Assembly: GCF_015207425.1 (NCBI RefSeq)
Contig: NZ_JADEWZ010000007.1
Coordinates: forward strand, 62,001 to 126,000
DNA length: 64,000 nt
Source: Lusitaniella coriacea LEGE 07157
Lineage (GTDB): Bacteria; Cyanobacteriota; Cyanobacteriia; Cyanobacteriales; Spirulinaceae
Direction: 5' to 3'
The first letter of the stretch is position 1, and every line of letters starts with the position of its first letter. This document shows positions 1 through 64,000 of this stretch, in pieces. The position numbers and the translations under genes were made by a program. The notes beneath the pieces are model-generated. The model was given only the letters and a program-made list of their open reading frames with translations. It was not told the DNA's origin and ran no database searches.

Positions 1-949
1 ATAGCGATATGGACTCTAATGGCGCGGGAATGGATGAGAGTTTATCGACCAACCCAGAGGTAAACGGAGAGTTGAAACTTACGCCCTCTAAGGCTGTTTG
101 CCCGGAGAAAATGCGAATTAAACTGCGAAACAGCGCCATGAATAATGCCGCCCCCACTCCCTTATCGCACACATCTGCAATGACGATTCCCAATTGTCGA
201 TTGGGCAACTCGAAAAAATCATAAAAATCCCCAGATAGCAAGCGAGCGGGTTTGAAGAATGCTGCGATTTCCCACCCTTGATACTGGGGGAGTTGGGGGG
301 GGAGAAAATTTTGCTGGATGCACTGACCCATTTCCAGTTCGCGATCGAGGGCTTTCTTTTGTCGGGTCAATTCCGCAAACAGTTGGGCGTTGTGCAGAAC
401 CAAAGCAATTTGATTCGTCGTCACTTGCATCAAATCCGCCGTTTTGGAGCTAAAATGACCCGGTTGAGAATGCAACAGCGACAGAATTCCCAATAAATAG
501 TCTTCCTTGAGGATCGGGACGATCAATGCCGATCGCGCGCGATAAGAAGTCCGATCCAAATCAACCCAACGCTCGTCCTTTTCCGTATCGAGACTTAACC
601 CCACCTGACGATATTGCTTCACCCACCCTGTCAGTCCCCGTTCTAAAATTCCTTCCAATTGCTCTTGCGACAGATTGGGAGGCGATTCATTGCGGCTGAA
701 AATCCAGTGACTCGCTCGACCCTCCCGATCGAACAAGAAAATACGACCTTCCTCGGCGTGGGTGAGTTCGGTGGAAACATCAAGGGTTTGTTGTAATGTG
801 GTTTGGAGCATTTCTCCCGTGGGAGAAGTCCGCACCATCGCAACTAAAATTTCTAGCAGTTTTTTGGGGAGTGCATTGGCAGCAACCTCTCTACGGAAAG
901 ATTCCCATTCTCGGTCTGTTGGGTTGAGAGATAAATCGCGATCGCCCAT
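1..949 (-). CDS. GAF-domain PP2C/SpoIIE-type serine phosphatase (3' end outside window)
   Basis: The minus frame is open from the ATG at 949 to the window edge, about 316 codons, so the C-terminus is missing. The first part resembles a GAF sensor: a hydrophobic core with the phrase GLTGWVKQYRQVG and then a 'LIVPILKEDYLLGILSL' type segment. It is followed by a short helical linker and the start of a SpoIIE/RsbU-type PP2C domain, with SGDFYDFF and IADVCDKGVGAAL carrying metal-binding aspartates. Such enzymes remove phosphate from STAS-domain anti-sigma antagonists. A STAS gene lies just upstream on the same strand (40 bp gap), which supports a partner-switching pair. The input signal is unknown. 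Confidence 0.85.
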   Translation of the reverse strand, partial: MGDRDLSLNPTDREWESFRREVAANALPKKLLEILVAMVRTSPTGEMLQTTLQQTLDVSTELTHAEEGRIFLFDREGRASHWIFSRNESPPNLSQEQLEGILERGLTGWVKQYRQVGLSLDTEKDERWVDLDRTSYRARSALIVPILKEDYLLGILSLLHSQPGHFSSKTADLMQVTTNQIALVLHNAQLFAELTRQKKALDRELEMGQCIQQNFLPPQLPQYQGWEIAAFFKPARLLSGDFYDFFELPNRQLGIVIADVCDKGVGAALFMALFRSLIRIFSGQTALEGVSFNSPFTSGLVDKLSSIPAPLESISL

Positions 950-988
950 ATTGTCTCTATTGATCTATACCCTGTGCGCCAATGCTGC

Positions 989-1321
989 TCATTGAATTGT
1001 TCTTAAACCTAACTCTATTGTCTCGCAGGTGGTGAAAAAATCGAGAAATCCGGTCATTTTCAGCGTTTTACGAATTTCTTCAGCCAGTCCCACTAAGATG
1101 AGCTTGCTCTGAGCGGTATTGACCCGTCGATACAATGACAGTAACATCCGCAAGCCCGCACTGGACATATATTGAACTTGCGTCATGTCTAAGAGGATTT
1201 TACTCCCCGGTTTGGCAAGAGGGAGAATTTGCTGTTGTACTTCTGCTGCTGTATTCGCATCCAGATCCCCCACCAACTCCGCAATAGTGACAGATTGGTT
1301 CGTTTTAATTTGAATATTCAT
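989..1321 (-). CDS. STAS-domain protein (anti-sigma factor antagonist type)
   Basis: This is a 110-residue single STAS domain. The pattern is typical: an N-terminal beta strand, LVGDLDANTAAEVQQQI, KILLDMTQVQYMSSAGLRML, then an alternating strand/helix tail. Ser53/Ser54 in MSSAGL fall where SpoIIAA/RsbV are phosphorylated. An in-frame start 30 bp upstream (1351) would add ten non-conserved residues, so I prefer the ATG at 1321. The gene precedes the PP2C phosphatase on the same strand, so the phosphatase probably acts on this protein. The matching anti-sigma kinase is not in the window. Confidence 0.9.
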   Translation of the reverse strand: MNIQIKTNQSVTIAELVGDLDANTAAEVQQQILPLAKPGSKILLDMTQVQYMSSAGLRMLLSLYRRVNTAQSKLILVGLAEEIRKTLKMTGFLDFFTTCETIELGLRTIQ

Positions 1322-1433
1322 AAATGACGAACAAAGAAAATTCTCGCTCATGTCTTTGGTGGAAATTGAACATTAATTGCACTTGTTGGAGAAGCCGGAA
1401 TTGAAGGCGTAGATTTACCGCGATCGCGTAAGT

Positions 1434-1778
1434 TTACATCTCTCGATCGTAGCGCAGTCGCTGCGGACTATCGACCCCATACAATTCTTCAATATGCTGA
1501 TGGCAACAATCAACGGCAAATTCATCGAACTCCCCAAGCTCGATTCCGTACATTCGCGCAAAGCGATCGGGTTCCACTCGACAAAACCCCGGTCGTTCTG
1601 AATAAATCGTGCATTCTCGACTCGCGCGATCGAAATGAACGCACCACCCATCCTTTCCCACTAAACTAAGATATTGAGCCAGTTCCTCCGGAGATAAATA
1701 GTCTTCCAAATCCGGTCGTTCGCTCGGATCGAGATGACAGCACGCCCCGCAATTCTTCATACAATGCCAGGTTGCCAT
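1434..1778 (-). CDS. YkgJ-family cysteine cluster protein
   Basis: The protein has 114 residues. It begins with a cysteine cluster (C6, C10, C13, C14) and has further cysteines in DGWCVHF, RECTIYSERPGFC and VDCCHQH. This is the YkgJ/UPF0153 arrangement, thought to hold a metal or Fe-S centre. The length is normal for cyanobacterial members. No biochemical function is established. It stands alone, convergent with no obvious partner, and divergent from psb30 about 156 bp away. Confidence 0.85.
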   Translation of the reverse strand: MATWHCMKNCGACCHLDPSERPDLEDYLSPEELAQYLSLVGKDGWCVHFDRASRECTIYSERPGFCRVEPDRFARMYGIELGEFDEFAVDCCHQHIEELYGVDSPQRLRYDREM

Positions 1779-1934
1779 ATCCCCATCCTTGACTTTATTA
1801 TCGGTTTTATGAAATCAAACTTTATGTAGTTTTGTTGAGTTTCTGAAAGAGAGGTGAAACTTCCCAGGTAGTATATAGAACGTATTTTTAAATTCAGCCT
1901 TTTAAACTGGGTCGGGATAACCGGAGGAGAAAAC

Positions 1935-2087
1935 ATGGATTCCGTTATGAATTTCGCAAATGATATCCTTAGTGTATTCGGTAGCATCAACTGGGAAGTG
2001 ATTTTTCAACTAACGTTTGTGGCTCTGATTCTGATTGCTGGCCCTGCCGTCATCGTGCTATTGGCTCTGCGAGGGGGCGATCTCTAA
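1935..2087 (+). CDS. psb30: Photosystem II protein Psb30 (Ycf12)
   Basis: A 50-codon frame preceded by a strong GGAGGAG ribosome site at 1922. It encodes one membrane helix ending in the signature AGPAVIVLLALRGGDL, typical of the Psb30/Ycf12 C-terminus. Psb30 is a small peripheral subunit of photosystem II in the thylakoid membrane. Known homologues are about 33-46 residues; this one has a slightly longer N-terminus (MDSVMNFANDIL). The second in-frame ATG at 1947 could be an alternative start, but the ribosome site favours 1935. Confidence 0.9.
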   Translation: MDSVMNFANDILSVFGSINWEVIFQLTFVALILIAGPAVIVLLALRGGDL

Positions 2088-2115
2088 GCACCGAGGAACG
2101 GTTTAGAGTCCATCT

Positions 2116-2518
2116 TAAGCTGCTATGCATTTAAATTGTGACTGAGGCAGACACGGGGACGGGGTGACGGCACTTCGACACGCTCAGTGACCGGGTGACG
2201 CGGATAGGGAGGAGCAGAGGAAGCTGGGGAAGCTGGGGGAGTTTTTGGATGACACGGAGACGGCTAATGACTGTTCCCTGTTCCCTGTTCCCTGTTCCCT
2301 GTTCCCTGTTCCCTGTTCCCTGTTCCCTGTTCCCTGTTCCCTGTTCCCTGTTCCCTGTTCCCTGTTCCCTGTTCCCTTTTGCTATCGCGCAAAGTTCCAT
2401 ATCCCAAAGGTCAACGCTATAGGAATAGCCAGTTTTTTGCTGACACCTGATAGCTGATGGCTGACTGCTTAATGCGATACAGAGCGCCCTATACCCAATT
2501 TAGATATGTTTTAGCTTA
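2116..2518. repeat. MITE-like element with imperfect terminal inverted repeats (copy 1)
   Basis: The left end (from 2116) reads TAAGCT, then variable bases, CATTTAAATTG. The right end (to 2518), read in reverse complement, gives TAAGCT, AAAACATAT, CTAAATTGGG. The same ends bracket a shorter element at 5355-5525. The interior holds a heptamer array and a 100-bp block that recurs inverted at 24668. It encodes no credible protein; open frames here are by-products of the tandem repeat. No target-site duplication is clear. Confidence 0.6.
2272..2377. repeat. Tandem heptamer array (GTTCCCT)n, about 15 copies
   Basis: A near-perfect run of the heptamer GTTCCCT covers about 106 bp. On the other strand it reads GGGAACA, a short tandem repeat type known in filamentous cyanobacteria. 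The GGGAACA/GGGAATA variants recur at 24764-24790 and inside the giant kinase gene at 25764 and 26075. Frames across the array give repetitive peptides and should not be taken as genes. Confidence 0.95.
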
Positions 2519-2620
2519 TCTTTGGGGAACGTTGGGTTATAAGTATGTTGATTGAGGGGTCTGAGGTCTGCGATTGTAGGCATTTTGGGTTCCTCAATTT
2601 TCTTCAGTCTGCTCCCTCTC

Positions 2621-4957
2621 TCAAGACACTTTTTGATAATTATTTTTACGGCGTTTCTCAATTTCTGCAATAGGCAATAGGAGCGTTGATTCGATTTCTT
2701 GTCGAACGTCGCCGCTCACTCTAGAAATGCGTTTCAGACACTCAACCAATAATTTATTCGCATCGTAATATTGTTTGAGTAATTCCTTTTCTTGGGTTTT
2801 AAACTGCCAATCGTAACCAATATTTCGATAGGCAATGATAGTGAGTCGCAAGTTTTGCGTCCAAATTTCGCTGTTGGATTTCCACCATTTTTGATAAGTC
2901 GATTTATCCCCTTCTGCATCGGGAAGTTGCGATTTAAATCGCTTTAAGGATTGTTTGAGTTCGTGTTCGAGTTGAATGTGTAAGTTATCCACAAAGGTCA
3001 AAAATAAACCCAAATCGTAGGCGAAAGTGACTAACAAACAGTCGAGGATTAGATCCAAGAGAAATTCATAATCTAGTTTCCGAATGGAATTATATTTGAA
3101 TACTCGGTTCAAATTTTCATCCAGGTGGCAAGCCAGAGAGCGATCGTGAAGGGAAGATTTTAAGGCGCGATCGACTGCATGAGAAAAGTCTAGAGAACGA
3201 GCGAGTTTGGGTTCTAAAATGCGATCGACGGCTAAGGAAAAATAAAAAGCGCGAACGGCGGCTTGTTTGTAAGAAACTTGCACTAAACTTGCTTTTTGAG
3301 TCACCCAAGCCATAAAAATTTGTAGCTTCTGATTGGTGGCAATAATTGTATCTGTTTTTTGCTTTATTTGTAGTAAAAGATCGTCGGGATTATTCATGCG
3401 TTCGGCTGCAAGAAAAAAGATGTCTTGCCAACTTTTCTGCATTAACGAACTAAAGGAACGATCTGAGAATTGGGGAGAGAAGCGATCGAGAATTGCTTTT
3501 GTTAAAAAATATTCGTGTAGCGTTAAATGTGCAAAAGAATAAATCCCCGGCGCTCTCTCCAAAAGCAAACCATACTGTTCTTCTAGGATTTCTAGAATGG
3601 CTTTATATTCTGGTTTATCTTGAGCGTTGAGATCGGAAGGATATCGTCGATTGAGGTAATCGGTTATATCTTTCTGAAGGGTTTTTTCTTCAAAAAATAG
3701 TTCTTCTCTCTCAAAACTTTTAGTGGCAATGTAGTTTAAAAGCTCGTGGAATAATTGAGGATCGAGGGAAGAATCTATGTCTTTGGGGTCGAGTAGCAAT
3801 TTAATGCTCTGCTCGTAAAAATCGAAGTGGCAAGAGGGCAAATATTTGAAGGTCTGGAATACCCAACAGGCAAAACTTAGCAGAATGGGAGTGACAGCAA
3901 GTTTGGCAATTTGCTGATTTTCGCGAAATCTCAATTTGCCGATAAATTGCTTTGCAAGGATATTCCCATGATGGGGTTTTTCTGTGAGAGCGCAGAACCA
4001 ATTTTTTGCAAATTGCTCGACTTGTGCTGAACTGAGGTTAACGACTTCGACGTATTCAAAGTTGGGAAAGGTGTATTCTGTTGCTTGCGTTCGACAGGTG
4101 AGAACGATTGAGTTTTTGTAGTATTGCTGGGAGAAGTTGCGAATTTGGTACTGAACGTTACGTCGCGCGGTTTCGGGCATTTCGTCTAAACCGTCGAATA
4201 ACAGAAGCACTTTACCGGAGTTTAAAATATTCTCGGTTTGAAGGGGATCGATTAGACCCAATTCGAGGTGAATGTATTCTTTGAGTAGGGCGTTACGCCG
4301 AGTGACCAGAGGCGTTAATTCTTTGAGTTCGAGTAGGATGGGAATGTAGTCGGAGTGCAGTTGACCGTTGCAGCAGGCGATCGCGAGATGTTTGAGAAAG
4401 GTACTTTTTCCCGAACCGGGTTTGCCGATAACGATGGATTTGGGCGATCGCGCGATCGCTTGCAATCCCGACAAGCGCTGTTGGGGTTCTCCTAAACCAA
4501 ATCGTTCAAAATCCTGTTGCGGCTTGAAGTCTTGGAGCAAATTAGCCGGAGAGATACAGGTTTCCCTAGAGAGTCGTTCGACGGTGCAAAGATCGACGCA
4601 CAATTGGCTGACCTCAACCTGTTGCTGATTGAGCAGGGTTACTTGACTATGGCGGCGTTTGATTTTACGGCAACAGTGTTGGCGAACTTGTTCGATTAAA
4701 ACAGATAGCTCGCGATCGAGGTCGGGTTCGCCGTTTTCGATCAGACCGTCATTTTCCTCTAAAGCGAGTCCTAGGGCAGAATAAATACTTTCTAAAGCTT
4801 CGCGATCGATGGGTTTTCCGGTCAAAAAGCGAGAGATAATTTGAGGGCTTAATCCGGTGAGTTTTTCGAGAATTTTCTGCTGCAAGGTATCGCGCGCAAG
4901 GGCTTGTTTAACTTTGCGAATAGCCTGTTGATGTGCTTGGAATGAGCGACTTGCCAT
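2621..4957 (-). CDS. NACHT-domain STAND NTPase with N-terminal DNA-binding-like domain
   Basis: The protein has 778 residues. Residues 1-70 resemble a lambda-repressor-type helix-turn-helix (LQQKILEKLTGLSPQIISRFLTGKPID). The NACHT NTPase follows: Walker A GKPGSGKST at 178-186 and Walker B LLLFDGLDEM at 251-260, with the second small/acidic position typical of NACHT, and sensor-like TCRTQ near 300. The remaining 450 residues are helical, without recognisable WD40 or TPR repeats. NACHT/STAND proteins are signal-gated switches, and bacterial members include anti-phage effectors. This architecture is common in cyanobacteria, but its ligand and effector are unknown. It is a single gene flanked by repeat DNA on both sides. 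Confidence 0.85.
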   Translation of the reverse strand: MASRSFQAHQQAIRKVKQALARDTLQQKILEKLTGLSPQIISRFLTGKPIDREALESIYSALGLALEENDGLIENGEPDLDRELSVLIEQVRQHCCRKIKRRHSQVTLLNQQQVEVSQLCVDLCTVERLSRETCISPANLLQDFKPQQDFERFGLGEPQQRLSGLQAIARSPKSIVIGKPGSGKSTFLKHLAIACCNGQLHSDYIPILLELKELTPLVTRRNALLKEYIHLELGLIDPLQTENILNSGKVLLLFDGLDEMPETARRNVQYQIRNFSQQYYKNSIVLTCRTQATEYTFPNFEYVEVVNLSSAQVEQFAKNWFCALTEKPHHGNILAKQFIGKLRFRENQQIAKLAVTPILLSFACWVFQTFKYLPSCHFDFYEQSIKLLLDPKDIDSSLDPQLFHELLNYIATKSFEREELFFEEKTLQKDITDYLNRRYPSDLNAQDKPEYKAILEILEEQYGLLLERAPGIYSFAHLTLHEYFLTKAILDRFSPQFSDRSFSSLMQKSWQDIFFLAAERMNNPDDLLLQIKQKTDTIIATNQKLQIFMAWVTQKASLVQVSYKQAAVRAFYFSLAVDRILEPKLARSLDFSHAVDRALKSSLHDRSLACHLDENLNRVFKYNSIRKLDYEFLLDLILDCLLVTFAYDLGLFLTFVDNLHIQLEHELKQSLKRFKSQLPDAEGDKSTYQKWWKSNSEIWTQNLRLTIIAYRNIGYDWQFKTQEKELLKQYYDANKLLVECLKRISRVSGDVRQEIESTLLLPIAEIEKRRKNNYQKVS

Positions 4958-5836
4958 ATACCCAAAGACCAGATGGATTCCCGAAAGATGTCTACTGGTG
5001 TAGACGAAATAAAGGGAGAATTGAACCCGAATTTACTATAAATCCTACAACCGTCGGCGAGAGTTGGCGAATGTCGGCGAGAAAAGAAGCGGCGAGCAGG
5101 ATCGAGGATTTCCAATCGGGATAGCGGTTAGTTGTTATCCTGCCAGGGTTGTGATGGGAAAAATGTTACTGTTGCGAACATTACAATGCTTTTTTGCAAT
5201 TAATTGAGCTGAACCAGGGCAAAATTGAGGGAATTTGTCGGGTTGATGGGGATCGCGGCAGCAGGCGCTAAAGGTTGAGAACCCTCCCGATATTAACATT
5301 AAGATCCGTTCGATTCTACGCGTCATGACTTGGGGAAAGAAACAGCACTGGTGATAAGCTGTTACACATTTAAATTGTGAATGAGACTGACACGGGGACG
5401 GGGAGAGGTCGGAACGCCTCTGAGGTTCCCTCAGAGGTCGCAAGCCGACCTAGCGGGGACGGGGTGAGGGATTGAAGGCTTTGATACAGAGCGTTTGATA
5501 CCCAATTTGAATGTGTTTTAGCTTACCAAATCCTAAAGAGCTTAAACGATTTGCTGGGGATTGCGATCGAGAATTGGTATGAGTAATTCTCAATATTCGC
5601 ACAAGGCGTGTTAGCTTGGGGAACCTAAATCTGTCAATATAGCAGTAGGCTATCAGCTATCAGCTTCTTACGCAGTTGGATAGGTTGAGGAGGTGGCAAT
5701 ATTTGAGGTTTCCTCGAAACCCCGTACGCTCCATCGCCATCAGCCCAAACCTTACTATCTATTTCTAGCTTATAGCTTTGTGAAATGTCCTAACCTTAAT
5801 GCTTCGTGCTGTATTCTCTCGTTCGTTATTTTTTGA
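4958..5836. other. Intergenic region with a MITE-like element, no gene seen
   Basis: This 879-bp stretch lies between the divergent NACHT and beta-propeller-like genes. I see no coding frame with family resemblance. It holds the MITE-like element at 5355-5525 and, at 5644-5672, a fragment (GCTATCAGCTATCAGC) of the interspersed repeat also seen at 2440 and 24680. Promoters for both flanking genes presumably lie here, but no convincing -10/-35 pair could be fixed. Confidence 0.6.
5355..5525. repeat. MITE-like element (copy 2) with internal nested palindrome
   Basis: The left end is TAAGCT, three bases, ACACATT, one base, AAATT. The reverse complement of the right end shows the same TAAGCT/ACACATT/AAATT blocks with the same spacing, so the 171-bp unit has about 25-bp imperfect inverted ends. 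Inside, GGTCGG (5407) pairs with CCGACC (5445), and within that CCTCTGAGG (5417-5425) pairs perfectly with CCTCAGAGG (5429-5437) across a 3-base loop. The ends match the element at 2116-2518, but the interiors differ. Confidence 0.65.
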
Positions 5837-7300
5837 ATGACATCTAACCCAGAAGCAGACATTCAAAATTCTCAACGGTTCTATCCCTTTGACCGGGCGG
5901 CGATCGCGGCAATTGCTTTACTGTTTGTTTTTGTTATTGGTCTTACAGTCTTCGGCAAGTTCTTGACTCCCAAGGTGGCTGGATTTAGCTGGCAAGATCG
6001 AAAAATCGGTGCGGATGCGCGGGCTTTTGTGCTGAAGTTTAAACGCCCAATGGATCGCGCTAGCGTTGAGGCGAATTTACAAATCGAACCCGATCTTCCG
6101 GGCAAGATTGCTTGGGGCGATCGCGAACTGTTTTATACGCTGCTGCAACCGCCTGTGTACGGGGAAGATTACCAGGTCACCTTGCAAGGGGCAAAGGAAC
6201 GGTATGGCGAGTGGGGCGCTGGGGGACGGCGAATTGAAACCTTTCAGGGAATGTTTGAGGCGCGCGATCGCGTGTTTGCTTATTTGGGCGTGGAGGGAGA
6301 CGAACGGGGGAAGTTAATCCTCTACAATCTCACGCAAGAGCGCAAGCAAATTTTGACTCCTCCCGATCTGATTGTCATTGACTTTAAGCCCTATCCCGAC
6401 AGCGAGAGAATTCTATTTTCCGCGATCGATAGCGCCTCTATCGATCGCGATTTGCGCGACCTGCAACTCTACACCGTCACTACAGGACTGAATAGCACTC
6501 AACCCTTCGGTCGCATTCAGCCGATTTTGGATGCTAGAACCTACCAAAATTTTCAATTCGATCTCTCCACCGATGGCAAGACCGTTATTATTGACCGAGA
6601 GAATCCCCTCAACCCTTCCGATACGGCATTGTGGATCGTTCCTGGTGCTGGGGAACCCCGTTCCTTGGGCATTCGCGGCGAAACCTTTGCGATCGCGCCG
6701 GACGGTCAAACCTTAGCTGTCGGTCAAGAACGGGGTATCTCCCTAATCCCCCTCACGCCTCAAGCCCCACCCTTAGCGTTTTTGCCGGGATACGAAGAAA
6801 TTTTAGAATTTTCCCCCGACCGCGCCATGCCTCTCTTGCTGGATATTTTACCCGACGGCACGCGATCGCTCGTTCTGGTTAAGGGTCGAGGTCTTTCCCC
6901 AAAACGCATCCCCATTGCGGGATTAGTGCGGGATTGCAAATTCTCGCCACTACAAACGGATATTCTCTATTGTTTTCAACTTGGGGGAAAAAACCAGCCT
7001 CCCGAACAACCCCTTCTCTCCCTCATCGATCTAAAAAAGGTTCGCGAAACCCCTTTCCTCGCCCTGACTGACTATCAAGAGGTCGTTATAAGTTTATCTC
7101 CTGATGGATTGACGTTGCTGTTCGATCAAGTGGTAACCACTCCTAGTGGGTTCGAGGGCGACCCATCGCAACCCGAAACATTAGCTGCCAGTATTTGGTT
7201 ATTGCGCTTACCCGATCCCTCGCGCGAGGGCGATCGCGCGATCGCCATTCAACGCCCCGAAAAGCTCTTTCCCGGTTTAAATCCCGTCTGGTTGCCATAA
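5837..7300 (+). CDS. Membrane-anchored protein with Ig-like and beta-propeller-like regions, function unknown
   Basis: The protein has 487 residues. One N-terminal membrane helix (about residues 20-42, AAIAAIALLFVFVIGLTVF) anchors it. A segment then resembles the bacterial Ig-like 'Big_5' domain (ARAFVLKFKRPMDRASVEANLQIEPDLPGKI). The rest has repeated blade-like phrases (PDSERILFSAIDS, FDLSTDGKTVIID, IAPDGQTLAVGQE, SLSPDGLTLLFDQ) as in TolB/WD40-like propellers. It is probably exposed to the periplasm or lumen. Homologues appear conserved in cyanobacteria without a known role. No operon partner is apparent; the next gene is 236 bp downstream. Confidence 0.7.
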   Translation: MTSNPEADIQNSQRFYPFDRAAIAAIALLFVFVIGLTVFGKFLTPKVAGFSWQDRKIGADARAFVLKFKRPMDRASVEANLQIEPDLPGKIAWGDRELFYTLLQPPVYGEDYQVTLQGAKERYGEWGAGGRRIETFQGMFEARDRVFAYLGVEGDERGKLILYNLTQERKQILTPPDLIVIDFKPYPDSERILFSAIDSASIDRDLRDLQLYTVTTGLNSTQPFGRIQPILDARTYQNFQFDLSTDGKTVIIDRENPLNPSDTALWIVPGAGEPRSLGIRGETFAIAPDGQTLAVGQERGISLIPLTPQAPPLAFLPGYEEILEFSPDRAMPLLLDILPDGTRSLVLVKGRGLSPKRIPIAGLVRDCKFSPLQTDILYCFQLGGKNQPPEQPLLSLIDLKKVRETPFLALTDYQEVVISLSPDGLTLLFDQVVTTPSGFEGDPSQPETLAASIWLLRLPDPSREGDRAIAIQRPEKLFPGLNPVWLP

Positions 7301-7536
7301 ACTACATAGAAAATGAGTATCTCCACGCTCCACGCCAACTCGTAGTATTTTAAGAAACGCGATCCCAAATTTTCCCGACGATCCTCGCGATCGCGATCGG
7401 CAGATCGTTCGTTTAACCCGTAAAAAGGGCATTCTTTTCCTTTGACTTCTGGCAAAATATATGGCAAAAACTTGTCTCGCCCGAACAGTCAAATATTCCT
7501 TTCGATCCCAATACACATCAACCTTTGGAGGAAACC

Positions 7537-9219
7537 ATGTCTAAACCCACTCGTTCCCCTCTACCCATTATTCTCGTTCGCGGTTTTGGCGGACTCGATG
7601 TTGCCCAAGAAAGAAAAGATACCTATCAACGCTTTAATATCGGAACCGTCTATCCCCATAAAAAAGGAGATAACTATATTTATGAAGGAATGCTCTTGCG
7701 GTTTGTAAAATCAAAATGGCGCTATCAAGATGCTGTTAATGTTATTAAATACGATGACATCAGCGATAAAGGTGACACCCTCAAAGACTATCAAGCCTTT
7801 ATTCCCTACGACCAAATCAAACGCTCTTCTTATCCGGGAGTGTTGGAGAAGTTTGAGCGTTTAAAAGATGAAGGATTCTTCTGTTACGATTGCGTCATGC
7901 TCGACCCCAGTATGGCACTTTACCTCCTAGAATCGAGCGAAGATCCTTGGCAAACTTTATGGGTTTTTCGCTACTACGATTTGGGAAACCGCGACTTTAA
8001 TCGCTACGGTCAATCCCTCGTTCGTACTATTAATATCATCCGAGAATTAACCGCAAAATCCGAAGCAGATGGAACATTAATTAAGCCAAAAGTCAATATC
8101 ATTGCCCATTCGATGGGAGGACTTGTCGTTCGTAACGCTTTGCAAAATGCTTATCCAGAACTCGGCGAAAAAGCAGCAAACTATATTAATAAAATTGTCA
8201 CTCTTGGCACGCCTCATCGAGGGATCGCCTTTCAAATTTTAGAGAATTGGATTAGTTTAAGAGGGTCGAAAAGTCCAGAACAAGAACTCGAACGTTTCAA
8301 TCAAAAACGGCAAAAAAATCCCGATAATCCTGAAGCATTTGTTAATTTTCAGAAATATTTTCCCCTCGATCGTTTGCTCGCCGTGGTCGGTACGAATTAT
8401 CATACCTATAAGCCCTTTGCCTCTACCTTAAATCGCATCTTTTCTTCGGCAGGGGAATTTGGTCCTAACTACAATCGCAGTGATGGTTTAGTCAAACAAT
8501 CTTCCGCACACATCCCAGGCGCGCCGCGCACGTTCGTACACAAGTGTCATGGCGGAGAAGATTCGCTCATTTCATCGCGAGAATCCTATGAAATTGCAAC
8601 GCGATTCTTTTTTGGCGACGTTGGAGTGCGCTTGCTTTTTATGGAAGGAAAAGCCATTTTGGGAATGGATCTCTTCGCGAAAAGCGAGTTTTTTATCGGC
8701 GTTTCGATTAAGCCGCGCGGGGTTGATTTTGAGCTATTTCATCAAAGTAAAGAAGCAGAAAATTGCTACGGACCTTTCCGTAAAAGCGATCCGGGGGATA
8801 CTCAGAAAAATGTCAACTTTAGCGAAACAATGGATGAGATTGCATTTCCTTGGATTGAAGTTGATGAACGCGATCGCAAATTAATGTGGGAAGGTCATTT
8901 AAACACGGCATTAATTGTGGGAAATGCTCAAGATAATACAGCAGAAAAAGATATGGTCTTTCGCCTTGAGTTCTACGTGAGCGAACGAGATTTATTGGGG
9001 TTAGGGTTTTCTGATAATGTAATTTTTTCCAAGCAGTATTACGTTCGCGCCTTATTGAATAAGAATCCCCTGGAATTGGAACTGTATACCAATCAACGAA
9101 AGATGACGGGCGGTATGCCAATGGAATACGATAATGGCGGCTGGAATTTTGAGATTAAAGGAACGGGATTTCGCGGAACCTTCCGCATCGAACTCCAAAG
9201 AATTCCCCTCGAAGGTTAG
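7537..9219 (+). CDS. Alpha/beta-hydrolase of lipase/esterase type
   Basis: The protein has 560 residues. The ATG at 7537 sits behind a GGAGG ribosome site; an upstream TTG at 7525 overlaps that site and is unlikely. Near the N-terminus LPIILVRGFGG gives the oxyanion strand. The nucleophile elbow IIAHSMGGLVV places the serine at residue 192, and TLGTPHRG follows, as in PGAP1-like and triacylglycerol lipases. The last 180 residues form a separate beta-rich region of unknown role. No signal peptide is seen, so it is probably cytoplasmic. The substrate is unknown. Confidence 0.8.
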   Translation: MSKPTRSPLPIILVRGFGGLDVAQERKDTYQRFNIGTVYPHKKGDNYIYEGMLLRFVKSKWRYQDAVNVIKYDDISDKGDTLKDYQAFIPYDQIKRSSYPGVLEKFERLKDEGFFCYDCVMLDPSMALYLLESSEDPWQTLWVFRYYDLGNRDFNRYGQSLVRTINIIRELTAKSEADGTLIKPKVNIIAHSMGGLVVRNALQNAYPELGEKAANYINKIVTLGTPHRGIAFQILENWISLRGSKSPEQELERFNQKRQKNPDNPEAFVNFQKYFPLDRLLAVVGTNYHTYKPFASTLNRIFSSAGEFGPNYNRSDGLVKQSSAHIPGAPRTFVHKCHGGEDSLISSRESYEIATRFFFGDVGVRLLFMEGKAILGMDLFAKSEFFIGVSIKPRGVDFELFHQSKEAENCYGPFRKSDPGDTQKNVNFSETMDEIAFPWIEVDERDRKLMWEGHLNTALIVGNAQDNTAEKDMVFRLEFYVSERDLLGLGFSDNVIFSKQYYVRALLNKNPLELELYTNQRKMTGGMPMEYDNGGWNFEIKGTGFRGTFRIELQRIPLEG

Positions 9220-9324
9220 AATTAAGGACTCAGTCTTCAGCTTTTGGATAAAAAAGATCGGCAAATACTCTTGTTTGATGATTCTTTCGAGCTGACGGCT
9301 GATGGCTGAACGCTTACGATTAAA

Positions 9325-9480
9325 ATGGCACGCCAGCGCAAAAAGTCCGATCTCCCTCAAAAAATTTGTCCCGTATGCCATCGTCCCTTTACCTGGCGCA
9401 AGAAATGGGCGGATTGTTGGGATGGGGTAAAGTATTGCTCGGAACGGTGTCGCCGACGCAAATCCGATGCCAATTGCTAA
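9325..9480 (+). CDS. DUF2256 small zinc-ribbon-like protein
   Basis: A 51-codon frame. It encodes a basic peptide with [15 protein letters not shown], then [17 protein letters not shown]. The spaced CxxC pairs and the aromatic/basic linker are typical of DUF2256 proteins, which are 45-60 residues long and probably bind zinc. No function is established. It lies between the lipase gene and cytM, with 105 bp of repeat-type sequence (GCTGACGGCTGATGGC) upstream. Confidence 0.85.
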
Positions 9481-9649
9481 ACTGTAGCTTGATTCCGCAG
9501 TCCATAAATCTTAAGCTATGTTTATGAATCGCAATACTTAATGCAGTGTGTCGTGAGGTTGCTGTCTTGGCACGATCGCGGCGCACTCAAAGAAGATCGC
9601 GCAATTTATTGAAAGACCGTTTAATCGCACAACATTGTTTTAATCATCT

Positions 9650-10024
9650 GTGGATAACCAGCTTGTCCAATCAAATGTCTGTATTAAGCAAGTCCTTTTA
9701 ACCGTCGTGACAGTCATCTGCATCGTTCTGGCAATCTTCTTGGGGATTAATCTCTATCAACGGTCAGACCCTTTTGTTAGCAGTGTTTTCTCCTTAGAAG
9801 GCGATGCGACAAGGGGACGGGAAATTTTCCAGATCAATTGTGCCGCTTGTCATGGGATTGCGGGAAATGGGAAGGTGGGACCGAGTTTGCAGCGAGTTGC
9901 TAAACGGAAGTCGTCAATGGGTTTGATTCATCAAGTGGTTGGGGGAAAAACGCCACCTATGCCTAAATTCCAAGCTAATCCTCAAGAAATGGCGGATTTG
10001 TTGAAGTATTTAGAGCAATTGTAA
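9650..10024 (+). CDS. cytM: Cytochrome cM
   Basis: The protein has 124 residues from a GTG start (MDNQLVQSNV). An uncleaved N-terminal membrane helix spans about residues 15-35. The heme motif CAACH is at 64-68 and the distal methionine ligand lies in TPPMPKF near 103, followed by PQEMADLLKYLEQL. The N-terminus MDNQLV, the region SLEGDATRGREIFQINCAACHG and the length all match cyanobacterial cytochrome cM. In other cyanobacteria this protein modulates photosynthesis against respiration, although its exact electron partners are debated. It is monocistronic here. Confidence 0.88.
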   Translation: MDNQLVQSNVCIKQVLLTVVTVICIVLAIFLGINLYQRSDPFVSSVFSLEGDATRGREIFQINCAACHGIAGNGKVGPSLQRVAKRKSSMGLIHQVVGGKTPPMPKFQANPQEMADLLKYLEQL

Positions 10025-10057
10025 TCGCGATCGCGCGCCTGAGATTTTGAGCGTCAA

Positions 10058-11869
10058 TCAATTCACAATAACGGGTTGCCATTGGGGATACATCCAGGGT
10101 CGTTCGCTTTCGTTCTGTGGAGAGGGGGATTGTGGTTTTTGGGTGCGCTGAAGATAAATTTTTGCGGCGCGATCGCGCGGATTATGCTGCAAACAGGCGC
10201 TAAACCCTTCTGCGGCTGCCGTCCAGTCTTGCAGGTAATAATTCACGAGTGCTTGTTCAAACTGAGTTTTGGTTGCCAATTTTCCCGCGCGCAACTCTGG
10301 GGGATCGGCGTTAAAAACTTCAAAAACCGATACCCGGTTAGACTTGCCTTTAACCGCCACGCGATCGACCAAGCGAAAGTCGTACTCAAAGGGATCGCTC
10401 AAGCGCAAAAACGTCTCGTGGGAGATGAGCAGCGATACGCCGTAGGTTTTGGTCAATCCTTCCATGCGGGATGCCAAATTGACTGCATCGCTAATCACGG
10501 TACTGTCCATCCGCGACCGACCCCCTACCGTTCCCAGCATCAAGTTTCCCGTATTGATCCCGATGCCAATTTGAATCGGCAGGCGATCGCGCCGTTGGCG
10601 GGTGGTATTGTATTGGGCGAGCCGTTGCAGCATATCAACACCCGCTCGAACCGCATCGTCAGCACTGTGACTAAAGAGTGCCATAATCGTATCGCCAATA
10701 TATTTATCAATAAAACCCTGGTGTTCGAGAATCGCGGGTTCCATTTGAGTCAGATAGCTGTTGATGAATTTGAAGGTTTCATCCAGGGTCATATTTTCAG
10801 ACAAGGTGGAGAAATGACAGATGTTGGCGAACAAAATAGACATCTCCTGCTGAACCGATTCCCCCACTTCCACCTCAACGATGCTTTTTTTATCGAGCAG
10901 TTGCAGAAATTGCTTGGGAACGAAGCGTTCGTTGGCTTGATTGAGTTCTAGGAGTTCTTGGGTGAGGCGTTGGCGTTCTGCTTCGGCACGTTGGCGTTCG
11001 GTAATATCTTGAAATGCCGCGATCGCGTAAATAATATTTCCCTGAGTGTCATAAATTGGCGTTCCCCACACCTCAATCGGAATGCGCCGATCCTCCTGGC
11101 GAATCTCAAGATCGTTAATCCGAGTGCTTTCTCCCTGCAAAGCCCTGTAACTGGGCAAATTCTCCGAAGGATACAACTCCTCGCTATTCACTCGATAAAG
11201 CTGATAAAGACCAGGAAACTGCGTTACGGTGACATCTGGAACTCGGTCTTTTCCCATTAATTCTTTCGCTTTAGCATTGAGCGCATACAGCATTCCCCGA
11301 TTGTCGAGAACGATCGTTCCCACAGGAACCCCATCGAGAAATTGTTGCAAGCGATGCTCGTTATCTCGAAGTTGAGCGATGAGTTGGATTTGTTTGCGGT
11401 TCGCCACCTCCAGCGCTTGATTCACCTCTTGCAATTGGAGATGGCGTTCTGCCAGCTTTTGCTCTTGAAGATAGCGGTGTAGCGCCTCGCTAACCGTCAA
11501 GCTCAAATCTTCCGATTGCCAGGGTTTAGAAATATAGCGGTATAACTTCGCCTCATTCACCGCACTTCCCACCGCTTCGACCGTTGCTTGTCCGGTCAGC
11601 ATGATTTTGAGGGTTTTTGGCGAAATAGCATGGATGCGCTTCAGCAATTCATCTCCCTTCATTCCTGGCATAACGTAATCGGAGATGACCAATGCGACTT
11701 CGTACTCGTCCTCTTCTAACTCCTCTAAAACCTCCAGCGCTTCTTCCCCCCCCTGCGCCAATTCAATGGCAATCGCGTATGTGCGATCCAACACCCGTTC
11801 CAGCTCTATTTTTAAGCTGTCCAGGATATGTTGTTCGTCATCGACACAGAGAATGGCAAGTCGGTTCAT
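10058..11869 (-). CDS. Response regulator with PAS and class III nucleotide cyclase-like domain
   Basis: The protein has 603 residues. It starts at the ATG that overlaps the preceding regulator stop as ATGA; a longer in-frame extension is upstream coding sequence. A receiver domain (Asp64 in VISDYVMPG, Lys115 in SKPW) is followed by a coiled coil (130-170), a PAS/PAC domain (about 170-295) and a class III adenylate/guanylate cyclase homology domain (about 340-530). The first metal aspartate of the cyclase is replaced: LFANICHFS has Asn349 where ILFADIxGFT is usual. The second, in KYIGDTIMALF (Asp393), is kept. Cyclase activity is therefore doubtful. It is the last gene of a four-gene signalling operon. 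Confidence 0.85.
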   Translation of the reverse strand: MNRLAILCVDDEQHILDSLKIELERVLDRTYAIAIELAQGGEEALEVLEELEEDEYEVALVISDYVMPGMKGDELLKRIHAISPKTLKIMLTGQATVEAVGSAVNEAKLYRYISKPWQSEDLSLTVSEALHRYLQEQKLAERHLQLQEVNQALEVANRKQIQLIAQLRDNEHRLQQFLDGVPVGTIVLDNRGMLYALNAKAKELMGKDRVPDVTVTQFPGLYQLYRVNSEELYPSENLPSYRALQGESTRINDLEIRQEDRRIPIEVWGTPIYDTQGNIIYAIAAFQDITERQRAEAERQRLTQELLELNQANERFVPKQFLQLLDKKSIVEVEVGESVQQEMSILFANICHFSTLSENMTLDETFKFINSYLTQMEPAILEHQGFIDKYIGDTIMALFSHSADDAVRAGVDMLQRLAQYNTTRQRRDRLPIQIGIGINTGNLMLGTVGGRSRMDSTVISDAVNLASRMEGLTKTYGVSLLISHETFLRLSDPFEYDFRLVDRVAVKGKSNRVSVFEVFNADPPELRAGKLATKTQFEQALVNYYLQDWTAAAEGFSACLQHNPRDRAAKIYLQRTQKPQSPSPQNESERPWMYPQWQPVIVN

Positions 11870-12261
11870 AGTTGAGCCAGAGCAGACTGAATAGTTTGAA
11901 TCAGTTCCTCGCGATTCCAAGGTTTGTGCAGGCATCGATACAAGTTAGCGTGCTGCTCGGCGCGTTCGATGGCTTCCTCATCTGCTTGTCCGGTGAGCAT
12001 CACTTTTATAATCTTAGGGAATTTTTGATGCACCTGAATGAGAAACTCATCGCCTTTAATTCCGGGCATTAACCAATCGGAAACAATAATTAAAATTCGG
12101 ACATCTTCTTCATCAAACTCGTCAATAATCTCCAAAGCTTCATCGGCACTTTCAGCAAATTCGTACAAATAGTTGCTAGCAAATGCTTCTTGGAGTTCGA
12201 TTTCCAAGCTTTTTAAAATTACAACTTCATCATCGACGCAGAGAATGGCAGCGTTTGGCAT
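11866..12261 (-). CDS. Single-domain response regulator
   Basis: The protein has 131 residues and forms one receiver domain: acidic pair DD near 10-11, phospho-acceptor Asp62 in IVSDWLMPG, threonine in VMLTGQ, and the conserved lysine in LHKPW. There is no output domain. It starts 6 bp after the histidine kinase stop and ends with an ATGA overlap into the regulator-cyclase, so translation is probably coupled. Its sequence is close to the receiver of the next gene, which suggests local duplication. It may relay or buffer phosphate from the upstream kinase. Confidence 0.9.
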   Translation of the reverse strand: MPNAAILCVDDEVVILKSLEIELQEAFASNYLYEFAESADEALEIIDEFDEEDVRILIIVSDWLMPGIKGDEFLIQVHQKFPKIIKVMLTGQADEEAIERAEQHANLYRCLHKPWNREELIQTIQSALAQL

Positions 12262-12267
12262 TCAAGT

Positions 12268-14871
12268 TTAACTCCCTTGAGAATTTATCGATCGTTTAAT
12301 GGGCAATGAAACTGTAAATGCAGTCTTTCCTGGGACGCTATTGACGTTAATTTCTCCATCGTGTTTGTTGACAATTTTTTTAACAATATCTAATCCCAAT
12401 CCGCTTCCTTCTCCTGGCGGTTTTGTAGTGAAAAACGGCTTGAAGATTTTGGGTAGAACTTCTGGCGAAATTCCTGTGCCGCTATCAGAGATGCTAATTG
12501 CGATCGCGTCCTCCAATTGACGGGCATCGATCGTTAGAACGCCTCGATTATCCATTGCTTGCAGGGCATTGTGAATCAGATTCGTCCAAACTTGATTGAG
12601 TTCGTCGGGATAGCACCGAATTCTGGGTAAAGACGGTTCGTAGTTCTTCACCACTTCAACGCCGTGTTTGAGTTGGTTTTGGTAAAGGGTTAAAACTGTT
12701 TCAATCCCATCAAGTATATTGGTTTCGATTAACTCTCCCGTTGAGTCGTAACGAGCGTAACTCTTCAGAGCGAACACCACTTTCCCAGCTCGATCTGCGG
12801 CGGTTGAGATGGTGCGCGTGCTGCTTTGAACGTTGGCAAATTGATACGCCATTTGTAAGGTTTTTTTGCTCTCTGGGTTTTGCAGGAAGGGCAGCCAAGG
12901 CTCGATATCGTCGTATAACCCAATACCCATCAAGAAATTGGCGACGATGGGTGCATTCTCAATTTCGTTGGCTTCGAGGTTGCGCGTCAGCGCCCGTTTG
13001 AGTTTTCGCTGTTCCCGCGTAGACAAACTGTTGGGATTTTGCCCGGTGTGTTGCAGCACTTCAAGGAAGGATTGTTGTTGTTCTGGGGGCAAACCGGGAA
13101 GGGTCGCAAAAAAGAGTTTTAGATTTTCTGCGAGGAAATTAGAAATGTTGCGAATGGAGGAGGAGATTGCGCCGAGGGGAGTATTAATTTCGTGTGCCAC
13201 TCCGGCGACGAGTTGTCCGAGGGCTGCCATTTTTTCTGAGTGAATCAGTTCTTCTTGAGTGGTTTTGAGGTGATGGAGGGTTTGGGAGAGTTCTTGGGTG
13301 CGTTCTTGGACTTGTTGTTCGAGGGTGTGACTGTAGTCAGCGAGGACTTTTTCGGCTTTTTTGCGTTGAATGATATCTTGGAAAACCGCGATCGCGTAAA
13401 TAATATTGCCCTCTTCATCGTAAATGGGCGTTCCTCGCACTTCTAAAGGGATCGTTTTGTCGGGTCGGCGGATCTCCATGTCGTCTGCGATCGTACTCTC
13501 CCCTTGCAGCGCCAGGGCGGAGGGAAGTCGATCGGGAGGGTAAATTTCCTCGGTTCCGGAAATATAGGCACTGTAGGCGGCAGAGAGCGGCTCTGAGGAG
13601 CTGGAATCGACCAGCCCGCGACCGAGAAGGGTTTGCCCGGTTTGGTTGATATATGTCGGTTTCCCTTGGGGATCGATGACAAAGACTCCGGCGGGAATGG
13701 CATCGAGGAATTGGGAGAGTTTGCGCTCGCTTTCGGTGAGGGCGGCGAAGGAGGTTTTCAACTGCTGGGTCATGGCGTTGAAGTTCCTCGCCAAAATTCC
13801 GACTTCATCTTGGGTTAACACCGGAGCCGCGCGCTCCAAATTCCCTGCTGCAACTTGGGTTGCGGCATCCGCGATCGCTAAAATCGGTCGGCTGATGCGC
13901 TTTGCCAGCCAATACACGCCAAAAGAAAGGAGTCCGGCTGCGAGCAAGCCCGCTAAAATAATCGCGATCGCTAGTTGTCGCGCGGGGTCAAAGGCTTCGG
14001 ATTGGTGCAATTCCACCAACAGGGCAATATCTTGCTCGGACAACCAGCGATACACCCCCACGACGGGAACGCCATTATAGTTGAGATATAGTTGAGAACC
14101 GCTTCCCCCTTGCATTGCCGCATCGATTCCCGCACTGCTGACCCCATCGGGAAATTCTTTGGTTTGCGTCTCGCTTTTGGAGATGAAGTCGCTGGCGGTG
14201 ACCAGAGATCCGATTAAATAGGTTTCACTACTTTCCCCTAACCCCGTTCCTGCTCGAACAATGCGATCGATGCGATCGAGGTTGAGGTGAGCTAAAATCG
14301 CGCCAACGCGCTCTCCCTGTGCGTTGCGGAGGGGAGCGGCAAAGGTGACGGTGGTTTTGCCCGTTGCGGGGGAAACGTAGAAGATGGGGGGAATGGGCAT
14401 TCCCGAATCGATTTGCTCGAAGTCAAAGTAGGTGAAGTTGCCGGCAACGGTGTATTGACCTTCGCGGTTGGAGTTGGTGGAGACAAGGGTACGATTGGCG
14501 CGATCGAGAATGAAGATTTCGCTAAAGTTGGGGGAAACTTTGGCAACGTCTTTCAAATGGGCTGAAAGCTGCTCGTATGCCCGTTGGTAATTTTCGGGGG
14601 GGGTTTGTTTGTTAAGGAGGGTTTGGAGTTGTTCTTTGACCTCCGGAAATTGGGTGGTAATAAAGAAGTTGCGTTCTTGGTCTTCAAACCAGCGATCGAT
14701 TTCTTGCTCTTTGAGAGAGGCGGCGACGCTGAGTCGATTGAATGCTTCTTCTTTTAATGCTTCCCTGGCTCGCAAAAAGGCAACACCACCGACAATCCCC
14801 ACCGTCATTAACGAAAGGAGTAGAAAATAGCTGCTAATTCTCGCAGTCAAATGCTGAGTAAAGAATTTCAT
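12268..14871 (-). CDS. Membrane sensor histidine kinase (Cache-like sensor, HAMP, PAS, HisKA-like, HATPase)
   Basis: The protein has 867 residues. TM1 lies at about 14-34 and a periplasmic sensor region of Cache type extends to about 295. TM2 (LAIAIILAGLLAAGLLSFGVYW) leads into HAMP (RISRPILAIADAA). A PAS domain follows (FLDAIPAGVFVIDPQGKP), then the phospho-acceptor helix with H in VAHEINTPLGAIS, and an HATPase with N box NLIHNALQAM, G1 DSGTGIS, and G2 GEGSGLGL. The H-box region contains a long helical insert, as in many cyanobacterial 'HEINTP' kinases. It lies 48 bp after the binding lipoprotein gene and 6 bp before the response regulator, which implies one transcript. The ligand is unknown. 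Confidence 0.88.
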   Translation of the reverse strand: MKFFTQHLTARISSYFLLLSLMTVGIVGGVAFLRAREALKEEAFNRLSVAASLKEQEIDRWFEDQERNFFITTQFPEVKEQLQTLLNKQTPPENYQRAYEQLSAHLKDVAKVSPNFSEIFILDRANRTLVSTNSNREGQYTVAGNFTYFDFEQIDSGMPIPPIFYVSPATGKTTVTFAAPLRNAQGERVGAILAHLNLDRIDRIVRAGTGLGESSETYLIGSLVTASDFISKSETQTKEFPDGVSSAGIDAAMQGGSGSQLYLNYNGVPVVGVYRWLSEQDIALLVELHQSEAFDPARQLAIAIILAGLLAAGLLSFGVYWLAKRISRPILAIADAATQVAAGNLERAAPVLTQDEVGILARNFNAMTQQLKTSFAALTESERKLSQFLDAIPAGVFVIDPQGKPTYINQTGQTLLGRGLVDSSSSEPLSAAYSAYISGTEEIYPPDRLPSALALQGESTIADDMEIRRPDKTIPLEVRGTPIYDEEGNIIYAIAVFQDIIQRKKAEKVLADYSHTLEQQVQERTQELSQTLHHLKTTQEELIHSEKMAALGQLVAGVAHEINTPLGAISSSIRNISNFLAENLKLFFATLPGLPPEQQQSFLEVLQHTGQNPNSLSTREQRKLKRALTRNLEANEIENAPIVANFLMGIGLYDDIEPWLPFLQNPESKKTLQMAYQFANVQSSTRTISTAADRAGKVVFALKSYARYDSTGELIETNILDGIETVLTLYQNQLKHGVEVVKNYEPSLPRIRCYPDELNQVWTNLIHNALQAMDNRGVLTIDARQLEDAIAISISDSGTGISPEVLPKIFKPFFTTKPPGEGSGLGLDIVKKIVNKHDGEINVNSVPGKTAFTVSLPIKRSINSQGS

Positions 14872-14919
14872 CCTATGAAGGTTGCATTAGGAATTCTGTG
14901 CCACAGTAATTTAGTCATT

Positions 14920-16344
14920 CTACTTCCATTCTTCAAAAATCTCTTTCATCCGCGCGATCGCTTCGTCGGCTGCGGTTTCGGGGGTCGCATTTTCTACCAA
15001 AATGCGGTTGAGGGCTTCTCCCCAAAGGTTTTCTTCTAAGACTTGGGCGTATGCCGGATTGAGAGCGAAGTAGAAGGGGCGCGTAGGGCGGTCTGCTAGC
15101 ATTTTAGTCGCGATCGCGATATGGGGATCGGCGCGATCGCGCCAAAAGGGATCTTCCCATCCACTTTTCGTAATGGGCGCATAACGACCCGACGCGGCTT
15201 TAATATAGGTGTCTAGGTTTTCGGGTCGAACGAGATAAGCGAGAAATTCCTTCGCTAACCCTTGATTTTTGGACTTGGAGAAAATTGCCGCTTGGCGAAC
15301 GGAGACGATATAACGCATAGGATCGCCATTGGGTTTGTTGGGAAACTCTAAGGTTCCCAGTTTGTTTAAATAAATCTCTTCCTCTTGACGTTGAGCGGCG
15401 GGAATCGAAAGGGTGGGATTGGGTGACATCACCGTCAGACGATTGAGCAAGTTGAAGTTATTGTCTGGATTGAGCCATTGCACCGCTCCGGGAGGAATAT
15501 AATTTTCTTTATAGAGTTGTGCGATCCAACGTAAGCTTTGAATAATCCCTTGGCGGACTTTAGGATCGTCTACTTGTAACTGTCCTTCTTCATCCAGCAG
15601 TTCGACGCTGTAGGCTTCTAAAACCTGTTCAAAAAAGTAGTAGGTATCTGAGGATTTAGGAGAGACAGTAATCCCTAAGCCGTGAATTTTTTCGTTTTGT
15701 TCGCTGGGTAAATTCTCTTGAATCGTTTTCCAGAAATTCCAAAACCCATCCCAGTCTTGGGGAATGTCGCTGGGTTGTTTCCCGGCTTGTTCGACTAAAT
15801 CCCGCCAATAGTGAATATAAATCGTGGCTTGATAAATGGGGATGGCGTAGTAGCTGCGTTTTTCTGCTGTCTTGTCGTATAGGGAGACTGCTTGCAATGC
15901 AGCAGGGGAGAAGGATTCTTCAACGGGGTTCATTACTTCCGAAACATCCGCCAGTTTCCCTTCCCACGCCAAACGCGGAATCAATTCGTACTCTGCGCGA
16001 GTTGAAAAGAGAATATCTGGAGATCTTCCTGTTTTTAGCGCTCGTTCTGCTTTTTGCGGCAGATCGTCTTCTGTTTCAAAGGAAAGTTTTACTTTTTTTC
16101 CTGTCTTGCTTTCCCAATCTCGCACGATTTTCCGCAAGGCTTCGTCTTCTTCTAGGAGATAACCTTTATTCCACCAAATGGTGAGAACGTCGTTTTGTGC
16201 GGGAGATTTGGGGGAGGTTCCGGAAGGGGTTTCTTTTGAGGCAGGGCAGCCAACGAGGGTTAAGCTGATGGTAAGACACGCGATCGCGGTAGCAAATTGC
16301 CTTGGGCGACGCACTTTGAAACCAGGGGGAATTTTGAGCAGCAT
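14920..16344 (-). CDS. Extracellular solute-binding lipoprotein (ABC family 1 type)
   Basis: The protein has 474 residues. A lipoprotein signal ends at Cys33 in LTLVGCPAS. The mature part matches sugar-type solute-binding proteins: LTIWWNKGYLLEEDEALRKIVRDWE, KLADVSE, YAIPIYQATIYIHYWRDL, and the C-terminal NPAYAQVLEENLWGEALN. No permease or ATPase gene is adjacent. A sensor kinase follows on the same strand within 48 bp, so the protein may present a ligand to that kinase rather than to a transporter. That role is inference. Confidence 0.85.
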   Translation of the reverse strand: MLLKIPPGFKVRRPRQFATAIACLTISLTLVGCPASKETPSGTSPKSPAQNDVLTIWWNKGYLLEEDEALRKIVRDWESKTGKKVKLSFETEDDLPQKAERALKTGRSPDILFSTRAEYELIPRLAWEGKLADVSEVMNPVEESFSPAALQAVSLYDKTAEKRSYYAIPIYQATIYIHYWRDLVEQAGKQPSDIPQDWDGFWNFWKTIQENLPSEQNEKIHGLGITVSPKSSDTYYFFEQVLEAYSVELLDEEGQLQVDDPKVRQGIIQSLRWIAQLYKENYIPPGAVQWLNPDNNFNLLNRLTVMSPNPTLSIPAAQRQEEEIYLNKLGTLEFPNKPNGDPMRYIVSVRQAAIFSKSKNQGLAKEFLAYLVRPENLDTYIKAASGRYAPITKSGWEDPFWRDRADPHIAIATKMLADRPTRPFYFALNPAYAQVLEENLWGEALNRILVENATPETAADEAIARMKEIFEEWK

Positions 16345-16771
16345 GAGTTTATAACGTTTCTTCTAGCAACTTCGTTCTTGGGGATTAGGCAAATTCGACC
16401 TAAATCATTCCCATCTCCTTGCTTTCCTACTCCCACTCCAATAAGCTAGTGAATACAGTTCTTCATTCGCGCTACGCACAACTGTTGAGTAGATCCATCC
16501 ACATTTTACGCTGTCAGGATAAAAAAATTCTCCAAAGCAAAAAATCTCTCAATCTTTGCTTGAGCAAGATTTACCGCCTTTTTCCAACATTCTCTCTAGA
16601 CGGAAGGAAAGCTGAACGCAACCCCTTTAAAGTTAAGGGCTAGTCCAGCTTTAATGTTTGCTACAAGTAGATGACTCCCATCAGGGTGTTACGGCAAAAC
16701 TTATCAAAAGTTTGTGAATGGCTTGTGAAAATTATTCGGGGATTTACATCTCTTAACCGGAGGGAGATTGA
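16345..16771. other. Intergenic region, no gene seen
   Basis: This 427-bp region separates the divergent binding-lipoprotein operon from the small secreted protein genes. No family-like frame or tRNA is visible. It presumably holds promoters for both directions. Just before 16772 there is a strong ribosome site (CCGGAGGGAG). Confidence 0.5.
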
Positions 16772-16864
16772 ATGCTAACCGAAGGGTTTGAAAGGTTTCT
16801 TTCTCTAGATGGGTACCCTAAAAATAGAGACAAAAAGAACCCACACCCAATCACAGAGTCATGA
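16772..16864 (+). CDS. Putative 30-codon leader ORF coupled to the next gene
   Basis: The ATG at 16772 follows a strong GGAGGGAG ribosome site at about 16759-16766. The frame runs 30 codons (starting MLTEGFERFLSL) and stops at a TGA (16862-16864) that overlaps the ATG at 16861 of the secreted protein as ATGA. The secreted protein gene has no good ribosome site of its own, so translation of this short frame could drive it. The peptide is hydrophilic and unlike anything I know. It could also be a coincidence in a 5' untranslated region. Confidence 0.4.
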   Translation: MLTEGFERFLSLDGYPKNRDKKNPHPITES

Positions 16865-17124
16865 TCAAAGCTATGCGAAGCAAGGTAATGTTGTCCCTCG
16901 TTGGTTTAGCCATCGCCTTACTCACCTCCTTAATTTCCCAACCGGTACAAGCACAGGTGAGAGATTCGCAAGTCTACACATGGAGCTATGCGGGTATTGA
17001 CAACAGCCAAAAAGTGTGCGAGAAAATCGAAGTTCATCCCAGAAATCGCGCGGTTCCGGCTTCTTCTCACAAGGTAGCCGTTAAGGTTCGCTCCATCATT
17101 GTAGACAATCACTATTGTCAATAA
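16861..17124 (+). CDS. Small secreted protein, function unknown
   Basis: The protein has 87 residues. A clear signal peptide (MIKAMRSKVMLSLVGLAIALL to VQAQ, cleavage near residue 32) is followed by about 55 mature residues with two cysteines (VCEKIE and the C-terminal HYC), which could form a disulfide. I do not recognise a family. The signal peptide and normal base composition suggest a real gene. Its start overlaps the stop of a 30-codon leader frame. Confidence 0.6.
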   Translation: MIKAMRSKVMLSLVGLAIALLTSLISQPVQAQVRDSQVYTWSYAGIDNSQKVCEKIEVHPRNRAVPASSHKVAVKVRSIIVDNHYCQ

Positions 17125-17274
17125 GCAATTGTATTTTCCTGAAACATTCGCGATCGCGCGGGAGTCTACTTTAACAGATTGAGTTGGGCGAGTACTTGGC
17201 TAAAATTCATGAGATATTTGAGTGAAAGCCGCCTCTACTGCGTCCTAATTTCTTGAAGCAATTCCCCCGCACTA

Positions 17275-18552
17275 ATGATCGATAAATTCCTCCTGTTGGC
17301 TGCTCTGTTAACGCCCTTTGGGTTAGCGAACCCTTCACTGGCATTCGATCCTGGCGATCTCGATCGACTTCTCGCCACCCAGGAATGCCCGGAGTGTGAC
17401 TTACAGGATGCTCCCCTACAACAAGCTCAACTCCAGGGCGCGGATTTGCAAGGTGCAAACTTGGCAGGGGCGGATTTGAGCGGTGCGAGTTTGGAGGGGG
17501 CAAATTTGAGCGGTGCAGAACTTTCTGGGGTTCAGCTTGTATTTGCGCGGTTGAATTTAGCCAATCTCAAATCAGCTAATTTTGGCGTTCGCCAGCAGGG
17601 AGAAAACAAAATTCCCGCCAATCTCGATAGCGCGCAATTGCGGGGGGCGAATTTGAACCTGGCGCAACTCCCTGGCGCTTCCCTCCGCCGTGCGGATTTG
17701 AGCGATGCCAATGTGAGTAGTGCGAATTTAGGCGGTGCGAATTTGAGTTTGGCGACGCTGACGAAGACAGATTTAACATTGAGCTATTTGGTATCTGCGG
17801 ATTTGCGCTCGGCGACGCTGAAGACGGCGAACTTATCCGGGGCAAATTTGAGCAATGCAAAACTGAATAAGGCTTCTTTGGATGTGGCAATTTTGGATGG
17901 GGCAATTCTCAACGGTGCGGATTTGAGCGATGGGAAGTTAATCGATGCGAATTTTGCCGGGGCGAGTTTGGCGAACGCAAATTTAACCAATGCACGTTTG
18001 GAGGGGGCGGGTTTTTCTGCGGCGAATTTGGCGGGGGCGAATTTAACGGGCGCAACTTTGAAAAACGGAGGATTCAATCGCGCGAATTTGGCGGGGGCGA
18101 ATTTAAGCAATGCAGATTTAACCAATGCAAAGTTCGCGATCGCGGACTTGTCCAATGTTAACCTCACTGGGGCAATCTTAACCTTTGCCTATCTCCACAG
18201 CGCCACCCTGAACAATACGATTCTCAACGGCGCGGATTTGGAAAAGGCGAATTTGCGTTCGGCAATTCTCAACGGCGCGAGTTTAATTGGAGCAAATTTA
18301 GAGGATGCCAATTTAATTAATACGCAACTTATTGGAGCGAATTTAACCTATACTAATTTGACGGGTTGTGACTTGAGAGCGAGTAATTTAGACAATGCCA
18401 ATCTCAGTCATGCAAATTTGAGCAATGTTCGCTTAGAAGGGGCGTTTATGCTCCATACGAACTTGAACCAAGCGGATCTGAGTCAAACTAATTTTAAGGG
18501 CGCGATCGGTATCGATCCGCATTACGTGCGATCGCGCACCATTCCTCAGTAA
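17275..18552 (+). CDS. Secreted pentapeptide-repeat protein
   Basis: The protein has 425 residues. An N-terminal signal peptide (MIDKFLLLAALLTPFGLANPSLAF) is followed by a short CPECDLQ motif and then dozens of A(D/N)LxxA pentapeptides (GADLQGANLAGADLSGA and so on) to nearly the end. This predicts a long right-handed quadrilateral beta helix, probably in the lumen or periplasm. Cyanobacteria encode many such proteins, and their roles are mostly unknown. The stop codon TAA coincides with the first bases of a repeat end (TAAGCTGC). Confidence 0.88.
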   Translation: MIDKFLLLAALLTPFGLANPSLAFDPGDLDRLLATQECPECDLQDAPLQQAQLQGADLQGANLAGADLSGASLEGANLSGAELSGVQLVFARLNLANLKSANFGVRQQGENKIPANLDSAQLRGANLNLAQLPGASLRRADLSDANVSSANLGGANLSLATLTKTDLTLSYLVSADLRSATLKTANLSGANLSNAKLNKASLDVAILDGAILNGADLSDGKLIDANFAGASLANANLTNARLEGAGFSAANLAGANLTGATLKNGGFNRANLAGANLSNADLTNAKFAIADLSNVNLTGAILTFAYLHSATLNNTILNGADLEKANLRSAILNGASLIGANLEDANLINTQLIGANLTYTNLTGCDLRASNLDNANLSHANLSNVRLEGAFMLHTNLNQADLSQTNFKGAIGIDPHYVRSRTIPQ

Positions 18553-18927
18553 GCTGCTGTTGTATTCCAATTGTGAATAAGGGTGACGGGGTGAGGAATT
18601 TATCTACTCAGTTTCTCCTTGCGTCATCGAACCGAGTAATCCCTAAGCCGTACTAAAGAGGTTAATGGGACTGTTTCCATCGGTAATCAGAACGCTTTGA
18701 ATGCCTAACCCTTCCAGGATCTGCCTTTAGCAGCACGCGCGAATTTCCCCCTCACGTAGAAATATTAAGCAAGCCTGACAGTGTTTTATTCTCAGTCGTT
18801 AACTTCTGTTGAGATGCGATCGCGATCGCAAAATTTCTGACAACGCCGATTTATCCTAGGTAAAGAAGAGGTTAAGAGAGATTTAACTCTACTTTAAACC
18901 GCCACTGAGAGAAAAAAGAGGTTTGCT
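18553..18927. other. Intergenic region with repeat end and a possible gene relic
   Basis: This 375-bp gap begins with TAAGCTGCTGTTGTATTCC then AATTGTGAATAAGG, similar to the left end of the MITE-like elements at 2116 and 5355, followed by the GGGTGACGGGGTGAGG filler seen in those elements. It also holds a short conserved-looking frame on the minus strand (18643-18726). Nothing else is recognised. Confidence 0.5.
18643..18726 (-). pseudogene. Possible C-terminal gene relic (27 codons)
   Basis: A short minus-strand frame bounded by stops encodes a peptide with LGIQSVLITDGNSPINLF, which looks like the end of a structured protein and not random intergenic DNA. It has no start codon or upstream extension in the same frame. 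I cannot name the family. Low confidence. Confidence 0.2.
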
Positions 18928-19086
18928 ATGACAATTCGCCTTGACCCTAAAACCGCGATCGCTCAAACGTTCCCCATCAAAGTCGTCCCACCGACGAAAA
19001 AACGTTTGGTTGCTCATTGGCTTAGAGATGAGAACAATCAACTTTATTGTCAGTGGGAAACGGAGTATGAAGACCACAGAAAATGA
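18928..19086 (+). CDS. Small conserved hypothetical protein (52 aa)
   Basis: An ATG with a purine-rich upstream stretch (AAAAAAGAGG) opens a 52-codon frame starting MTIRLDPKTAIAQTFPIKV and ending with an aromatic/acidic tail (CQWETEYEDHRK). It has normal codon use and a structured-looking sequence (KRLVAHWLRDENNQLYCQW). I believe similar peptides occur in other cyanobacteria, but cannot verify this here. No function is known. It converges with the rhomboid gene 20 bp downstream. Confidence 0.6.
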   Translation: MTIRLDPKTAIAQTFPIKVVPPTKKRLVAHWLRDENNQLYCQWETEYEDHRK

Positions 19087-19105
19087 TTCTCCGGAAGACA
19101 CTTCT

Positions 19106-20668
19106 TCAATGGCTATTGCTATAACTGACCGCCCACCCCACTCCAAACCCCAAAACCAAACCAGACGTATGGGCGAAAAAACTGACTTGGGGAATCACAA
19201 AATCGAACGCCGTTTGTGAGAGAATAATCAGGAGAATGAGTCGCAACCGTTTTAGGGCCATGCGGCTTCTGTCTAATCTCCACCCCCTGAGCAAAATCGC
19301 GGCTGTTGCGCCGATCGCGCCCATAATAGCAGCAGATGCCCCCACTAGGATCGTATCGGGATCGCCAAAACGCTCGACCCAGAAGGCAAAACCAACCATC
19401 GTCCCAATCCCAGAAATTCCATAAACGCAAAGATAGCGCCAAATCCCTAAATTCAACTCAACAAAGGGACCAAATAGGTAAAGAGCAAACATATTGGCGA
19501 TAAGGTGAATGTAGCCAAAGTGAAGAAAGTTTGCCAAAATAAATCGCCACCACTCCCCATCCCATGCTGCTTCAGGAATCAACGCACCGAGAGAATAGAG
19601 AATTTCTAGGTTTTCGCTGCCTCCAAGATAAATTTCCAGGGCAAAAAATATGAGATTAATCCCAATCAAACTGTAAGTGATGCGGGCTTTTTGGGGTTTC
19701 AGGCTAAAAACTCGACCATAGCGAATATCTTGTCCCCAGGTATCTCTCATTTGAAACAGAAACGTTTGGGATGCGTTGTTGAGAATTCGTGCTGCGAAGG
19801 GAGGAGGATGCGCTAAACGCCAAGAAATTGCGCTTTCCAATAAACCATTATTTTCCTGTGCCAATTTTATAAGTTTTTGACGAGCGGTGCGTTCTTGACC
19901 TGCCGCCATTAATGCCGTTAAGCACCAAAAATCTTGATACGCGCGATCGTAAGATGATAGGGCGCGTTTAAACAGACGAACAACCTCATCCACTTGTCCG
20001 CAAAAGGCGAAAGCAAACATCCGCACCAAATGAAGAGAATTGGAACGATCCCCCTTATCCAAAATTCGTTCGTACTGTTGAATCCGGTGCAAAAGTTCGT
20101 TAATTTGTCCTGTTTCTCCCAAAGAACGCAAATAGTAAAGCAAAAGGTTCAGTTCTTGTTTTAGAACCCTTTGAGGGATAGATTCTTCAATCCAATCCTG
20201 AAGGTCTTGCCACCGTGCATCCATTGCATAAAAAATCGCGATCGCGTGGCGACCAATGGGCTTTGTCTCGGCGTTATAATGCTGCAAATACTGCCACGCC
20301 TCCTCCCGATGTCCTTGCCAAGCGCGTTCTAAGGCACGCAAAATAGGGGGATGTTCCAGCCACCCATCCGCAGGATGCAACCAACGCAAATAAGCGGAAA
20401 TCCGGCTCGCCTTAGCGTATTGTTGTTGATTGATGAGTCGATTAACTTGGGCAAAACCAATGAGGGGAACCAAAACCAAGATACCCCACAATCCTCCCCC
20501 AACAATTGCAGCCCATTCCGGGACAAAATAAACGAGCAGCGCAACGATAGCCAGAATTCCCCCAGAAACCAGAGTCCAACCGCGATAAGACGGGGAGGGA
20601 GTCGCCCGGAGAAAAATCGAGACACAAGAGAGGCAAACTGTCCAAATCAGGAACGTATCGAGATTCAT
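19106..20668 (-). CDS. Rhomboid family intramembrane serine protease with TPR-like N-terminal region
   Basis: About 520 residues from the ATG at 20668. Two N-terminal helices are followed by a soluble helical region of about 250 residues (RISAYLRWLHPADGWLEHP, ALERAWQGHREEAWQYLQHY) resembling tetratricopeptide-type repeats. Six membrane helices follow with the rhomboid signatures: WRFILANFLHFGYIHLIANM, the nucleophile serine in VGASAAIMGAIG (usual GASG here GASA), and the histidine in FFAHTSGLVLGFGVG. It probably cleaves membrane helices of unknown substrates. Confidence 0.88.
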   Translation of the reverse strand: MNLDTFLIWTVCLSCVSIFLRATPSPSYRGWTLVSGGILAIVALLVYFVPEWAAIVGGGLWGILVLVPLIGFAQVNRLINQQQYAKASRISAYLRWLHPADGWLEHPPILRALERAWQGHREEAWQYLQHYNAETKPIGRHAIAIFYAMDARWQDLQDWIEESIPQRVLKQELNLLLYYLRSLGETGQINELLHRIQQYERILDKGDRSNSLHLVRMFAFAFCGQVDEVVRLFKRALSSYDRAYQDFWCLTALMAAGQERTARQKLIKLAQENNGLLESAISWRLAHPPPFAARILNNASQTFLFQMRDTWGQDIRYGRVFSLKPQKARITYSLIGINLIFFALEIYLGGSENLEILYSLGALIPEAAWDGEWWRFILANFLHFGYIHLIANMFALYLFGPFVELNLGIWRYLCVYGISGIGTMVGFAFWVERFGDPDTILVGASAAIMGAIGATAAILLRGWRLDRSRMALKRLRLILLIILSQTAFDFVIPQVSFFAHTSGLVLGFGVGWAVSYSNSH

Positions 20669-20790
20669 CGGGCTAAAACGCAAAGGTTGCGCGGGATTCT
20701 TCTGGTAAAAAACAATACAAAATCGCGATTTTGGTCGGTGTCCAGTGTAGACTATATCCTGCCGATCGCGTACTTAGCGTACCTATAAAG

Positions 20791-21045
20791 ATGAATTCAG
20801 ATCGCCGTCGCGCCTATTGGCGTGCAAACACATCGCTTATTCGCAATCTCCTAATTGTTTGGGGATTTGTTTCCTTGGGATGCAGCATCTTGCTTGTCAA
20901 GCCCTTAAATAACATATTTATCGGAAAACTCCCCTTTGGATTTTGGATGGCACAGCAAGGTTCAATTTACGTTTTTGTCATCCTGATTTTTATCTACGCC
21001 GTCCAAATGGACAAAATTGACCGCAAATATAAGAACCGAGATTAG
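20791..21045 (+). CDS. DUF4212 protein, small subunit of sodium:solute symporter
   Basis: The protein has 84 residues from the ATG at 20791 (MNSDRRRAYWRANTSLI); upstream codons in the frame are not conserved-looking. It has two membrane helices (LLIVWGFVSLGCSILLV, GSIYVFVILIFIYAVQ) and the typical FGFWMAQQGS loop. DUF4212 proteins are encoded directly before SSS-family symporters, as here (79 bp), and are thought to form one transporter with them. Confidence 0.9.
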   Translation: MNSDRRRAYWRANTSLIRNLLIVWGFVSLGCSILLVKPLNNIFIGKLPFGFWMAQQGSIYVFVILIFIYAVQMDKIDRKYKNRD

Positions 21046-21124
21046 TCGAAGCTAGTTTTCATTTTCTCTCCTTCTACCGCCTGCCCTCTGCTTTCAAGTT
21101 GTTTTTATAGAGATATTAAAGATC

Positions 21125-22816
21125 GTGTCAGTTGAAGCCTGGACAACCCTATTCGTTATTCTTTCCTTTATTGGCTACACTTACATTGGTTGGCGATCGC
21201 GCGTTCGCGATAGCAAAGGTTTTTTTATTGCCGACCAAGGTATTCCCGCGATTGCCAATGGTGCCGCAACCGCCGCCGATTGGATGTCCGCCGCTTCGTT
21301 CATCTCGATGGCGGGGTTAATTTCCACCTTGGGATACGACGGTTCAATTTACCTCATGGGATGGACGGGGGGATTTGTTCTTCTCGCCCTGCTTCTCGCC
21401 CCATACTTGCGTAAGTTTGGTAAATATACCGTTCCGGATTTTGTCGGCGATCGCTACTATTCTAACGTCGCCCGTTTAGTCGCCGTCGTCGCCGCAATTT
21501 TCATCTCCCTCACCTATGTCGCCGGACAAATGCGCGGCGTGGGCATTGTCTTCAGTCGCTTTTTGCAGGTGGATGTGGAGACGGGGGTGATTATTGGTAT
21601 GGTGATTGTCGGCTTTTTCGCCGTTTTGGGAGGGATGAAGGGGATTACCTGGACGCAGGTGGCACAATATTCCGTTCTGATTGTCGCTTATTTAATTCCG
21701 GCGTTCGCGATCGCGTGGATTCTCACCGATAATCCCATCCCCCAACTCGCTTTCACCTTCAGCGATATCGTTCCCAAACTCAACCAAATTCAAGTGGATT
21801 TAGGGTTTTCCGAATACACCCAACCCTTCGCCAACAAATCCATGCTCGATGTCCTGTTCATCACCATTGCCCTAATGGTGGGAACCGCAGGACTCCCCCA
21901 CGTTATCGTTCGCTTTTACACCGTTCCCAATCCCCGTGCGGCGCGTTATTCTGCGGGTTGGGCATTACTCTTCATCGCCCTCCTCTACACCACCGCCCCC
22001 TCAATCGCCTCCTTTGCGCGCTACAACCTCATTGACAGCTTGCACAACAAAACCATTGAAGAGGTGCAGCAACTCGACTGGGCAACCAAATGGAAGAATA
22101 CCGAACTCCTCAAATACGAGGATAAAAACGGTAACGGACGCTTAGAGTTAACCCCAGACGAAGAAACCAGCGAAGTCACTATCGATAGGGACATTATCGT
22201 TCTTTCCACCCCGGAAGTCGCCCAACTCTCTCCTCTTGTCATCGCCCTGGTTGCCGCCGGAGGACTTGCTGCCGCCCTTTCCACCGCCTCCGGGTTGTTG
22301 TTGGTGATTTCCAGTTCCATTGCCCACGATGTCTACTACCGCCTGTACAATCCCCAAGCCTCGGAGTCGCAACGGGTGATGGTGGGACGAATTATGGTCG
22401 GTTTTGCCATTGCCATTGCCGGGTATTTTGGGATGTATCCCCCCGGATTTGTCGCTCAGGTGGTGGCGTTCGCCTTTGGTTTGGCAGCGGCGAGTTTCTT
22501 CCCGGTTATACTCCTGGGTATCTTTGATAAGCGTACCAATCGCGAGGGCGCAATATCAGGAATGATCGTCGGTTTGACTTTCACCGCGTTCTATATCATT
22601 GGCGTGAAGTTCTACAATATGCCCACTTGGTTCTTTGATATTTCCCCAGAAGGCATCGGTACTGTGGGAATGATTCTCAATTTCATCGTCACCTTTGTCG
22701 TCTCGCGACTCACCCCACCCCCACCTCTCGAAATTCAAGAAATGGTTGATATGCTGCGTTCTCCCGAAGATGCACCCCCTGCGTTAGGAGATATCGGCGA
22801 AGAACAGCTAGATTAA
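21125..22816 (+). CDS. Sodium:solute symporter, SSS family (acetate-permease-like)
   Basis: The protein has 563 residues from a GTG start. There are about 13 membrane helices with SSS signatures: TAADWMSAASFISMAG, YVAGQMRGVGIVFSRF, GTAGLPHVIVRFYTV, and GGLAAALSTASGLLLVISSSIAHDVYYRL. A hydrophilic insert around 320-350 contains an EF-hand-like DKNGNGRLELTPDEE stretch, which may bind calcium. With the DUF4212 partner it matches the VC_2705 subfamily. The substrate is probably a small carboxylate, but this is unproven. Confidence 0.9.
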   Translation: MSVEAWTTLFVILSFIGYTYIGWRSRVRDSKGFFIADQGIPAIANGAATAADWMSAASFISMAGLISTLGYDGSIYLMGWTGGFVLLALLLAPYLRKFGKYTVPDFVGDRYYSNVARLVAVVAAIFISLTYVAGQMRGVGIVFSRFLQVDVETGVIIGMVIVGFFAVLGGMKGITWTQVAQYSVLIVAYLIPAFAIAWILTDNPIPQLAFTFSDIVPKLNQIQVDLGFSEYTQPFANKSMLDVLFITIALMVGTAGLPHVIVRFYTVPNPRAARYSAGWALLFIALLYTTAPSIASFARYNLIDSLHNKTIEEVQQLDWATKWKNTELLKYEDKNGNGRLELTPDEETSEVTIDRDIIVLSTPEVAQLSPLVIALVAAGGLAAALSTASGLLLVISSSIAHDVYYRLYNPQASESQRVMVGRIMVGFAIAIAGYFGMYPPGFVAQVVAFAFGLAAASFFPVILLGIFDKRTNREGAISGMIVGLTFTAFYIIGVKFYNMPTWFFDISPEGIGTVGMILNFIVTFVVSRLTPPPPLEIQEMVDMLRSPEDAPPALGDIGEEQLD

Positions 22817-22861
22817 AAAAACTAAATCAATGTATCCGCTACCAACCCGGTAATGGATATT

Positions 22862-22884
22862 GTAGGGGCGCAATGCTTGCGCCC
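22862..22884. repeat. 23-bp interspersed palindromic repeat (copy 1)
   Basis: The 23-bp stretch from 22862, beginning GTAGGGGCGCAATGC, is identical in reverse complement to 47224-47246. The core GGGCGCAA...TTGCGCCC is itself palindromic. A related GGGCGGGCAATGCCCGCC follows at about 22918. These are common intergenic hairpins in cyanobacteria. Confidence 0.8.
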
Positions 22885-23045
22885 TATCTATTTTGAGCAT
22901 ATGTAGATATAACGTAGGGCGGGCAATGCCCGCCAATTAAACATTGTGGCGTTTTAAATGGCGCACTCTTAAGTGCGTTGCCCACCCTATGCGATGTCTT
23001 TAGGATTTGGTATTAGAAAAGATGAGGATAATTGGTTGCGATAGC

Positions 23046-23087
23046 AAAAAAAACCAGGATGACCTAACCGATAGGATCGCCCTGGTT
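23046..23087 (-). terminator. Rho-independent terminator of the glycosyltransferase gene
   Basis: On the minus strand, AACCAGG pairs with CCTGGTT across about 22 bases and is followed by a run of eight T. It lies 18 bp after the stop of the glycosyltransferase gene. Confidence 0.8.
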
Positions 23088-23104
23088 CTATAATTACGCG
23101 AGTT

Positions 23105-24433
23105 TTAACTGACTTTTTGAGACGTTGAGATCGCGCGTTTTTTCGTTGCGACCTTTGCTTTACGCTTGCCAAAGAAAAACTCTTGGTGTAATTGCTTAAG
23201 TAACGAGAGGTAGAGTTCGTCTAATTGCATTGCAACGCCATCCCAACTAAAGTGAGATTCTACGCGATCGCGCGCGCCATGACCCAATCGATCGCGCCTG
23301 GTTGGATTGGAGATAATGCGGTTAATTGACGCGGCAAAAGCGACCTCATCTTTAGGGGGTGCGAGAAGTCCGGTTTCTTCGGGAACGACGGTATATTTCA
23401 GTCCGCCAACCTCACTCGCGACGACAGGCGTACCGCTTGCCATTGCTTCAATCGCAACCAAACCAAAAGGTTCGTAGTGACTGGGAACAACGCAAACATC
23501 GGCGGCTGCGTAGTATTGTGCGAGCTGGTCGTGGTCGAGGCGACCCGTGAAGGTCGTACAATCGGTTAATTCCAACTCTTCAACAATACTTTCAATTCGC
23601 GCTCTTTCTTCGCCGTCAGGCTGTCCGGGACGACTTCCCCCAGCGATAATCAACTGAATATTCTCATGGGTGCGAACTTCCGAACGACCGACTGCGCGAA
23701 CTAAGGTTTCAATGCCTTTGCGAGGGTCGAAGCGTCCGGCGTAGAGAACAATTTTAGCATTGGGTTGCAGGTTGAGGGTTTCTCTGGCGATCGCGCGATC
23801 GATATTGCCAAAGCGTTCGATGTCCGTACCGCAAGGAATAACATCAATATTCCCTTTCTGTGAAACAAACGATCGCATATGGTCTTGTTCTTGAGGAGAA
23901 GTGGCAACCACGCGATCGACAGTTTCTAAACAATTTTTCTCGATTTTAAGGCGCGTTTTAGCAATTAAAGGAATGGTTGTTTCTGCTTTATATTTAACTG
24001 CACCTAAAGAGTGATAGGTATGAATGAGTTTCACCAACTGGCGTTTTCTTATTTCCATGCCCACCCAAGAAGAAAGCCAGTAATTGGTGTGAATAATTGG
24101 GTAAATCGTATTGGATTCAGCCTGAAAACGGAAGAAGGCTTCGACAAATTCAGGTAAATGTTTGAAAAGCTCATTTCGTCCGACAAAGGTTTCAGCCCCC
24201 GCAGTGAGGCGAATCGTGCGACATCCGGGACAATGCTCGACAATGGCTTTTTGCTCTGGGGAGGTGCGGCGAGTAAACATATCGACTTGCCAGCCTGTTC
24301 GCGCTAATGCTTCTCCGACTTGTCTGACATAAACATTTTGTCCGCCCGCTTCTTCTTTACCAATTTCTACGGCAGGATCGCCGTGAACAGAAATAAGGGC
24401 AATTTTTCCGCGATTCTTATCTTGAGCAAGCAT
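23105..24433 (-). CDS. Family 4 glycosyltransferase, sucrose-phosphate-synthase-like
   Basis: The protein has 442 residues with a GT-B fold. The N-terminal domain has ISVHGDPAVEIGKEEAGGQNVYVRQ with the glycine-rich donor loop, TNYWLSSWVGMEI and HTYHSLGAVKY. The C-terminal domain has YAGRFDPRKGIETLVRA, RPGQPDGEERARI and the EX7E motif region HYEPFGLVAIEAMASGTPVV. The N-terminal region and length resemble the minimal SpsA-type sucrose-phosphate synthases of heterocystous cyanobacteria, which lack a phosphatase domain. General glycosyltransferase function is sure; the sucrose role is moderate. It has a lysine-rich C-terminal tail. Confidence 0.8.
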   Translation of the reverse strand: MLAQDKNRGKIALISVHGDPAVEIGKEEAGGQNVYVRQVGEALARTGWQVDMFTRRTSPEQKAIVEHCPGCRTIRLTAGAETFVGRNELFKHLPEFVEAFFRFQAESNTIYPIIHTNYWLSSWVGMEIRKRQLVKLIHTYHSLGAVKYKAETTIPLIAKTRLKIEKNCLETVDRVVATSPQEQDHMRSFVSQKGNIDVIPCGTDIERFGNIDRAIARETLNLQPNAKIVLYAGRFDPRKGIETLVRAVGRSEVRTHENIQLIIAGGSRPGQPDGEERARIESIVEELELTDCTTFTGRLDHDQLAQYYAAADVCVVPSHYEPFGLVAIEAMASGTPVVASEVGGLKYTVVPEETGLLAPPKDEVAFAASINRIISNPTRRDRLGHGARDRVESHFSWDGVAMQLDELYLSLLKQLHQEFFFGKRKAKVATKKRAISTSQKVS

Positions 24434-25062
24434 GATTTTGACTGTGAGAAGAGAGGTGATTTGAACTCTATTTTTTAAAAAAAGATTAGCTTGAAAAGTA
24501 ATTTCTTCTTGCTATCAAACAATTGTTGTTTTAAAAGATACAAGAGAAGCTTTTCAAAACTTTACATAATAATAAGCGTATTTTTCTTGTGAGACATCAT
24601 TCCCTGGTCATAAATCTCTAGGGAGATATATTGCGAGCTTATCGCTTCAATAATTATGGCTAATCTGTAAGCAGTCAGCCATCAGCTATCAGGTGTCAGC
24701 AAAAAACTTGCTATTCCTATAGCGTTGACCTTTGGGATATGGAACTTTGCGCGATAGCAAAAGGGAACAGGGAATAGGGAATAGGGAACAGCGCCTGACG
24801 GCAAGGCAGAGGGCAGAGGGCAGGTGGCAGAAGGTTTCTCAATTTCCCCCAGCTTCCCCAGCTCCCCCAGCTCCCCTCTCCCCCCGTCTCCCCGTCTCTC
24901 CGCGTCTCCGCATCTCCGTCACCCCCTCAACGCACAAGACCGAGGTTGACAGACCACTAGGTACGTGCTTCGTGACGGACAAAACAAAGACCCTCTTGGA
25001 GAGATTAGACTGGTACAAGGTCACAAAACCTTTTCTACAAATTTGGTGTCTTGACAGTACCT
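24434..25062. other. Repeat-rich intergenic region, no gene seen
   Basis: This 629-bp gap separates the divergent glycosyltransferase and giant kinase genes. Bases 24668-24768 are an inverted copy of 2371-2471. A GGGAACA/GGGAATA heptamer tract follows, then C-rich filler (CCCCAGCTTCCCCAGCTCC, GTCTCCCCGTCTCTCC) to about 24920. A 126-codon frame here encodes only repeat-derived peptide and is not a gene. The kinase promoter probably lies after 24930. Confidence 0.7.
24668..24768. repeat. About 100-bp interspersed repeat, inverted copy of 2371-2471
   Basis: Read in reverse complement, 2371-2471 matches this block with a single visible mismatch (ACTGGCTA versus ACTTGCTA). Both copies adjoin a GGGAACA heptamer tract at the same end. 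Its proximal part (GTCAGCCATCAGCTATCAG) recurs in fragments at 5644 and 9290. Confidence 0.9.
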
Positions 25063-28000
25063 ATGAGCCAAGACAAAACGCTCGCCATTGCCAACACGAA
25101 AATTGCCTATAAACTTCACGAGAGCGCTCAATGTATCGTGTATCGAGGGTATTGGGAAGCGAAAGAGGAACCCGTCGTCCTCAAAATGTTGAAAAACCCT
25201 TACCCTTCCCCGGAACGCCTTGCTAAGTTTAAGCGGGAATACGAAGTAACTCGCTCCCTTTCTCTTCCGGGGGCGATTGCGGTTTACGCCTTGGAAAGCG
25301 ACAGGCAGCGCCCTGTCATGATTTTAGAAGATTTTGGGGGAGACTCCCTAACGCGCTTGAACGTGGCAGGAAAGCTTGAATTAGAAGCCTTTTTAAAACT
25401 CGCGATCGCGATCGCGGAAATTTTAGGACAAATTCACCGCTCCCACATTATCCACAAAGATATCAATTCAAGCAATATTGTTTGGAATCCTCAGACGGGA
25501 GTTGTCAAAATTATTGATTTTGGAATTTCTACCGTTCTATCTACAGAAAACCCCACCTTTCGCAATCCCAATGTCTTAGAAGGAACGCTGGCGTATATTT
25601 CGCCAGAACAAACGGGACGGATGAATCGAGCCATTGATTATCGCAGCGATTTCTATTCCCTTGGCGTTACATTCTACGAATTGTTAACCGGAGAACTCCC
25701 TTTTCAATCTGAAGATTTGATGGAATTGGTACATTGTCATATTGCGAAAATTCCTCCATCATTAGGGAATAGGGAACAGGGAATAGGGAATAGTGAGAAG
25801 ATTCCGCAAGTGCTGTCCGATATTGTAATGAAATTGATGGCAAAAAATGCGGAGGATCGCTATCAATCCTCAGAGGGAATTGTTGCAGATTTAAAACAGT
25901 GTTTGAATCGACTTGAAACCCACAAAAAAATCGATTTCTTCGTCCTCGCGCAACAAGACTTTTCCGAACGCTTTACTCCCCCACAAAAGTTGTACGGAAG
26001 GGAAAGAGAAATTGAAACTTTATTGGCCGCATTTGAAAGAGTTCAGTCATTGGTCAACAGTCATCAATTATCAGGGAATAGGGAACAGGATATCTCCACG
26101 TCGCTTTCTCCCCATCTCCCAGCTCCCACAGCTCCTACGCCTTCCCAAAGCGAACTCATCTTAGTCACGGGCTATTCAGGGGTGGGAAAGTCTGCTTTAG
26201 TTCGAGAAATTCATAAGCCCATTACAGCAAAAAAAGGAAACTTTATTGCAGGAAAATTCGATCGCTACCAGCGTAATATTCCTTATTTCGCGATCGCGCA
26301 AGCGTTTAATGAATTTTGCGATCGCGTCCTCACAGAAAATGAAGTTACACTAACGCAATGGCAAGAAAAAATTCGCGTGGCGGTTGGAAGCAACGGACAA
26401 GTTTTAATTGAAGTTATTCCCCATTTAGAATGGCTAATTGGCAAACAGCCGGATGTTCCAGTTGTGGGAATTCAAGAGGCTCAAAATCGTTTTAATGTTG
26501 TTTTTCAAAATTTCCTAAAAGCCATTTGTCAGCCCGAACATCCTTTAGTTATTTTTATTGATGACTTGCAATGGGCAGATGGCGCGTCTTTGATGTGGTT
26601 GAAGACGGCTCTTCGAGATCGAGAAATTCAAAATTTATTGGTGATTGGAGCCTATCGAAACAACGAAGTAGACGGGGCGCATCCTCTCACGCTTGCATTA
26701 GAAAGTATCGAACAAAATGGAGGACGATTATCCAAAATTGAACTTGAAAACTTACAAGGTCAAGATGTCAATACTTTAGTTGCTGACACTTTATCTTGTA
26801 CTCCTGTTGATTGCCAAGATTTAACGCACTTGATTTATCAAAAAACTATAGGGAATTCATTCTTTTCGATCGAATTCTTAAAAACACTCCACACAGAAAA
26901 GCTATTAATATTTAATCATAAAAAACGGAAATGGCAATGGGATATTGACGCAATTCAAGAAAAAAGTATCACCAATAATGTTGTCGAACTGATGGCAACA
27001 CAAATCGAGAAATCCCCCCCTGAAACTCAAAAACTTTTGCAACTAGCAGCTTGTATTGGCAGTCCCTTCGATTTACAAACCCTATCGATTATTGCGCAAA
27101 TTCCAAACATCCCGACTCATCTGCGACCTGCTCTAAAATCGGGATTAATTGTTCCCTTAAACGAGCAGTATAAATTGATGGAGGTGGTGGGGGAAGAACT
27201 AGACTTAACCCTCGCCCAATTTAAATTTCAACACGATCGCGTTCAACAAGCTGCTTATGCTCTAATTGAGAAAGAGCGCAAACAATCCCTGCACCTTAAA
27301 ATTGGCGATCTTCTGCTCTCTAATACCTCGAAAGAAGCTCTTGAAGAACGCATTTTTAGAATTGTCAATCAACTCAACGCTGGAATTTCTTCAATTGAAA
27401 ACCCAGAAAAACGGTTGCAATTAGCCCGTCTAAATAGAATTGCGGGGCAAAAAGCGAAAGAAGCCAACGCTTACGAACCTGCCCTTAATTACTTAACCCT
27501 TGCTCTCAAACTCCTTCATGATTCTTCCTGGAAAACTCACTATCCCCTCACCCTTTCCCTTTACGAATCTGCCGCAGAAATCGCCTATCTCAACGGCAAC
27601 TTTAAATTGCAGTACCAACTGACCGCCGTGGTGCGCCAGGAAGCACGAAATATCCTGGATAGGGTAAAAGTTGATGAGTTGGAAATTCAAGCTTACACCG
27701 CTCAAAATCAGCTTAGAGAAGCCGTTAAAACTGCGCTCTTTCTCTCCAAGAAATTGAGAGTCAAATTCACTAAAACGCCGAGTAAAACCGATATTGTCCT
27801 GGAGTTATTAAAAACCAAATGGATACTGCGCGGGAAAACCCCGGCAAAATTAAGCCGCTTGCCAAAAATGACCGATAAAATTGCTCTCGCGGCAATGAGA
27901 ATTATCCCTAGTATGGGTTCTGCGGCTTATGTTGTGGTTCCCGAACTGGTTCCGCTTATTGTATTCAAACTGGTTCAACTTTCGGTGAAATACGGCAATG

Positions 28001-31000
28001 CACCCCAATCTCCTTACGGTTATGCGGCATACGGTTTCATTCTCTGCGGTGTTGTGGGGGAAATTGAGCAGGGTTTTGCTTTTGGAAAGCTCGCTTACCA
28101 ATTATTAGACCAATCGGAGCGATCGGATTTACGTGCGAGAACGTACTTTTTAGTTAATTGTTTCGTGGGTCATTGGAAAGAACATTTGAGAGAAAGTTTG
28201 CCTCAGTTTTTAGAGGGGTATCAGATTGGCTTGGAAACGGGGGATTTGGAATTTGCCGCTTGGTCGATTCAAACCTATTCCGATTCTTCCTACTTTGCAG
28301 GGATGGAACTCGCTGAACTCGAACCTCAATTCGTGCGCTATGGCGAAACTCTCATTCAACTGAAACAAGAAGCGATTTTAGATCTGCATCGCATCTATTG
28401 GCAAGCGGTGTTAAATTTGAGGGCGGGCGATCGCGCAGAACCTCCTCATTATTTAATTGGAACCGCTTACGACGAGCGGGAAATGCTGCCCCAATACCGC
28501 CAGCAGAACCAACAAAGCGCGATCTTTCACCTGCACTTTAATAAACTGATTCTGAGCTATTTATTTGGGGATTATCGAGCAGCAAAGGAGAATGGCGCGA
28601 TCGCGCGACGCTATCTTGAAAGCGTTATTGGGTTATTTAATGTCCCCCTCTTCCATTTTTACGAATCCCTGAATAACCTTGCACTATATACTGAAAAGCC
28701 TTCTAAAATCCTCCTTTCCCGCGTCAAAGCCAATCGGAAAAAACTAAAAAAATGGGCGCATCACGCACCGATGAATCACCAACATCGCTTCGATCTCGTC
28801 TGTGCGGAATGGCAGCGCATTAAAGAAAAACCCCACCGCGCAATGGACTTGTACGAAAGTGCCATTAAAAGTGCGAGGGAAAACGGCTATCTCCAAGATG
28901 AAGCACTGGCTTGGGAACTCGCCGCCCAATTTTACCGCGATCGCGGCAGGGACAAAATTGCTCGAACCTATCTCCTCGAAGCCCATTACCTTTATCATTG
29001 TTGGGGCGCGATCGCGAAAGTCAAACACCTCGAACAACAATATCCGCAGGTGTTCGTTCAAACCCCAACCCCAAGAACCTCCCTCAATATCACCTCAACC
29101 CAAGAACAAACGCAAATCTCCGCAGCCTTCGACCTCGCCAGCATTCTCAAAGCCACGCAAACCCTCTCTAGCGAAATGGTACTAGAGACACTCCTCGCCA
29201 CCATCCTCAAACTCGTTCTCGAAAATGCCGGGGCGCAAACAGCGTATCTCGTTTTGCACGCTCAGTCTAGGAATGAGGGAGAATGGGTCATTGCCGCTTC
29301 AGGAGACATAACAAAACCTGAATTTAAAACCCAACAATCGATTTCCCTCGAAACCAATCCTCCCCTCCTTTCCCCTGCAATCGTTCGGTACGTCCTTCGC
29401 ACCCAACAAACCCTCCTCCTCAACAACCCCGCAGCAGAAGGCGACTTTACCAACGATGCCTACATCCTCCAGCAACGTCCCCAATCCATTCTGTGCCTGC
29501 CCTTGCTCAACCAAAGCAACCTCGTGGGGATTCTTTACCTAGAAAACCATTTAACAACCAATGCCTTCACCGCAGAGCATTTAGAAATTCTGCAACTGCT
29601 CTCCCTGCAAGCCGCCATTTCCCTAGAAAATGCCAAACTTTACGCCGAAGTGCGAGAGAACGAAAATCGCTTAAATCAAGTCATTGAAGCCATTCCCGTA
29701 GGAATTGGCATCCTCGATGCCCAGGGTCATCCCTGCTACGGCAATCAAAAAGCCATCGAGTTATTGGGAAAAGAAGTCATTCAAGAGGTCACCGCAGAGG
29801 AAATTGCCGAAGTCTATCAAAACTATATTGCCGGAACTCATGAGCTGTATCCCACCGAAAATCTTCCTATTTTTAGGGCGTTGCAGGGAGAGCGTACCTA
29901 TGTAGACGACATGGAGATTCATCGAGACGATGATATTATTCCCATTGAAGCCTGGGGAACGCCCGTGTTCGATAGAAACGGGAATGTTGTTTACGCGATC
30001 GCGACCTTTCAAGAAATTACCGAACGCAAACAAGCCCAACAATTTCTTTCTGATTACAGTCGCACCCTAGAGAGAGAAGTTGCCGAACGCACCGCCGCTC
30101 TGCAAGAAAGCGAATCCAAATTCCGCAGCATTATTGAAAATGCCAACGACCTCATCTACGTCCTCAACTTCGATAAACAATTCACCTACGTTTCTCCCAA
30201 CGTTAAAGAGATTTTGGGATACGAGGTAGAAGAAATGCTCGGTCAACCCTTTTCCGCCTTTATCTATCCCGAAGAACGCTCTATCTGCACGATGGTTTTC
30301 CAGCGATTCCTCGACGGCGAGTCAAAAGTATCGGGAATTGAATATCGCATGAAATGCAAAGACGGCAATTATCGATGGCACGTCACCAATGCTTCAATTC
30401 TCAAAGATAAATTCGGAAACCCGTTTGGCTGTACGGGAATTGCCCGCAATATCAGCGATCGCAAACATGCAGAAGAACAACTAAGCAAAAGCGAGCGATT
30501 TCTCAATCAAGCTCAACGCATCGCCTGCATTGGTAGTTGGGAATTCGACCTGAAGACCCAAAAACTCACTTGGTCTGCGGAGATGTTTCGCATCTTCGGA
30601 CTCGACCCCTCACAATCCGCACCCTCCCTAGGAGAACACCCTCACCTCTTCCATCCCGACGATTGGCCCATCGTACAAAACGCACTCCAACAAATGCAAA
30701 CAATGGGCATAACCCAGCAGATTGAATACCGCGTCATTCGTCCCGATGGTTCCCTGCGCTACGTCGAAGGCAGGGGAGAAGTGATTCGCAACGATCGCGG
30801 AGAAATTGTTAAACTCCTGGGAACCGCATTGGATATTAGCGATCGCGTCCAAGCAGAAGAAGCCCTGCGAGAGAGCGAACAGCGCTTCCGCAACGCCTTT
30901 GACACCGCCGCCGTCGGGATGTGCCTCCTCTCCCCTGCCGGACAATTCCTTCAGGTCAACCCCTCCCTGTGTCAAATGTTCGGCTACTCCGAATCCGAAC

Positions 31001-33081
31001 TGCTGACCATGAACTTTCAGGAAATTACCCATCCCGACGACCTAGAAACCAATCTCAACTATATTCGGCAACTGCTCGCCGAAGAAATTTCCTGCTTTCA
31101 CATGGAGAAGCGATACTTCCACAAAAACAGACAGTTAATTTCTGTCCTACTCAGCGTTTCTCTCGTCCGCGATTCCCAAGAGGAACCCCTCTACTTCATC
31201 GTTCAAGTTCAAGACATCACCCAGCGCAAACATACCGAAGAACGATTGCGCCAAAACGAAGCCTTACTGAGGGCGACCAACGAAGTATTACCCCTCGGTC
31301 TTTACGTCGCCGACAACCACACCAATCAAACCCTATTAGTCAACGAAGAATTTTGCCGAATTTGGCAGTTGGATGAACTCTCAACGCAAATCCAGGCGGG
31401 AGCATTAACCAACGAACAAGTTATGTCTGCCTGCACTGAAAAAATCGACGTAACCGCCTTTGTCCCCACCAGTACCCCCCAAGAATTTAGCGATACCTCA
31501 AACACCATTGAGGATGAAATTCCCCTCCTGGACGGTCGCATTCTACGGCGCATTTACGGCTTGGTTCGGGACGAAAATGGGGTCTACGGGTTTTTGTATC
31601 TGTTTGAAGATATTACCGAACGCAAGCGCGCAGAAGCGGAACTGCAAAAGGCAAAAGAGAGTGCAGAAGCGGCAAACCGAGCTAAAAGTACATTCCTCGC
31701 CTCCATGAGCCACGAACTGCGCACTCCCCTCAATGCCATTCTCGGTTTTAGTCAACTCCTGGCAACCGACCCGTTTTTGGACGGTCAACAAAAAGGACAC
31801 CTGCAAATTATTAATCGCAGTGGCGAACACTTACTCGCAACAATTAATGACATCTTATCCATGTCCAAAATTGAGGCGGGTCGCGTCACTTTAAATGAAA
31901 TTGAGTGCAATCTCCACGAACTTCTCGATTCGATTTATGAAATGCTGCAATTGAAAGCGCGGGGGAAAGGGTTGGGATTGCATTTGCAAGCGACTCCCGA
32001 CGTTCCGAGGTACGTGCGTGTTGATGAGGGAAAATTACGCCAAGTCTTGATTAATTTGCTGGGAAATTCGATTAAGTTTACAGAACAAGGAAGCGTGACT
32101 CTGCGCGTGTCAGCGCATCGTGGCGAGGAAACAGATGAGGCAACGGTTGTGCTGCAATTTGAAGTTGAGGATACGGGTGCGGGGATTTCGCCGGAGGAGA
32201 TTGAGATGCTTTTTGAACCTTTCGTGCAAACGCGAACGGGTCGATCTTCTAAGGAGGGAACGGGTTTAGGGTTGCCGATTAGCCGGGAATTTATTCGCTT
32301 GATGGGGGGAGAGATTGCAGTGAGTAGTATTCTCAATCGCGGAACGACCTTTTCCTTTGAAATTCCTGTTACCCCAACAAAGAAAATAGGATACGGGCGC
32401 GATCGCGTGACTCGTAAAATTGTTGGTATTAGCTCAACTTGCCCGGACTATCGAATTTTGGTTGTGGAGGACGATCTCGAAAGTCGCTTGCTACTCGTGG
32501 AATTGTTGGCATCGGTGGGATTTTATGTTCGCACTGCCGAACAGGGAAGAAAGGCGGTTAGCCTATGGCAGGATTGGCAGCCCGACTTGATTTTAATGGA
32601 TCTCCAAATGCCCGTGATGGATGGTTACAAAGCAATGGAGCAAATTCGCGCGAGGGAGCGGAAATTACAACAACAGCGTTCTGTCCCGATTATTGTTCTC
32701 ACGGCAAATGCGTTTGTGGAAGAACGAGATAGGGTTTTGGGTGTGGGAGGAAATGATTTCATCTCAAAACCTTTTTATCGAGAAGAGTTGTTGGAAAAAC
32801 TGGCAAGCTACCTCAATCTGCAATATCTGTATGAGGAAATGGGGAACGAAGGGGATAGTATGCTTGCTTTGCCTCAATTAACCCGCGAAGATTTACAGGT
32901 CATGCCCGATGAGTGGATTGAAGCGCTGCACTACGCCGCCAGCGCCATTGACGAACGGGGAATTTTAAAACTGATTGATGCCATTCCTTCCACAGAAGCG
33001 ACGCTAAAAAATGCCTTGTTGGAGTTAGTGGATAATTTTCGGTTGGATACGATTGTGGAAATTGCTCAACATGAAAATTAA
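25063..33081 (+). CDS. Giant hybrid kinase: Ser/Thr kinase, AAA ATPase, GAF, five PAS, histidine kinase, receiver
   Basis: About 2672 residues; ATG 25063 is preferred over the TTG at 25051. The order is: Ser/Thr kinase (about 10-290; HKDINSSN near 130, DFG present); AAA ATPase (Walker A GYSGVGKS near 367, Walker B IFIDDLQWAD near 504); a helical TPR-like region to about 1340; GAF (about 1356-1525); five PAS domains (about 1533-2190); HisKA (SMSHELRTPLNAI near 2214); HATPase (to about 2433); and a receiver (LILMDLQMP, Asp near 2511), with a helical tail. This is the family of cyanobacterial and fungal dual-specificity 'ATP-binding sensor' kinases. Two repeat-derived peptides are inserted in frame at about 234-247 and 326-362. 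It is monocistronic and its signals are unknown. Confidence 0.9.
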   Translation: MSQDKTLAIANTKIAYKLHESAQCIVYRGYWEAKEEPVVLKMLKNPYPSPERLAKFKREYEVTRSLSLPGAIAVYALESDRQRPVMILEDFGGDSLTRLNVAGKLELEAFLKLAIAIAEILGQIHRSHIIHKDINSSNIVWNPQTGVVKIIDFGISTVLSTENPTFRNPNVLEGTLAYISPEQTGRMNRAIDYRSDFYSLGVTFYELLTGELPFQSEDLMELVHCHIAKIPPSLGNREQGIGNSEKIPQVLSDIVMKLMAKNAEDRYQSSEGIVADLKQCLNRLETHKKIDFFVLAQQDFSERFTPPQKLYGREREIETLLAAFERVQSLVNSHQLSGNREQDISTSLSPHLPAPTAPTPSQSELILVTGYSGVGKSALVREIHKPITAKKGNFIAGKFDRYQRNIPYFAIAQAFNEFCDRVLTENEVTLTQWQEKIRVAVGSNGQVLIEVIPHLEWLIGKQPDVPVVGIQEAQNRFNVVFQNFLKAICQPEHPLVIFIDDLQWADGASLMWLKTALRDREIQNLLVIGAYRNNEVDGAHPLTLALESIEQNGGRLSKIELENLQGQDVNTLVADTLSCTPVDCQDLTHLIYQKTIGNSFFSIEFLKTLHTEKLLIFNHKKRKWQWDIDAIQEKSITNNVVELMATQIEKSPPETQKLLQLAACIGSPFDLQTLSIIAQIPNIPTHLRPALKSGLIVPLNEQYKLMEVVGEELDLTLAQFKFQHDRVQQAAYALIEKERKQSLHLKIGDLLLSNTSKEALEERIFRIVNQLNAGISSIENPEKRLQLARLNRIAGQKAKEANAYEPALNYLTLALKLLHDSSWKTHYPLTLSLYESAAEIAYLNGNFKLQYQLTAVVRQEARNILDRVKVDELEIQAYTAQNQLREAVKTALFLSKKLRVKFTKTPSKTDIVLELLKTKWILRGKTPAKLSRLPKMTDKIALAAMRIIPSMGSAAYVVVPELVPLIVFKLVQLSVKYGNAPQSPYGYAAYGFILCGVVGEIEQGFAFGKLAYQLLDQSERSDLRARTYFLVNCFVGHWKEHLRESLPQFLEGYQIGLETGDLEFAAWSIQTYSDSSYFAGMELAELEPQFVRYGETLIQLKQEAILDLHRIYWQAVLNLRAGDRAEPPHYLIGTAYDEREMLPQYRQQNQQSAIFHLHFNKLILSYLFGDYRAAKENGAIARRYLESVIGLFNVPLFHFYESLNNLALYTEKPSKILLSRVKANRKKLKKWAHHAPMNHQHRFDLVCAEWQRIKEKPHRAMDLYESAIKSARENGYLQDEALAWELAAQFYRDRGRDKIARTYLLEAHYLYHCWGAIAKVKHLEQQYPQVFVQTPTPRTSLNITSTQEQTQISAAFDLASILKATQTLSSEMVLETLLATILKLVLENAGAQTAYLVLHAQSRNEGEWVIAASGDITKPEFKTQQSISLETNPPLLSPAIVRYVLRTQQTLLLNNPAAEGDFTNDAYILQQRPQSILCLPLLNQSNLVGILYLENHLTTNAFTAEHLEILQLLSLQAAISLENAKLYAEVRENENRLNQVIEAIPVGIGILDAQGHPCYGNQKAIELLGKEVIQEVTAEEIAEVYQNYIAGTHELYPTENLPIFRALQGERTYVDDMEIHRDDDIIPIEAWGTPVFDRNGNVVYAIATFQEITERKQAQQFLSDYSRTLEREVAERTAALQESESKFRSIIENANDLIYVLNFDKQFTYVSPNVKEILGYEVEEMLGQPFSAFIYPEERSICTMVFQRFLDGESKVSGIEYRMKCKDGNYRWHVTNASILKDKFGNPFGCTGIARNISDRKHAEEQLSKSERFLNQAQRIACIGSWEFDLKTQKLTWSAEMFRIFGLDPSQSAPSLGEHPHLFHPDDWPIVQNALQQMQTMGITQQIEYRVIRPDGSLRYVEGRGEVIRNDRGEIVKLLGTALDISDRVQAEEALRESEQRFRNAFDTAAVGMCLLSPAGQFLQVNPSLCQMFGYSESELLTMNFQEITHPDDLETNLNYIRQLLAEEISCFHMEKRYFHKNRQLISVLLSVSLVRDSQEEPLYFIVQVQDITQRKHTEERLRQNEALLRATNEVLPLGLYVADNHTNQTLLVNEEFCRIWQLDELSTQIQAGALTNEQVMSACTEKIDVTAFVPTSTPQEFSDTSNTIEDEIPLLDGRILRRIYGLVRDENGVYGFLYLFEDITERKRAEAELQKAKESAEAANRAKSTFLASMSHELRTPLNAILGFSQLLATDPFLDGQQKGHLQIINRSGEHLLATINDILSMSKIEAGRVTLNEIECNLHELLDSIYEMLQLKARGKGLGLHLQATPDVPRYVRVDEGKLRQVLINLLGNSIKFTEQGSVTLRVSAHRGEETDEATVVLQFEVEDTGAGISPEEIEMLFEPFVQTRTGRSSKEGTGLGLPISREFIRLMGGEIAVSSILNRGTTFSFEIPVTPTKKIGYGRDRVTRKIVGISSTCPDYRILVVEDDLESRLLLVELLASVGFYVRTAEQGRKAVSLWQDWQPDLILMDLQMPVMDGYKAMEQIRARERKLQQQRSVPIIVLTANAFVEERDRVLGVGGNDFISKPFYREELLEKLASYLNLQYLYEEMGNEGDSMLALPQLTREDLQVMPDEWIEALHYAASAIDERGILKLIDAIPSTEATLKNALLELVDNFRLDTIVEIAQHEN
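25764..25802 (+). repeat. Heptamer repeat insertion inside the kinase coding sequence
   Basis: The stretch GGGAATAGGGAACAGGG and the following GGGAATAG units encode GNREQGIGNSEK in frame. The surrounding protein (AKIPPSL ... IPQVLSDIVMKLMAKNAEDRYQS) reads as one continuous kinase segment if this piece is removed. The nucleotide unit is the same GGGAACA/GGGAATA heptamer found in the intergenic array 1 kb upstream. Confidence 0.75.
26040..26150 (+). repeat. Interspersed-repeat insertion between kinase and ATPase domains
   Basis: The DNA reads GTCATTGGTCAACAGTCATC, GGGAATAGGGAACAGG, then CCCCATCTCCCAGCTCCC and CACAGCTCC, the same succession of motifs as the intergenic repeat and C-rich filler at 24668-24920. 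It stays in frame and encodes about 37 residues of low-complexity linker (SGNREQDIS, LPAPTAPTP) just before the ATPase Walker A motif. Confidence 0.7.
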
Positions 33082-33203
33082 ACCGCATCTGGGTTGAGAA
33101 CCGTAGTTTTTCTTCCTAATCGTAGCCCTTATCAGTCGGGTTGGTTAGTATCAAAATGATGTAGGAGAACGCAACTTGATATTTCTAAAAGGTAATAAAA
33201 GCT

Positions 33204-35165
33204 ATGACTGAAAACAACCAATCTGTAAATAGCCATATAAAAGAATATTTGCACTACTATTGTGGGTTATCTCATGCACCTAGGTTTGCTATTTTACTTA
33301 AAGGTCAATGGGGAGCTGGAAAAACATGGTTTATTAATGAATTTTGTGAAAAACTCAAAAAAGAGAATAAAAAATGCTTATATATTAGTCTTTACGGAAT
33401 GACAAAATTTTCTGAAGTAGAATATGCCTTTTTTCAGCAATTACACCCCGTGCTTTCATCTAAAGGAATGGCTATAACAGGAAAAGTCCTCAAAGCATTC
33501 GCAAAAGGAATGTTTGAATTTGATTTAAACCATGATGGAAAAGATGACGGAACATTGAGTGTTCAAATTCCAGATATTAACCTTCCTGATTATTTGAAAG
33601 ATGCAGACAAAAGTGTATTGATATTTGATGACTTAGAAAGATGCCAGATCAATATCAATAATTTATTGGGATATATCAACTATTTTGTCGAGCATCAAGG
33701 TTTAAAAGTAATTCTTGTTACCAATGAAGAGGAATTAGCAAAAATTAGCGATGATTACGGAAATATCAAAGAAAAGTTGATTGGTAAAACCTTTGAAGTC
33801 TCTCTTGATTTTGAAAATGCGTTAAATTGTTTTATTACTGAGATAGATAATAAAAGTGCTAAGGGGATTTTATCAAAAAACGTTGAGTTAATTAAAGACT
33901 TGTATCTTCAAGCAGAATATAAAAACTTGAGAGCCTTAAGACAAATCCTTTTAGATTTTGAGAGAATTTTTAAAGCTTTGCCGGAACAGGCAAAAAATAT
34001 AGAAGAACTTGTAAGAGATATATTAGAACTACTTACAGTCTTTTCGATTGAGATCAAAAGAGGCAAAATGAAATCAAACGGTATTATGAAATTACAAGAT
34101 GAATATATGGCTCTACTAAAACGCAGAGTCGATCGGTCTAAAGGAAGTAATTCAAACGAACAAAATGAGAATGAGGAAGATGCTTATCTTTTGGAAATTT
34201 TGGATAGGTGGTACACTTCAATCGATGTAAGTCAACCACTTCCAAATGCAGCGTGGTGGCAAGCATTCTTCGATCGAGGAAGTATAGATGCGGAAGAGTT
34301 AGAAAAATCAATATCAAACAGTAAGTATTTTTTAGATAAAAATACGCCTGCTTGGATTAAATTATATCACTTTTCTGAGCTTGATGATAATGAGTTTGAG
34401 AATTTACTTCAGGAAGTTGAATTAAATTACAGCAAACGCTCATTTTCCGATTTTGGAATAATAAAGCATATTTTTGGACTGTTTTTATCTTTTTCTCAAG
34501 CTGAAATTCATGGAAAATCAAAAAAAGAAATACTTGAAGACGCAAAATCTTATGTCGATTACCTAGAAGATAATAATAAGCTAATTGATTCTGCTCAATT
34601 CATTTCTTTATCTCGAAAGAGTTTTTTCTATAACGATAATTACTTTGGACTTGGTTTTACCAGGAGAGACATTACGGAGTTCAAAGAATTCAATGATTAT
34701 ATCGATCGAGTATGGAAAAATTACAGAATAAAAAAAATGCCTGAAGAGGCTCTGCATTTACTGGATATCATGCAGAATGATTTAGATAAATTCCGGAACA
34801 TGATTTGCCTCAATAGTTTACATCCTATAGATCAGCCGCAACCATGCTATGACCAAACTCCTGTATTTAACTTTTTACCAGCAGAAGAGTTTATAAAAAA
34901 GTTTATCGCAATAAAGCCTAAATCTCAAAAAGAAGTTTTTTGGGCAATAAGCGATCGATACAAGTACGATGAAATCAATGAAAAATTACTTGAAGAATTA
35001 GAATGGCTAAAAGAAATCGATGTTTTACTGCAACACGAAATCAGTCGGAGAGAAGGTAAGCTCAGTGGCTTTCGATTTAAGAAATTCAATACTTGGTTAG
35101 AAGAAGCGATCGCGAATCTCAGTAGAACCCGCGATAAAATTAAGCAGAACACATCCAATCCCTAA
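33204..35165 (+). CDS. KAP-like P-loop NTPase, possible defence protein
   Basis: The protein has 653 residues. Walker A GQWGAGKT is at 34-41, Walker B VLIFDDLERC at 138-147, and VILVTNEEEL follows, as in KAP-type NTPases. The domain has the usual insertion between the Walker motifs. About 450 helical, charged residues follow with no recognisable domain and no membrane helices. The DNA is visibly richer in A and T than its neighbours and HIP1 octamers are almost absent until the last 60 bp, which suggests transfer. The stop is directly followed by the truncated xisH frame. KAP-family and related NTPases occur in phage-exclusion systems (for example PifA), but a defence role here is only inference. 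Confidence 0.75.
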   Translation: MTENNQSVNSHIKEYLHYYCGLSHAPRFAILLKGQWGAGKTWFINEFCEKLKKENKKCLYISLYGMTKFSEVEYAFFQQLHPVLSSKGMAITGKVLKAFAKGMFEFDLNHDGKDDGTLSVQIPDINLPDYLKDADKSVLIFDDLERCQININNLLGYINYFVEHQGLKVILVTNEEELAKISDDYGNIKEKLIGKTFEVSLDFENALNCFITEIDNKSAKGILSKNVELIKDLYLQAEYKNLRALRQILLDFERIFKALPEQAKNIEELVRDILELLTVFSIEIKRGKMKSNGIMKLQDEYMALLKRRVDRSKGSNSNEQNENEEDAYLLEILDRWYTSIDVSQPLPNAAWWQAFFDRGSIDAEELEKSISNSKYFLDKNTPAWIKLYHFSELDDNEFENLLQEVELNYSKRSFSDFGIIKHIFGLFLSFSQAEIHGKSKKEILEDAKSYVDYLEDNNKLIDSAQFISLSRKSFFYNDNYFGLGFTRRDITEFKEFNDYIDRVWKNYRIKKMPEEALHLLDIMQNDLDKFRNMICLNSLHPIDQPQPCYDQTPVFNFLPAEEFIKKFIAIKPKSQKEVFWAISDRYKYDEINEKLLEELEWLKEIDVLLQHEISRREGKLSGFRFKKFNTWLEEAIANLSRTRDKIKQNTSNP

Positions 35166-35332
35166 AGAAAGAGAGGGAGGATGCGGAGCAAAAATTGTAT
35201 TTGGCGATTCCCCTAGACATTTACAAGCGATTTTTTAAGTATCCCTTCATTCAAACCGTCCTCAAGCGCAACCAAATTCCACTGCTTGTCTACGATACAA
35301 AAAAACAGGAGGTTGCTCGATGGATAAGTTAG
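35165..35332 (+). pseudogene. xisH: Truncated xisH (C-terminal fragment)
   Basis: A 54-codon frame without start matches the end of XisH: EDAEQKLYLAIP, then IPLLVYDTKKQEVARWIS. About the first 85 residues of a normal XisH are missing. The break coincides with the end of the KAP-like NTPase gene. The fragment overlaps the start of xisI by 13 bp, which is the normal xisH-xisI junction. Confidence 0.75.
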
Positions 35333-35658
35333 ATCGGTATCGTCAATTGATTCAGGAATTGCTCGCAGAACGGGCAAAAATGCGCTCTGCCAACGATCCG
35401 ATTAAGAGTCAAACAATTTTTGACCGCCAGAGCGATCGCTATCAACTGGTCAATGTGGGATGGAAGAATAGCAGTACCCGAATTTACGGCTGTGCGCTGC
35501 ACGTCGATATTATCGATGGAAAAATTTGGGTTCAACACGATGGAACTGAAGATGCTATCGCGGATCGGTTAGTTGCCGAGGGAGTGCCGAAGTAAGATAT
35601 CGTGCTGGCATATCATGCACCTCACGTGCGACAATACACGGATTTTGCGGTCGGTTAA
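35320..35658 (+). pseudogene. xisI: xisI with premature stop
   Basis: The frame opens at 35320 (MDKLDRYRQLIQELL) and reads as XisI up to GVPK, where TAA at 35593-35595 stops it at 91 codons. The same frame continues as DIVLAYHAPHVRQYTDFAVG to a second TAA at 35656-35658, which restores the usual 112-codon length and conserved C-terminus. A single GAA-to-TAA change (Glu92) explains this. XisH and XisI were named for the fdxN excision element of Anabaena, but paired xisHI genes are widespread elsewhere. A shortened 91-residue protein could still be made. Confidence 0.8.
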
Positions 35659-35802
35659 ATTTATCTCAAATCCTTCAATAATGCCCGTCGCAAGACGTAA
35701 TTCCAAATTTTTTAAGATCGATGGTTTATGGTTGAAGAGCATCTTTTTGGAGATGTGTTAGAAGAGTGTGTGTCTTAGGAGAGCAAAAGGGGGTAGCCTA
35801 CC

Positions 35803-38166
35803 ATGAGTTCTGTTCCCAATCCCAGTTTTGATGCCGGAGAAGCAGCGCTGCAAGCGGGAGATTACGATCGCGCGATCGCGCAATTTAATGGGGTGTGCGA
35901 GACGGAGTTAGATGAGAATTTAGTGACGCGCGCCCAACAAGCCTTAATTGTCGCCTATTGTCGCTGTGGCAGGGCAGAGGACGCGATCGCGCTGTGTCAC
36001 GATTTAGTCCAAATTTCCACGGGAAAAACTTGGGCAACCAAAGCATTAGAAGACTTAATTCAGCGCTATCCCGAAGCCAATACCCGCAGCCTCATTGCCA
36101 AGAAAGCCGCACCCAAAACTCGCAGGCGCAAACCTCCCCTCGAAAAACGCCCCATTCGTCCCGATACGCCCAATATTGCCCAATCTCTCGTCCCCTCAGC
36201 CGATACTGCTCCCCAAGAAGCTGCACCGACGGTTTTCGTTCCCGGTCGCCTGTGGCGCAATGCCGATCGCGCGACGAAGTGGAAACGGCTCAAAGCCCCG
36301 AAACTGTGGAAGTTATGGGCTTTACAAATCCTCAGCGCGATCGCGCTCTTTTGGGTCGTTCGCCTTTCCCTTGAAGGGTTCATGCTGGGCGTAAATACTC
36401 TTCTGGAATCCTTGCCCTTTCTGCAACCCATCCCTTTCTTTTACCGTAGCCTCGGCTATAGCCCAATTTGGGTTTTAATTTTGTGCGCGATCGCGTCCCC
36501 CTGGATTCTCGACCTCCTCCTCAAGCAATGCTACGGCGTACAACCCTTTTCCATTCCCAAACTCGCCGCCCAATTTCCCGAAGCGTCAAAAGTGGTGCAG
36601 AAAATGACGCGCCAAAAAAAAATGCCCTTCCCAAAACTGCGCCTTCTCCCCACCAATGCACCCATCTGCTTCGTCTACGGTAACTTACCCCGCACTGCAC
36701 GCCTTGTCCTCAGCGAAGGACTCTTAGAGCAACTCGAAGATGAGGAACTCGCTGTCCTTATCGCCACCCAAATTGCCCAAATTATCCATCGAGATTTCAT
36801 TTGGATGTCTGGGGCAATGACCTTCCTGCAACTGCCTTTCACCCTCTATTGGTACATTGCTAATTGGGGAGAAAAATTACGCGCGCGATCGCCTCAAAAA
36901 CCCTCCTGGGCATTCCTTAGCCCCCTCTTCTACGAGACGAGTACGATCCTTGCTTCCCTCTTGTACGCTGCTTACTGGCTGTGGCGGCTTCCCCTGTTGT
37001 GGTTCTCGCGCCAGCGCCTCTACTACAGCGATCGCCTTGCAGCAGAATATATGGGCAATCCCAATGCCCTCAGTCGCGCCCTGCTCAAAACTGCCATTGG
37101 GATGGCGAGCGAAATCCATCAACAACACCGCACCAGCGCCCTCTTAGAAGGCTTCGACCTGCTGATGCCCGTGGGACACCGACAAGCCCTCAGCCTGGGC
37201 AGTATGCCCCACAAAACCCCATTTAGCGAAGTTTTGACCTGGGAATGCACCAATCCCTACCGCCACTGGCTGGCGTTGGCAAATTCCCATCCTTTAATCG
37301 GCGATCGCGTCTATCTCCTTAACCGCTACGCGAATTACTGGGGACTTCCCCCAGAAATCGATTTGCCCACGATCGTTCCTCCCGCGCGATCGCTCAAAGA
37401 AAAGACAATTAAATTAAAAAATAGCTATCAAGCCCTACCCATTCTCCAAAGTGCCTTCCTTTCCGCCCTCTTTTTCGGTTTGTTATTTCGCGGAATTTTT
37501 TGGCTTGCGGGGATTCTCAATGACCTTGTTGTCAGTCGCTGGGTGGGCGGCAGTGGCGTGATTTGGATGTACAATGCCAACAATATCGCGATCGCGCAAT
37601 CTTGCATCCTCTTCGCTTTCAGCCTCAGCATTATTGTTTGGATTAACGGCTATTTCCCCAACATCCGCATTTCCCAAAAACGCAACGAACCGCGCCTGCA
37701 AGACTTACTCTCCGACCCCAAAGCCGTTCCCCCTAAAAGTTTCGGGATTCGTCTAACCGGGAAACTCATCGGGCGCGAAAGGATTCGCAACGGCGTATTG
37801 CAGGATTTAATGCTGCAAACCGAAACCGGAACCATCAAACTCCACTTCTTTACCAAATTGGGCCCCTTTTGCAATCTTTTTTGGGGGTTGCAAACACCTC
37901 TCTTTTGGATACGCCGATGGTTTCGCTGGCGACAACTTGAGACATTTCTCGACCGCTATATTCCTTTATATCCCCGTCCCGATGAATTATGCGATCGCGA
38001 AGTCACCGTAACCGGATGGTTTCGTCGGGGAAGTACCCCTTGGATTGATGTTGATACCCTCTCTACCGCCGACAAACAGATCGTGCGTAGCGGCTATCCC
38101 GTTTGGGTAACGGGATTGGCAATTGTTGCGGCAATTTGGGGTGCTGTGTTGATGTGGCGGGCTTAA
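35803..38166 (+). CDS. M48-family peptidase homologue with lost zinc motif, TPR-like N-terminus
   Basis: The protein has 787 residues. Residues 1-100 resemble TPR repeats (AALQAGDYDRAIAQFN). A proline-rich linker, two membrane helices, then an M48 peptidase-like core follow: PICFVYGNLPRTARLVLSEGLLEQLEDEELAVLIATQIAQIIHRD. The zinc-binding HExxH is replaced by TQIAQ (residues 322-326), while the trailing HRD and the downstream RLYYSDRLAAEYMGNPNALSRALLK are kept. More membrane segments and a C-terminal beta-rich region follow. A normal metallopeptidase activity is not expected. It might act as a scaffold or regulator, as inactive protease homologues sometimes do. Confidence 0.8.
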   Translation: MSSVPNPSFDAGEAALQAGDYDRAIAQFNGVCETELDENLVTRAQQALIVAYCRCGRAEDAIALCHDLVQISTGKTWATKALEDLIQRYPEANTRSLIAKKAAPKTRRRKPPLEKRPIRPDTPNIAQSLVPSADTAPQEAAPTVFVPGRLWRNADRATKWKRLKAPKLWKLWALQILSAIALFWVVRLSLEGFMLGVNTLLESLPFLQPIPFFYRSLGYSPIWVLILCAIASPWILDLLLKQCYGVQPFSIPKLAAQFPEASKVVQKMTRQKKMPFPKLRLLPTNAPICFVYGNLPRTARLVLSEGLLEQLEDEELAVLIATQIAQIIHRDFIWMSGAMTFLQLPFTLYWYIANWGEKLRARSPQKPSWAFLSPLFYETSTILASLLYAAYWLWRLPLLWFSRQRLYYSDRLAAEYMGNPNALSRALLKTAIGMASEIHQQHRTSALLEGFDLLMPVGHRQALSLGSMPHKTPFSEVLTWECTNPYRHWLALANSHPLIGDRVYLLNRYANYWGLPPEIDLPTIVPPARSLKEKTIKLKNSYQALPILQSAFLSALFFGLLFRGIFWLAGILNDLVVSRWVGGSGVIWMYNANNIAIAQSCILFAFSLSIIVWINGYFPNIRISQKRNEPRLQDLLSDPKAVPPKSFGIRLTGKLIGRERIRNGVLQDLMLQTETGTIKLHFFTKLGPFCNLFWGLQTPLFWIRRWFRWRQLETFLDRYIPLYPRPDELCDREVTVTGWFRRGSTPWIDVDTLSTADKQIVRSGYPVWVTGLAIVAAIWGAVLMWRA

Positions 38167-38210
38167 ATGTAGCGAGATTAGCATTAAACACTGCCTTCCT
38201 TAGAAAAAGA

Positions 38211-39659
38211 CTATCCACGACCTTCCAAAACCATCCGATACCGATAGGTCACGCCACAAATCGCCGATAAGATGATGTATCCCAAAAAGTTAATGCGGAA
38301 ATCGAAGATCGTCACATCGAGTAGGTTGAATAGGATGAGACTGCCAAAAGTGACAAGGTAGGTAAAGAGGATCGAACTGTTTTGATGCCATTGAACTCGC
38401 GGGGAGTTTGACCAAATTCTCAAAAGTAAAATGGCGCGGGCAAGTATCCAACCCACAATGCCGCAAAATAGCAAGAATGCGGGAATTCCCATTTCAGCGA
38501 GGAACATGAAGAATAAATTGTGGGGATGACCTAACCAAACTTGAGTTTGCGCTTCGTAGAGGGGTGAAAAGTTGCGCAATCCCCATCCGAATAAAGGGCG
38601 ATCGCGCGCCATTTCTAGAGTAAATTGCCATTGGCTGGTTCGCAACTCTGCAACGGGAGGAGGCGAGTACATTTCCCCGGAGAGTCGCCGCCAGAAGTAT
38701 CCAGGAACGATGCGACGCAAGGAATCTCGCCCCAAAGTGGGCCCAAAAGATGCCCAAAGGACAATTCCTGCTGCGGTTGTTACCCCCAAAACCAACCACT
38801 TCCAACCGATATGCAAAGCAAAAGCAAGACAGGCAAGGATGGCAACGCCCCAAACATTGCGGGAACTGGTGAACACTAACGCACCCACATCTCCGATAAT
38901 AATGACCGCAAGGAGGAGCAAAAGCCACTGTTGGCGAAGGGTACGATCCTCGCGCCAAGTTTTGTAGGTATCGAGCCATAACCCCAAACTCAGGGTCAAG
39001 ACGATGAGAAGGTAGGCAGCGAGGATATTAGCATACATGAAGATGGAGGACATTCGACCGGGCGGGCGACCCTCTGCTTCCATCACCCAGGCAAAAAGGG
39101 ACAAAACCCATTGAGGACTCGCCCATCCGCCTAATATTTGCCCAAAACCGAGAATAATGGCAGGAATGGACGCGATCGCGAAAATCCAAGCAATACGTCG
39201 CAGTTGTGCGGGGGTTTGGATGAGTTGGCGCAATGCCACAAAACAGGCGAAAAGGGGGAGAAGGTTGAATAATCCTAGAAAGGCTTCGCCTGGTTTTTCT
39301 GCAAAACTCGCACTCACAATCAGTAATAAACTTAAGATCCCTAACGCTCGATTGAGGGGAAGTTGAATCATTTGGCGGTATTGTTGCTGCCAAATACTTA
39401 GCATGGCAAGGATTATCGGAATTATGCCGATTGTGGGCATTAGGGGGAACATTAGCAGTCCCCATTGAAAGAAGTTCCAGTGCCATTCCAAGCGGGGATC
39501 GGGTGCGAGGCAAAGGTCAGGATGCAGGCGGCGAGAGGTTGTTTCCCTTACCGTACTGTCAGCCATTTGTTCGGGGGGAAGACCGTTTTCTTCCGGGGAA
39601 CTCGGCGATTGAGAATCGAGGGGGAGTGGTTCGCCGCGATCGCGCTTCTTGTCTGTCAT
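38211..39659 (-). CDS. O-antigen ligase/polymerase-like membrane protein
   Basis: The protein has 482 residues: a hydrophilic N-terminus of about 60 residues, then roughly ten to eleven membrane helices. The large loop after about 310 contains RDRPLFGWGLRNFSPLYEAQTQVWLGHPHNLFFMFLAEMG, the Wzy_C/O-antigen ligase signature with its conserved GxG and H-N. Such proteins join glycan chains at the outer face of the inner membrane; related cyanobacterial proteins have been called IctB. The substrate cannot be told. No other polysaccharide genes adjoin it. Confidence 0.8.
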   Translation of the reverse strand: MTDKKRDRGEPLPLDSQSPSSPEENGLPPEQMADSTVRETTSRRLHPDLCLAPDPRLEWHWNFFQWGLLMFPLMPTIGIIPIILAMLSIWQQQYRQMIQLPLNRALGILSLLLIVSASFAEKPGEAFLGLFNLLPLFACFVALRQLIQTPAQLRRIAWIFAIASIPAIILGFGQILGGWASPQWVLSLFAWVMEAEGRPPGRMSSIFMYANILAAYLLIVLTLSLGLWLDTYKTWREDRTLRQQWLLLLLAVIIIGDVGALVFTSSRNVWGVAILACLAFALHIGWKWLVLGVTTAAGIVLWASFGPTLGRDSLRRIVPGYFWRRLSGEMYSPPPVAELRTSQWQFTLEMARDRPLFGWGLRNFSPLYEAQTQVWLGHPHNLFFMFLAEMGIPAFLLFCGIVGWILARAILLLRIWSNSPRVQWHQNSSILFTYLVTFGSLILFNLLDVTIFDFRINFLGYIILSAICGVTYRYRMVLEGRG

Positions 39660-39806
39660 GCTTTGCCAATCGAGAGAGATATTCGCTTTTAGTCTACCGC
39701 CACAGGGCTTACAAGAGTTATGACTTTAAAATTCAGGCGTTGATAGACACGGGGAAAAGGAGACACAGTGACGCGGAGAGATGATTTCCTGAACGGGAAT
39801 CGATAC

Positions 39807-41102
39807 TCAGAAAATAAAGACCAAGGTTAATTCCCATTGGTTCGGTGCAGTCCAAACGATGGAAATTTGGCGCAGGAATTCTCTGAAGTAAAAACGGCGT
39901 TCGGATTCGGATAAATCCAGCCAAAATTGGGGAAGTGAAACGGCTTTCGCGATCGCGCTTAAGTTTCCTGGGGGGAGTTGAGCGATTCTGTCTTGCAATT
40001 GGGACAGTTCTGCACGTAACTTATAACAGCGTAATTCTGCGGTTTCGCGATCGAGGATGCCTTGTTCTTGTAGGGTGGGAATTTGGGCTAAAATCTCCTC
40101 TCGCTGGGTAATTTCTGCCATTAAACTTCCCTTAATGCCCTCTACATTCGGCTGTGTCATCTGTGCGACGGCGCGAGGCAAATCTTCACAAATTCGCGCG
40201 ATCGCGCGTTCTAGAACCTGCTGATAGGGAATCCCTTTACATTTGGGCGTTCGAGGGCAATTAATGGGACGCACGTATAGGTACTCCTGCTGTTTTCCCC
40301 GCGCTGTCGTTCGGGTAATCGTAGTGTGGGACTGGCACTCGCCGCAAACCACCAACCCAGCTAAAGAACGCGGCGCGCTTGCGGTTCGAGGAGGCAAACG
40401 GCTATTGCGTCGTAGCAAACGGTCGATTTGTGCTGCTTCCTCGCGAGAGAGAATGGGAGCGTGAGTATTGGCAATAGTTTCGCCATTTTGGTACGCTAAA
40501 TCTCCGCGATATACGGGATTCACCAGCCACCTGCGACCTGTTGTGACTGAAATTTTCTTGCCATACTTTTTTTCCAAATAGCGCACTGCACCCCGCAGCG
40601 AACCGTAGAGGAGGTAGCGTTCAAAAAAATCTTTGACCACTGGCGCAGTACTGCGATCGATGATATAGCGATCTTTCCCGCGCCGATAGCCGTAGCAAGC
40701 TTTACCGGGAGGTGGCAATGCTTTAATGCGATTGCGAGCGTGTCCTTGTTTGAGGCGGCGACTGCGCTGGCAATCTTGAATTTCTTGGAGTAATTTGACC
40801 CAATTTTCTCGAAAATTTTCCCGTTCGGAGGAATATTCTTGCTCGGTGGCAACGATTTCAATCCCCAACGCTTCTAATTGCGCCACCACTCGATGAATTT
40901 CTTCAACGGTATCCCCAAACTCTTCTAAGTGTCTCACGATCGCGCGATCGGGTGGATCTTTTGTGCAATCGGATAAGAAGCATTGTAACTGCTGGCGCTG
41001 ACCCAAATCTTGATAAACGCGATCGACAGGAATTCCCCAAATATCGCCCTCTGGTGGAGAATCGAGGAAGGGATCGCACCAAAGGTAGGCAAAGACTTTC
41101 AT
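39807..41102 (-). CDS. Recombinase family protein (XisF-like serine recombinase, catalytic motif atypical)
   Basis: The protein has 431 residues. The N-terminal 100 residues follow a resolvase-like fold (VDRVYQDLGQRQQLQCFLSDC, AIVRHLEEFGDTVEEIHRVVAQLEALGIEIVAT). The YxRxS nucleophile motif is not visible: the equivalent is AYLWCDPFL. The DRLGR arginines are also replaced (HLEEFGD). Then come a recombinase domain (GKACYGYRRGKDRYIID, GSLRGAVRYLEKKYGKKIS, NPVYRGDLAYQNGE), a zinc ribbon (VVCGEC ... CPRTPKC) and a coiled coil. Close relatives appear to be chromosomal genes in many cyanobacteria. Whether they recombine DNA is open. Confidence 0.75.
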   Translation of the reverse strand: MKVFAYLWCDPFLDSPPEGDIWGIPVDRVYQDLGQRQQLQCFLSDCTKDPPDRAIVRHLEEFGDTVEEIHRVVAQLEALGIEIVATEQEYSSERENFRENWVKLLQEIQDCQRSRRLKQGHARNRIKALPPPGKACYGYRRGKDRYIIDRSTAPVVKDFFERYLLYGSLRGAVRYLEKKYGKKISVTTGRRWLVNPVYRGDLAYQNGETIANTHAPILSREEAAQIDRLLRRNSRLPPRTASAPRSLAGLVVCGECQSHTTITRTTARGKQQEYLYVRPINCPRTPKCKGIPYQQVLERAIARICEDLPRAVAQMTQPNVEGIKGSLMAEITQREEILAQIPTLQEQGILDRETAELRCYKLRAELSQLQDRIAQLPPGNLSAIAKAVSLPQFWLDLSESERRFYFREFLRQISIVWTAPNQWELTLVFIF

Positions 41103-41140
41103 TGATTATATTTACGGGTTCGCGATCGCGACACCCCATT

Positions 41141-41743
41141 CTATCGCGGCAAACGCCAACCCCAAATGGCAAAACCGAGAGAAATTAAGAGCAAAACCAC
41201 AATTTTTAAGATGTTGCGATTGCAAGATCCTATCCCCCTCTGGAAGCAAATAAGACTCACCCCAGTTAATGGGAGAAGAAACCCCAACTCAATTGCCAAA
41301 TTGCGGTAGAGAAAATAGTTTGTTGGATTGAGTTTTCCCGCACTGGGTAAGAATCCAAAAGGTAGTTTGAACAGATGGGAACTGAAGGGAAATAAAAGCG
41401 GGAGTGGGGTTACGCCAACGCATAAATCGAGAACGAGATGGGATAAGCCAGACGCGATCGCTTGCAATCCTAGGATTTTTAGGGATTTTCCTCGACTTCC
41501 CGCTAAAAATAGCCCCAAAATCGTACAAAAGGGAAATAGCAGGCTGAAAACAAAAGAATGAGTTACTCTCGCATTATCGTAGTGCGCCCGATTGAGGAAA
41601 GGAACGATGTAATCGAGATCGGGAATAGAAGCGAGAACAATCAACCATACAAACCACAACTTTTGCTTAAATTCGTTCAGTGTACGATTTCGCACATAAT
41701 AAATCGTTGTCGCTGCTATGCTATGTCCGATAAAAGATGACAT
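41141..41743 (-). CDS. YdjM-family membrane-bound metal-dependent hydrolase
   Basis: The protein has 200 residues and about four to five membrane helices. It has FIGHSIAATTIYY near the start, SIPDLDYIVPF and RVTHSFVFSLLF, with the spaced His/Asp residues of the YdjM/LexA-regulated (PF04307) family. The biochemical role is poorly known. It is separated from the recombinase gene by 38 bp on the same strand and might share a transcript with it. Confidence 0.8.
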   Translation of the reverse strand: MSSFIGHSIAATTIYYVRNRTLNEFKQKLWFVWLIVLASIPDLDYIVPFLNRAHYDNARVTHSFVFSLLFPFCTILGLFLAGSRGKSLKILGLQAIASGLSHLVLDLCVGVTPLPLLFPFSSHLFKLPFGFLPSAGKLNPTNYFLYRNLAIELGFLLPLTGVSLICFQRGIGSCNRNILKIVVLLLISLGFAIWGWRLPR

Positions 41744-41929
41744 GATTTGTTAGTTCGTTAACGATTGAATTTTTGTCCCAATAAAGGTTAATTTTAGTTA
41801 AAGCAAAAAGCTGAAATAGGCTCAATGAATCCGAGAGCATCTGCCAAAGACTTCACGTACACCGTTACGATTGATACGCAACCCCTCATTCCTATCTTCT
41901 ATTCTCCATCATAAATTTCGGTAAAAATC

Positions 41930-42178
41930 ATGATCTCAACCTCCCTCGCAAGAGAACTTTTGCTTAAGCAAAAACCCATTTGCTATCGCAATTGGGTCAT
42001 CAGCACTCAAGTGATTAACGGTCAACTTTGGTTGCGCTGGAAACACCCCTCTGAAGACTTCCCCCGTTATAGCTATGCGGTGGGAGATAAGGGTTTATCG
42101 GAGTCTGTTCGCTATATCCGTTTCCTCATCGATCTAGCAATTAAATTGGAGCAAAGCGCCCCGCGTCATTTACAGTAG
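41930..42178 (+). CDS. Hypothetical protein (82 aa)
   Basis: A frame with ATG at 41930, encoding a small soluble protein ([44 protein letters not shown]). Its beta-rich middle with aromatic residues looks folded. I do not recognise it. It lies 71 bp before dnaE-C on the same strand, so it may be co-transcribed with it. Confidence 0.6.
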
Positions 42179-42249
42179 GATCGATAGCATTCACCCAAAC
42201 GGTTTTGAGTCGAATTGATGAGTGTCAGATCGGCTCGAATTTTAGGAAT

Positions 42250-42357
42250 ATGGTTAAAATCATCCGTCGCAAATCCCTTGATACCCAAAGCGTCTACGAC
42301 ATTGGCTTAACAGGCGATCATAACTTTTTGCTGGCAAATGGTTGCATTGCGTCTAAT
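42250..42357 (+). other. Split intein C-fragment (Int-C) coding segment
   Basis: Thirty-six codons ending in Ile-Ala-Ser-Asn before the +1 Cys. Intein block F ([17 protein letters not shown]) and block G (IASN/C) are recognisable. The terminal Asn is the cyclising residue. The usual penultimate position is Ser, as in other cyanobacterial DnaE inteins. Confidence 0.95.
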
Positions 42358-43593
42358 TGCTTCAATAAATCCCACTCCACGGCATACGCCTACGTTACCT
42401 ATCAAACCGCTTACCTTAAAGCCAATTATCCCGTTGAATATATGGCGGCGCTGCTCACGGGAAGCAGTAATAACCCCGACAAGGTGAAAAACTACATCGA
42501 CACCTGTCGAAAAATGAATATCACCGTCGAACCGCCGGATGTTAACCGCTCTGAGTTAGATTTTACGCCTGTGGGCGACAAGATTCTGTTTGGTTTGTCT
42601 GCGGTGCGAAATTTGGGTCAAGGCGCGATCGAATTGATTTTACACGCAAGGGTGGAAGCTGGGGGAAAGTTTAAGAGTTTAGCGGATTTGTGCAGTCGTG
42701 TTGATTTGCGTTTGGTCAATCGCCGCGCGCTGGAAACGTTGATTAAGTGCGGTGGGTTTGATGCCATCGATCCCAATCGTAAGCAACTCCTCGACGATCT
42801 CGATCTTACGATTGGTTGGGCGCAAAGTCGCGCCAAGGAACAAGAAAGCGGTCAAACGAATTTGTTCGATCTACAAAGTAATACGGCTGCTAATACCAAA
42901 AAAAAGCTTACCAGTTTGGATATGGCTCCCCACGCGCCAGCAACGGCTGATTTTTCCCTACAAGAGAAGCTTAAGCAGGAAAAAGAGTTGTTGGGTTTCT
43001 TTATTTCGGAACATCCTCTCGATTCCCTCAAGAGTGCGACAAAAATTTTATCCCCAATTAATCTCAATGAGTTGGGGGATTATAAGCGGCGTTTGGTGAG
43101 TTCGATTGTGATGCTGACGGCGGTAAAGACAATTACAACCAAAAAAGGCGATCCGATGGCGTTTTTACAAATGGAAGATGTCTCGGCGCAGGTTGAGGGG
43201 ATTGTTTTTCCTAGGGTTTATGAGGCGATTAAGGAGTTCCTTCAAGACGACGCACGTTTGATTATTTGGGGAAAAGTTGAGGCGAAAGATGACAAGTTAC
43301 AAATTATTGTGGAGGATGTGGAACCGATAGAAACGGTGCAGATGGTGACGATTGAATTAACCCCCGATCGCGCCGAGTCTGCAAATAACCTTAAAGGCAT
43401 TCTCCAACAGCATTCGGGCGATCGCAAATCTGCTAAAGTTCCCGTTGTGGGGGTAGTTCGTTCCGGGGAACAACATCAAGTCATTCGTTTCGGACAAAAG
43501 TATTGGGTGCGCGATCGCGCAGCAGCCATAGAAGCGCTTCGGAATGCTAATTTCCAGGTGAAGGAAGAGTTCGTGCTTCCCCATCAAAAGTAA
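42250..43593 (+). CDS. dnaE: DNA polymerase III alpha subunit, C-terminal half with split intein (DnaE-C)
   Basis: The protein has 447 residues. The ATG at 42250 behind AGGA starts the 36-residue intein C-fragment ([19 protein letters not shown] ... IASN). It is followed by Cys as the first extein residue (42358-42360) and [25 protein letters not shown], the DnaE polymerase sequence. The extein includes the helix-hairpin-helix region and an OB-fold ([41 protein letters not shown]). In cyanobacteria the two DnaE halves are encoded separately and joined by protein trans-splicing. The N-half is not in this window. A longer frame from TTG 42205 would add 15 residues absent from known inteins. Confidence 0.95.
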
Positions 43594-43807
43594 GCTGCGT
43601 TCTGATTCCAAATCTCCAATTGAGTCACTGCACTTGGGTGATGTCGGTGGCGCAAACAGATAGCCTTAAATATCTGTCAAATCGAATCCGGTTGAACGAT
43701 CTTAGTAAAAATATCTAAACATCTCATTATTGTAGGATTGCACTCATAGTCGATTTAGAGGATTTCATATCAGACCGATTGTCTCCTCCTCGTTATACCC
43801 AAAATTC

Positions 43808-44686
43808 ATGACAACCGCCGCGATGTCCGCAAACATCAATTTCTCCCTACTCAAACGCTTCCTCGGCGATTACCCCTTCCAACCCGCAACCGCACTTTGG
43901 CGTTCCATTGAAATTGGTCGCGTTCTTGCTTATCCCTTCCCTGAAGGATTGGGACTTGATTTGGGATGTGGAGACGGACACCTCACCCAAATTATTCTCG
44001 AACAGGTGGGAGAACGCGATTTAGTTGGAATCGATATCGATCCTCAAGAAACTGTCTTAGCAGAGTCTTATGATTTTTATCAACGAATTCACACCATTGA
44101 AGCAGACAATATTCCCGAAACCGATGCAACCTTTGACTTTATTTTTTCCAACTCGGTTCTAGAACATATTGAAAATATTGAAGCCGTTTTAGGGGAAGTA
44201 TCAAGAGTGCTGAAACCCGGTGGAATTTTTCTCTTTACCGTTCCGGGAGATGAGTTTCATGACTGTTTACTAGGTTCGGTTTTTCCTTGGGTTTCCAGAA
44301 AAACTTACCTCGAAGAACTCGATCGCAGAGTTGCACATCAACGCTATTGGAGTGAAGAAAATTGGAAAAATATACTCAACCTTCATTACTTAAAAATCGA
44401 GCGAGTCGAACAATATTTAACAAAAGCTGAAATTCGGCGTTGGGAAAACATTTCTCGCTTGACCGCAGGAATTTTGTATGGATTGTTTGGGAAAAGAAAA
44501 AATCCTATTGAAATTCAGCGAACTCTCGGATTGCGTAACGCTAATACAAAACTTTCTAATCCCTTCTTAATTAATTTAATCGCACAAATTATCACCTTTA
44601 ATCTAAAAACAGAGTCAACGCCAGACCGGGAACTAAATGGATGTCTAATGATTCAAGCAAGAAAAAGCGAAAATTCGGTCAACTAA
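43808..44686 (+). CDS. Class I SAM-dependent methyltransferase
   Basis: The protein has 292 residues. Motif I is LGLDLGCGDGHLTQI, the acidic motif II is LVGIDIDPQE, and the post-motif IFSNSVLEHIENIEAVLGEVSRVLKPGG is typical of the Methyltransf_11 type. The C-terminal third is variable. It overlaps the next gene, a GtrA-like protein, by 46 bp, which implies coupling. A role in modifying a lipid-linked or surface glycan is plausible because GtrA proteins act there, but the acceptor is unknown. Confidence 0.85.
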   Translation: MTTAAMSANINFSLLKRFLGDYPFQPATALWRSIEIGRVLAYPFPEGLGLDLGCGDGHLTQIILEQVGERDLVGIDIDPQETVLAESYDFYQRIHTIEADNIPETDATFDFIFSNSVLEHIENIEAVLGEVSRVLKPGGIFLFTVPGDEFHDCLLGSVFPWVSRKTYLEELDRRVAHQRYWSEENWKNILNLHYLKIERVEQYLTKAEIRRWENISRLTAGILYGLFGKRKNPIEIQRTLGLRNANTKLSNPFLINLIAQIITFNLKTESTPDRELNGCLMIQARKSENSVN

Positions 44687-45051
44687 AAAAGCTTCTCAAA
44701 TTTTTTAATGTGGGATTGTTCTGTGCTGGCTTGAATTTTTCTCTTTTATATTGTTTGACAACATTGCTAGGTTTCCATTACTTAGCTTCCACTACCTTGT
44801 CTTTCGTTTTTATCAACTTTATTGGATTTTATCTTAATAAGAACTACACCTTTAAAACTCATAAGAATCGCTTTCTGCGAGAACTATGTAAATATTATAG
44901 TGTCATGCTTTCCAGCTTTTTTTTGAACTTAGCATTAATGTACGTATTTGTTGATATTTTTGGAGTCTGGTATTTACATGGGAGTTTAACGGTAACGGTT
45001 ATTTTTATGATTTATAATTTTTTGTTGCACCAATACTGGAGTTTCAAATGA
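44641..45051 (+). CDS. GtrA-like membrane protein
   Basis: The protein has 136 residues and four membrane helices with typical GtrA phrases: FFNVGLFCAGLNFSLLYCLTTLLGFHYLAST, FINFIGFYLNKNYTFK, and the C-terminal NFLLHQYWSFK. GtrA proteins are thought to flip or carry polyprenyl-linked sugars across the membrane. The start ATG lies inside the methyltransferase gene. Confidence 0.88.
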   Translation: MSNDSSKKKRKFGQLKKLLKFFNVGLFCAGLNFSLLYCLTTLLGFHYLASTTLSFVFINFIGFYLNKNYTFKTHKNRFLRELCKYYSVMLSSFFLNLALMYVFVDIFGVWYLHGSLTVTVIFMIYNFLLHQYWSFK

Positions 45052-45062
45052 AAAGGGAAGGT

Positions 45063-45113
45063 GTAGAGAGCGAGTAAGGTTGTGCCTCTCAATCCTCGCG
45101 CGATCGCGAGATT
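45063..45113. repeat. 51-bp direct repeat, left copy
   Basis: GTAGAG, one base, GCGAGTAAGGTTG, then CCTC, CAATCCTC and CGCGATCGCG. The copy at 47145-47195 has the same order with about seven mismatches in 51 bp. The two lie 2.1 kb apart in the same orientation and bracket the toxin-antitoxin/HEPN island. Confidence 0.8.
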
Positions 45114-45276
45114 TTAATTTCAGCTTTACACTAACGTTAAGCAACTATTTTTGAGCTAGATGGCTATGAGAGAATAGAGCGGAATCTTTTTGCAATGGAA
45201 GATGCCGATCTAAAATAATTTATCGCGTTACAATCCGGTTAAAATTGGCACAAATAATCTTATAAGCTTTCTCATA

Positions 45277-45522
45277 ATGCTTGGCACAACCGTCAACGAT
45301 AGCGGACAAATCACTCTACCTGAGGAAATTCGGGAACATCTCAAGTTGGCTAGTGGTAGCCGGATTGAGTTTGTCATCGATGAAGACGGGCAAGTGAAAA
45401 TTTTTCCTCTCAATGTTGCTGTAGAAACCTTGTCAGGCATCTTACATCGACCAGGAATTCAACCAACTACGCTCGAAGATATGGAAACCGCCATCTCTGA
45501 GAGGGCTAATGATTGGACTTGA
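45277..45522 (+). CDS. AbrB/MazE-type antitoxin of a VapBC-like pair
   Basis: The protein has 81 residues. The N-terminal swapped-hairpin DNA-binding motif is clear (TTVNDSGQITLPEEIREHLKLASGSRIEFVIDEDG). An acidic and helical C-terminus (LEDMETAISERANDW) would bind the toxin. The frame overlaps the PIN-domain gene by 14 bp, the usual arrangement for co-translated antitoxin and toxin. Confidence 0.88.
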   Translation: MLGTTVNDSGQITLPEEIREHLKLASGSRIEFVIDEDGQVKIFPLNVAVETLSGILHRPGIQPTTLEDMETAISERANDWT

Positions 45523-45898
45523 TACCAACATCCTCGTTCGCTACCTCACCCGTGACGATGAGCATCAATGGCGACAAGCCACCGATCTGATCCAGAAAAA
45601 GCAACCCTGTTTTATTACCAACATCGTCCTCTGCGAACTGGTTTGGGTGCTTAGAGGTACAAGTTACCGTTTCCAGAAGGATGCAATCACCAATGTTCTG
45701 GAGGTTATGCTTCACAGTGCTGCTTTTGAATTTGAAAATCGTTCTACTGTCGATCGAGCGTTACAGCGATATAAACAAGGTAAAGCAGACTTTTCTGACT
45801 ACCTCATTGGGGCAACATCTCGTCAAGTCGGTTGTACAGAAACCGCGAGTTTTAATGGCAAGCTGAAAGGTGAGGAAGGATTTCGTTGTTTGAAATAA
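45509..45898 (+). CDS. VapC-like PIN-domain toxin
   Basis: The protein has 129 residues. PIN acidic residues are seen at Asp5 (GLDTNILVRYL), Glu43 (CELVWVL), and Asp94/Asp97 (KADFSDYLI). A fourth, usually TFDxKL, is here SFNGKL (Asn in place of Asp). PIN toxins are Mg-dependent RNases that cleave tRNA or rRNA. The loss of the fourth acidic residue does not always abolish activity. It lies directly after its antitoxin. Confidence 0.85.
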   Translation: MIGLDTNILVRYLTRDDEHQWRQATDLIQKKQPCFITNIVLCELVWVLRGTSYRFQKDAITNVLEVMLHSAAFEFENRSTVDRALQRYKQGKADFSDYLIGATSRQVGCTETASFNGKLKGEEGFRCLK

Positions 45899-46017
45899 CA
45901 AGAGCCAACTAACTCAGTATTATCTCTTGGGGCGTAGTGTTTGCAAGCGTGTAATCGAGATATCATACGAGCAATTAGAGTCCAAGCATCTGTTAGCGCT
46001 CGTCGTAATGTTACGGA

Positions 46018-46185
46018 ATGAAAGGTTTGATGGTAAGTATAACTGTTGATGAAATCCAGCGCGATCCACTAAAGTACCTGCGCCAAGTCGAAGCAGGTGA
46101 AACTCTTGTAATTGTGCGCTTCGATCGACCCATTGCCGAGCTTAGACCGATTGCTAGCAATCAACAATTGCGTTCATGCGCTTAA
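46018..46185 (+). CDS. Phd/YefM-type antitoxin without adjacent cognate toxin
   Basis: A 55-codon frame from ATG 46018 (or 51 codons from ATG 46030). VSITVDEIQRDPLKYLRQVEAGETLVIVRFDRPIAELRPI is split here as VSITVDEIQRDPLKYL and RQVEAGETLVIV, then FDRPIAELRPI, the typical Phd fold. The C-terminal toxin-binding part is very short (ASNQQLRSCA). The usual Doc, RelE or PIN partner does not follow. The next gene encodes a HEPN-motif protein 43 bp downstream, which could be a partner. Confidence 0.8.
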   Translation: MKGLMVSITVDEIQRDPLKYLRQVEAGETLVIVRFDRPIAELRPIASNQQLRSCA

Positions 46186-46227
46186 GCTTAATAGTACGTT
46201 GAGTTTAATTGAGAAAAGGAGATTTTG

Positions 46228-46950
46228 ATGGATAGTCATTTGTTTAGAAAAGGTCGATGGGTAATAGATTTGTCAGATAATGATGTGCATAGGCATTTGC
46301 AGGAAGACGGGCTTTCTCAAGATACTTTTCTCATACTGAAATACTTCCTACACTTGCTGTTTATAGATACTAGAAAGCTTGGAATAAATGAATTCTCGGA
46401 TCGCAACAGTGAAATCAAAGATGCTGTCCTTAATGTGATGCAACAGAAATATGATTCCGCAGCGCGGACGTTAAGTGCGGTAATCGAAGGAATTGTAACG
46501 AAAACTTTGATAAATGATGGTTGTTTAGTTGAGCAAAAATGCTACCCCACCTGGACAGGGAGATTTCACGATCATCCAGAACCAAAAAATTTTCACCAGC
46601 TTCTCGAAGGAGCCTTACGCGATCCACGATCCCGAATTGGGAGAACTATCGACTACCCTCCTTCAGAGGAAATTTTCCACGTAAGCGAAATGATCCGAAA
46701 TCCATTAGCTCATGGGACAATGTCAGTAGGAACTTTTGAAGATTATAAGGTTCTGTTCTTCCTTCTGATTCTGCTTTATCATGACATCGTGAATCCACAT
46801 AATTACGAGGGGAATCATAAGTATTTAAAGTGGGCAGAACGAATGCGTGTGAATCTGCGATTAAGGGGTATGACTCCGACCAACAGTGAACTTGAAGCTC
46901 TAGCGAGTAAAGAAGGTCTCGATCTGATAGAACTTCGGAAGAACTTATAA
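46228..46950 (+). CDS. HEPN-motif protein, unknown function
   Basis: The protein has 240 residues. ATG 46228 follows AAAAGGAG; the TTG at 46225 is less likely. The sequence is helical. Near the C-terminal third it has MIRNPLAHGTMS, an R-x4-H motif as in HEPN ribonucleases, preceded by a helix-rich region (AARTLSAVIEGIVTKTLIND) and followed by a hydrophobic helix (YKVLFFLLILLYHD). This layout resembles the Abi-C/DUF-type HEPN domains found with toxin-antitoxin and abortive-infection systems. No signal peptide or clear membrane segment. I do not recognise a named family. The motif alone cannot prove RNase activity. Confidence 0.65.
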   Translation: MDSHLFRKGRWVIDLSDNDVHRHLQEDGLSQDTFLILKYFLHLLFIDTRKLGINEFSDRNSEIKDAVLNVMQQKYDSAARTLSAVIEGIVTKTLINDGCLVEQKCYPTWTGRFHDHPEPKNFHQLLEGALRDPRSRIGRTIDYPPSEEIFHVSEMIRNPLAHGTMSVGTFEDYKVLFFLLILLYHDIVNPHNYEGNHKYLKWAERMRVNLRLRGMTPTNSELEALASKEGLDLIELRKNL

Positions 46951-47144
46951 AGAGAATTCTGTTCAATGAGGTTCTCCAGACAACGCTTGATTTCTCCTTT
47001 CCTCCGCTCCCGCTCTGGTCGATTACAGCCAAACACCACTAAGGCTTAATATTTTTCCTAAAAAGCTGAGTTTGCTTGAGTCGCGTATCTTTCCAGCTAC
47101 GAAAAAGACTTCCTTCGAGTCAAGAGATGGACGGATGGGACGTA

Positions 47145-47195
47145 GTAGAGGGCGAGTAAGGTTGCACCTCCCAATCCTCCCGCGATCGCGGAATT
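47145..47195. repeat. 51-bp direct repeat, right copy
   Basis: It matches 45063-45113 in the same orientation (GTAGAG, GCGAGTAAGGTTG, CCTC, CAATCCTC, CGCGATCGCG blocks). Confidence 0.8.
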
Positions 47196-47223
47196 GATGA
47201 AACTCTTTCTCTTTTAGGGTTTT

Positions 47224-47246
47224 GGGCGCAAGCATTGCGCCCCTAC
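47224..47246. repeat. 23-bp palindromic repeat (inverted copy of 22862-22884)
   Basis: GGGCGCAAGCATTGCGCCCC and TAC follow in order; the reverse complement equals 22862-22884 exactly. Confidence 0.8.
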
Positions 47247-47409
47247 TGACTTATTTTTATCGGGTACGCGATTGTTTTTTAGAGAACGCGATCGCGGTTT
47301 CAAGATTTTTCCCCAGTCCGCGATCGTTCTGAAACACAGTTGACTAATGACTGTTGACGGCTATAACTTAGCCGAGTAGGATAGTTCAACTTGGGCTACT
47401 CTTATCGGT

Positions 47410-48093
47410 TTATGGCGAAGCGTACAAACCAATTTCAAACAAATCTCGCGCGCCTGTTATGCCCTGTCCCACAAACAACAGTAGGGCAATACAATTCAAA
47501 ATAATATGCAAATTGCGCCAGCGATTTGAGCGATCCTGGTAAATTTCCTGAATAATTGCCAGAGAAATAATCATCAAAATTGTCGCGATTGTTCCGTAGT
47601 AAAAATGGGAAAAATACCATTGGTTATCGCGTCGAAAGATTAAGGACTTATCGATTATTCCTAACTTGTCTGTAAAGCTGAGAATCAGCAAACCCCCACT
47701 ACTCAGAACTGCAAAAATTGTCCGCCACAGTCGCTCTCTTGCCCGATACAGCAAGGCAAAGGAAGCAATTGTCGCCACACCCATTAACAGAATAAAAATG
47801 GCTTGGCTGCGGTAAGTCTCAAGCAGATTGCCTTGAATAAACCCTTTGGTGGTGATGGCATACCCCGTACCCAAAAACCAAACGCCGACAACTGCGCCTG
47901 CTAGCCAGCGTCCTATGCTAACGTGTTCTCGCCCGACAACTGGGGGAATCTTACTCTTCCCACCCTGTGGGGCGATTTGCAGGCGGCGTTGGCGAGTTTG
48001 CCAAGCAAAATTGACAACAATGCCAATTAAGGGGAAAACGAAAATAATCGCGATCGCGGGATGAATTATACCCGCCCATTGTGTCGCATTCAT
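47410..48093 (-). CDS. DUF4079 integral membrane protein
   Basis: The protein has 227 residues and about six membrane helices. It begins MNATQWAGIIHPAIAIIFV, with histidines near helix ends as in DUF4079 proteins, which may bind heme like cytochrome b561-type proteins. It follows the DM13 lipoprotein gene by 25 bp on the same strand, which suggests one operon. The function is unknown. Confidence 0.8.
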   Translation of the reverse strand: MNATQWAGIIHPAIAIIFVFPLIGIVVNFAWQTRQRRLQIAPQGGKSKIPPVVGREHVSIGRWLAGAVVGVWFLGTGYAITTKGFIQGNLLETYRSQAIFILLMGVATIASFALLYRARERLWRTIFAVLSSGGLLILSFTDKLGIIDKSLIFRRDNQWYFSHFYYGTIATILMIISLAIIQEIYQDRSNRWRNLHIILNCIALLLFVGQGITGARDLFEIGLYASP

Positions 48094-48118
48094 AAGACTT
48101 TAACTCAAAAAAGGATCG

Positions 48119-48577
48119 TTATTGACTCAACGGCGCATAGCCGAACGTTGCATTGAACTGACGGCACCAGATTACCACCGAACCAAACTCATCGGGATTT
48201 GTCCCCGCCGGAATTTCGTATCGTTGCGTTCCGTTGGTATTTTGCAATTCTCCCAAATTGAGATAATCCGCATCTTGATAGCTTTTGGGTTCCGACTCGC
48301 GGTGCAAAAGCACGAATACATCGGGACCGCTTCCAGTTTCAAACGCCTCATCCAATTCCAAGTAGCGTTTATCCCCTTCTGTTACGACTGAAACGATCCC
48401 TTGCGTCGTTTTTTCTCCGGTGACAAAGGTTCCAGATACGGTATCGGAAGAGGGGTTTGCCGACGCAATGGGGGTTGGCGTGGGTTCTGCAACTTGAGGC
48501 ACAGGCGGCTCTTTTTGGGTGCAACCGACCGCTAAACTCGCAACAATCCCCAATACGACAAGTCCATTAAACTTCAT
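48119..48577 (-). CDS. DM13-domain lipoprotein
   Basis: The protein has 152 residues. A lipobox LAVGC marks lipid attachment at about Cys19. A proline-rich linker is followed by the DM13 domain (SGTFVTGEKTTQGIVSVV, SGPDVFVLLHRES, and the conserved VVIWCRQFNATFGYAPL with its cysteine). DM13 domains are proposed to take part in electron transfer or cysteine redox reactions. It is the first gene of a pair with DUF4079. Confidence 0.88.
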   Translation of the reverse strand: MKFNGLVVLGIVASLAVGCTQKEPPVPQVAEPTPTPIASANPSSDTVSGTFVTGEKTTQGIVSVVTEGDKRYLELDEAFETGSGPDVFVLLHRESEPKSYQDADYLNLGELQNTNGTQRYEIPAGTNPDEFGSVVIWCRQFNATFGYAPLSQ

Positions 48578-48859
48578 CGCGTTTGCTCCTCAAAATTTTC
48601 ATCTTCACTCTAATCATCCAGCAGAAAAGCGAGAAGGAACTGAAGGGAAACTGAAGAAATCCTGAGATGTTTGGCGTAGGATTTATTGCGGTCGCAAAAG
48701 TGTCAGCATTCAGCTTTTAAGAGTACTCCAATCAATAGAGCAATCCTCACTCTGGTGAGGTGCAAAACTTGAAGCTAAAGGGAAATAGGAAACAGATAAA
48801 TGTCCCTATTGAACAACTTTTTTTTGGGGTACTCTTAAGCCGACGGCTGAAGGCTTATT

Positions 48860-51565
48860 CTATTCCTTACTTTGAGTTGAGCTTTTCTTAGCGGTCGTTT
48901 TCTTGGCAGTGGTTTTCTTGGCGGTTGTCTTCTTAGCAGTCGTTTTCTTGGCAGTAGTCTTTTTAGCAGAGGTTTTTTTAGCGGTTGTCTTTTTCTTCGT
49001 TGTTGTTCTCTTCTTCGTCTTCGTTGCAGCCTTATCTGCCAACAATTTTACTGCCGTTTCCAAACTCACCGACTCCACTGTTTCCCCCTCTGGCACGCCG
49101 ACATTTACCTTCCCGTGCTTGATATATTTGCCGTAAGGACCTTCATAAATATTGACGGGTTCCTTATCTTCTGGATGTTCGCCCAACTCCCGCAGGGGGG
49201 CTTTCGTCTTACCACCGCCGCGTCCCCGTTTCGGTTCGGCGAGGAGTTCTAATGCCCGTTCGAGAGAGATGGTCAAAACATCGTCAGTTTTTTTGAGGGA
49301 ACGATAATCCTTGCCTTCCTTTCCTTGGTCGTGAACCACGTAGGGCCCAAAACGCCCCAAACTGGTCTTAATCGGCGCGCCTGTGGCAGGATGAGTGCCT
49401 AGGGTGCGAGGAAGCGCCAGCAATCCCACCGCCATTTCCAAGGTGACATCTTCGAGTTTGACCCCTTTAGGTAGAGACGAGCGTTTGGGTTTGGGATTTT
49501 CCTCGGTTTTTTCCCCAAGCTGAACGTAAGGACCGTAATTCCCCGTTAAGGAGTAAATGGCTTCCCCTGTTTCCGGATGCAGCCCAATTTTATCGGGCCC
49601 ATCGAGTTTTTGGCGCACTAAATTGGCAACCTGTTCGGGATTGAGGTCGGCGGGGGTCAAATCCGGGGGAATGGATGCGGTGACCGCAGTATCGCCGTTT
49701 TGCACTTCGATGTAGGGCCCAAATTTGCCAATTTTCACCTTGGCATCGAGGTTCTCCAGTTGCACGGCTTTTGCGGAACTGGGTTCGATGTCCTTGGCTC
49801 TCACTTGAACTAGGGTTTCTAAACCCTGTTCTCCCAGGTAAAATTCCTTGAGGTAGGGTAGCCATTGTTCTTCTCCCGTGGCGATTTCATCGAGGGTTTG
49901 CTCCATTCTGGAAGTGAAGTGAGGATCGACGAGATCCGGGAAATGTTCTTCGAGAAGGCGGGTGACGGCGAAGGCGGTGAAGGTAGGGACGAGGGCTTTG
50001 TTGCGCATTTGCGCGTAACCGCGATCGATAATCGTGCTGAGGATTGTCGCGTAGGTACTGGGGCGACCAATGCCTCTGCTTTCTAAGGTTTTGACAAGGG
50101 AGGCTTCGGTGTAACGGGCGGGGGGTTGCGTTTCGTGTTCGATCGCGTCCAGTTCTTTGCAAGTGGGTGTATCGCCCACCTGGAGAGGGGGGAGAATCAC
50201 TTCTTGGTTTTCCAATGCCGCATCAGGATCGTCCGATCCTTCCACATAAGCGCGAAAGAAACCGGGGAAGTCAATACGCTTGCCCGTGGCTCTAAATCCG
50301 GCATTTTCCACATCAATGGTGACAGCGATTTGGGTGAGGCGCGCATTTGCCATTTGACACGCTACCGTGCGCTTCCAAATCAGATCGTAGAGGGAAAACT
50401 CGCGACTGGATAAACCCGTCTCTTGGGGGGTGCGAAAGCGCTCTCCGGCAGGACGAATGGCTTCGTGGGCTTCTTGCGCCCCTTTGCTTTTGCTGGTGTA
50501 TTGTTTGGGTTTGGGGCTGAGGTATTGTTTGCCGTACATTTCCTCCACACAGGAACGAGCCGCCGCGATCGCCTGTTGGGACAAATGCACCGAATCCGTC
50601 CGCATATAGGTGATGTAACCCTCCTCGTAGAGCTTCTGGGCAACGCGCATTGTATCTTTCGCAGAAATCCCCAGTTTGCGGTTGGCTTCCTGTTGCAGGG
50701 TGGAGGTGGTGAAAGGGGGCGCGGGTTTGCGGGTGGTGGGGCGCTCCTCGGTGTTGCTCACCGTCCAGGTTTTATCAAAAATTTTCTCTTTGAGCGCGAT
50801 CGCGTCCGCTTCATTTAACAGCACGACATCCCGCCCTTCAACAATTCTCCCGGTATTGGGATCGAAATCGCTCCCTGTGGCAATTTTCTTCCCGTCCACG
50901 GTGGCGAGTTTGGCATCAAAGGGACTTTTCTCTTGCTGCAAAACGGCTTTTAAATCCCAATATCCTCCCGATTGGAACAACCGCCGCTCTCGTTCTCGCT
51001 GCACCAATAAGCGCACGGAAACCGATTGCACGCGCCCCGCCGACAATCCAAAAGCAATTTTCTTCCACAGCAGAGGAGACAGGGTATAACCCACCAAGCG
51101 ATCCAAAATTCTGCGGGTTTCTTGGGCGCGAACCAAGTTCTCATCAACATTGCGGCAATCGTCCAGCGCTTTACGAATCGCCTCGCGGGTAATTTCGTGA
51201 AACACCATGCGCTTGATGGGAACTTTGGGTTTGAGAACTTGTTGGAGATGCCAACTAATACTTTCCCCTTCGCGATCTTCGTCTGTGGCAAGAATCAACT
51301 CATCCGCGACTTTGAGGGCGGCTTTGAGTTCTTTAACCACTTGCTTCTTGTTTTTCGGAACGACGTAAAGAGGTTCAAAATTCGACCGGACATTTACACC
51401 AAGCTGCGACCAATCTTCTTTCTTGTAGGTCGCTGGAATTTCGTCCGCAGAGGAAGGAAGATCGCGAATATGACCCATTGAAGCTTCAACCCGATAATTA
51501 GAAGGCAGATAGTTCCGAATGGTGCGAGCTTTGGTGGGAGATTCAACTATGACGAGCGTTGACAT
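48860..51565 (-). CDS. topA: DNA topoisomerase I with lysine-rich repeat tail
   Basis: The protein has 901 residues. Toprim opens with [17 protein letters not shown] and [10 protein letters not shown]. The catalytic tyrosine is Tyr320 in [10 protein letters not shown]. Type IA motifs [13 protein letters not shown] and [11 protein letters not shown] are present. Instead of C-terminal zinc fingers, three or four Toprim_C-type repeats ([42 protein letters not shown]) occur. The last 50 residues are AKKTT pentamers, a basic tail likely to bind DNA. The enzyme relaxes negative supercoils. It is monocistronic. Confidence 0.95.
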
Positions 51566-52016
51566 AAGGAAAATTTATCTTCCAAGACAAAAGTAAAATG
51601 GTGTTTCGCGAAGGTGTTTTGCAGGAGCGTCAGGATGAGGTATGGGAGATGATAGCGAGCGATCGCCTCGACAATATTAGAATTGCTTCCCCCCATCCAT
51701 TGCCCTATGATGCCGCCTTATATTTAATACCTATACCAAAATCTCAGGGGAAAGTAAGGGGGAAATCTCGTATATTTCAACTTTTCCTCAATTGACTTTT
51801 AGTTCACCATAGCGGCAATTTTGCCGATCGACATCGGCGGACAGTCAGATTGGGGATAGACAAAGGGGGGGGAAATGAAGGAAGATTGCGGGTTAAGATG
51901 ATCTGTAAAGGTTTTTGAACAGCGCTCGGTCATTTGTTGAGGGGTTGGCAACGGGTCGCGAGTTTTTGAGCCAATTGCCAATCGCCAATCACTTTTTTTG
52001 AATGGGTCTAAAGGTT
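51566..52016. other. Intergenic region, no gene seen
   Basis: This 451-bp region separates the divergent topA and ndhB genes and should hold both promoters. A 65-codon frame (51598-51795) has no family resemblance and is probably chance. Near 52010-52014 AAAGG is a weak ribosome site before the chosen ndhB start. Confidence 0.5.
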
Positions 52017-53600
52017 ATGGACTTTTCTAGTAATATTGCTGCTCAGCTCAATGCTGGGGCTATTCTGCCGGAAGGAATTGTCATTGTCACGCTGATGTTG
52101 GTGTTAGTGGGGGATCTGATTGCGGGACGACGCGCGTCTCGTTGGTTGCCTTACTTCGCGATCGCGGGTTTATTGGCTTCCTTGGCAGCGCTCTATTTGC
52201 AATGGGATGCGCCCAATACTCTATCGTTTTTTGGCGGTTTCAATGCCGATAATCTCAGTATCGCGTTTCGCGGAATTATCGCTCTCTCGACTGCGGTGAC
52301 AATTTCAATGTCGGTGCGCTATATCGAACAATCGGGAACGTCTTTAGCGGAATTCGTGGCAATTTTACTAACGGCAACTCTGGGGGGAATGTTCCTCTCT
52401 GGTGCTAGCGATCTGGTCACGATCTTTGTTGCGTTGGAAACCTTGAGTATTTCCTCGTACTTGATGACGGGATATACCAAGCGCGATCCCCGTTCCAATG
52501 AAGCAGCACTGAAGTATTTGTTAATTGGGGCGGCAAGTTCGGCGATTTTCCTCTACGGTCTTTCGCTGCTTTACGGCTTGTCGGGCGGAGAAACCAATCT
52601 GAGCGCGATCGCGTCGGCATTGGAAATAAGCGGAAGCAGTCAATCTTTGGGCATCGCCGTCGCATTAGTGTTCGCGATCGCGGGAATTGCCTTTAAAATT
52701 TCTGCGGTTCCCTTCCACCAGTGGACACCGGATGTTTACGAAGGTTCTCCAACTCCCGTTGTTGCTTTCCTTTCTGTCGGTTCCAAAGCAGCAGGATTTG
52801 CCCTTGCGATTCGCCTCCTGGTGACCGCATTCGCCGTCGTCAGCGACGAGTGGCGCTTTATTTTTACCGCCCTTGCCATCCTTAGCATGATCTTGGGCAA
52901 TGTGGTCGCCCTCGCCCAAAGCAGCATGAAGCGAATGCTTGCCTATTCCTCCATCGGTCAAGCGGGATTCGTGATGATCGGTCTGATTGCCGGAACAGAA
53001 GCGGGCTACTCCAGCACCATTTTCTACCTCCTAATCTACCTGTTCATGAACTTGGGCGCATTCTCCTGCGTCATCCTCTTCTCCCTCCACACAGGAACCG
53101 ATCAAATTAGCGAGTATTCAGGACTCTATCAAAAAGATCCCTTGCTTACACTTGCCTTAAGCCTATTTCTCCTGTCTTTAGGTGGCATTCCACCAATGGC
53201 AGGCTTTTTTGGCAAAATTTATCTGTTTTGGGCAGGCTGGCAAGCTGGACTATACGGTTTGGTTCTACTCGCCCTGATCGCTAGCGTTGTCTCCATTTAC
53301 TACTACATTCGCGTCGTCAAAATGATGGTGGTCAAAGAACCCCACGAAATGTCAGAGACGGTGAAGAATTATCCGGAGATACGCTGGAATTTGTCGGGAA
53401 TGCGCCCCTTACAGGTGGGCTTGGTCTTATCTTTGATTGCCACTTCCCTGGCGGGAATTTTATCCGACCCGCTTTTAGGCATTGCCAAAGACTCCGTAGC
53501 AAACTCTCCTGTTTTGCAAGCCGCGATCGTTCAGCCGCTATCCCTCGCAGATCGCCGGGGCATTCCCACGGTTGAGGAAAGCGATATCGTGGTGAATTAG
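52017..53600 (+). CDS. ndhB: NAD(P)H-quinone oxidoreductase subunit 2 (NdhB)
   Basis: About 527 residues; the ATG at 52017 gives the expected [15 protein letters not shown]-terminus, and the ATG at 52002 would add five residues. About 14 membrane helices with the proton-channel signatures of the antiporter-like subunits: [39 protein letters not shown]-like segment with lysines, and [19 protein letters not shown]. NdhB is part of the membrane arm of thylakoid NDH-1, used in respiration, cyclic electron flow and CO2 uptake. Confidence 0.95.
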
Positions 53601-53636
53601 ACGTTAGACGTACAGCCTCAAAATTCTAATAAAACG

Positions 53637-53659
53637 CCCTCAAGCCACTCGCTTGAGGG
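53637..53659. terminator. Hairpin terminator between convergent ndhB and FAD oxidoreductase
   Basis: CCCTCAAGC (53637-53645) pairs perfectly with GCTTGAGGG (53651-53659) across five bases. On the minus strand it is followed by CGTTTTATT, and on the plus strand by TTCATT, so it fits termination of the oxidoreductase gene best and may serve both directions. Confidence 0.75.
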
Positions 53660-53670
53660 TTCATTAATCC

Positions 53671-55710
53671 TTACCACTGACTCCAATCCAAATTAAAAAT
53701 GGACGTATCGGGAAAGGCGATGGGGTTGCCACTCCACTGCAAGCGACTTTGCAAATCTCGCAACTCCCGCGTGACGCGAGGCATCGTTTCCACCAATTGA
53801 TAAGGTGCAATTGCGCGATCGAAGGCAAAATCGATCGTCATCCCTGCGGCTGCGCCGGACGACCACTCAAAGGAATGGACGCGATACGCTGCGGCTGCGG
53901 TATGGCTCGTAGCGATGCTTTTCCCCACCACCAATAAATTGTCAATTTTCTGCGGAATCAGCGCTCTGAGAGGAATTTGAGCGGGAAAGGAAGAACCCTG
54001 ACCGATGCGAACCCCTTCCCGTTCGGTATTGCCCGGTTTTTCCGGGGGAGAGAGGGTCATGCACGGGTGAAAATCGATGGGATATTGCGCAATTCCCACT
54101 GCATCGGGATAAATGGTCGATCGCGTGCGACGCATAATATCTTCAGGAGCGGTATTATTGACAATCGCTTCTGCCGATTTTAATCCCGCCAGGGCAACCC
54201 ACAAATTGCGATACATTCGAGGTGAGAGGGTTTCTTGGTAATACTCCTTGGAGTAGTCCCGACGAGAAATATCCAATTCCGTGACGCTGAACCCCTCTTC
54301 ATACCCAAAGTAGGGTCGTCCGATAATCCGCCGTCCTTCTCGAATATAGGGGTACTTGGATAATCCGTGAGCGGTTCCCATCGGCGCGTCGAACCCAGAG
54401 AGGAAGCGATGGTTGGGATTGGGGTGTTTCACATCGTCTTCCAGTTGAGAATCTGTCGTTCCTTGCACCAACCAGTAGTAGTACCCCAAGGCGTTTTCTT
54501 CCCCTCTGCGCAGGGTTTCTGCACGCAGTCCCCCCAGCCATCCGCCAGACTGCAATTGACCCGTTTGTTGCAGTTGTTCGCGGGAGTAAATCAGATTATC
54601 TTTTGAGGTTCCCGGACGGTAGTCATTGCCCCACGTCCAGTTTTGCATGGAGATATCCCCCGGTGTGGGAGTCGTCCATTTGAAGGGCCCAAAACTTCCG
54701 GGTTCTCCGCTTCGGGGACTCCAAATGCGGCGATAGGTAAAGACGAGATCGAAATTGGCAAGGCGAGGGAGTTCGTAGCTGTAGTAGGGAGCATATTGGT
54801 CGTAAAAGCTCGGTTTTTCCTGGGGTTGAGGCTGCTCCGTGCGCTCCATTGCGAAGGTGTAGGTAAACCCTTGAGTGCAGTAAGGATCGGTGGTGGTGAC
54901 AGGGGAAGAGGGTTCGCGATGGGTGCGGGGGTCGAGTCCGAGGCGATAGGGAACGTCTGCGAGTGCGATGAGTTCTCCGGTTTCTGTGGCTTCCACCACG
55001 TACCAGTCTGCGGGTTGATTGTCGCTGCGAGGTTTGGCGCTAAAGCGAATTATTGTTTTCTCGAATTGGGAGGAGTTGGCGTAGCGGTAAGCGTCTTCGA
55101 TGGTTTGGGAGAGGGGTTTGGCGTTGAGGGGAGGGGTTCCGGGACGAGGTTTGTGTTGAATCGCGATCGCGCGATCGATTTGCTTGCCATCTCCACTCAA
55201 TTCTAATTCCTTAATAACCGTTGCCGGAAACCACTTCAGGGTTCCATCGCCGCGATCTGCCGCGTCTTCTAACTGCTCGAATAATAACTCGTGCGCGTCG
55301 GCGGGAATATAACAGGAGAAACTCACCCAACATTCTCCCGGATTCAGTTCGCCGTACTTATTCTCAATGCGGCGGCGCAATTCTTTATAACCGCGAGAAT
55401 AGTACAGCAACGAGCGCTGTCGGGTGGTTTCATCCAATGCAGAAGTCCCTTGGGAGGAAATTTGTCCCCCCACCCAATCGGTGAGTTCTGTCAAACAGAC
55501 GGTTCGTCCCGCCAATAAGGATTCATAGGCTGTTGCAGCGCCAGCCAATCCGCCACCGACAACTAGCACTTCGCATTCTACCGTTTTGTCAGGCGATCGC
55601 GGGGGCGCGGCAATAACCGAAAGAACCGCCGATTCGAGAAGGATCGCACTGGCACTCACAGACGCGATCGCGCGCTGCCACAGACTCCATTTTTTACCGA
55701 AACACACCAT
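53671..55710 (-). CDS. FAD-dependent oxidoreductase, exported
   Basis: About 679 residues from the ATG at 55710 (MVCFGKKWSLWQ). A signal peptide-like N-terminus (ASVSASAILLESAVLSVIAAPP) is followed by the FAD-binding Rossmann motif VLVVGGGLAGAATAYESL. A 'TDWVGGQISSQGTSALDE' type segment and a C-terminal FAD motif (LVVGKSIATSHTAAAAYRVHS) match the PF12831 family. The substrate is unknown. Its upstream in-frame extension starts in repeat DNA and is discounted. Confidence 0.8.
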   Translation of the reverse strand: MVCFGKKWSLWQRAIASVSASAILLESAVLSVIAAPPRSPDKTVECEVLVVGGGLAGAATAYESLLAGRTVCLTELTDWVGGQISSQGTSALDETTRQRSLLYYSRGYKELRRRIENKYGELNPGECWVSFSCYIPADAHELLFEQLEDAADRGDGTLKWFPATVIKELELSGDGKQIDRAIAIQHKPRPGTPPLNAKPLSQTIEDAYRYANSSQFEKTIIRFSAKPRSDNQPADWYVVEATETGELIALADVPYRLGLDPRTHREPSSPVTTTDPYCTQGFTYTFAMERTEQPQPQEKPSFYDQYAPYYSYELPRLANFDLVFTYRRIWSPRSGEPGSFGPFKWTTPTPGDISMQNWTWGNDYRPGTSKDNLIYSREQLQQTGQLQSGGWLGGLRAETLRRGEENALGYYYWLVQGTTDSQLEDDVKHPNPNHRFLSGFDAPMGTAHGLSKYPYIREGRRIIGRPYFGYEEGFSVTELDISRRDYSKEYYQETLSPRMYRNLWVALAGLKSAEAIVNNTAPEDIMRRTRSTIYPDAVGIAQYPIDFHPCMTLSPPEKPGNTEREGVRIGQGSSFPAQIPLRALIPQKIDNLLVVGKSIATSHTAAAAYRVHSFEWSSGAAAGMTIDFAFDRAIAPYQLVETMPRVTRELRDLQSRLQWSGNPIAFPDTSIFNLDWSQW

Positions 55711-56525
55711 AAGTTTAAAAGTTCGCAGTTCAGAGTTCACAATAGACGACGCAAGAATCCGGACGAATGTTGCTCAAGACCACTGTACCACTGGGGGGTA
55801 GGCGTTGTAGCGAGGCTCCCTTCATCAACAGAAAACAACAACTCTTTAATCTTGAAACGCTGTCGAGGGCAATCCACAAATTAGAGTTGTAACAATTTGT
55901 AAAAGCAAGTCCCTTGAGGGTTGCGAGTCGAGTGCAAATAAGGAGATAAAAGACATTAGGGGTGCTGTTAGAATAAGCGTTACGACCCATTTTGGATTCC
56001 GTTTGCGAGAATGTTACCAATCCGAGCGAAGTAAGAGTATTGTTACGCGGGACAACGATCGGGCTAATTGATTGAAATGCTGCTATACGAGGTTATTCCA
56101 TTCCCTTTCGAGATCGACACCTGTCCCACCGAAAACTCTCTTCTCGTCGGATGCGTGTAAATCATCCACTAGACAAGCATTTTGGGGTCTAATTCTGAGG
56201 AAACCTCATCAGTTTTAATTTTCCAAGGCGATATTGTCATGAAATCGTCAAATGCTTGAGCATATCCGCTGGCTAATCCCCCTGTTCGAGGGAGTTGGGA
56301 GATCGCCAGCTATTGTCGTTAACTCGCAGTTGGTTTGGACGGGAAAGGGTTTTGGGTCGTCCACCCTATTCCCCTTCATCCATTTGAGTGGCAATATATC
56401 GATTTCCGAGCAACTCAACCCAAAACGAGAAAACGCGAGCTTTAGAGTCTTCTAGCGTCTTACATCGCAGTGGATTATTCTTGCTCGCCCCATCCAAATT
56501 CTTACCCAACTACTTGATAAAGTCT
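55711..56525. other. Intergenic region, no gene seen
   Basis: This 815-bp gap lies between the divergent FAD oxidoreductase and sucrose synthase genes. The frame upstream of the sucrose synthase start (56388-56525) reads open but looks non-coding. Both promoters presumably lie here. Nothing else is recognised, apart from GTTCGCAGTTCAGAGTTCAC near 55721, a sequence type common in cyanobacterial intergenic DNA. Confidence 0.5.
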
Positions 56526-58949
56526 ATGTCCTATTTGATCGAGACGGTTCTCAATTCTGAAGAAAAGGGTGACTTAGTTGAATTTGCCAATCAATTGCGC
56601 GAATCGCAAAAGCACTATCTTCTCCGTAACGATATTCTCAGCGCGTTTTCTGAATTTTGCCAGAACCATCAAAAGCCCGATACCTTCGAGCATAGTTCCC
56701 GTCTCGGCAAACTGATCTACTACACTCAAGAAATTATTCTCGAAGAAGAAAGCCTTTGTTTGATTATTCGACCCAAAATCGCCAAACAGCAAGTTTATCG
56801 GTTATGCTTCCCGGAGTTGGAGATCGAGCCTTTGAGCATCCAGCAATTATTGGACGTGCGCGATCGCTACGTCAACCACTTTCATCCCGATGAAGGGGAC
56901 GTATTTGAAATTGACTTTCAACCCTTCTACGACTACTCTCCGATCATCCGCGATCCTAAAAATATCGGCAAAGGTGTAGATTTTCTCAATCGCTTTCTCT
57001 CCAGCAAACTCTTCCAAGACCCCAGCCAGTGGCTCGAAGCCCTCTACAATTTTCTCAACATTCACAGCTACAACGGGACAACCCTGCTGATTAACGGACG
57101 GATCAAAAGTCAAAAACAACTCTCCGATCAAATCAAGCAAGCCATTGCCTTTGTGGGGGATATGCCACCCGAACGTCCCTACGAAGACTTTCGCTTCGAT
57201 CTCCAAGCAATGGGATTTGAACCGGGTTGGGGAAATACCGCCTCGCGGGTTAAAGAAACCCTAGAAATTCTCGACGAACTGATCGATTCCCCAGACGACG
57301 CTGCTTTAGAAGGGTTTCTCTCGCGCATCCCAATGATCTTCCGCATCGTCCTCGTCTCCATTCACGGATGGTTCGGACAGGAAGGAGTTTTGGGTCGTCC
57401 CGATACGGGGGGACAAGTAGTTTACGTTCTCGACCAAGCACGGAGTTTGGAGAAGCAACTCGAAGAAGATAATCACCTTGCGGGGTTAGATGGATTGAAT
57501 GTCGAACCTAAAGTGATTATTCTTTCGCGTTTAATTCCTAACAGCGATGGAACGCGGTGTAACGAACGGTTGGAGAAAGTTCACGGCACGAAAAATGGTT
57601 GGATCTTGCGCGTCCCCTTGCGAGATATGAATCCTAATATGACCGAGAATTGGATCTCTCGCTTTGAGATTTGGCCTTATCTTGAAACTTACGCGATCGA
57701 TGCAGAAAAAGAACTATTCGCCGAGTTTCAAGGTATTCCCGATCTAATCATCGGTAACTATTCCGATGGCAACCTCGTAGCATTCCTGCTTGCACGACGA
57801 CTCAAGGTCACACAATTCAATGTTGCCCATGCCTTAGAAAAATCCAAATACCTCTTCAGTAACCTCTACTGGCAGGAAATGGAGAGTAATTATCACTTCT
57901 CCTTGCAATTTACGGCGGATTTAATTGCGATGAATGCAGCGCATTGCATTATCAGCAGTACATACCAAGAAATTGTCGGCAAACCGGATAGTGTCGGACA
58001 ATACGAATCCTATGAAAGTTTTACGATGCCCGATCTCTATCACGTCGTCCACGGCATCGAACTGTTTTCCCCAAAATTTAATGTCGTACCGCCAGGAGTA
58101 AATGAAAGCGTTTACTTTCCCTATACGCGAGAAGAGGATAGGGTTCCTTCCCAGAAGGAGAAATTGGAAGAACTGCTTTTTACCCTGGAAGACGGTCAGC
58201 AAGTTTTCGGGAAGTTAGCCGACCCCAGTAAGCGTCCGATTTTCTCGATGGCACGTCTCGACCGCATCAAAAATATGACGGGTTTGGCAGAGTGTTTCGG
58301 TCGTTCGCCGGAATTGCAGGAGCATTGCAATCTGATTCTCGTTGCCGGGAAATTATTTGTGGACGAATCTGGCGATGCGGAAGAACGGGAAGAAATTGAA
58401 AAGCTCTACCGGATTATCGAGCAATACAATCTCTACGATAAAATTCGCTGGCTGGGCGTGCGCTTGCCGAAGAGTGCGTCAGGAGAAATTTATCGAGTGA
58501 TTGCAGACCGTCGAGGCGTGTTCGTTCAACCCGCTTTGTTTGAAGCCTTTGGTTTGACGATCTTAGAAGCGATGATTTCTGGATTGCCGACGTTTGGCAC
58601 GCAGTTTGGTGGACCTTTGGAGATTATTCAAGATCGAGTCAATGGATTTTATATTAACCCCACGAATCTGGAGGAAACTGCTCAGAAAGTTCTCGATTTT
58701 GTGGTGAAGTGCGAACAGAATCCAGATTACTGGTTGGATATCTCGAATAAAGGGATAGATCGGGTATATACCACTTATACTTGGAAAATTCACACCACTC
58801 GTTTACTGTCCTTGGCGCGGATTTATGGCTTCTGGAATTTCACCTCCAAGGAGCAACGGGAGGACTTGTTGCGCTATATCGAATCGCTGTTCTATCTCAT
58901 TTATAAGCCCAGGGCGAAAGAATTGTTGCAACAGCATACTCACCGTTAG
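56526..58949 (+). CDS. Sucrose synthase
   Basis: The protein has 807 residues, the normal length. ATG 56526 gives MSYLIETVLNSEEKGDL; the longer open frame from 56388 is not conserved-looking. The N-terminal regulatory region is followed by a GT-B catalytic core: VLGRPDTGGQVVYVLDQARSLEKQ, ALEKSKYLFS, MARLDRIKNMTGL, RRGVFVQPALFEAFGLTILEAMISGLPTFGTQ with the EX7E motif, and FGGPLEIIQDRVNGF. The enzyme reversibly makes sucrose and a nucleotide diphosphate from NDP-glucose and fructose. In filamentous cyanobacteria it usually works in cleavage. Confidence 0.93.
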   Translation: MSYLIETVLNSEEKGDLVEFANQLRESQKHYLLRNDILSAFSEFCQNHQKPDTFEHSSRLGKLIYYTQEIILEEESLCLIIRPKIAKQQVYRLCFPELEIEPLSIQQLLDVRDRYVNHFHPDEGDVFEIDFQPFYDYSPIIRDPKNIGKGVDFLNRFLSSKLFQDPSQWLEALYNFLNIHSYNGTTLLINGRIKSQKQLSDQIKQAIAFVGDMPPERPYEDFRFDLQAMGFEPGWGNTASRVKETLEILDELIDSPDDAALEGFLSRIPMIFRIVLVSIHGWFGQEGVLGRPDTGGQVVYVLDQARSLEKQLEEDNHLAGLDGLNVEPKVIILSRLIPNSDGTRCNERLEKVHGTKNGWILRVPLRDMNPNMTENWISRFEIWPYLETYAIDAEKELFAEFQGIPDLIIGNYSDGNLVAFLLARRLKVTQFNVAHALEKSKYLFSNLYWQEMESNYHFSLQFTADLIAMNAAHCIISSTYQEIVGKPDSVGQYESYESFTMPDLYHVVHGIELFSPKFNVVPPGVNESVYFPYTREEDRVPSQKEKLEELLFTLEDGQQVFGKLADPSKRPIFSMARLDRIKNMTGLAECFGRSPELQEHCNLILVAGKLFVDESGDAEEREEIEKLYRIIEQYNLYDKIRWLGVRLPKSASGEIYRVIADRRGVFVQPALFEAFGLTILEAMISGLPTFGTQFGGPLEIIQDRVNGFYINPTNLEETAQKVLDFVVKCEQNPDYWLDISNKGIDRVYTTYTWKIHTTRLLSLARIYGFWNFTSKEQREDLLRYIESLFYLIYKPRAKELLQQHTHR

Positions 58950-59203
58950 GATCTGTCGGCAAATTGAATAACTGCGCTTCAGAGATGTTGCCAAACCGCA
59001 GCATCTCTCTCGCTTTTATATCAAATTCTGCCCATTGTATAGCGCTACAAAGTTAAGAGTACACAATCTCACAAGCCATAACCTATTAGCTGGTGGGCGT
59101 TGCCCTAACGTTTGTGCGTAGTGCTATAAAAACTTCTCCGCGTCACCGTGTCTCCCCTTCCCCGCGTCAATCCTAACTATGGCGATTCAGCCAGATATCA
59201 TAA

Positions 59204-59638
59204 TTACGGGTTGGGAGTTTCAGGGCGAATATTTTGTCCCGCGCGGTCTGTGCGATAGACCCAGGTTTGCTCGCCGTCAGAGACAACAATACGCCAACCG
59301 GAGACGAGTGCTTGAGTGCAGAATTCGTCGGGTTGGGCGAGTCCTAGGCAACCATCAGACCACGTTTGCGCTTGAGTTTGTTCGATTTGGAGCGAGTTGG
59401 CGGGAATTCCGGTTTTTTGGGTTATCTCTTCGAGAACAGTTTGGATGAGTTTTGGAGATGGGTTTTCTTGTTCTTTGACGGTGTTTGGCGATGAATCGGC
59501 AGATCCCTTTTGGATCGCGGGCGAAGGAGTAGAATCGACATTAGCATTATTTAATTCACTACAGCCTACATTGCAGAGAAGCAGAGCAATGAGCGCAAAG
59601 GTAATTGTAAAATGACGGGCAAACTTTAAAGGTTTCAT
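59204..59638 (-). CDS. Small lipoprotein, function unknown
   Basis: The protein has 144 residues. The signal ends at a lipobox LCNVGC (lipidation at about Cys26). After a Ser/Pro-rich linker, the conserved part reads VLEEITQKTGIPANSLQIEQ, WSDGCLGLAQPDEFCTQALVSGWRIVVSDGEQTWVYRTD. The two inner cysteines could pair. Proteins with this 'W.DGCLGL' pattern are common in cyanobacteria, but no role is known. Confidence 0.75.
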   Translation of the reverse strand: MKPLKFARHFTITFALIALLLCNVGCSELNNANVDSTPSPAIQKGSADSSPNTVKEQENPSPKLIQTVLEEITQKTGIPANSLQIEQTQAQTWSDGCLGLAQPDEFCTQALVSGWRIVVSDGEQTWVYRTDRAGQNIRPETPNP

Positions 59639-59710
59639 AGCAAATTGGGACTAGAGCAATTCCACTTTTCTATGATAGCGATCGCGCCCTGGGATAATCT
59701 TTCCAAAAAT

Positions 59711-59742
59711 AAAAAAAACCTGGTTCTATTAGAAACAAGGTT
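59711..59742 (-). terminator. Rho-independent terminator (minus strand)
   Basis: On the minus strand, AACCTTG and AACCAGG-like arms form an imperfect stem around TTCTAATAGAA, followed by eight T. It lies between the TnpB element and the small lipoprotein gene, so it could end the tnpB or its guide-RNA transcript. Confidence 0.6.
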
Positions 59743-59805
59743 GTTGACATCCTCCCCGACCTAAAGGCACGGGGATTCCCAGACCTCACGATCTCGGTTT
59801 CTGCT

Positions 59806-61050
59806 TCAAAGCACCCGGCTTAACAGATTTGCTCTGTTCTGTCTTCGTTCTCTCGGATGCAAGCTCCGAGAGCTGCGAAGACTTCGCCTTACGGTCGCTC
59901 CACAGACTGACACGGCAAGCCCTGCCGCCAAAATATTTACACTTGCATTCACGTCTCGGTCATGTACAACCCCACAACTCGGACACTCCCATTCGCGAAT
60001 ATTGAGCGGCATCTTCTCAGCAACATACCCACAATTGGAGCATCGCTTAGAGCTGGGGAACCAACGATCGATCTTGACCAAAGTTCGACCGTACCACTCG
60101 CACTTATACTCAAGCTGTCTGACCAACTCTCCCCAAGAGCAATCGCTAATTGCCAAAGCCAGCTTGTGATTCTTGACCATGTTCTTCACTGCCAAATCCT
60201 CAACCGCAATCGTTTGGTTCTCGCGTACCAGTTGAGTGGTCAGCTTATGAAGAAAATCTTTTCTCGCGTCGGCAATCTCTTGGTGGACTTGAGCAACTTT
60301 GAGTCTGGCTTTCTCTCGATTGAGAGAGCCTTTCTGTTTGCGAGCGAGAGCTTTTTGCACCCTTTTGAGCTTGGCGCGTTTTGCCTTAAATCCCTTGGGG
60401 TTAGCAATTTTCTCCCCATTACTCAATGCCACTAAGCTCGTAATACCCAAGTCAACCCCAACCTTATTCGGAGACTCAGGCAATGGCTCAATATCCACGT
60501 CCACCCACAAGCTTACAGTCCATCTTTGGGCAGGGGACAGCTTGACTGTCACGGTGGATGGGTTCGCCCCCTTGGGCAATTGACGACTCCAACGGATTGG
60601 CAACGGTTCGGAGCATTTTGCCAAATAGACTTGACCATTCTTGCTCCGTCCACAATCCGAGGAAACCTCGGAGTGGGCGGTGCGCTCTTTGAGCTTAAAC
60701 GCCGATTTGGTAAATTCAGCGCTACCACCGTTGCGTTTTTTCTTGAAGTTAGGATATTTAGCTTGACCTGTAAAGAAATGGCTAAAGGCTTTTTGAAGAT
60801 GCCTCAATCCCTGTTGCAGGGGAACGCAACTGACCTCGTTCAAGAACTGGAGTTCGTCTTGTTGTTTCCACTGCGTGAGCATTGCCGAAGTATCGCTGTA
60901 CCCAACTCGTTTCTTGTCTTCGTACCAAGCTTGAGTGCGATAAGCCAAGGCTCGGTTGTAGACAAGCCGAGTACAACCCAATGTTCGCCGCAACAGGTTT
61001 TCTTGTTCTGGCGTGGGGTAAAAACGGTACTGGAATGCTTTCTGTGTCAT
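59806..61050 (-). CDS. tnpB: TnpB RNA-guided nuclease (IS200/IS605 family)
   Basis: About 414 residues from ATG 61050; a GTG at 61056 is an alternative. The N-terminal helical domain (KAFQYRFYPTPEQENLLRRTLG) leads into the OrfB_IS605 core. RuvC catalytic residues are present: Asp about 200 in VGVDLGITS, Glu about 284 in AVEDLAVKN, and Asp in HDRDVNASVNI. The zinc finger is RCSNCGYV ... CPSCG. All are intact, so nuclease activity is plausible. There is an unusual insertion at residues 123-140 that coincides with a palindrome in the DNA, and the C-terminal tail after VSVCGATVR is atypical. Confidence 0.9.
   Translation of the reverse strand: MTQKAFQYRFYPTPEQENLLRRTLGCTRLVYNRALAYRTQAWYEDKKRVGYSDTSAMLTQWKQQDELQFLNEVSCVPLQQGLRHLQKAFSHFFTGQAKYPNFKKKRNGGSAEFTKSAFKLKERTAHSEVSSDCGRSKNGQVYLAKCSEPLPIRWSRQLPKGANPSTVTVKLSPAQRWTVSLWVDVDIEPLPESPNKVGVDLGITSLVALSNGEKIANPKGFKAKRAKLKRVQKALARKQKGSLNREKARLKVAQVHQEIADARKDFLHKLTTQLVRENQTIAVEDLAVKNMVKNHKLALAISDCSWGELVRQLEYKCEWYGRTLVKIDRWFPSSKRCSNCGYVAEKMPLNIREWECPSCGVVHDRDVNASVNILAAGLAVSVCGATVRRSLRSSRSLHPRERRQNRANLLSRVL
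60656..60672. repeat. Perfect hairpin within tnpB coding sequence
   Basis: TCCGAGG pairs perfectly with CCTCGGA across AAA, with flanking CCAC/GTGG extending the stem. It lies in the part of tnpB that encodes residues absent from typical TnpB proteins. Confidence 0.6.
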
Positions 61051-61257
61051 GCTCACATTCTATCTGCTCAACAGCAAAATACGAGAACAATAGACAATTG
61101 TCAATCCGTCCTCAAGGACGGGGTTTCAGACCCAAGGAGTTTTGATGAAGTCTCATGTCTAAATAATGAATTTGCTCTTATTAAAGTGGTGTTTTGTGGC
61201 ACTGGGGCGCGCGATCGCGCACTACAATAAATTCATCCTCCCCTCAAACGCCAAATC

Positions 61258-62076
61258 ATGACCTCTCGCACTCCCCCCATCACTCAAACCGACCCCCCAC
61301 GTCCTCCCTGGGAAACCCTTCCCACCATGTACGATTTGCCCAGCGATAACCCAGAGGACCCCGGTTTGCCCGACGATTTTCACTTTCTTCAACCCCTACT
61401 ACTTTTCCTCACCTTCCTACCCCCCAATTGGAATCCCGCACAAGTCTACAGTGCCGCAGACCTCAATCTGTATTACGATCTCGAACATCCCCTATGGTAC
61501 AAGCGTCCCGATTGGTTTGGCGCAGTTGGCACATCCAAACTCTATCGGGGAGAAGATTTGCGTTTGAGTTATGTCACTTGGCAAGAACAAGCTAATCCCT
61601 TTGTTGTGGTGGAGTTACTCTTGCCAGGAACAGAAGGGGAGGATTTAGGAGGAACGTCACAGGAGGAGAACCGTCCGCCCAGGAAATGGGACGTTTATGA
61701 GCGCATTTTGCGAATTCCCTACTACATCGTGTTTAGTCGCTATACCAACGAATTGCAAGGATTCCATTTAGTGGGGGCGCAATACGCACCGATGGAGTTA
61801 GAAGAAGGACAGTTGCACCTGCCGGAATTGGAGTTAAAGTTGGGGATTTGGCAGGGAGAATTTCAAGGAATCGAGCGGTTGTGGTTGCGGTGGTTTACTG
61901 AAGCGGGGGATTTGATTCTCATTCCTGAAGAAAAGGCTCAACAAGCTCAACAAGAAGCCCAGCAAGCTCAACAGGAAGCCCAACAAGCTCAACAACAAGC
62001 AGCAGAAGCAAACAGAAAAGCCGAACGACTTGCCGAACGCTTGCGTGAATTAGGAATCGATCCGGATCATTTATAG
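61258..62076 (+). CDS. Uma2-family (DUF820) PD-(D/E)XK nuclease-fold protein with repetitive coiled-coil tail
   Basis: The protein has 272 residues. The fold is seen in ADLNLYYDLEHPLWYKRPDWFGAVG, FVVVELLLPGTEGEDLGG and KWDVYERILRIPYYIVFSRY, with the Asp, Glu and Lys positions of the Uma2 nuclease fold. The last 50 residues are a Gln/Ala/Glu repeat (QQAQQEAQQAQQEAQQAQQ) running into a basic coiled coil. Cyanobacteria carry large numbers of Uma2 genes with no known function. It is alone, just after the TnpB element. Confidence 0.85.
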   Translation: MTSRTPPITQTDPPRPPWETLPTMYDLPSDNPEDPGLPDDFHFLQPLLLFLTFLPPNWNPAQVYSAADLNLYYDLEHPLWYKRPDWFGAVGTSKLYRGEDLRLSYVTWQEQANPFVVVELLLPGTEGEDLGGTSQEENRPPRKWDVYERILRIPYYIVFSRYTNELQGFHLVGAQYAPMELEEGQLHLPELELKLGIWQGEFQGIERLWLRWFTEAGDLILIPEEKAQQAQQEAQQAQQEAQQAQQQAAEANRKAERLAERLRELGIDPDHL

Positions 62077-62097
62077 CTCAAGACATGACCCATTCGC

Positions 62098-62141
62098 AAA
62101 AAAACATTGCTCCCATTTTAAGTTGGGGTTTGGAGCAATGT
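62098..62141 (-). terminator. Rho-independent terminator of the porin gene
   Basis: ACATTGCTCC (62104-62113) pairs perfectly with GGAGCAATGT (62132-62141). On the minus strand the stem is followed by seven T. It lies about 35 bp after the porin stop. Confidence 0.88.
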
Positions 62142-62176
62142 ATCAGCGCGATCGCGGAAGTTAATGCAAGCGTTCC

Positions 62177-63856
62177 CTAAAAACTAAACGTCGTTCGCAA
62201 TACACCAATTACAATGTCATCATTACTGGAGTTATGATCCGGAGCGGTTAGCCAAATGACCGCAGGGGTAATGGAAATATTGTCATTGATGGGATATTCG
62301 TAAAACCCTTCAATATGGAAAGACGTGCTGGGGTCTACACCGATGACATTGCGAATATTAGAGGTTGCTTCCGTCACTTTCGGTTCCATCCCCACAATCA
62401 AACCCCCCAAACTCCCTTCTTTGCCCAAATCCGGGAACGCCGCCATTGCTGCCCAATTCCAACTGCTATAATCGCCCCGTTGCAATGTTACGGGATTGCC
62501 GGCAAGGTCAACACCGTTAACCGCAGCGAGGGTGCGCGTGGTGGTGTAGCCAACCCATCCCCCCAAAATAATATTGGGATTGATTTGATAGGAAGCGAGT
62601 GCTGTATAGGTATTGCTGATGATTGGCAAGTTAATACCCGCTTGACTTTCAAGGAATGCCCGCAGGTTAGCTCGATTGCTCCCTGTCCCCAGCTCGATGT
62701 TGTAGCTATTGGCGTAGGCGAAGGCAACGGTAAGATTTTCAATGGGTGTTAACGTAAGTTGGGCGAATGCGCCGTAATCGCCGTTGAACAAACCACTCCC
62801 CGCACCTGGCGTACTGGCTTCGGAGGCTAAATAGCCGCCACTGATTTCCAACCAGTCGTTGAAGGTGTGCTGAATGCCAATCCCTGCCCCATCCGCAAGG
62901 CTGTAGACACTATTGCGCGTGCCGAAATTAGTCAGTGCTGCGGTTGCCCCATCATCTCCATCCAAAGGCGTGACGGTATTGGCAAAGTCGTTGGCGGTTG
63001 CGCCATTGGCAGCAAGGAAGACAAAAGTATTTTCGCCAAGGGTGAATTGGTAATTGAGGGCATCGATAGCAACATTATTATCCGAATCTCCGGCAATGCC
63101 TAAAGACCCTTCGGGGGTTCCCGTAACTTCGCTGAAATCTTGCAAACCCTCTGCTTGCAGCCGAACTTGCAGGAGGTCTTCTCCGGTGAAACTGGTGAGA
63201 AATTCTAGTCGCGTGCGCGCCCCGAATAAAGTCCTCTCATCAAGGTCATTACCCAGAAAATCATCTCCCGCAAATAGGCTGGTTAATCCCGTGGCAACTT
63301 GCCCCGCCAGCTTTGTGGTTGTGGAGAATTGATGGTCTTCGAGGAAAGCGGTTCGCGCTTCGAGGTTATCGACTCGCGTTCCCAAGGTTGCCAGTTCTGC
63401 TTCAAATTCTTGTAATAATCTTCGCAGGGTTTCAAGGTCTTCGCGGGTGACAAAATCTGCGGTTGCGGTGGCAATTAAACGCTCGATTTGGTTGAGACAA
63501 GCATTGAGTCCTGCGGCAAATTCATAGCGAGAAAGGGAACGATTGCCGCGAAAGGTTCCGTCAGGATAGCCCACCAAACAGTTGTAGCGTTGAATCAAGT
63601 CGTCTAGTGCTGCGTATGCCCAGTCTCCGGGGGAAACGTCTCGGAATTTGGCTGCGCCGGGAACGTTCTGACCGAGGGGAGTCGAACGCAGATTTTGACT
63701 GGGGTTGATGTCTCTTTGGGTGCTGTAGCGGTTGATTTGCTCTAGGATGGCTTGCTCGGATTCCATTTCGCTAGCGCTGATGCTGTTGGCGAACAAAAGC
63801 CATAGCCCTAAAAAGGCGGTTGAGAGGGAAACAACGTTAAACAATCGAGTGGGCAT
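62177..63856 (-). CDS. Iron-uptake porin with SLH domain (OprB/SomB type)
   Basis: The protein has 559 residues. A signal peptide (MPTRLFNVVSLSTAFLGLWLLFANS to SAS) is followed by a short linker and an SLH domain (about 70-130, FRDVSPGDWAYAALDDLIQRYNCLVGYPDGTFRGNRSLSRYEFA in pieces). A coiled coil (LETLRRLLQEFEAELATLGTRVDNLEARTAFLEDHQF) precedes a beta-barrel of OprB type to the C-terminal aromatic F. This is the cyanobacterial outer-membrane porin class implicated in inorganic iron uptake. A Fur-like box lies just upstream. Confidence 0.9.
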   Translation of the reverse strand: MPTRLFNVVSLSTAFLGLWLLFANSISASEMESEQAILEQINRYSTQRDINPSQNLRSTPLGQNVPGAAKFRDVSPGDWAYAALDDLIQRYNCLVGYPDGTFRGNRSLSRYEFAAGLNACLNQIERLIATATADFVTREDLETLRRLLQEFEAELATLGTRVDNLEARTAFLEDHQFSTTTKLAGQVATGLTSLFAGDDFLGNDLDERTLFGARTRLEFLTSFTGEDLLQVRLQAEGLQDFSEVTGTPEGSLGIAGDSDNNVAIDALNYQFTLGENTFVFLAANGATANDFANTVTPLDGDDGATAALTNFGTRNSVYSLADGAGIGIQHTFNDWLEISGGYLASEASTPGAGSGLFNGDYGAFAQLTLTPIENLTVAFAYANSYNIELGTGSNRANLRAFLESQAGINLPIISNTYTALASYQINPNIILGGWVGYTTTRTLAAVNGVDLAGNPVTLQRGDYSSWNWAAMAAFPDLGKEGSLGGLIVGMEPKVTEATSNIRNVIGVDPSTSFHIEGFYEYPINDNISITPAVIWLTAPDHNSSNDDIVIGVLRTTFSF

Positions 63857-63879
63857 GAATGTTATTCCTTGCTTGTGAT

Positions 63880-63892
63880 AATGATTATCATT
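63880..63892 (-). promoter_or_regulatory. Fur box upstream of the porin gene
   Basis: AATGATTATCATT is a perfect 6-1-6 inverted repeat (AATGAT, T, ATCATT) 24 bp before the ATG of the porin gene. It matches the core of known Fur operators. Together with the porin class it supports induction when iron is low. Confidence 0.8.
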
Positions 63893-64000
63893 GTGCTTTT
63901 TGCTTCGTTCGTCAACGTTTCAGGAATCGTATTTTCTCTGCAATTATAGACAAACTAATGAAAGTAATTTTTAATTAAAAGAAAGCTAAATGTCAATAAG

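Follow-up and report, generated by a model that had tools for sequence, protein, structure and literature searches.

In-frame heptamer repeats at a loop and a linker of giant Hstk-type kinases in cyanobacteria

How do stretches of a 7-nt tandem repeat that lies mostly between genes come to stand, in frame, within the coding sequence of a giant protein kinase? The question is raised by a 64,000-nt stretch of DNA, here called the window (G000:C7:62001-126000), from the cyanobacterium Lusitaniella coriacea LEGE 07157, whose genome comprises 5.86 Mb in 114 contigs.

The kinase gene and its two segments

The gene concerned (Table 1) encodes, by Pfam, a Ser/Thr kinase domain (Pkinase, aa 25-270) followed by AAA_16 (from aa 362), GAF, PAS repeats, HisKA/HATPase_c and a response regulator (REC), and the occurrence of Pkinase, AAA_16, GAF and HisKA/HATPase on one chain marks the product as a kinase of the Hstk type. 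A DFG motif (IIDFG), an HKD catalytic loop and an MSHELRTPLN H-box are seen in the translation. Its homologues are for the most part cyanobacterial. The Hstk-type family is very large, counting 58 matches in the window genome and, in relatives, as many as about 60.

The original prediction placed in-frame pieces of a GGGAACA/GGGAATA repeat at 25764-26150, a range that covers both segments described here, one of them inside the Ser/Thr kinase domain and the other in a linker, about 37 residues long, that precedes the ATPase. All of this was borne out: the reading frame is open over its 2672 aa, the heptads lie at 25765-25792 (site 1) and 26074-26087 (site 2), site 1 falls within the Pkinase match and the linker of site 2 stands directly before AAA_16. 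The corresponding peptide stretches are GNREQGIGNSEK and SGNREQDISTSLSPHLPAPTAPTPSQSELILV. Site 1 consists of four heptads, GGGAATA-GGGAACA-GGGAATA-GGGAATA, which read GNREQGIGN in the codon series TTA GGG AAT AGG GAA CAG GGA ATA GGG AAT AGT GAG, and 31 nt fit the repeat over all codon positions; the codon position that would otherwise give TAG is CAG in the window gene and TGG in the homologue L138. Site 2 is composite, with heptads of the TCATCAR/TTATCAG type followed by GGGAATAGGGAACAGG, in which the GGGAAYA part amounts to two heptads, and by a C-rich filler of the CTCCCC type. A search for local palindromes (inverted repeats) at both segments found none. The further proposal that the C-rich filler of site 2 is shared with intergenic DNA 1 kb upstream holds in a loose sense, in that the likeness is one of 9-mer CCCAGCTCC units at 72-94%, and better matches to site 2 lie elsewhere in the genome.

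An AlphaFold2 model built from 43 sequences (mean pLDDT 79) places site 1, with a local pLDDT of 66-74, after a helix at 219-228 and before one at 249-258; judged by their order, these are predicted to be the C-lobe helices G and H of the kinase. In a phmmer alignment to PknB, a six-residue gap falls just after GNREQGIG. Foldseek matches to the bacterial kinases PknA/PknB/Stk1 and to B-Raf confirm the kinase fold and no more. Site 1 stands apart in sequence from the motifs of ATP binding and catalysis, and both the model and the length variation among homologues suggest that the loop is exposed and tolerant.

Table 1. The kinase gene, its two segments and related heptamer arrays, in positions of the window
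Feature	Positions	Strand	Basis or remark
Giant Hstk-type hybrid kinase gene	25063..33081	+	Open reading frame, translation, Pfam; 2672 aa, intact
Site 1, repeat-derived loop L234-GNREQGIGNSE-K246	25762..25800	+	Heptads, AlphaFold2 model, 24-residue form in most homologues
Site 2, repeat-derived linker between kinase and AAA ATPase, aa ~328-364	26044..26154	+	27 matches in the genome at E<=0.01, one of them the segment itself
Intergenic GGGAAYA array upstream of the kinase gene	24762..24791	+	Repeat family of the kinase segments
Intergenic GGCAGAG heptads with C-rich filler	24805..24918	+	CCCAGCTCC units loosely shared with site 2
Perfect intergenic array, GGGAACA on the minus strand	2271..2377	-	15.3 units; longest of the GGGAAYA family in the window

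The heptamer family in the genome

The repeat to which the segments belong is dispersed. Exact or one-mismatch copies of a two-unit pattern, GGGAAYAGGGAA, number 22 in the window against 0.76 expected, and a three-unit pattern, AGGGAAYAGGGAAYAGG, has 586 matches in the genome against none for its reversed control. A further scan used all repeated intergenic 12-mers, with HIP1 removed and reversed k-mers as control, and covered a genome sample of 1.264 Mb in tiles, 82% of it coding by our own gene calls with a simple hexamer gene caller; it returned 13 repeat-derived stretches inside genes against one for the control. On these three comparisons, a coincidental likeness to the repeat was rejected. 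The repeat origin of the segments at the DNA level is established.

Within the same sample, arrays of 19 nt or longer number 31, of which 28 lie outside called genes, so that arrays are depleted from genes; of the remaining three, two occupy one and the same kinase loop in different kinase genes and the third is in an NRPS gene. The GGGAAYA family, tandem, dispersed, mainly intergenic, far more frequent than by chance and with 2-15 units per array in the sample, may be called STRR-like, a label given from these properties. Of 120 genomes sampled from the order, 71 contain GGGAAYA, some of them hundreds of times. One sampled genome (G040/G020) has no match to AGGGAAYAGGGAAYAGG and 81 to the reversed pattern, which suggests an unrelated heptamer family fitting the control by chance.

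The 13 stretches also supply the survey of other genes with repeat-encoded peptides that had been proposed, and seven of them lie in giant kinases. Such kinases carry a stretch in four of six cases, against six of the 583 other scored genes (p=6e-7), and the difference persists among genes of more than 1000 aa (four of six against two of 25, p=0.006); these counts are not fully independent, because the kinases are paralogues with some segments in common.

The loop and linker in homologues and paralogues

About 125 homologues, from 29 genomes and from GTDB contigs, were aligned, with a single set of settings for alignment and tree; their retrieval with the window protein, inserts included, may favour similar loops. 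As anticipated, the segments are missing from most of them: 72 of 126 sequences have a loop of 24 residues, HIAKxPxPPHELNPEIPQxxSDIV, and the shortest linker falls 31 residues short of that in the window kinase. The next commonest loop lengths, 30 (15 sequences) and 23 (12 sequences), are 7 residues apart, which equals three heptads. Measured against the 24-residue loop, site 1 is a net gain of 6 residues in which native loop residues have been replaced, and its reading as a clean addition of 12 residues was ruled out.

Exact 7-nt tandem tracts gather at the same two places, with 11 in the loop (7.2 kb) and 4 in the linker (7.4 kb) against 3 in the remaining 166 kb of the 125 homologues, and periods other than 7 are rare in this count. 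When codons are shuffled within the loops, 0.08 tracts arise where 11 are observed, and among periods 4-12 none but 7 exceeds 2. At least eight unrelated heptamers are found in the loops: GGGAAYA in the window gene, its paralogue C5:88317, L138 and L047; AAAATTC (L082), AAAAGTC (L115), GGGGTGT (L137), GGCAACA (L061), TCATCAG (L073) and GGGGAAT (L119); CCCTACA together with CCCCGTT (L127); and, interrupted, TCAGCTT/TCAGCAG (L140). Different unit sequences imply different gains. By parsimony on a maximum-likelihood tree built with the loop and linker columns left out, at least 10 changes in the presence of an exact heptad tract and at least 23 in a loop length of 28 or more are counted, figures in which gain and loss are not told apart and which rest on a tree with many weak branches. 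Absence or replacement of the segments in homologues, and recurrence at the same site, are established.

What reads as the cleanest case of loop replacement is offered by L081, L082 and L083, Nostoc orthologues of the window gene's clade, whose flanking DNA is 88-91% identical and whose loops, FLRDRVQGTLNREE, DKFKIQNSKFKNKQL and LLGHREE, are unrelated. Within a well-supported clade of seven members, the 24-residue loop of L121 stands beside the GGGGTGT loop of L137. No conserved motif survives across the homologue loops in the loop alignment.

A Nostoc clade, L047, L081 and L083 also have residues resembling GNRE. The same residues in unrelated cyanobacteria had been named in advance as evidence against a repeat origin, and they do exist to the letter (in Nostoc, GNREWGIGNREE, LLGNREE and others like them), yet at the codon level they too are the repeat (GGGAATAGGGAATGGGGAATAGGGAATAGGGAA in L138), which points to a capture that is repeated or old and not to a native motif. 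Since they recur across a Nostoc clade, the GNRE-type loops there may be old and may have changed in length later by 7-residue steps, without new insertion. The suggestion that intergenic repeats are entering proteins is supported by nucleotide-level matches to intergenic repeats, and the pattern is broader than was proposed.

Some loop heptamers abound in the genome that hosts them. The unit of L140 has 175 copies in its own host against at most 8 in each of 18 other genomes tested, and that of L082 has 176 in its own, the highest number among 19 genomes. For L115, the host genome yielded only two overlapping matches to the loop heptamer, probably the loop's own, and the hosts of L137 and L081 hold few copies of theirs; the expectation of host copies for every loop heptamer fails for the first and is weakly borne out for the other two. 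For GGGGTGT the reversed control is uninformative, since this unit, when reversed, gives the same array in rotated form.

The site 2 segment has 26 partial matches elsewhere in the window genome, many of them at a junction of two heptad types, and the linker of the paralogue C5:80390 has 42-43, one of which is a near-complete copy in the paralogue C58. All eight checked matches of these two linkers in the gene-called sample are intergenic. At the DNA level, the window gene and its paralogue C5:88317-92522 are 97% identical over a 60-nt block at the loop, 72-83% around it and 40-55% over most of the kinase, while for C58 and C5:80390 the identity is 98-100% in 90 nt of linker and mostly 40-75% in the surrounding DNA. 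Cassettes of loop and linker that are 97-99% identical in paralogues otherwise 40-75% identical show that cassettes also move between genes, and their sharing among paralogues is established. Judged from these identities, the immediate donor of site 1 may have been the paralogue C5:88317-92522 and not intergenic DNA directly. The notion that C58 is a frame-shifted allele, raised by one reported TAA, was dropped, as its kinase and AAA frame contains no stop.

Explanations and known systems

Both segments very probably reflect a tolerated capture of slippage- and recombination-prone 7-nt repeats at exposed sites, filtered by frame and spread by conversion. Dispersed STRR-like arrays would grow, shrink and relocate by slippage and ectopic recombination, and most of their insertions into coding sequence would be lost, since the arrays shift the frame or carry TAG. 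Two permissive places, the helix G-H loop and the linker preceding the AAA ATPase, would tolerate those versions whose net length is divisible by 3 and which lack an in-frame stop. The encoded peptides, short and hydrophilic or Pro/Ser-rich, would probably form a flexible surface loop and a spacer with little effect on catalysis, and a segment, once in, could reach paralogous kinases by short-tract gene conversion. We infer capture by slippage and recombination under selection for frame and a polar peptide only, with near-neutral function. A filter on the character of the peptide is supported by the orientation of the arrays. Stops are absent from 75 of 75 frames on the reverse strand of the arrays and from only 33 of 75 on the forward strand, and still the four coding arrays, a small number that includes two of common descent, are all read forward, as polar GNREQ peptides.

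The same polar bias, with coding-strand heptads that are mostly purine-rich, would also suit a loop and linker that are selected functional modules, the peptides of the G-H loop altering docking as the CMGC insert does in MAPK/CDK kinases and diversifying partners among dozens of paralogues, an explanation that we regard as rather unlikely. The CMGC insert of the eukaryotic MAPK/CDK/GSK3 kinases lies between helices G and H and is conserved, structured and engaged in docking; by the AlphaFold2 model and the phmmer gap against PknB, the kinase loop lies between the same helices, at what we take to be the position of that insert. Functional modules would further agree with a loop that evolves faster than its flanks between near-identical orthologues and that varies among the paralogues of one genome. 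Unlike the CMGC insert, however, the loop is unconserved among homologues, of low complexity and derived from repeats, without any surviving motif, and a neutral filter on surface loops would yield a polar bias as well. We also think it quite unlikely that giant kinases possess a dedicated, fast-replaced variable loop and linker, fed by the active heptamer of the genome, swapped among paralogues as cassettes and providing standing variation for kinase wiring; if this were true, intergenic repeats would be a standing supply of such variation.

It is highly improbable that the array is a contingency (phase-variation) switch, in which one unit more or less would shift the frame and silence everything after the kinase domain. 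Any change other than one of three units does break the frame, because 7 is not a multiple of 3, and the loop lengths of 23 and 30 residues are three units apart, but arrays of about four units are short for frequent slippage and no out-of-frame allele was noticed among homologues that had been retrieved as open frames. Most improbable of all is that GNRE(Q)GIGN is the native conserved loop of a kinase subfamily, resembling the repeat by coincidence or codon bias, since similar residues in the Nostoc clade, L047, L081 and L083 are outweighed by a codon record on which this reading was rejected, namely the match of 31 nt at all codon positions, the unrelated heptamers at the same site and the codon shuffles.

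Tolerated capture of 7-nt repeats at exposed sites can be set beside several known systems. Vioque is said to have found in 1997 that STRR sequences of heterocystous cyanobacteria also lie inside the RNase P RNA gene; there, as here, 7-nt tandem repeats are tolerated at a variable region of a functional gene, the host being an RNA gene there and a protein gene here, a likeness drawn from unit length and placement. Rickettsia palindromic elements (RPEs; Ogata et al. 2000, reviewed in PMC2229807) occur in protein-coding genes, and the enzyme tested, Gmk, is active with its insert. The cyanobacterial repeat resembles them in being dispersed, with copies in intergenic DNA as well as in frame inside genes, and in being missing from homologues. 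RPEs are palindromes of 105-146 bp with terminal inverted repeats, form stem-loops and lie in many different genes, whereas the cyanobacterial segments have 7-nt units, span about 28-110 nt, comprise many unrelated units and recur at one kinase loop; as they contain no palindrome, they are not RPEs.

According to the available text of PMC4679880, TAACTGA heptamers of Beggiatoaceae and cyanobacteria are mainly intergenic, with some in ORFs, one set being located in what is predicted to be a surface loop of a protein resembling RNA polymerase beta-prime, and that of PMC4692102 describes GGGGAYT repeats of Nostoc, 7-nt tandem units which are likewise mainly intergenic and in part within ORFs. The arrangement is the same here, but the unit is GGGAAYA, and the available text of the two papers contains no report of a capture of differing heptamers at one protein site in several lineages. 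A survey of cyanobacterial Ser/Thr kinases (PMC2176072) mentions insertion in general, its available text giving no description of the loop site, and our literature search found no report of one protein site recurrently hit by unrelated heptamers across cyanobacteria.

In-frame repeats are therefore already known in kind, as RPEs and as heptamers in ORFs, and what appears to be new is the recurrent hotspot. Different repeats in different lineages at one kinase loop and linker mean that bacterial 'junk' repeats supply new protein segments again and again, at a place that can be predicted. The kinase loop offers a clear, repeated natural experiment on non-coding repeats becoming protein, with near-identical orthologues that differ mainly at the loop. 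With it, one can test whether capturing a repeat is neutral or rewires signalling, and what makes units of 7 nt predominate. There is a warning in it too: the low-complexity loops of these kinases derive from repeats and are not to be taken for conserved motifs.

Repeat-derived coding stretches were observed at other places as well. An nSTAND1-WD40 gene unrelated to the kinase (L193:6555-11333; G000:C2:186552-191333) has a linker, HQSSVNREQYISTSPASQSPHYPVTPSP, made of the composite repeat of site 2 in the same reading frame, the two aligning as HQSSVNREQYISTSP and HQLSGNREQDISTSL. In an NRPS gene of 4190 aa (L217:2863-15432; G000:C5:142863-155435), a GGGAAYA array is read as EGIGNREQGT at about residue 3659. 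Two giant kinases, L214:8317-12519 and L181:7879-13245, contain G-rich repeat-derived segments, GGRGDGGTRR at about aa 107 and ETRGGGDAER at about aa 103 respectively, seemingly at the same N-terminal place, which is possibly a third insertion site of the kinase domain. Further stretches (L164, L195, L204 and L217:1-1668) lie in a TPR-CHAT N-terminus, the C-terminal tail of an AI-2E transporter, a PMT_2 protein and an AMP-binding/PP-binding protein.
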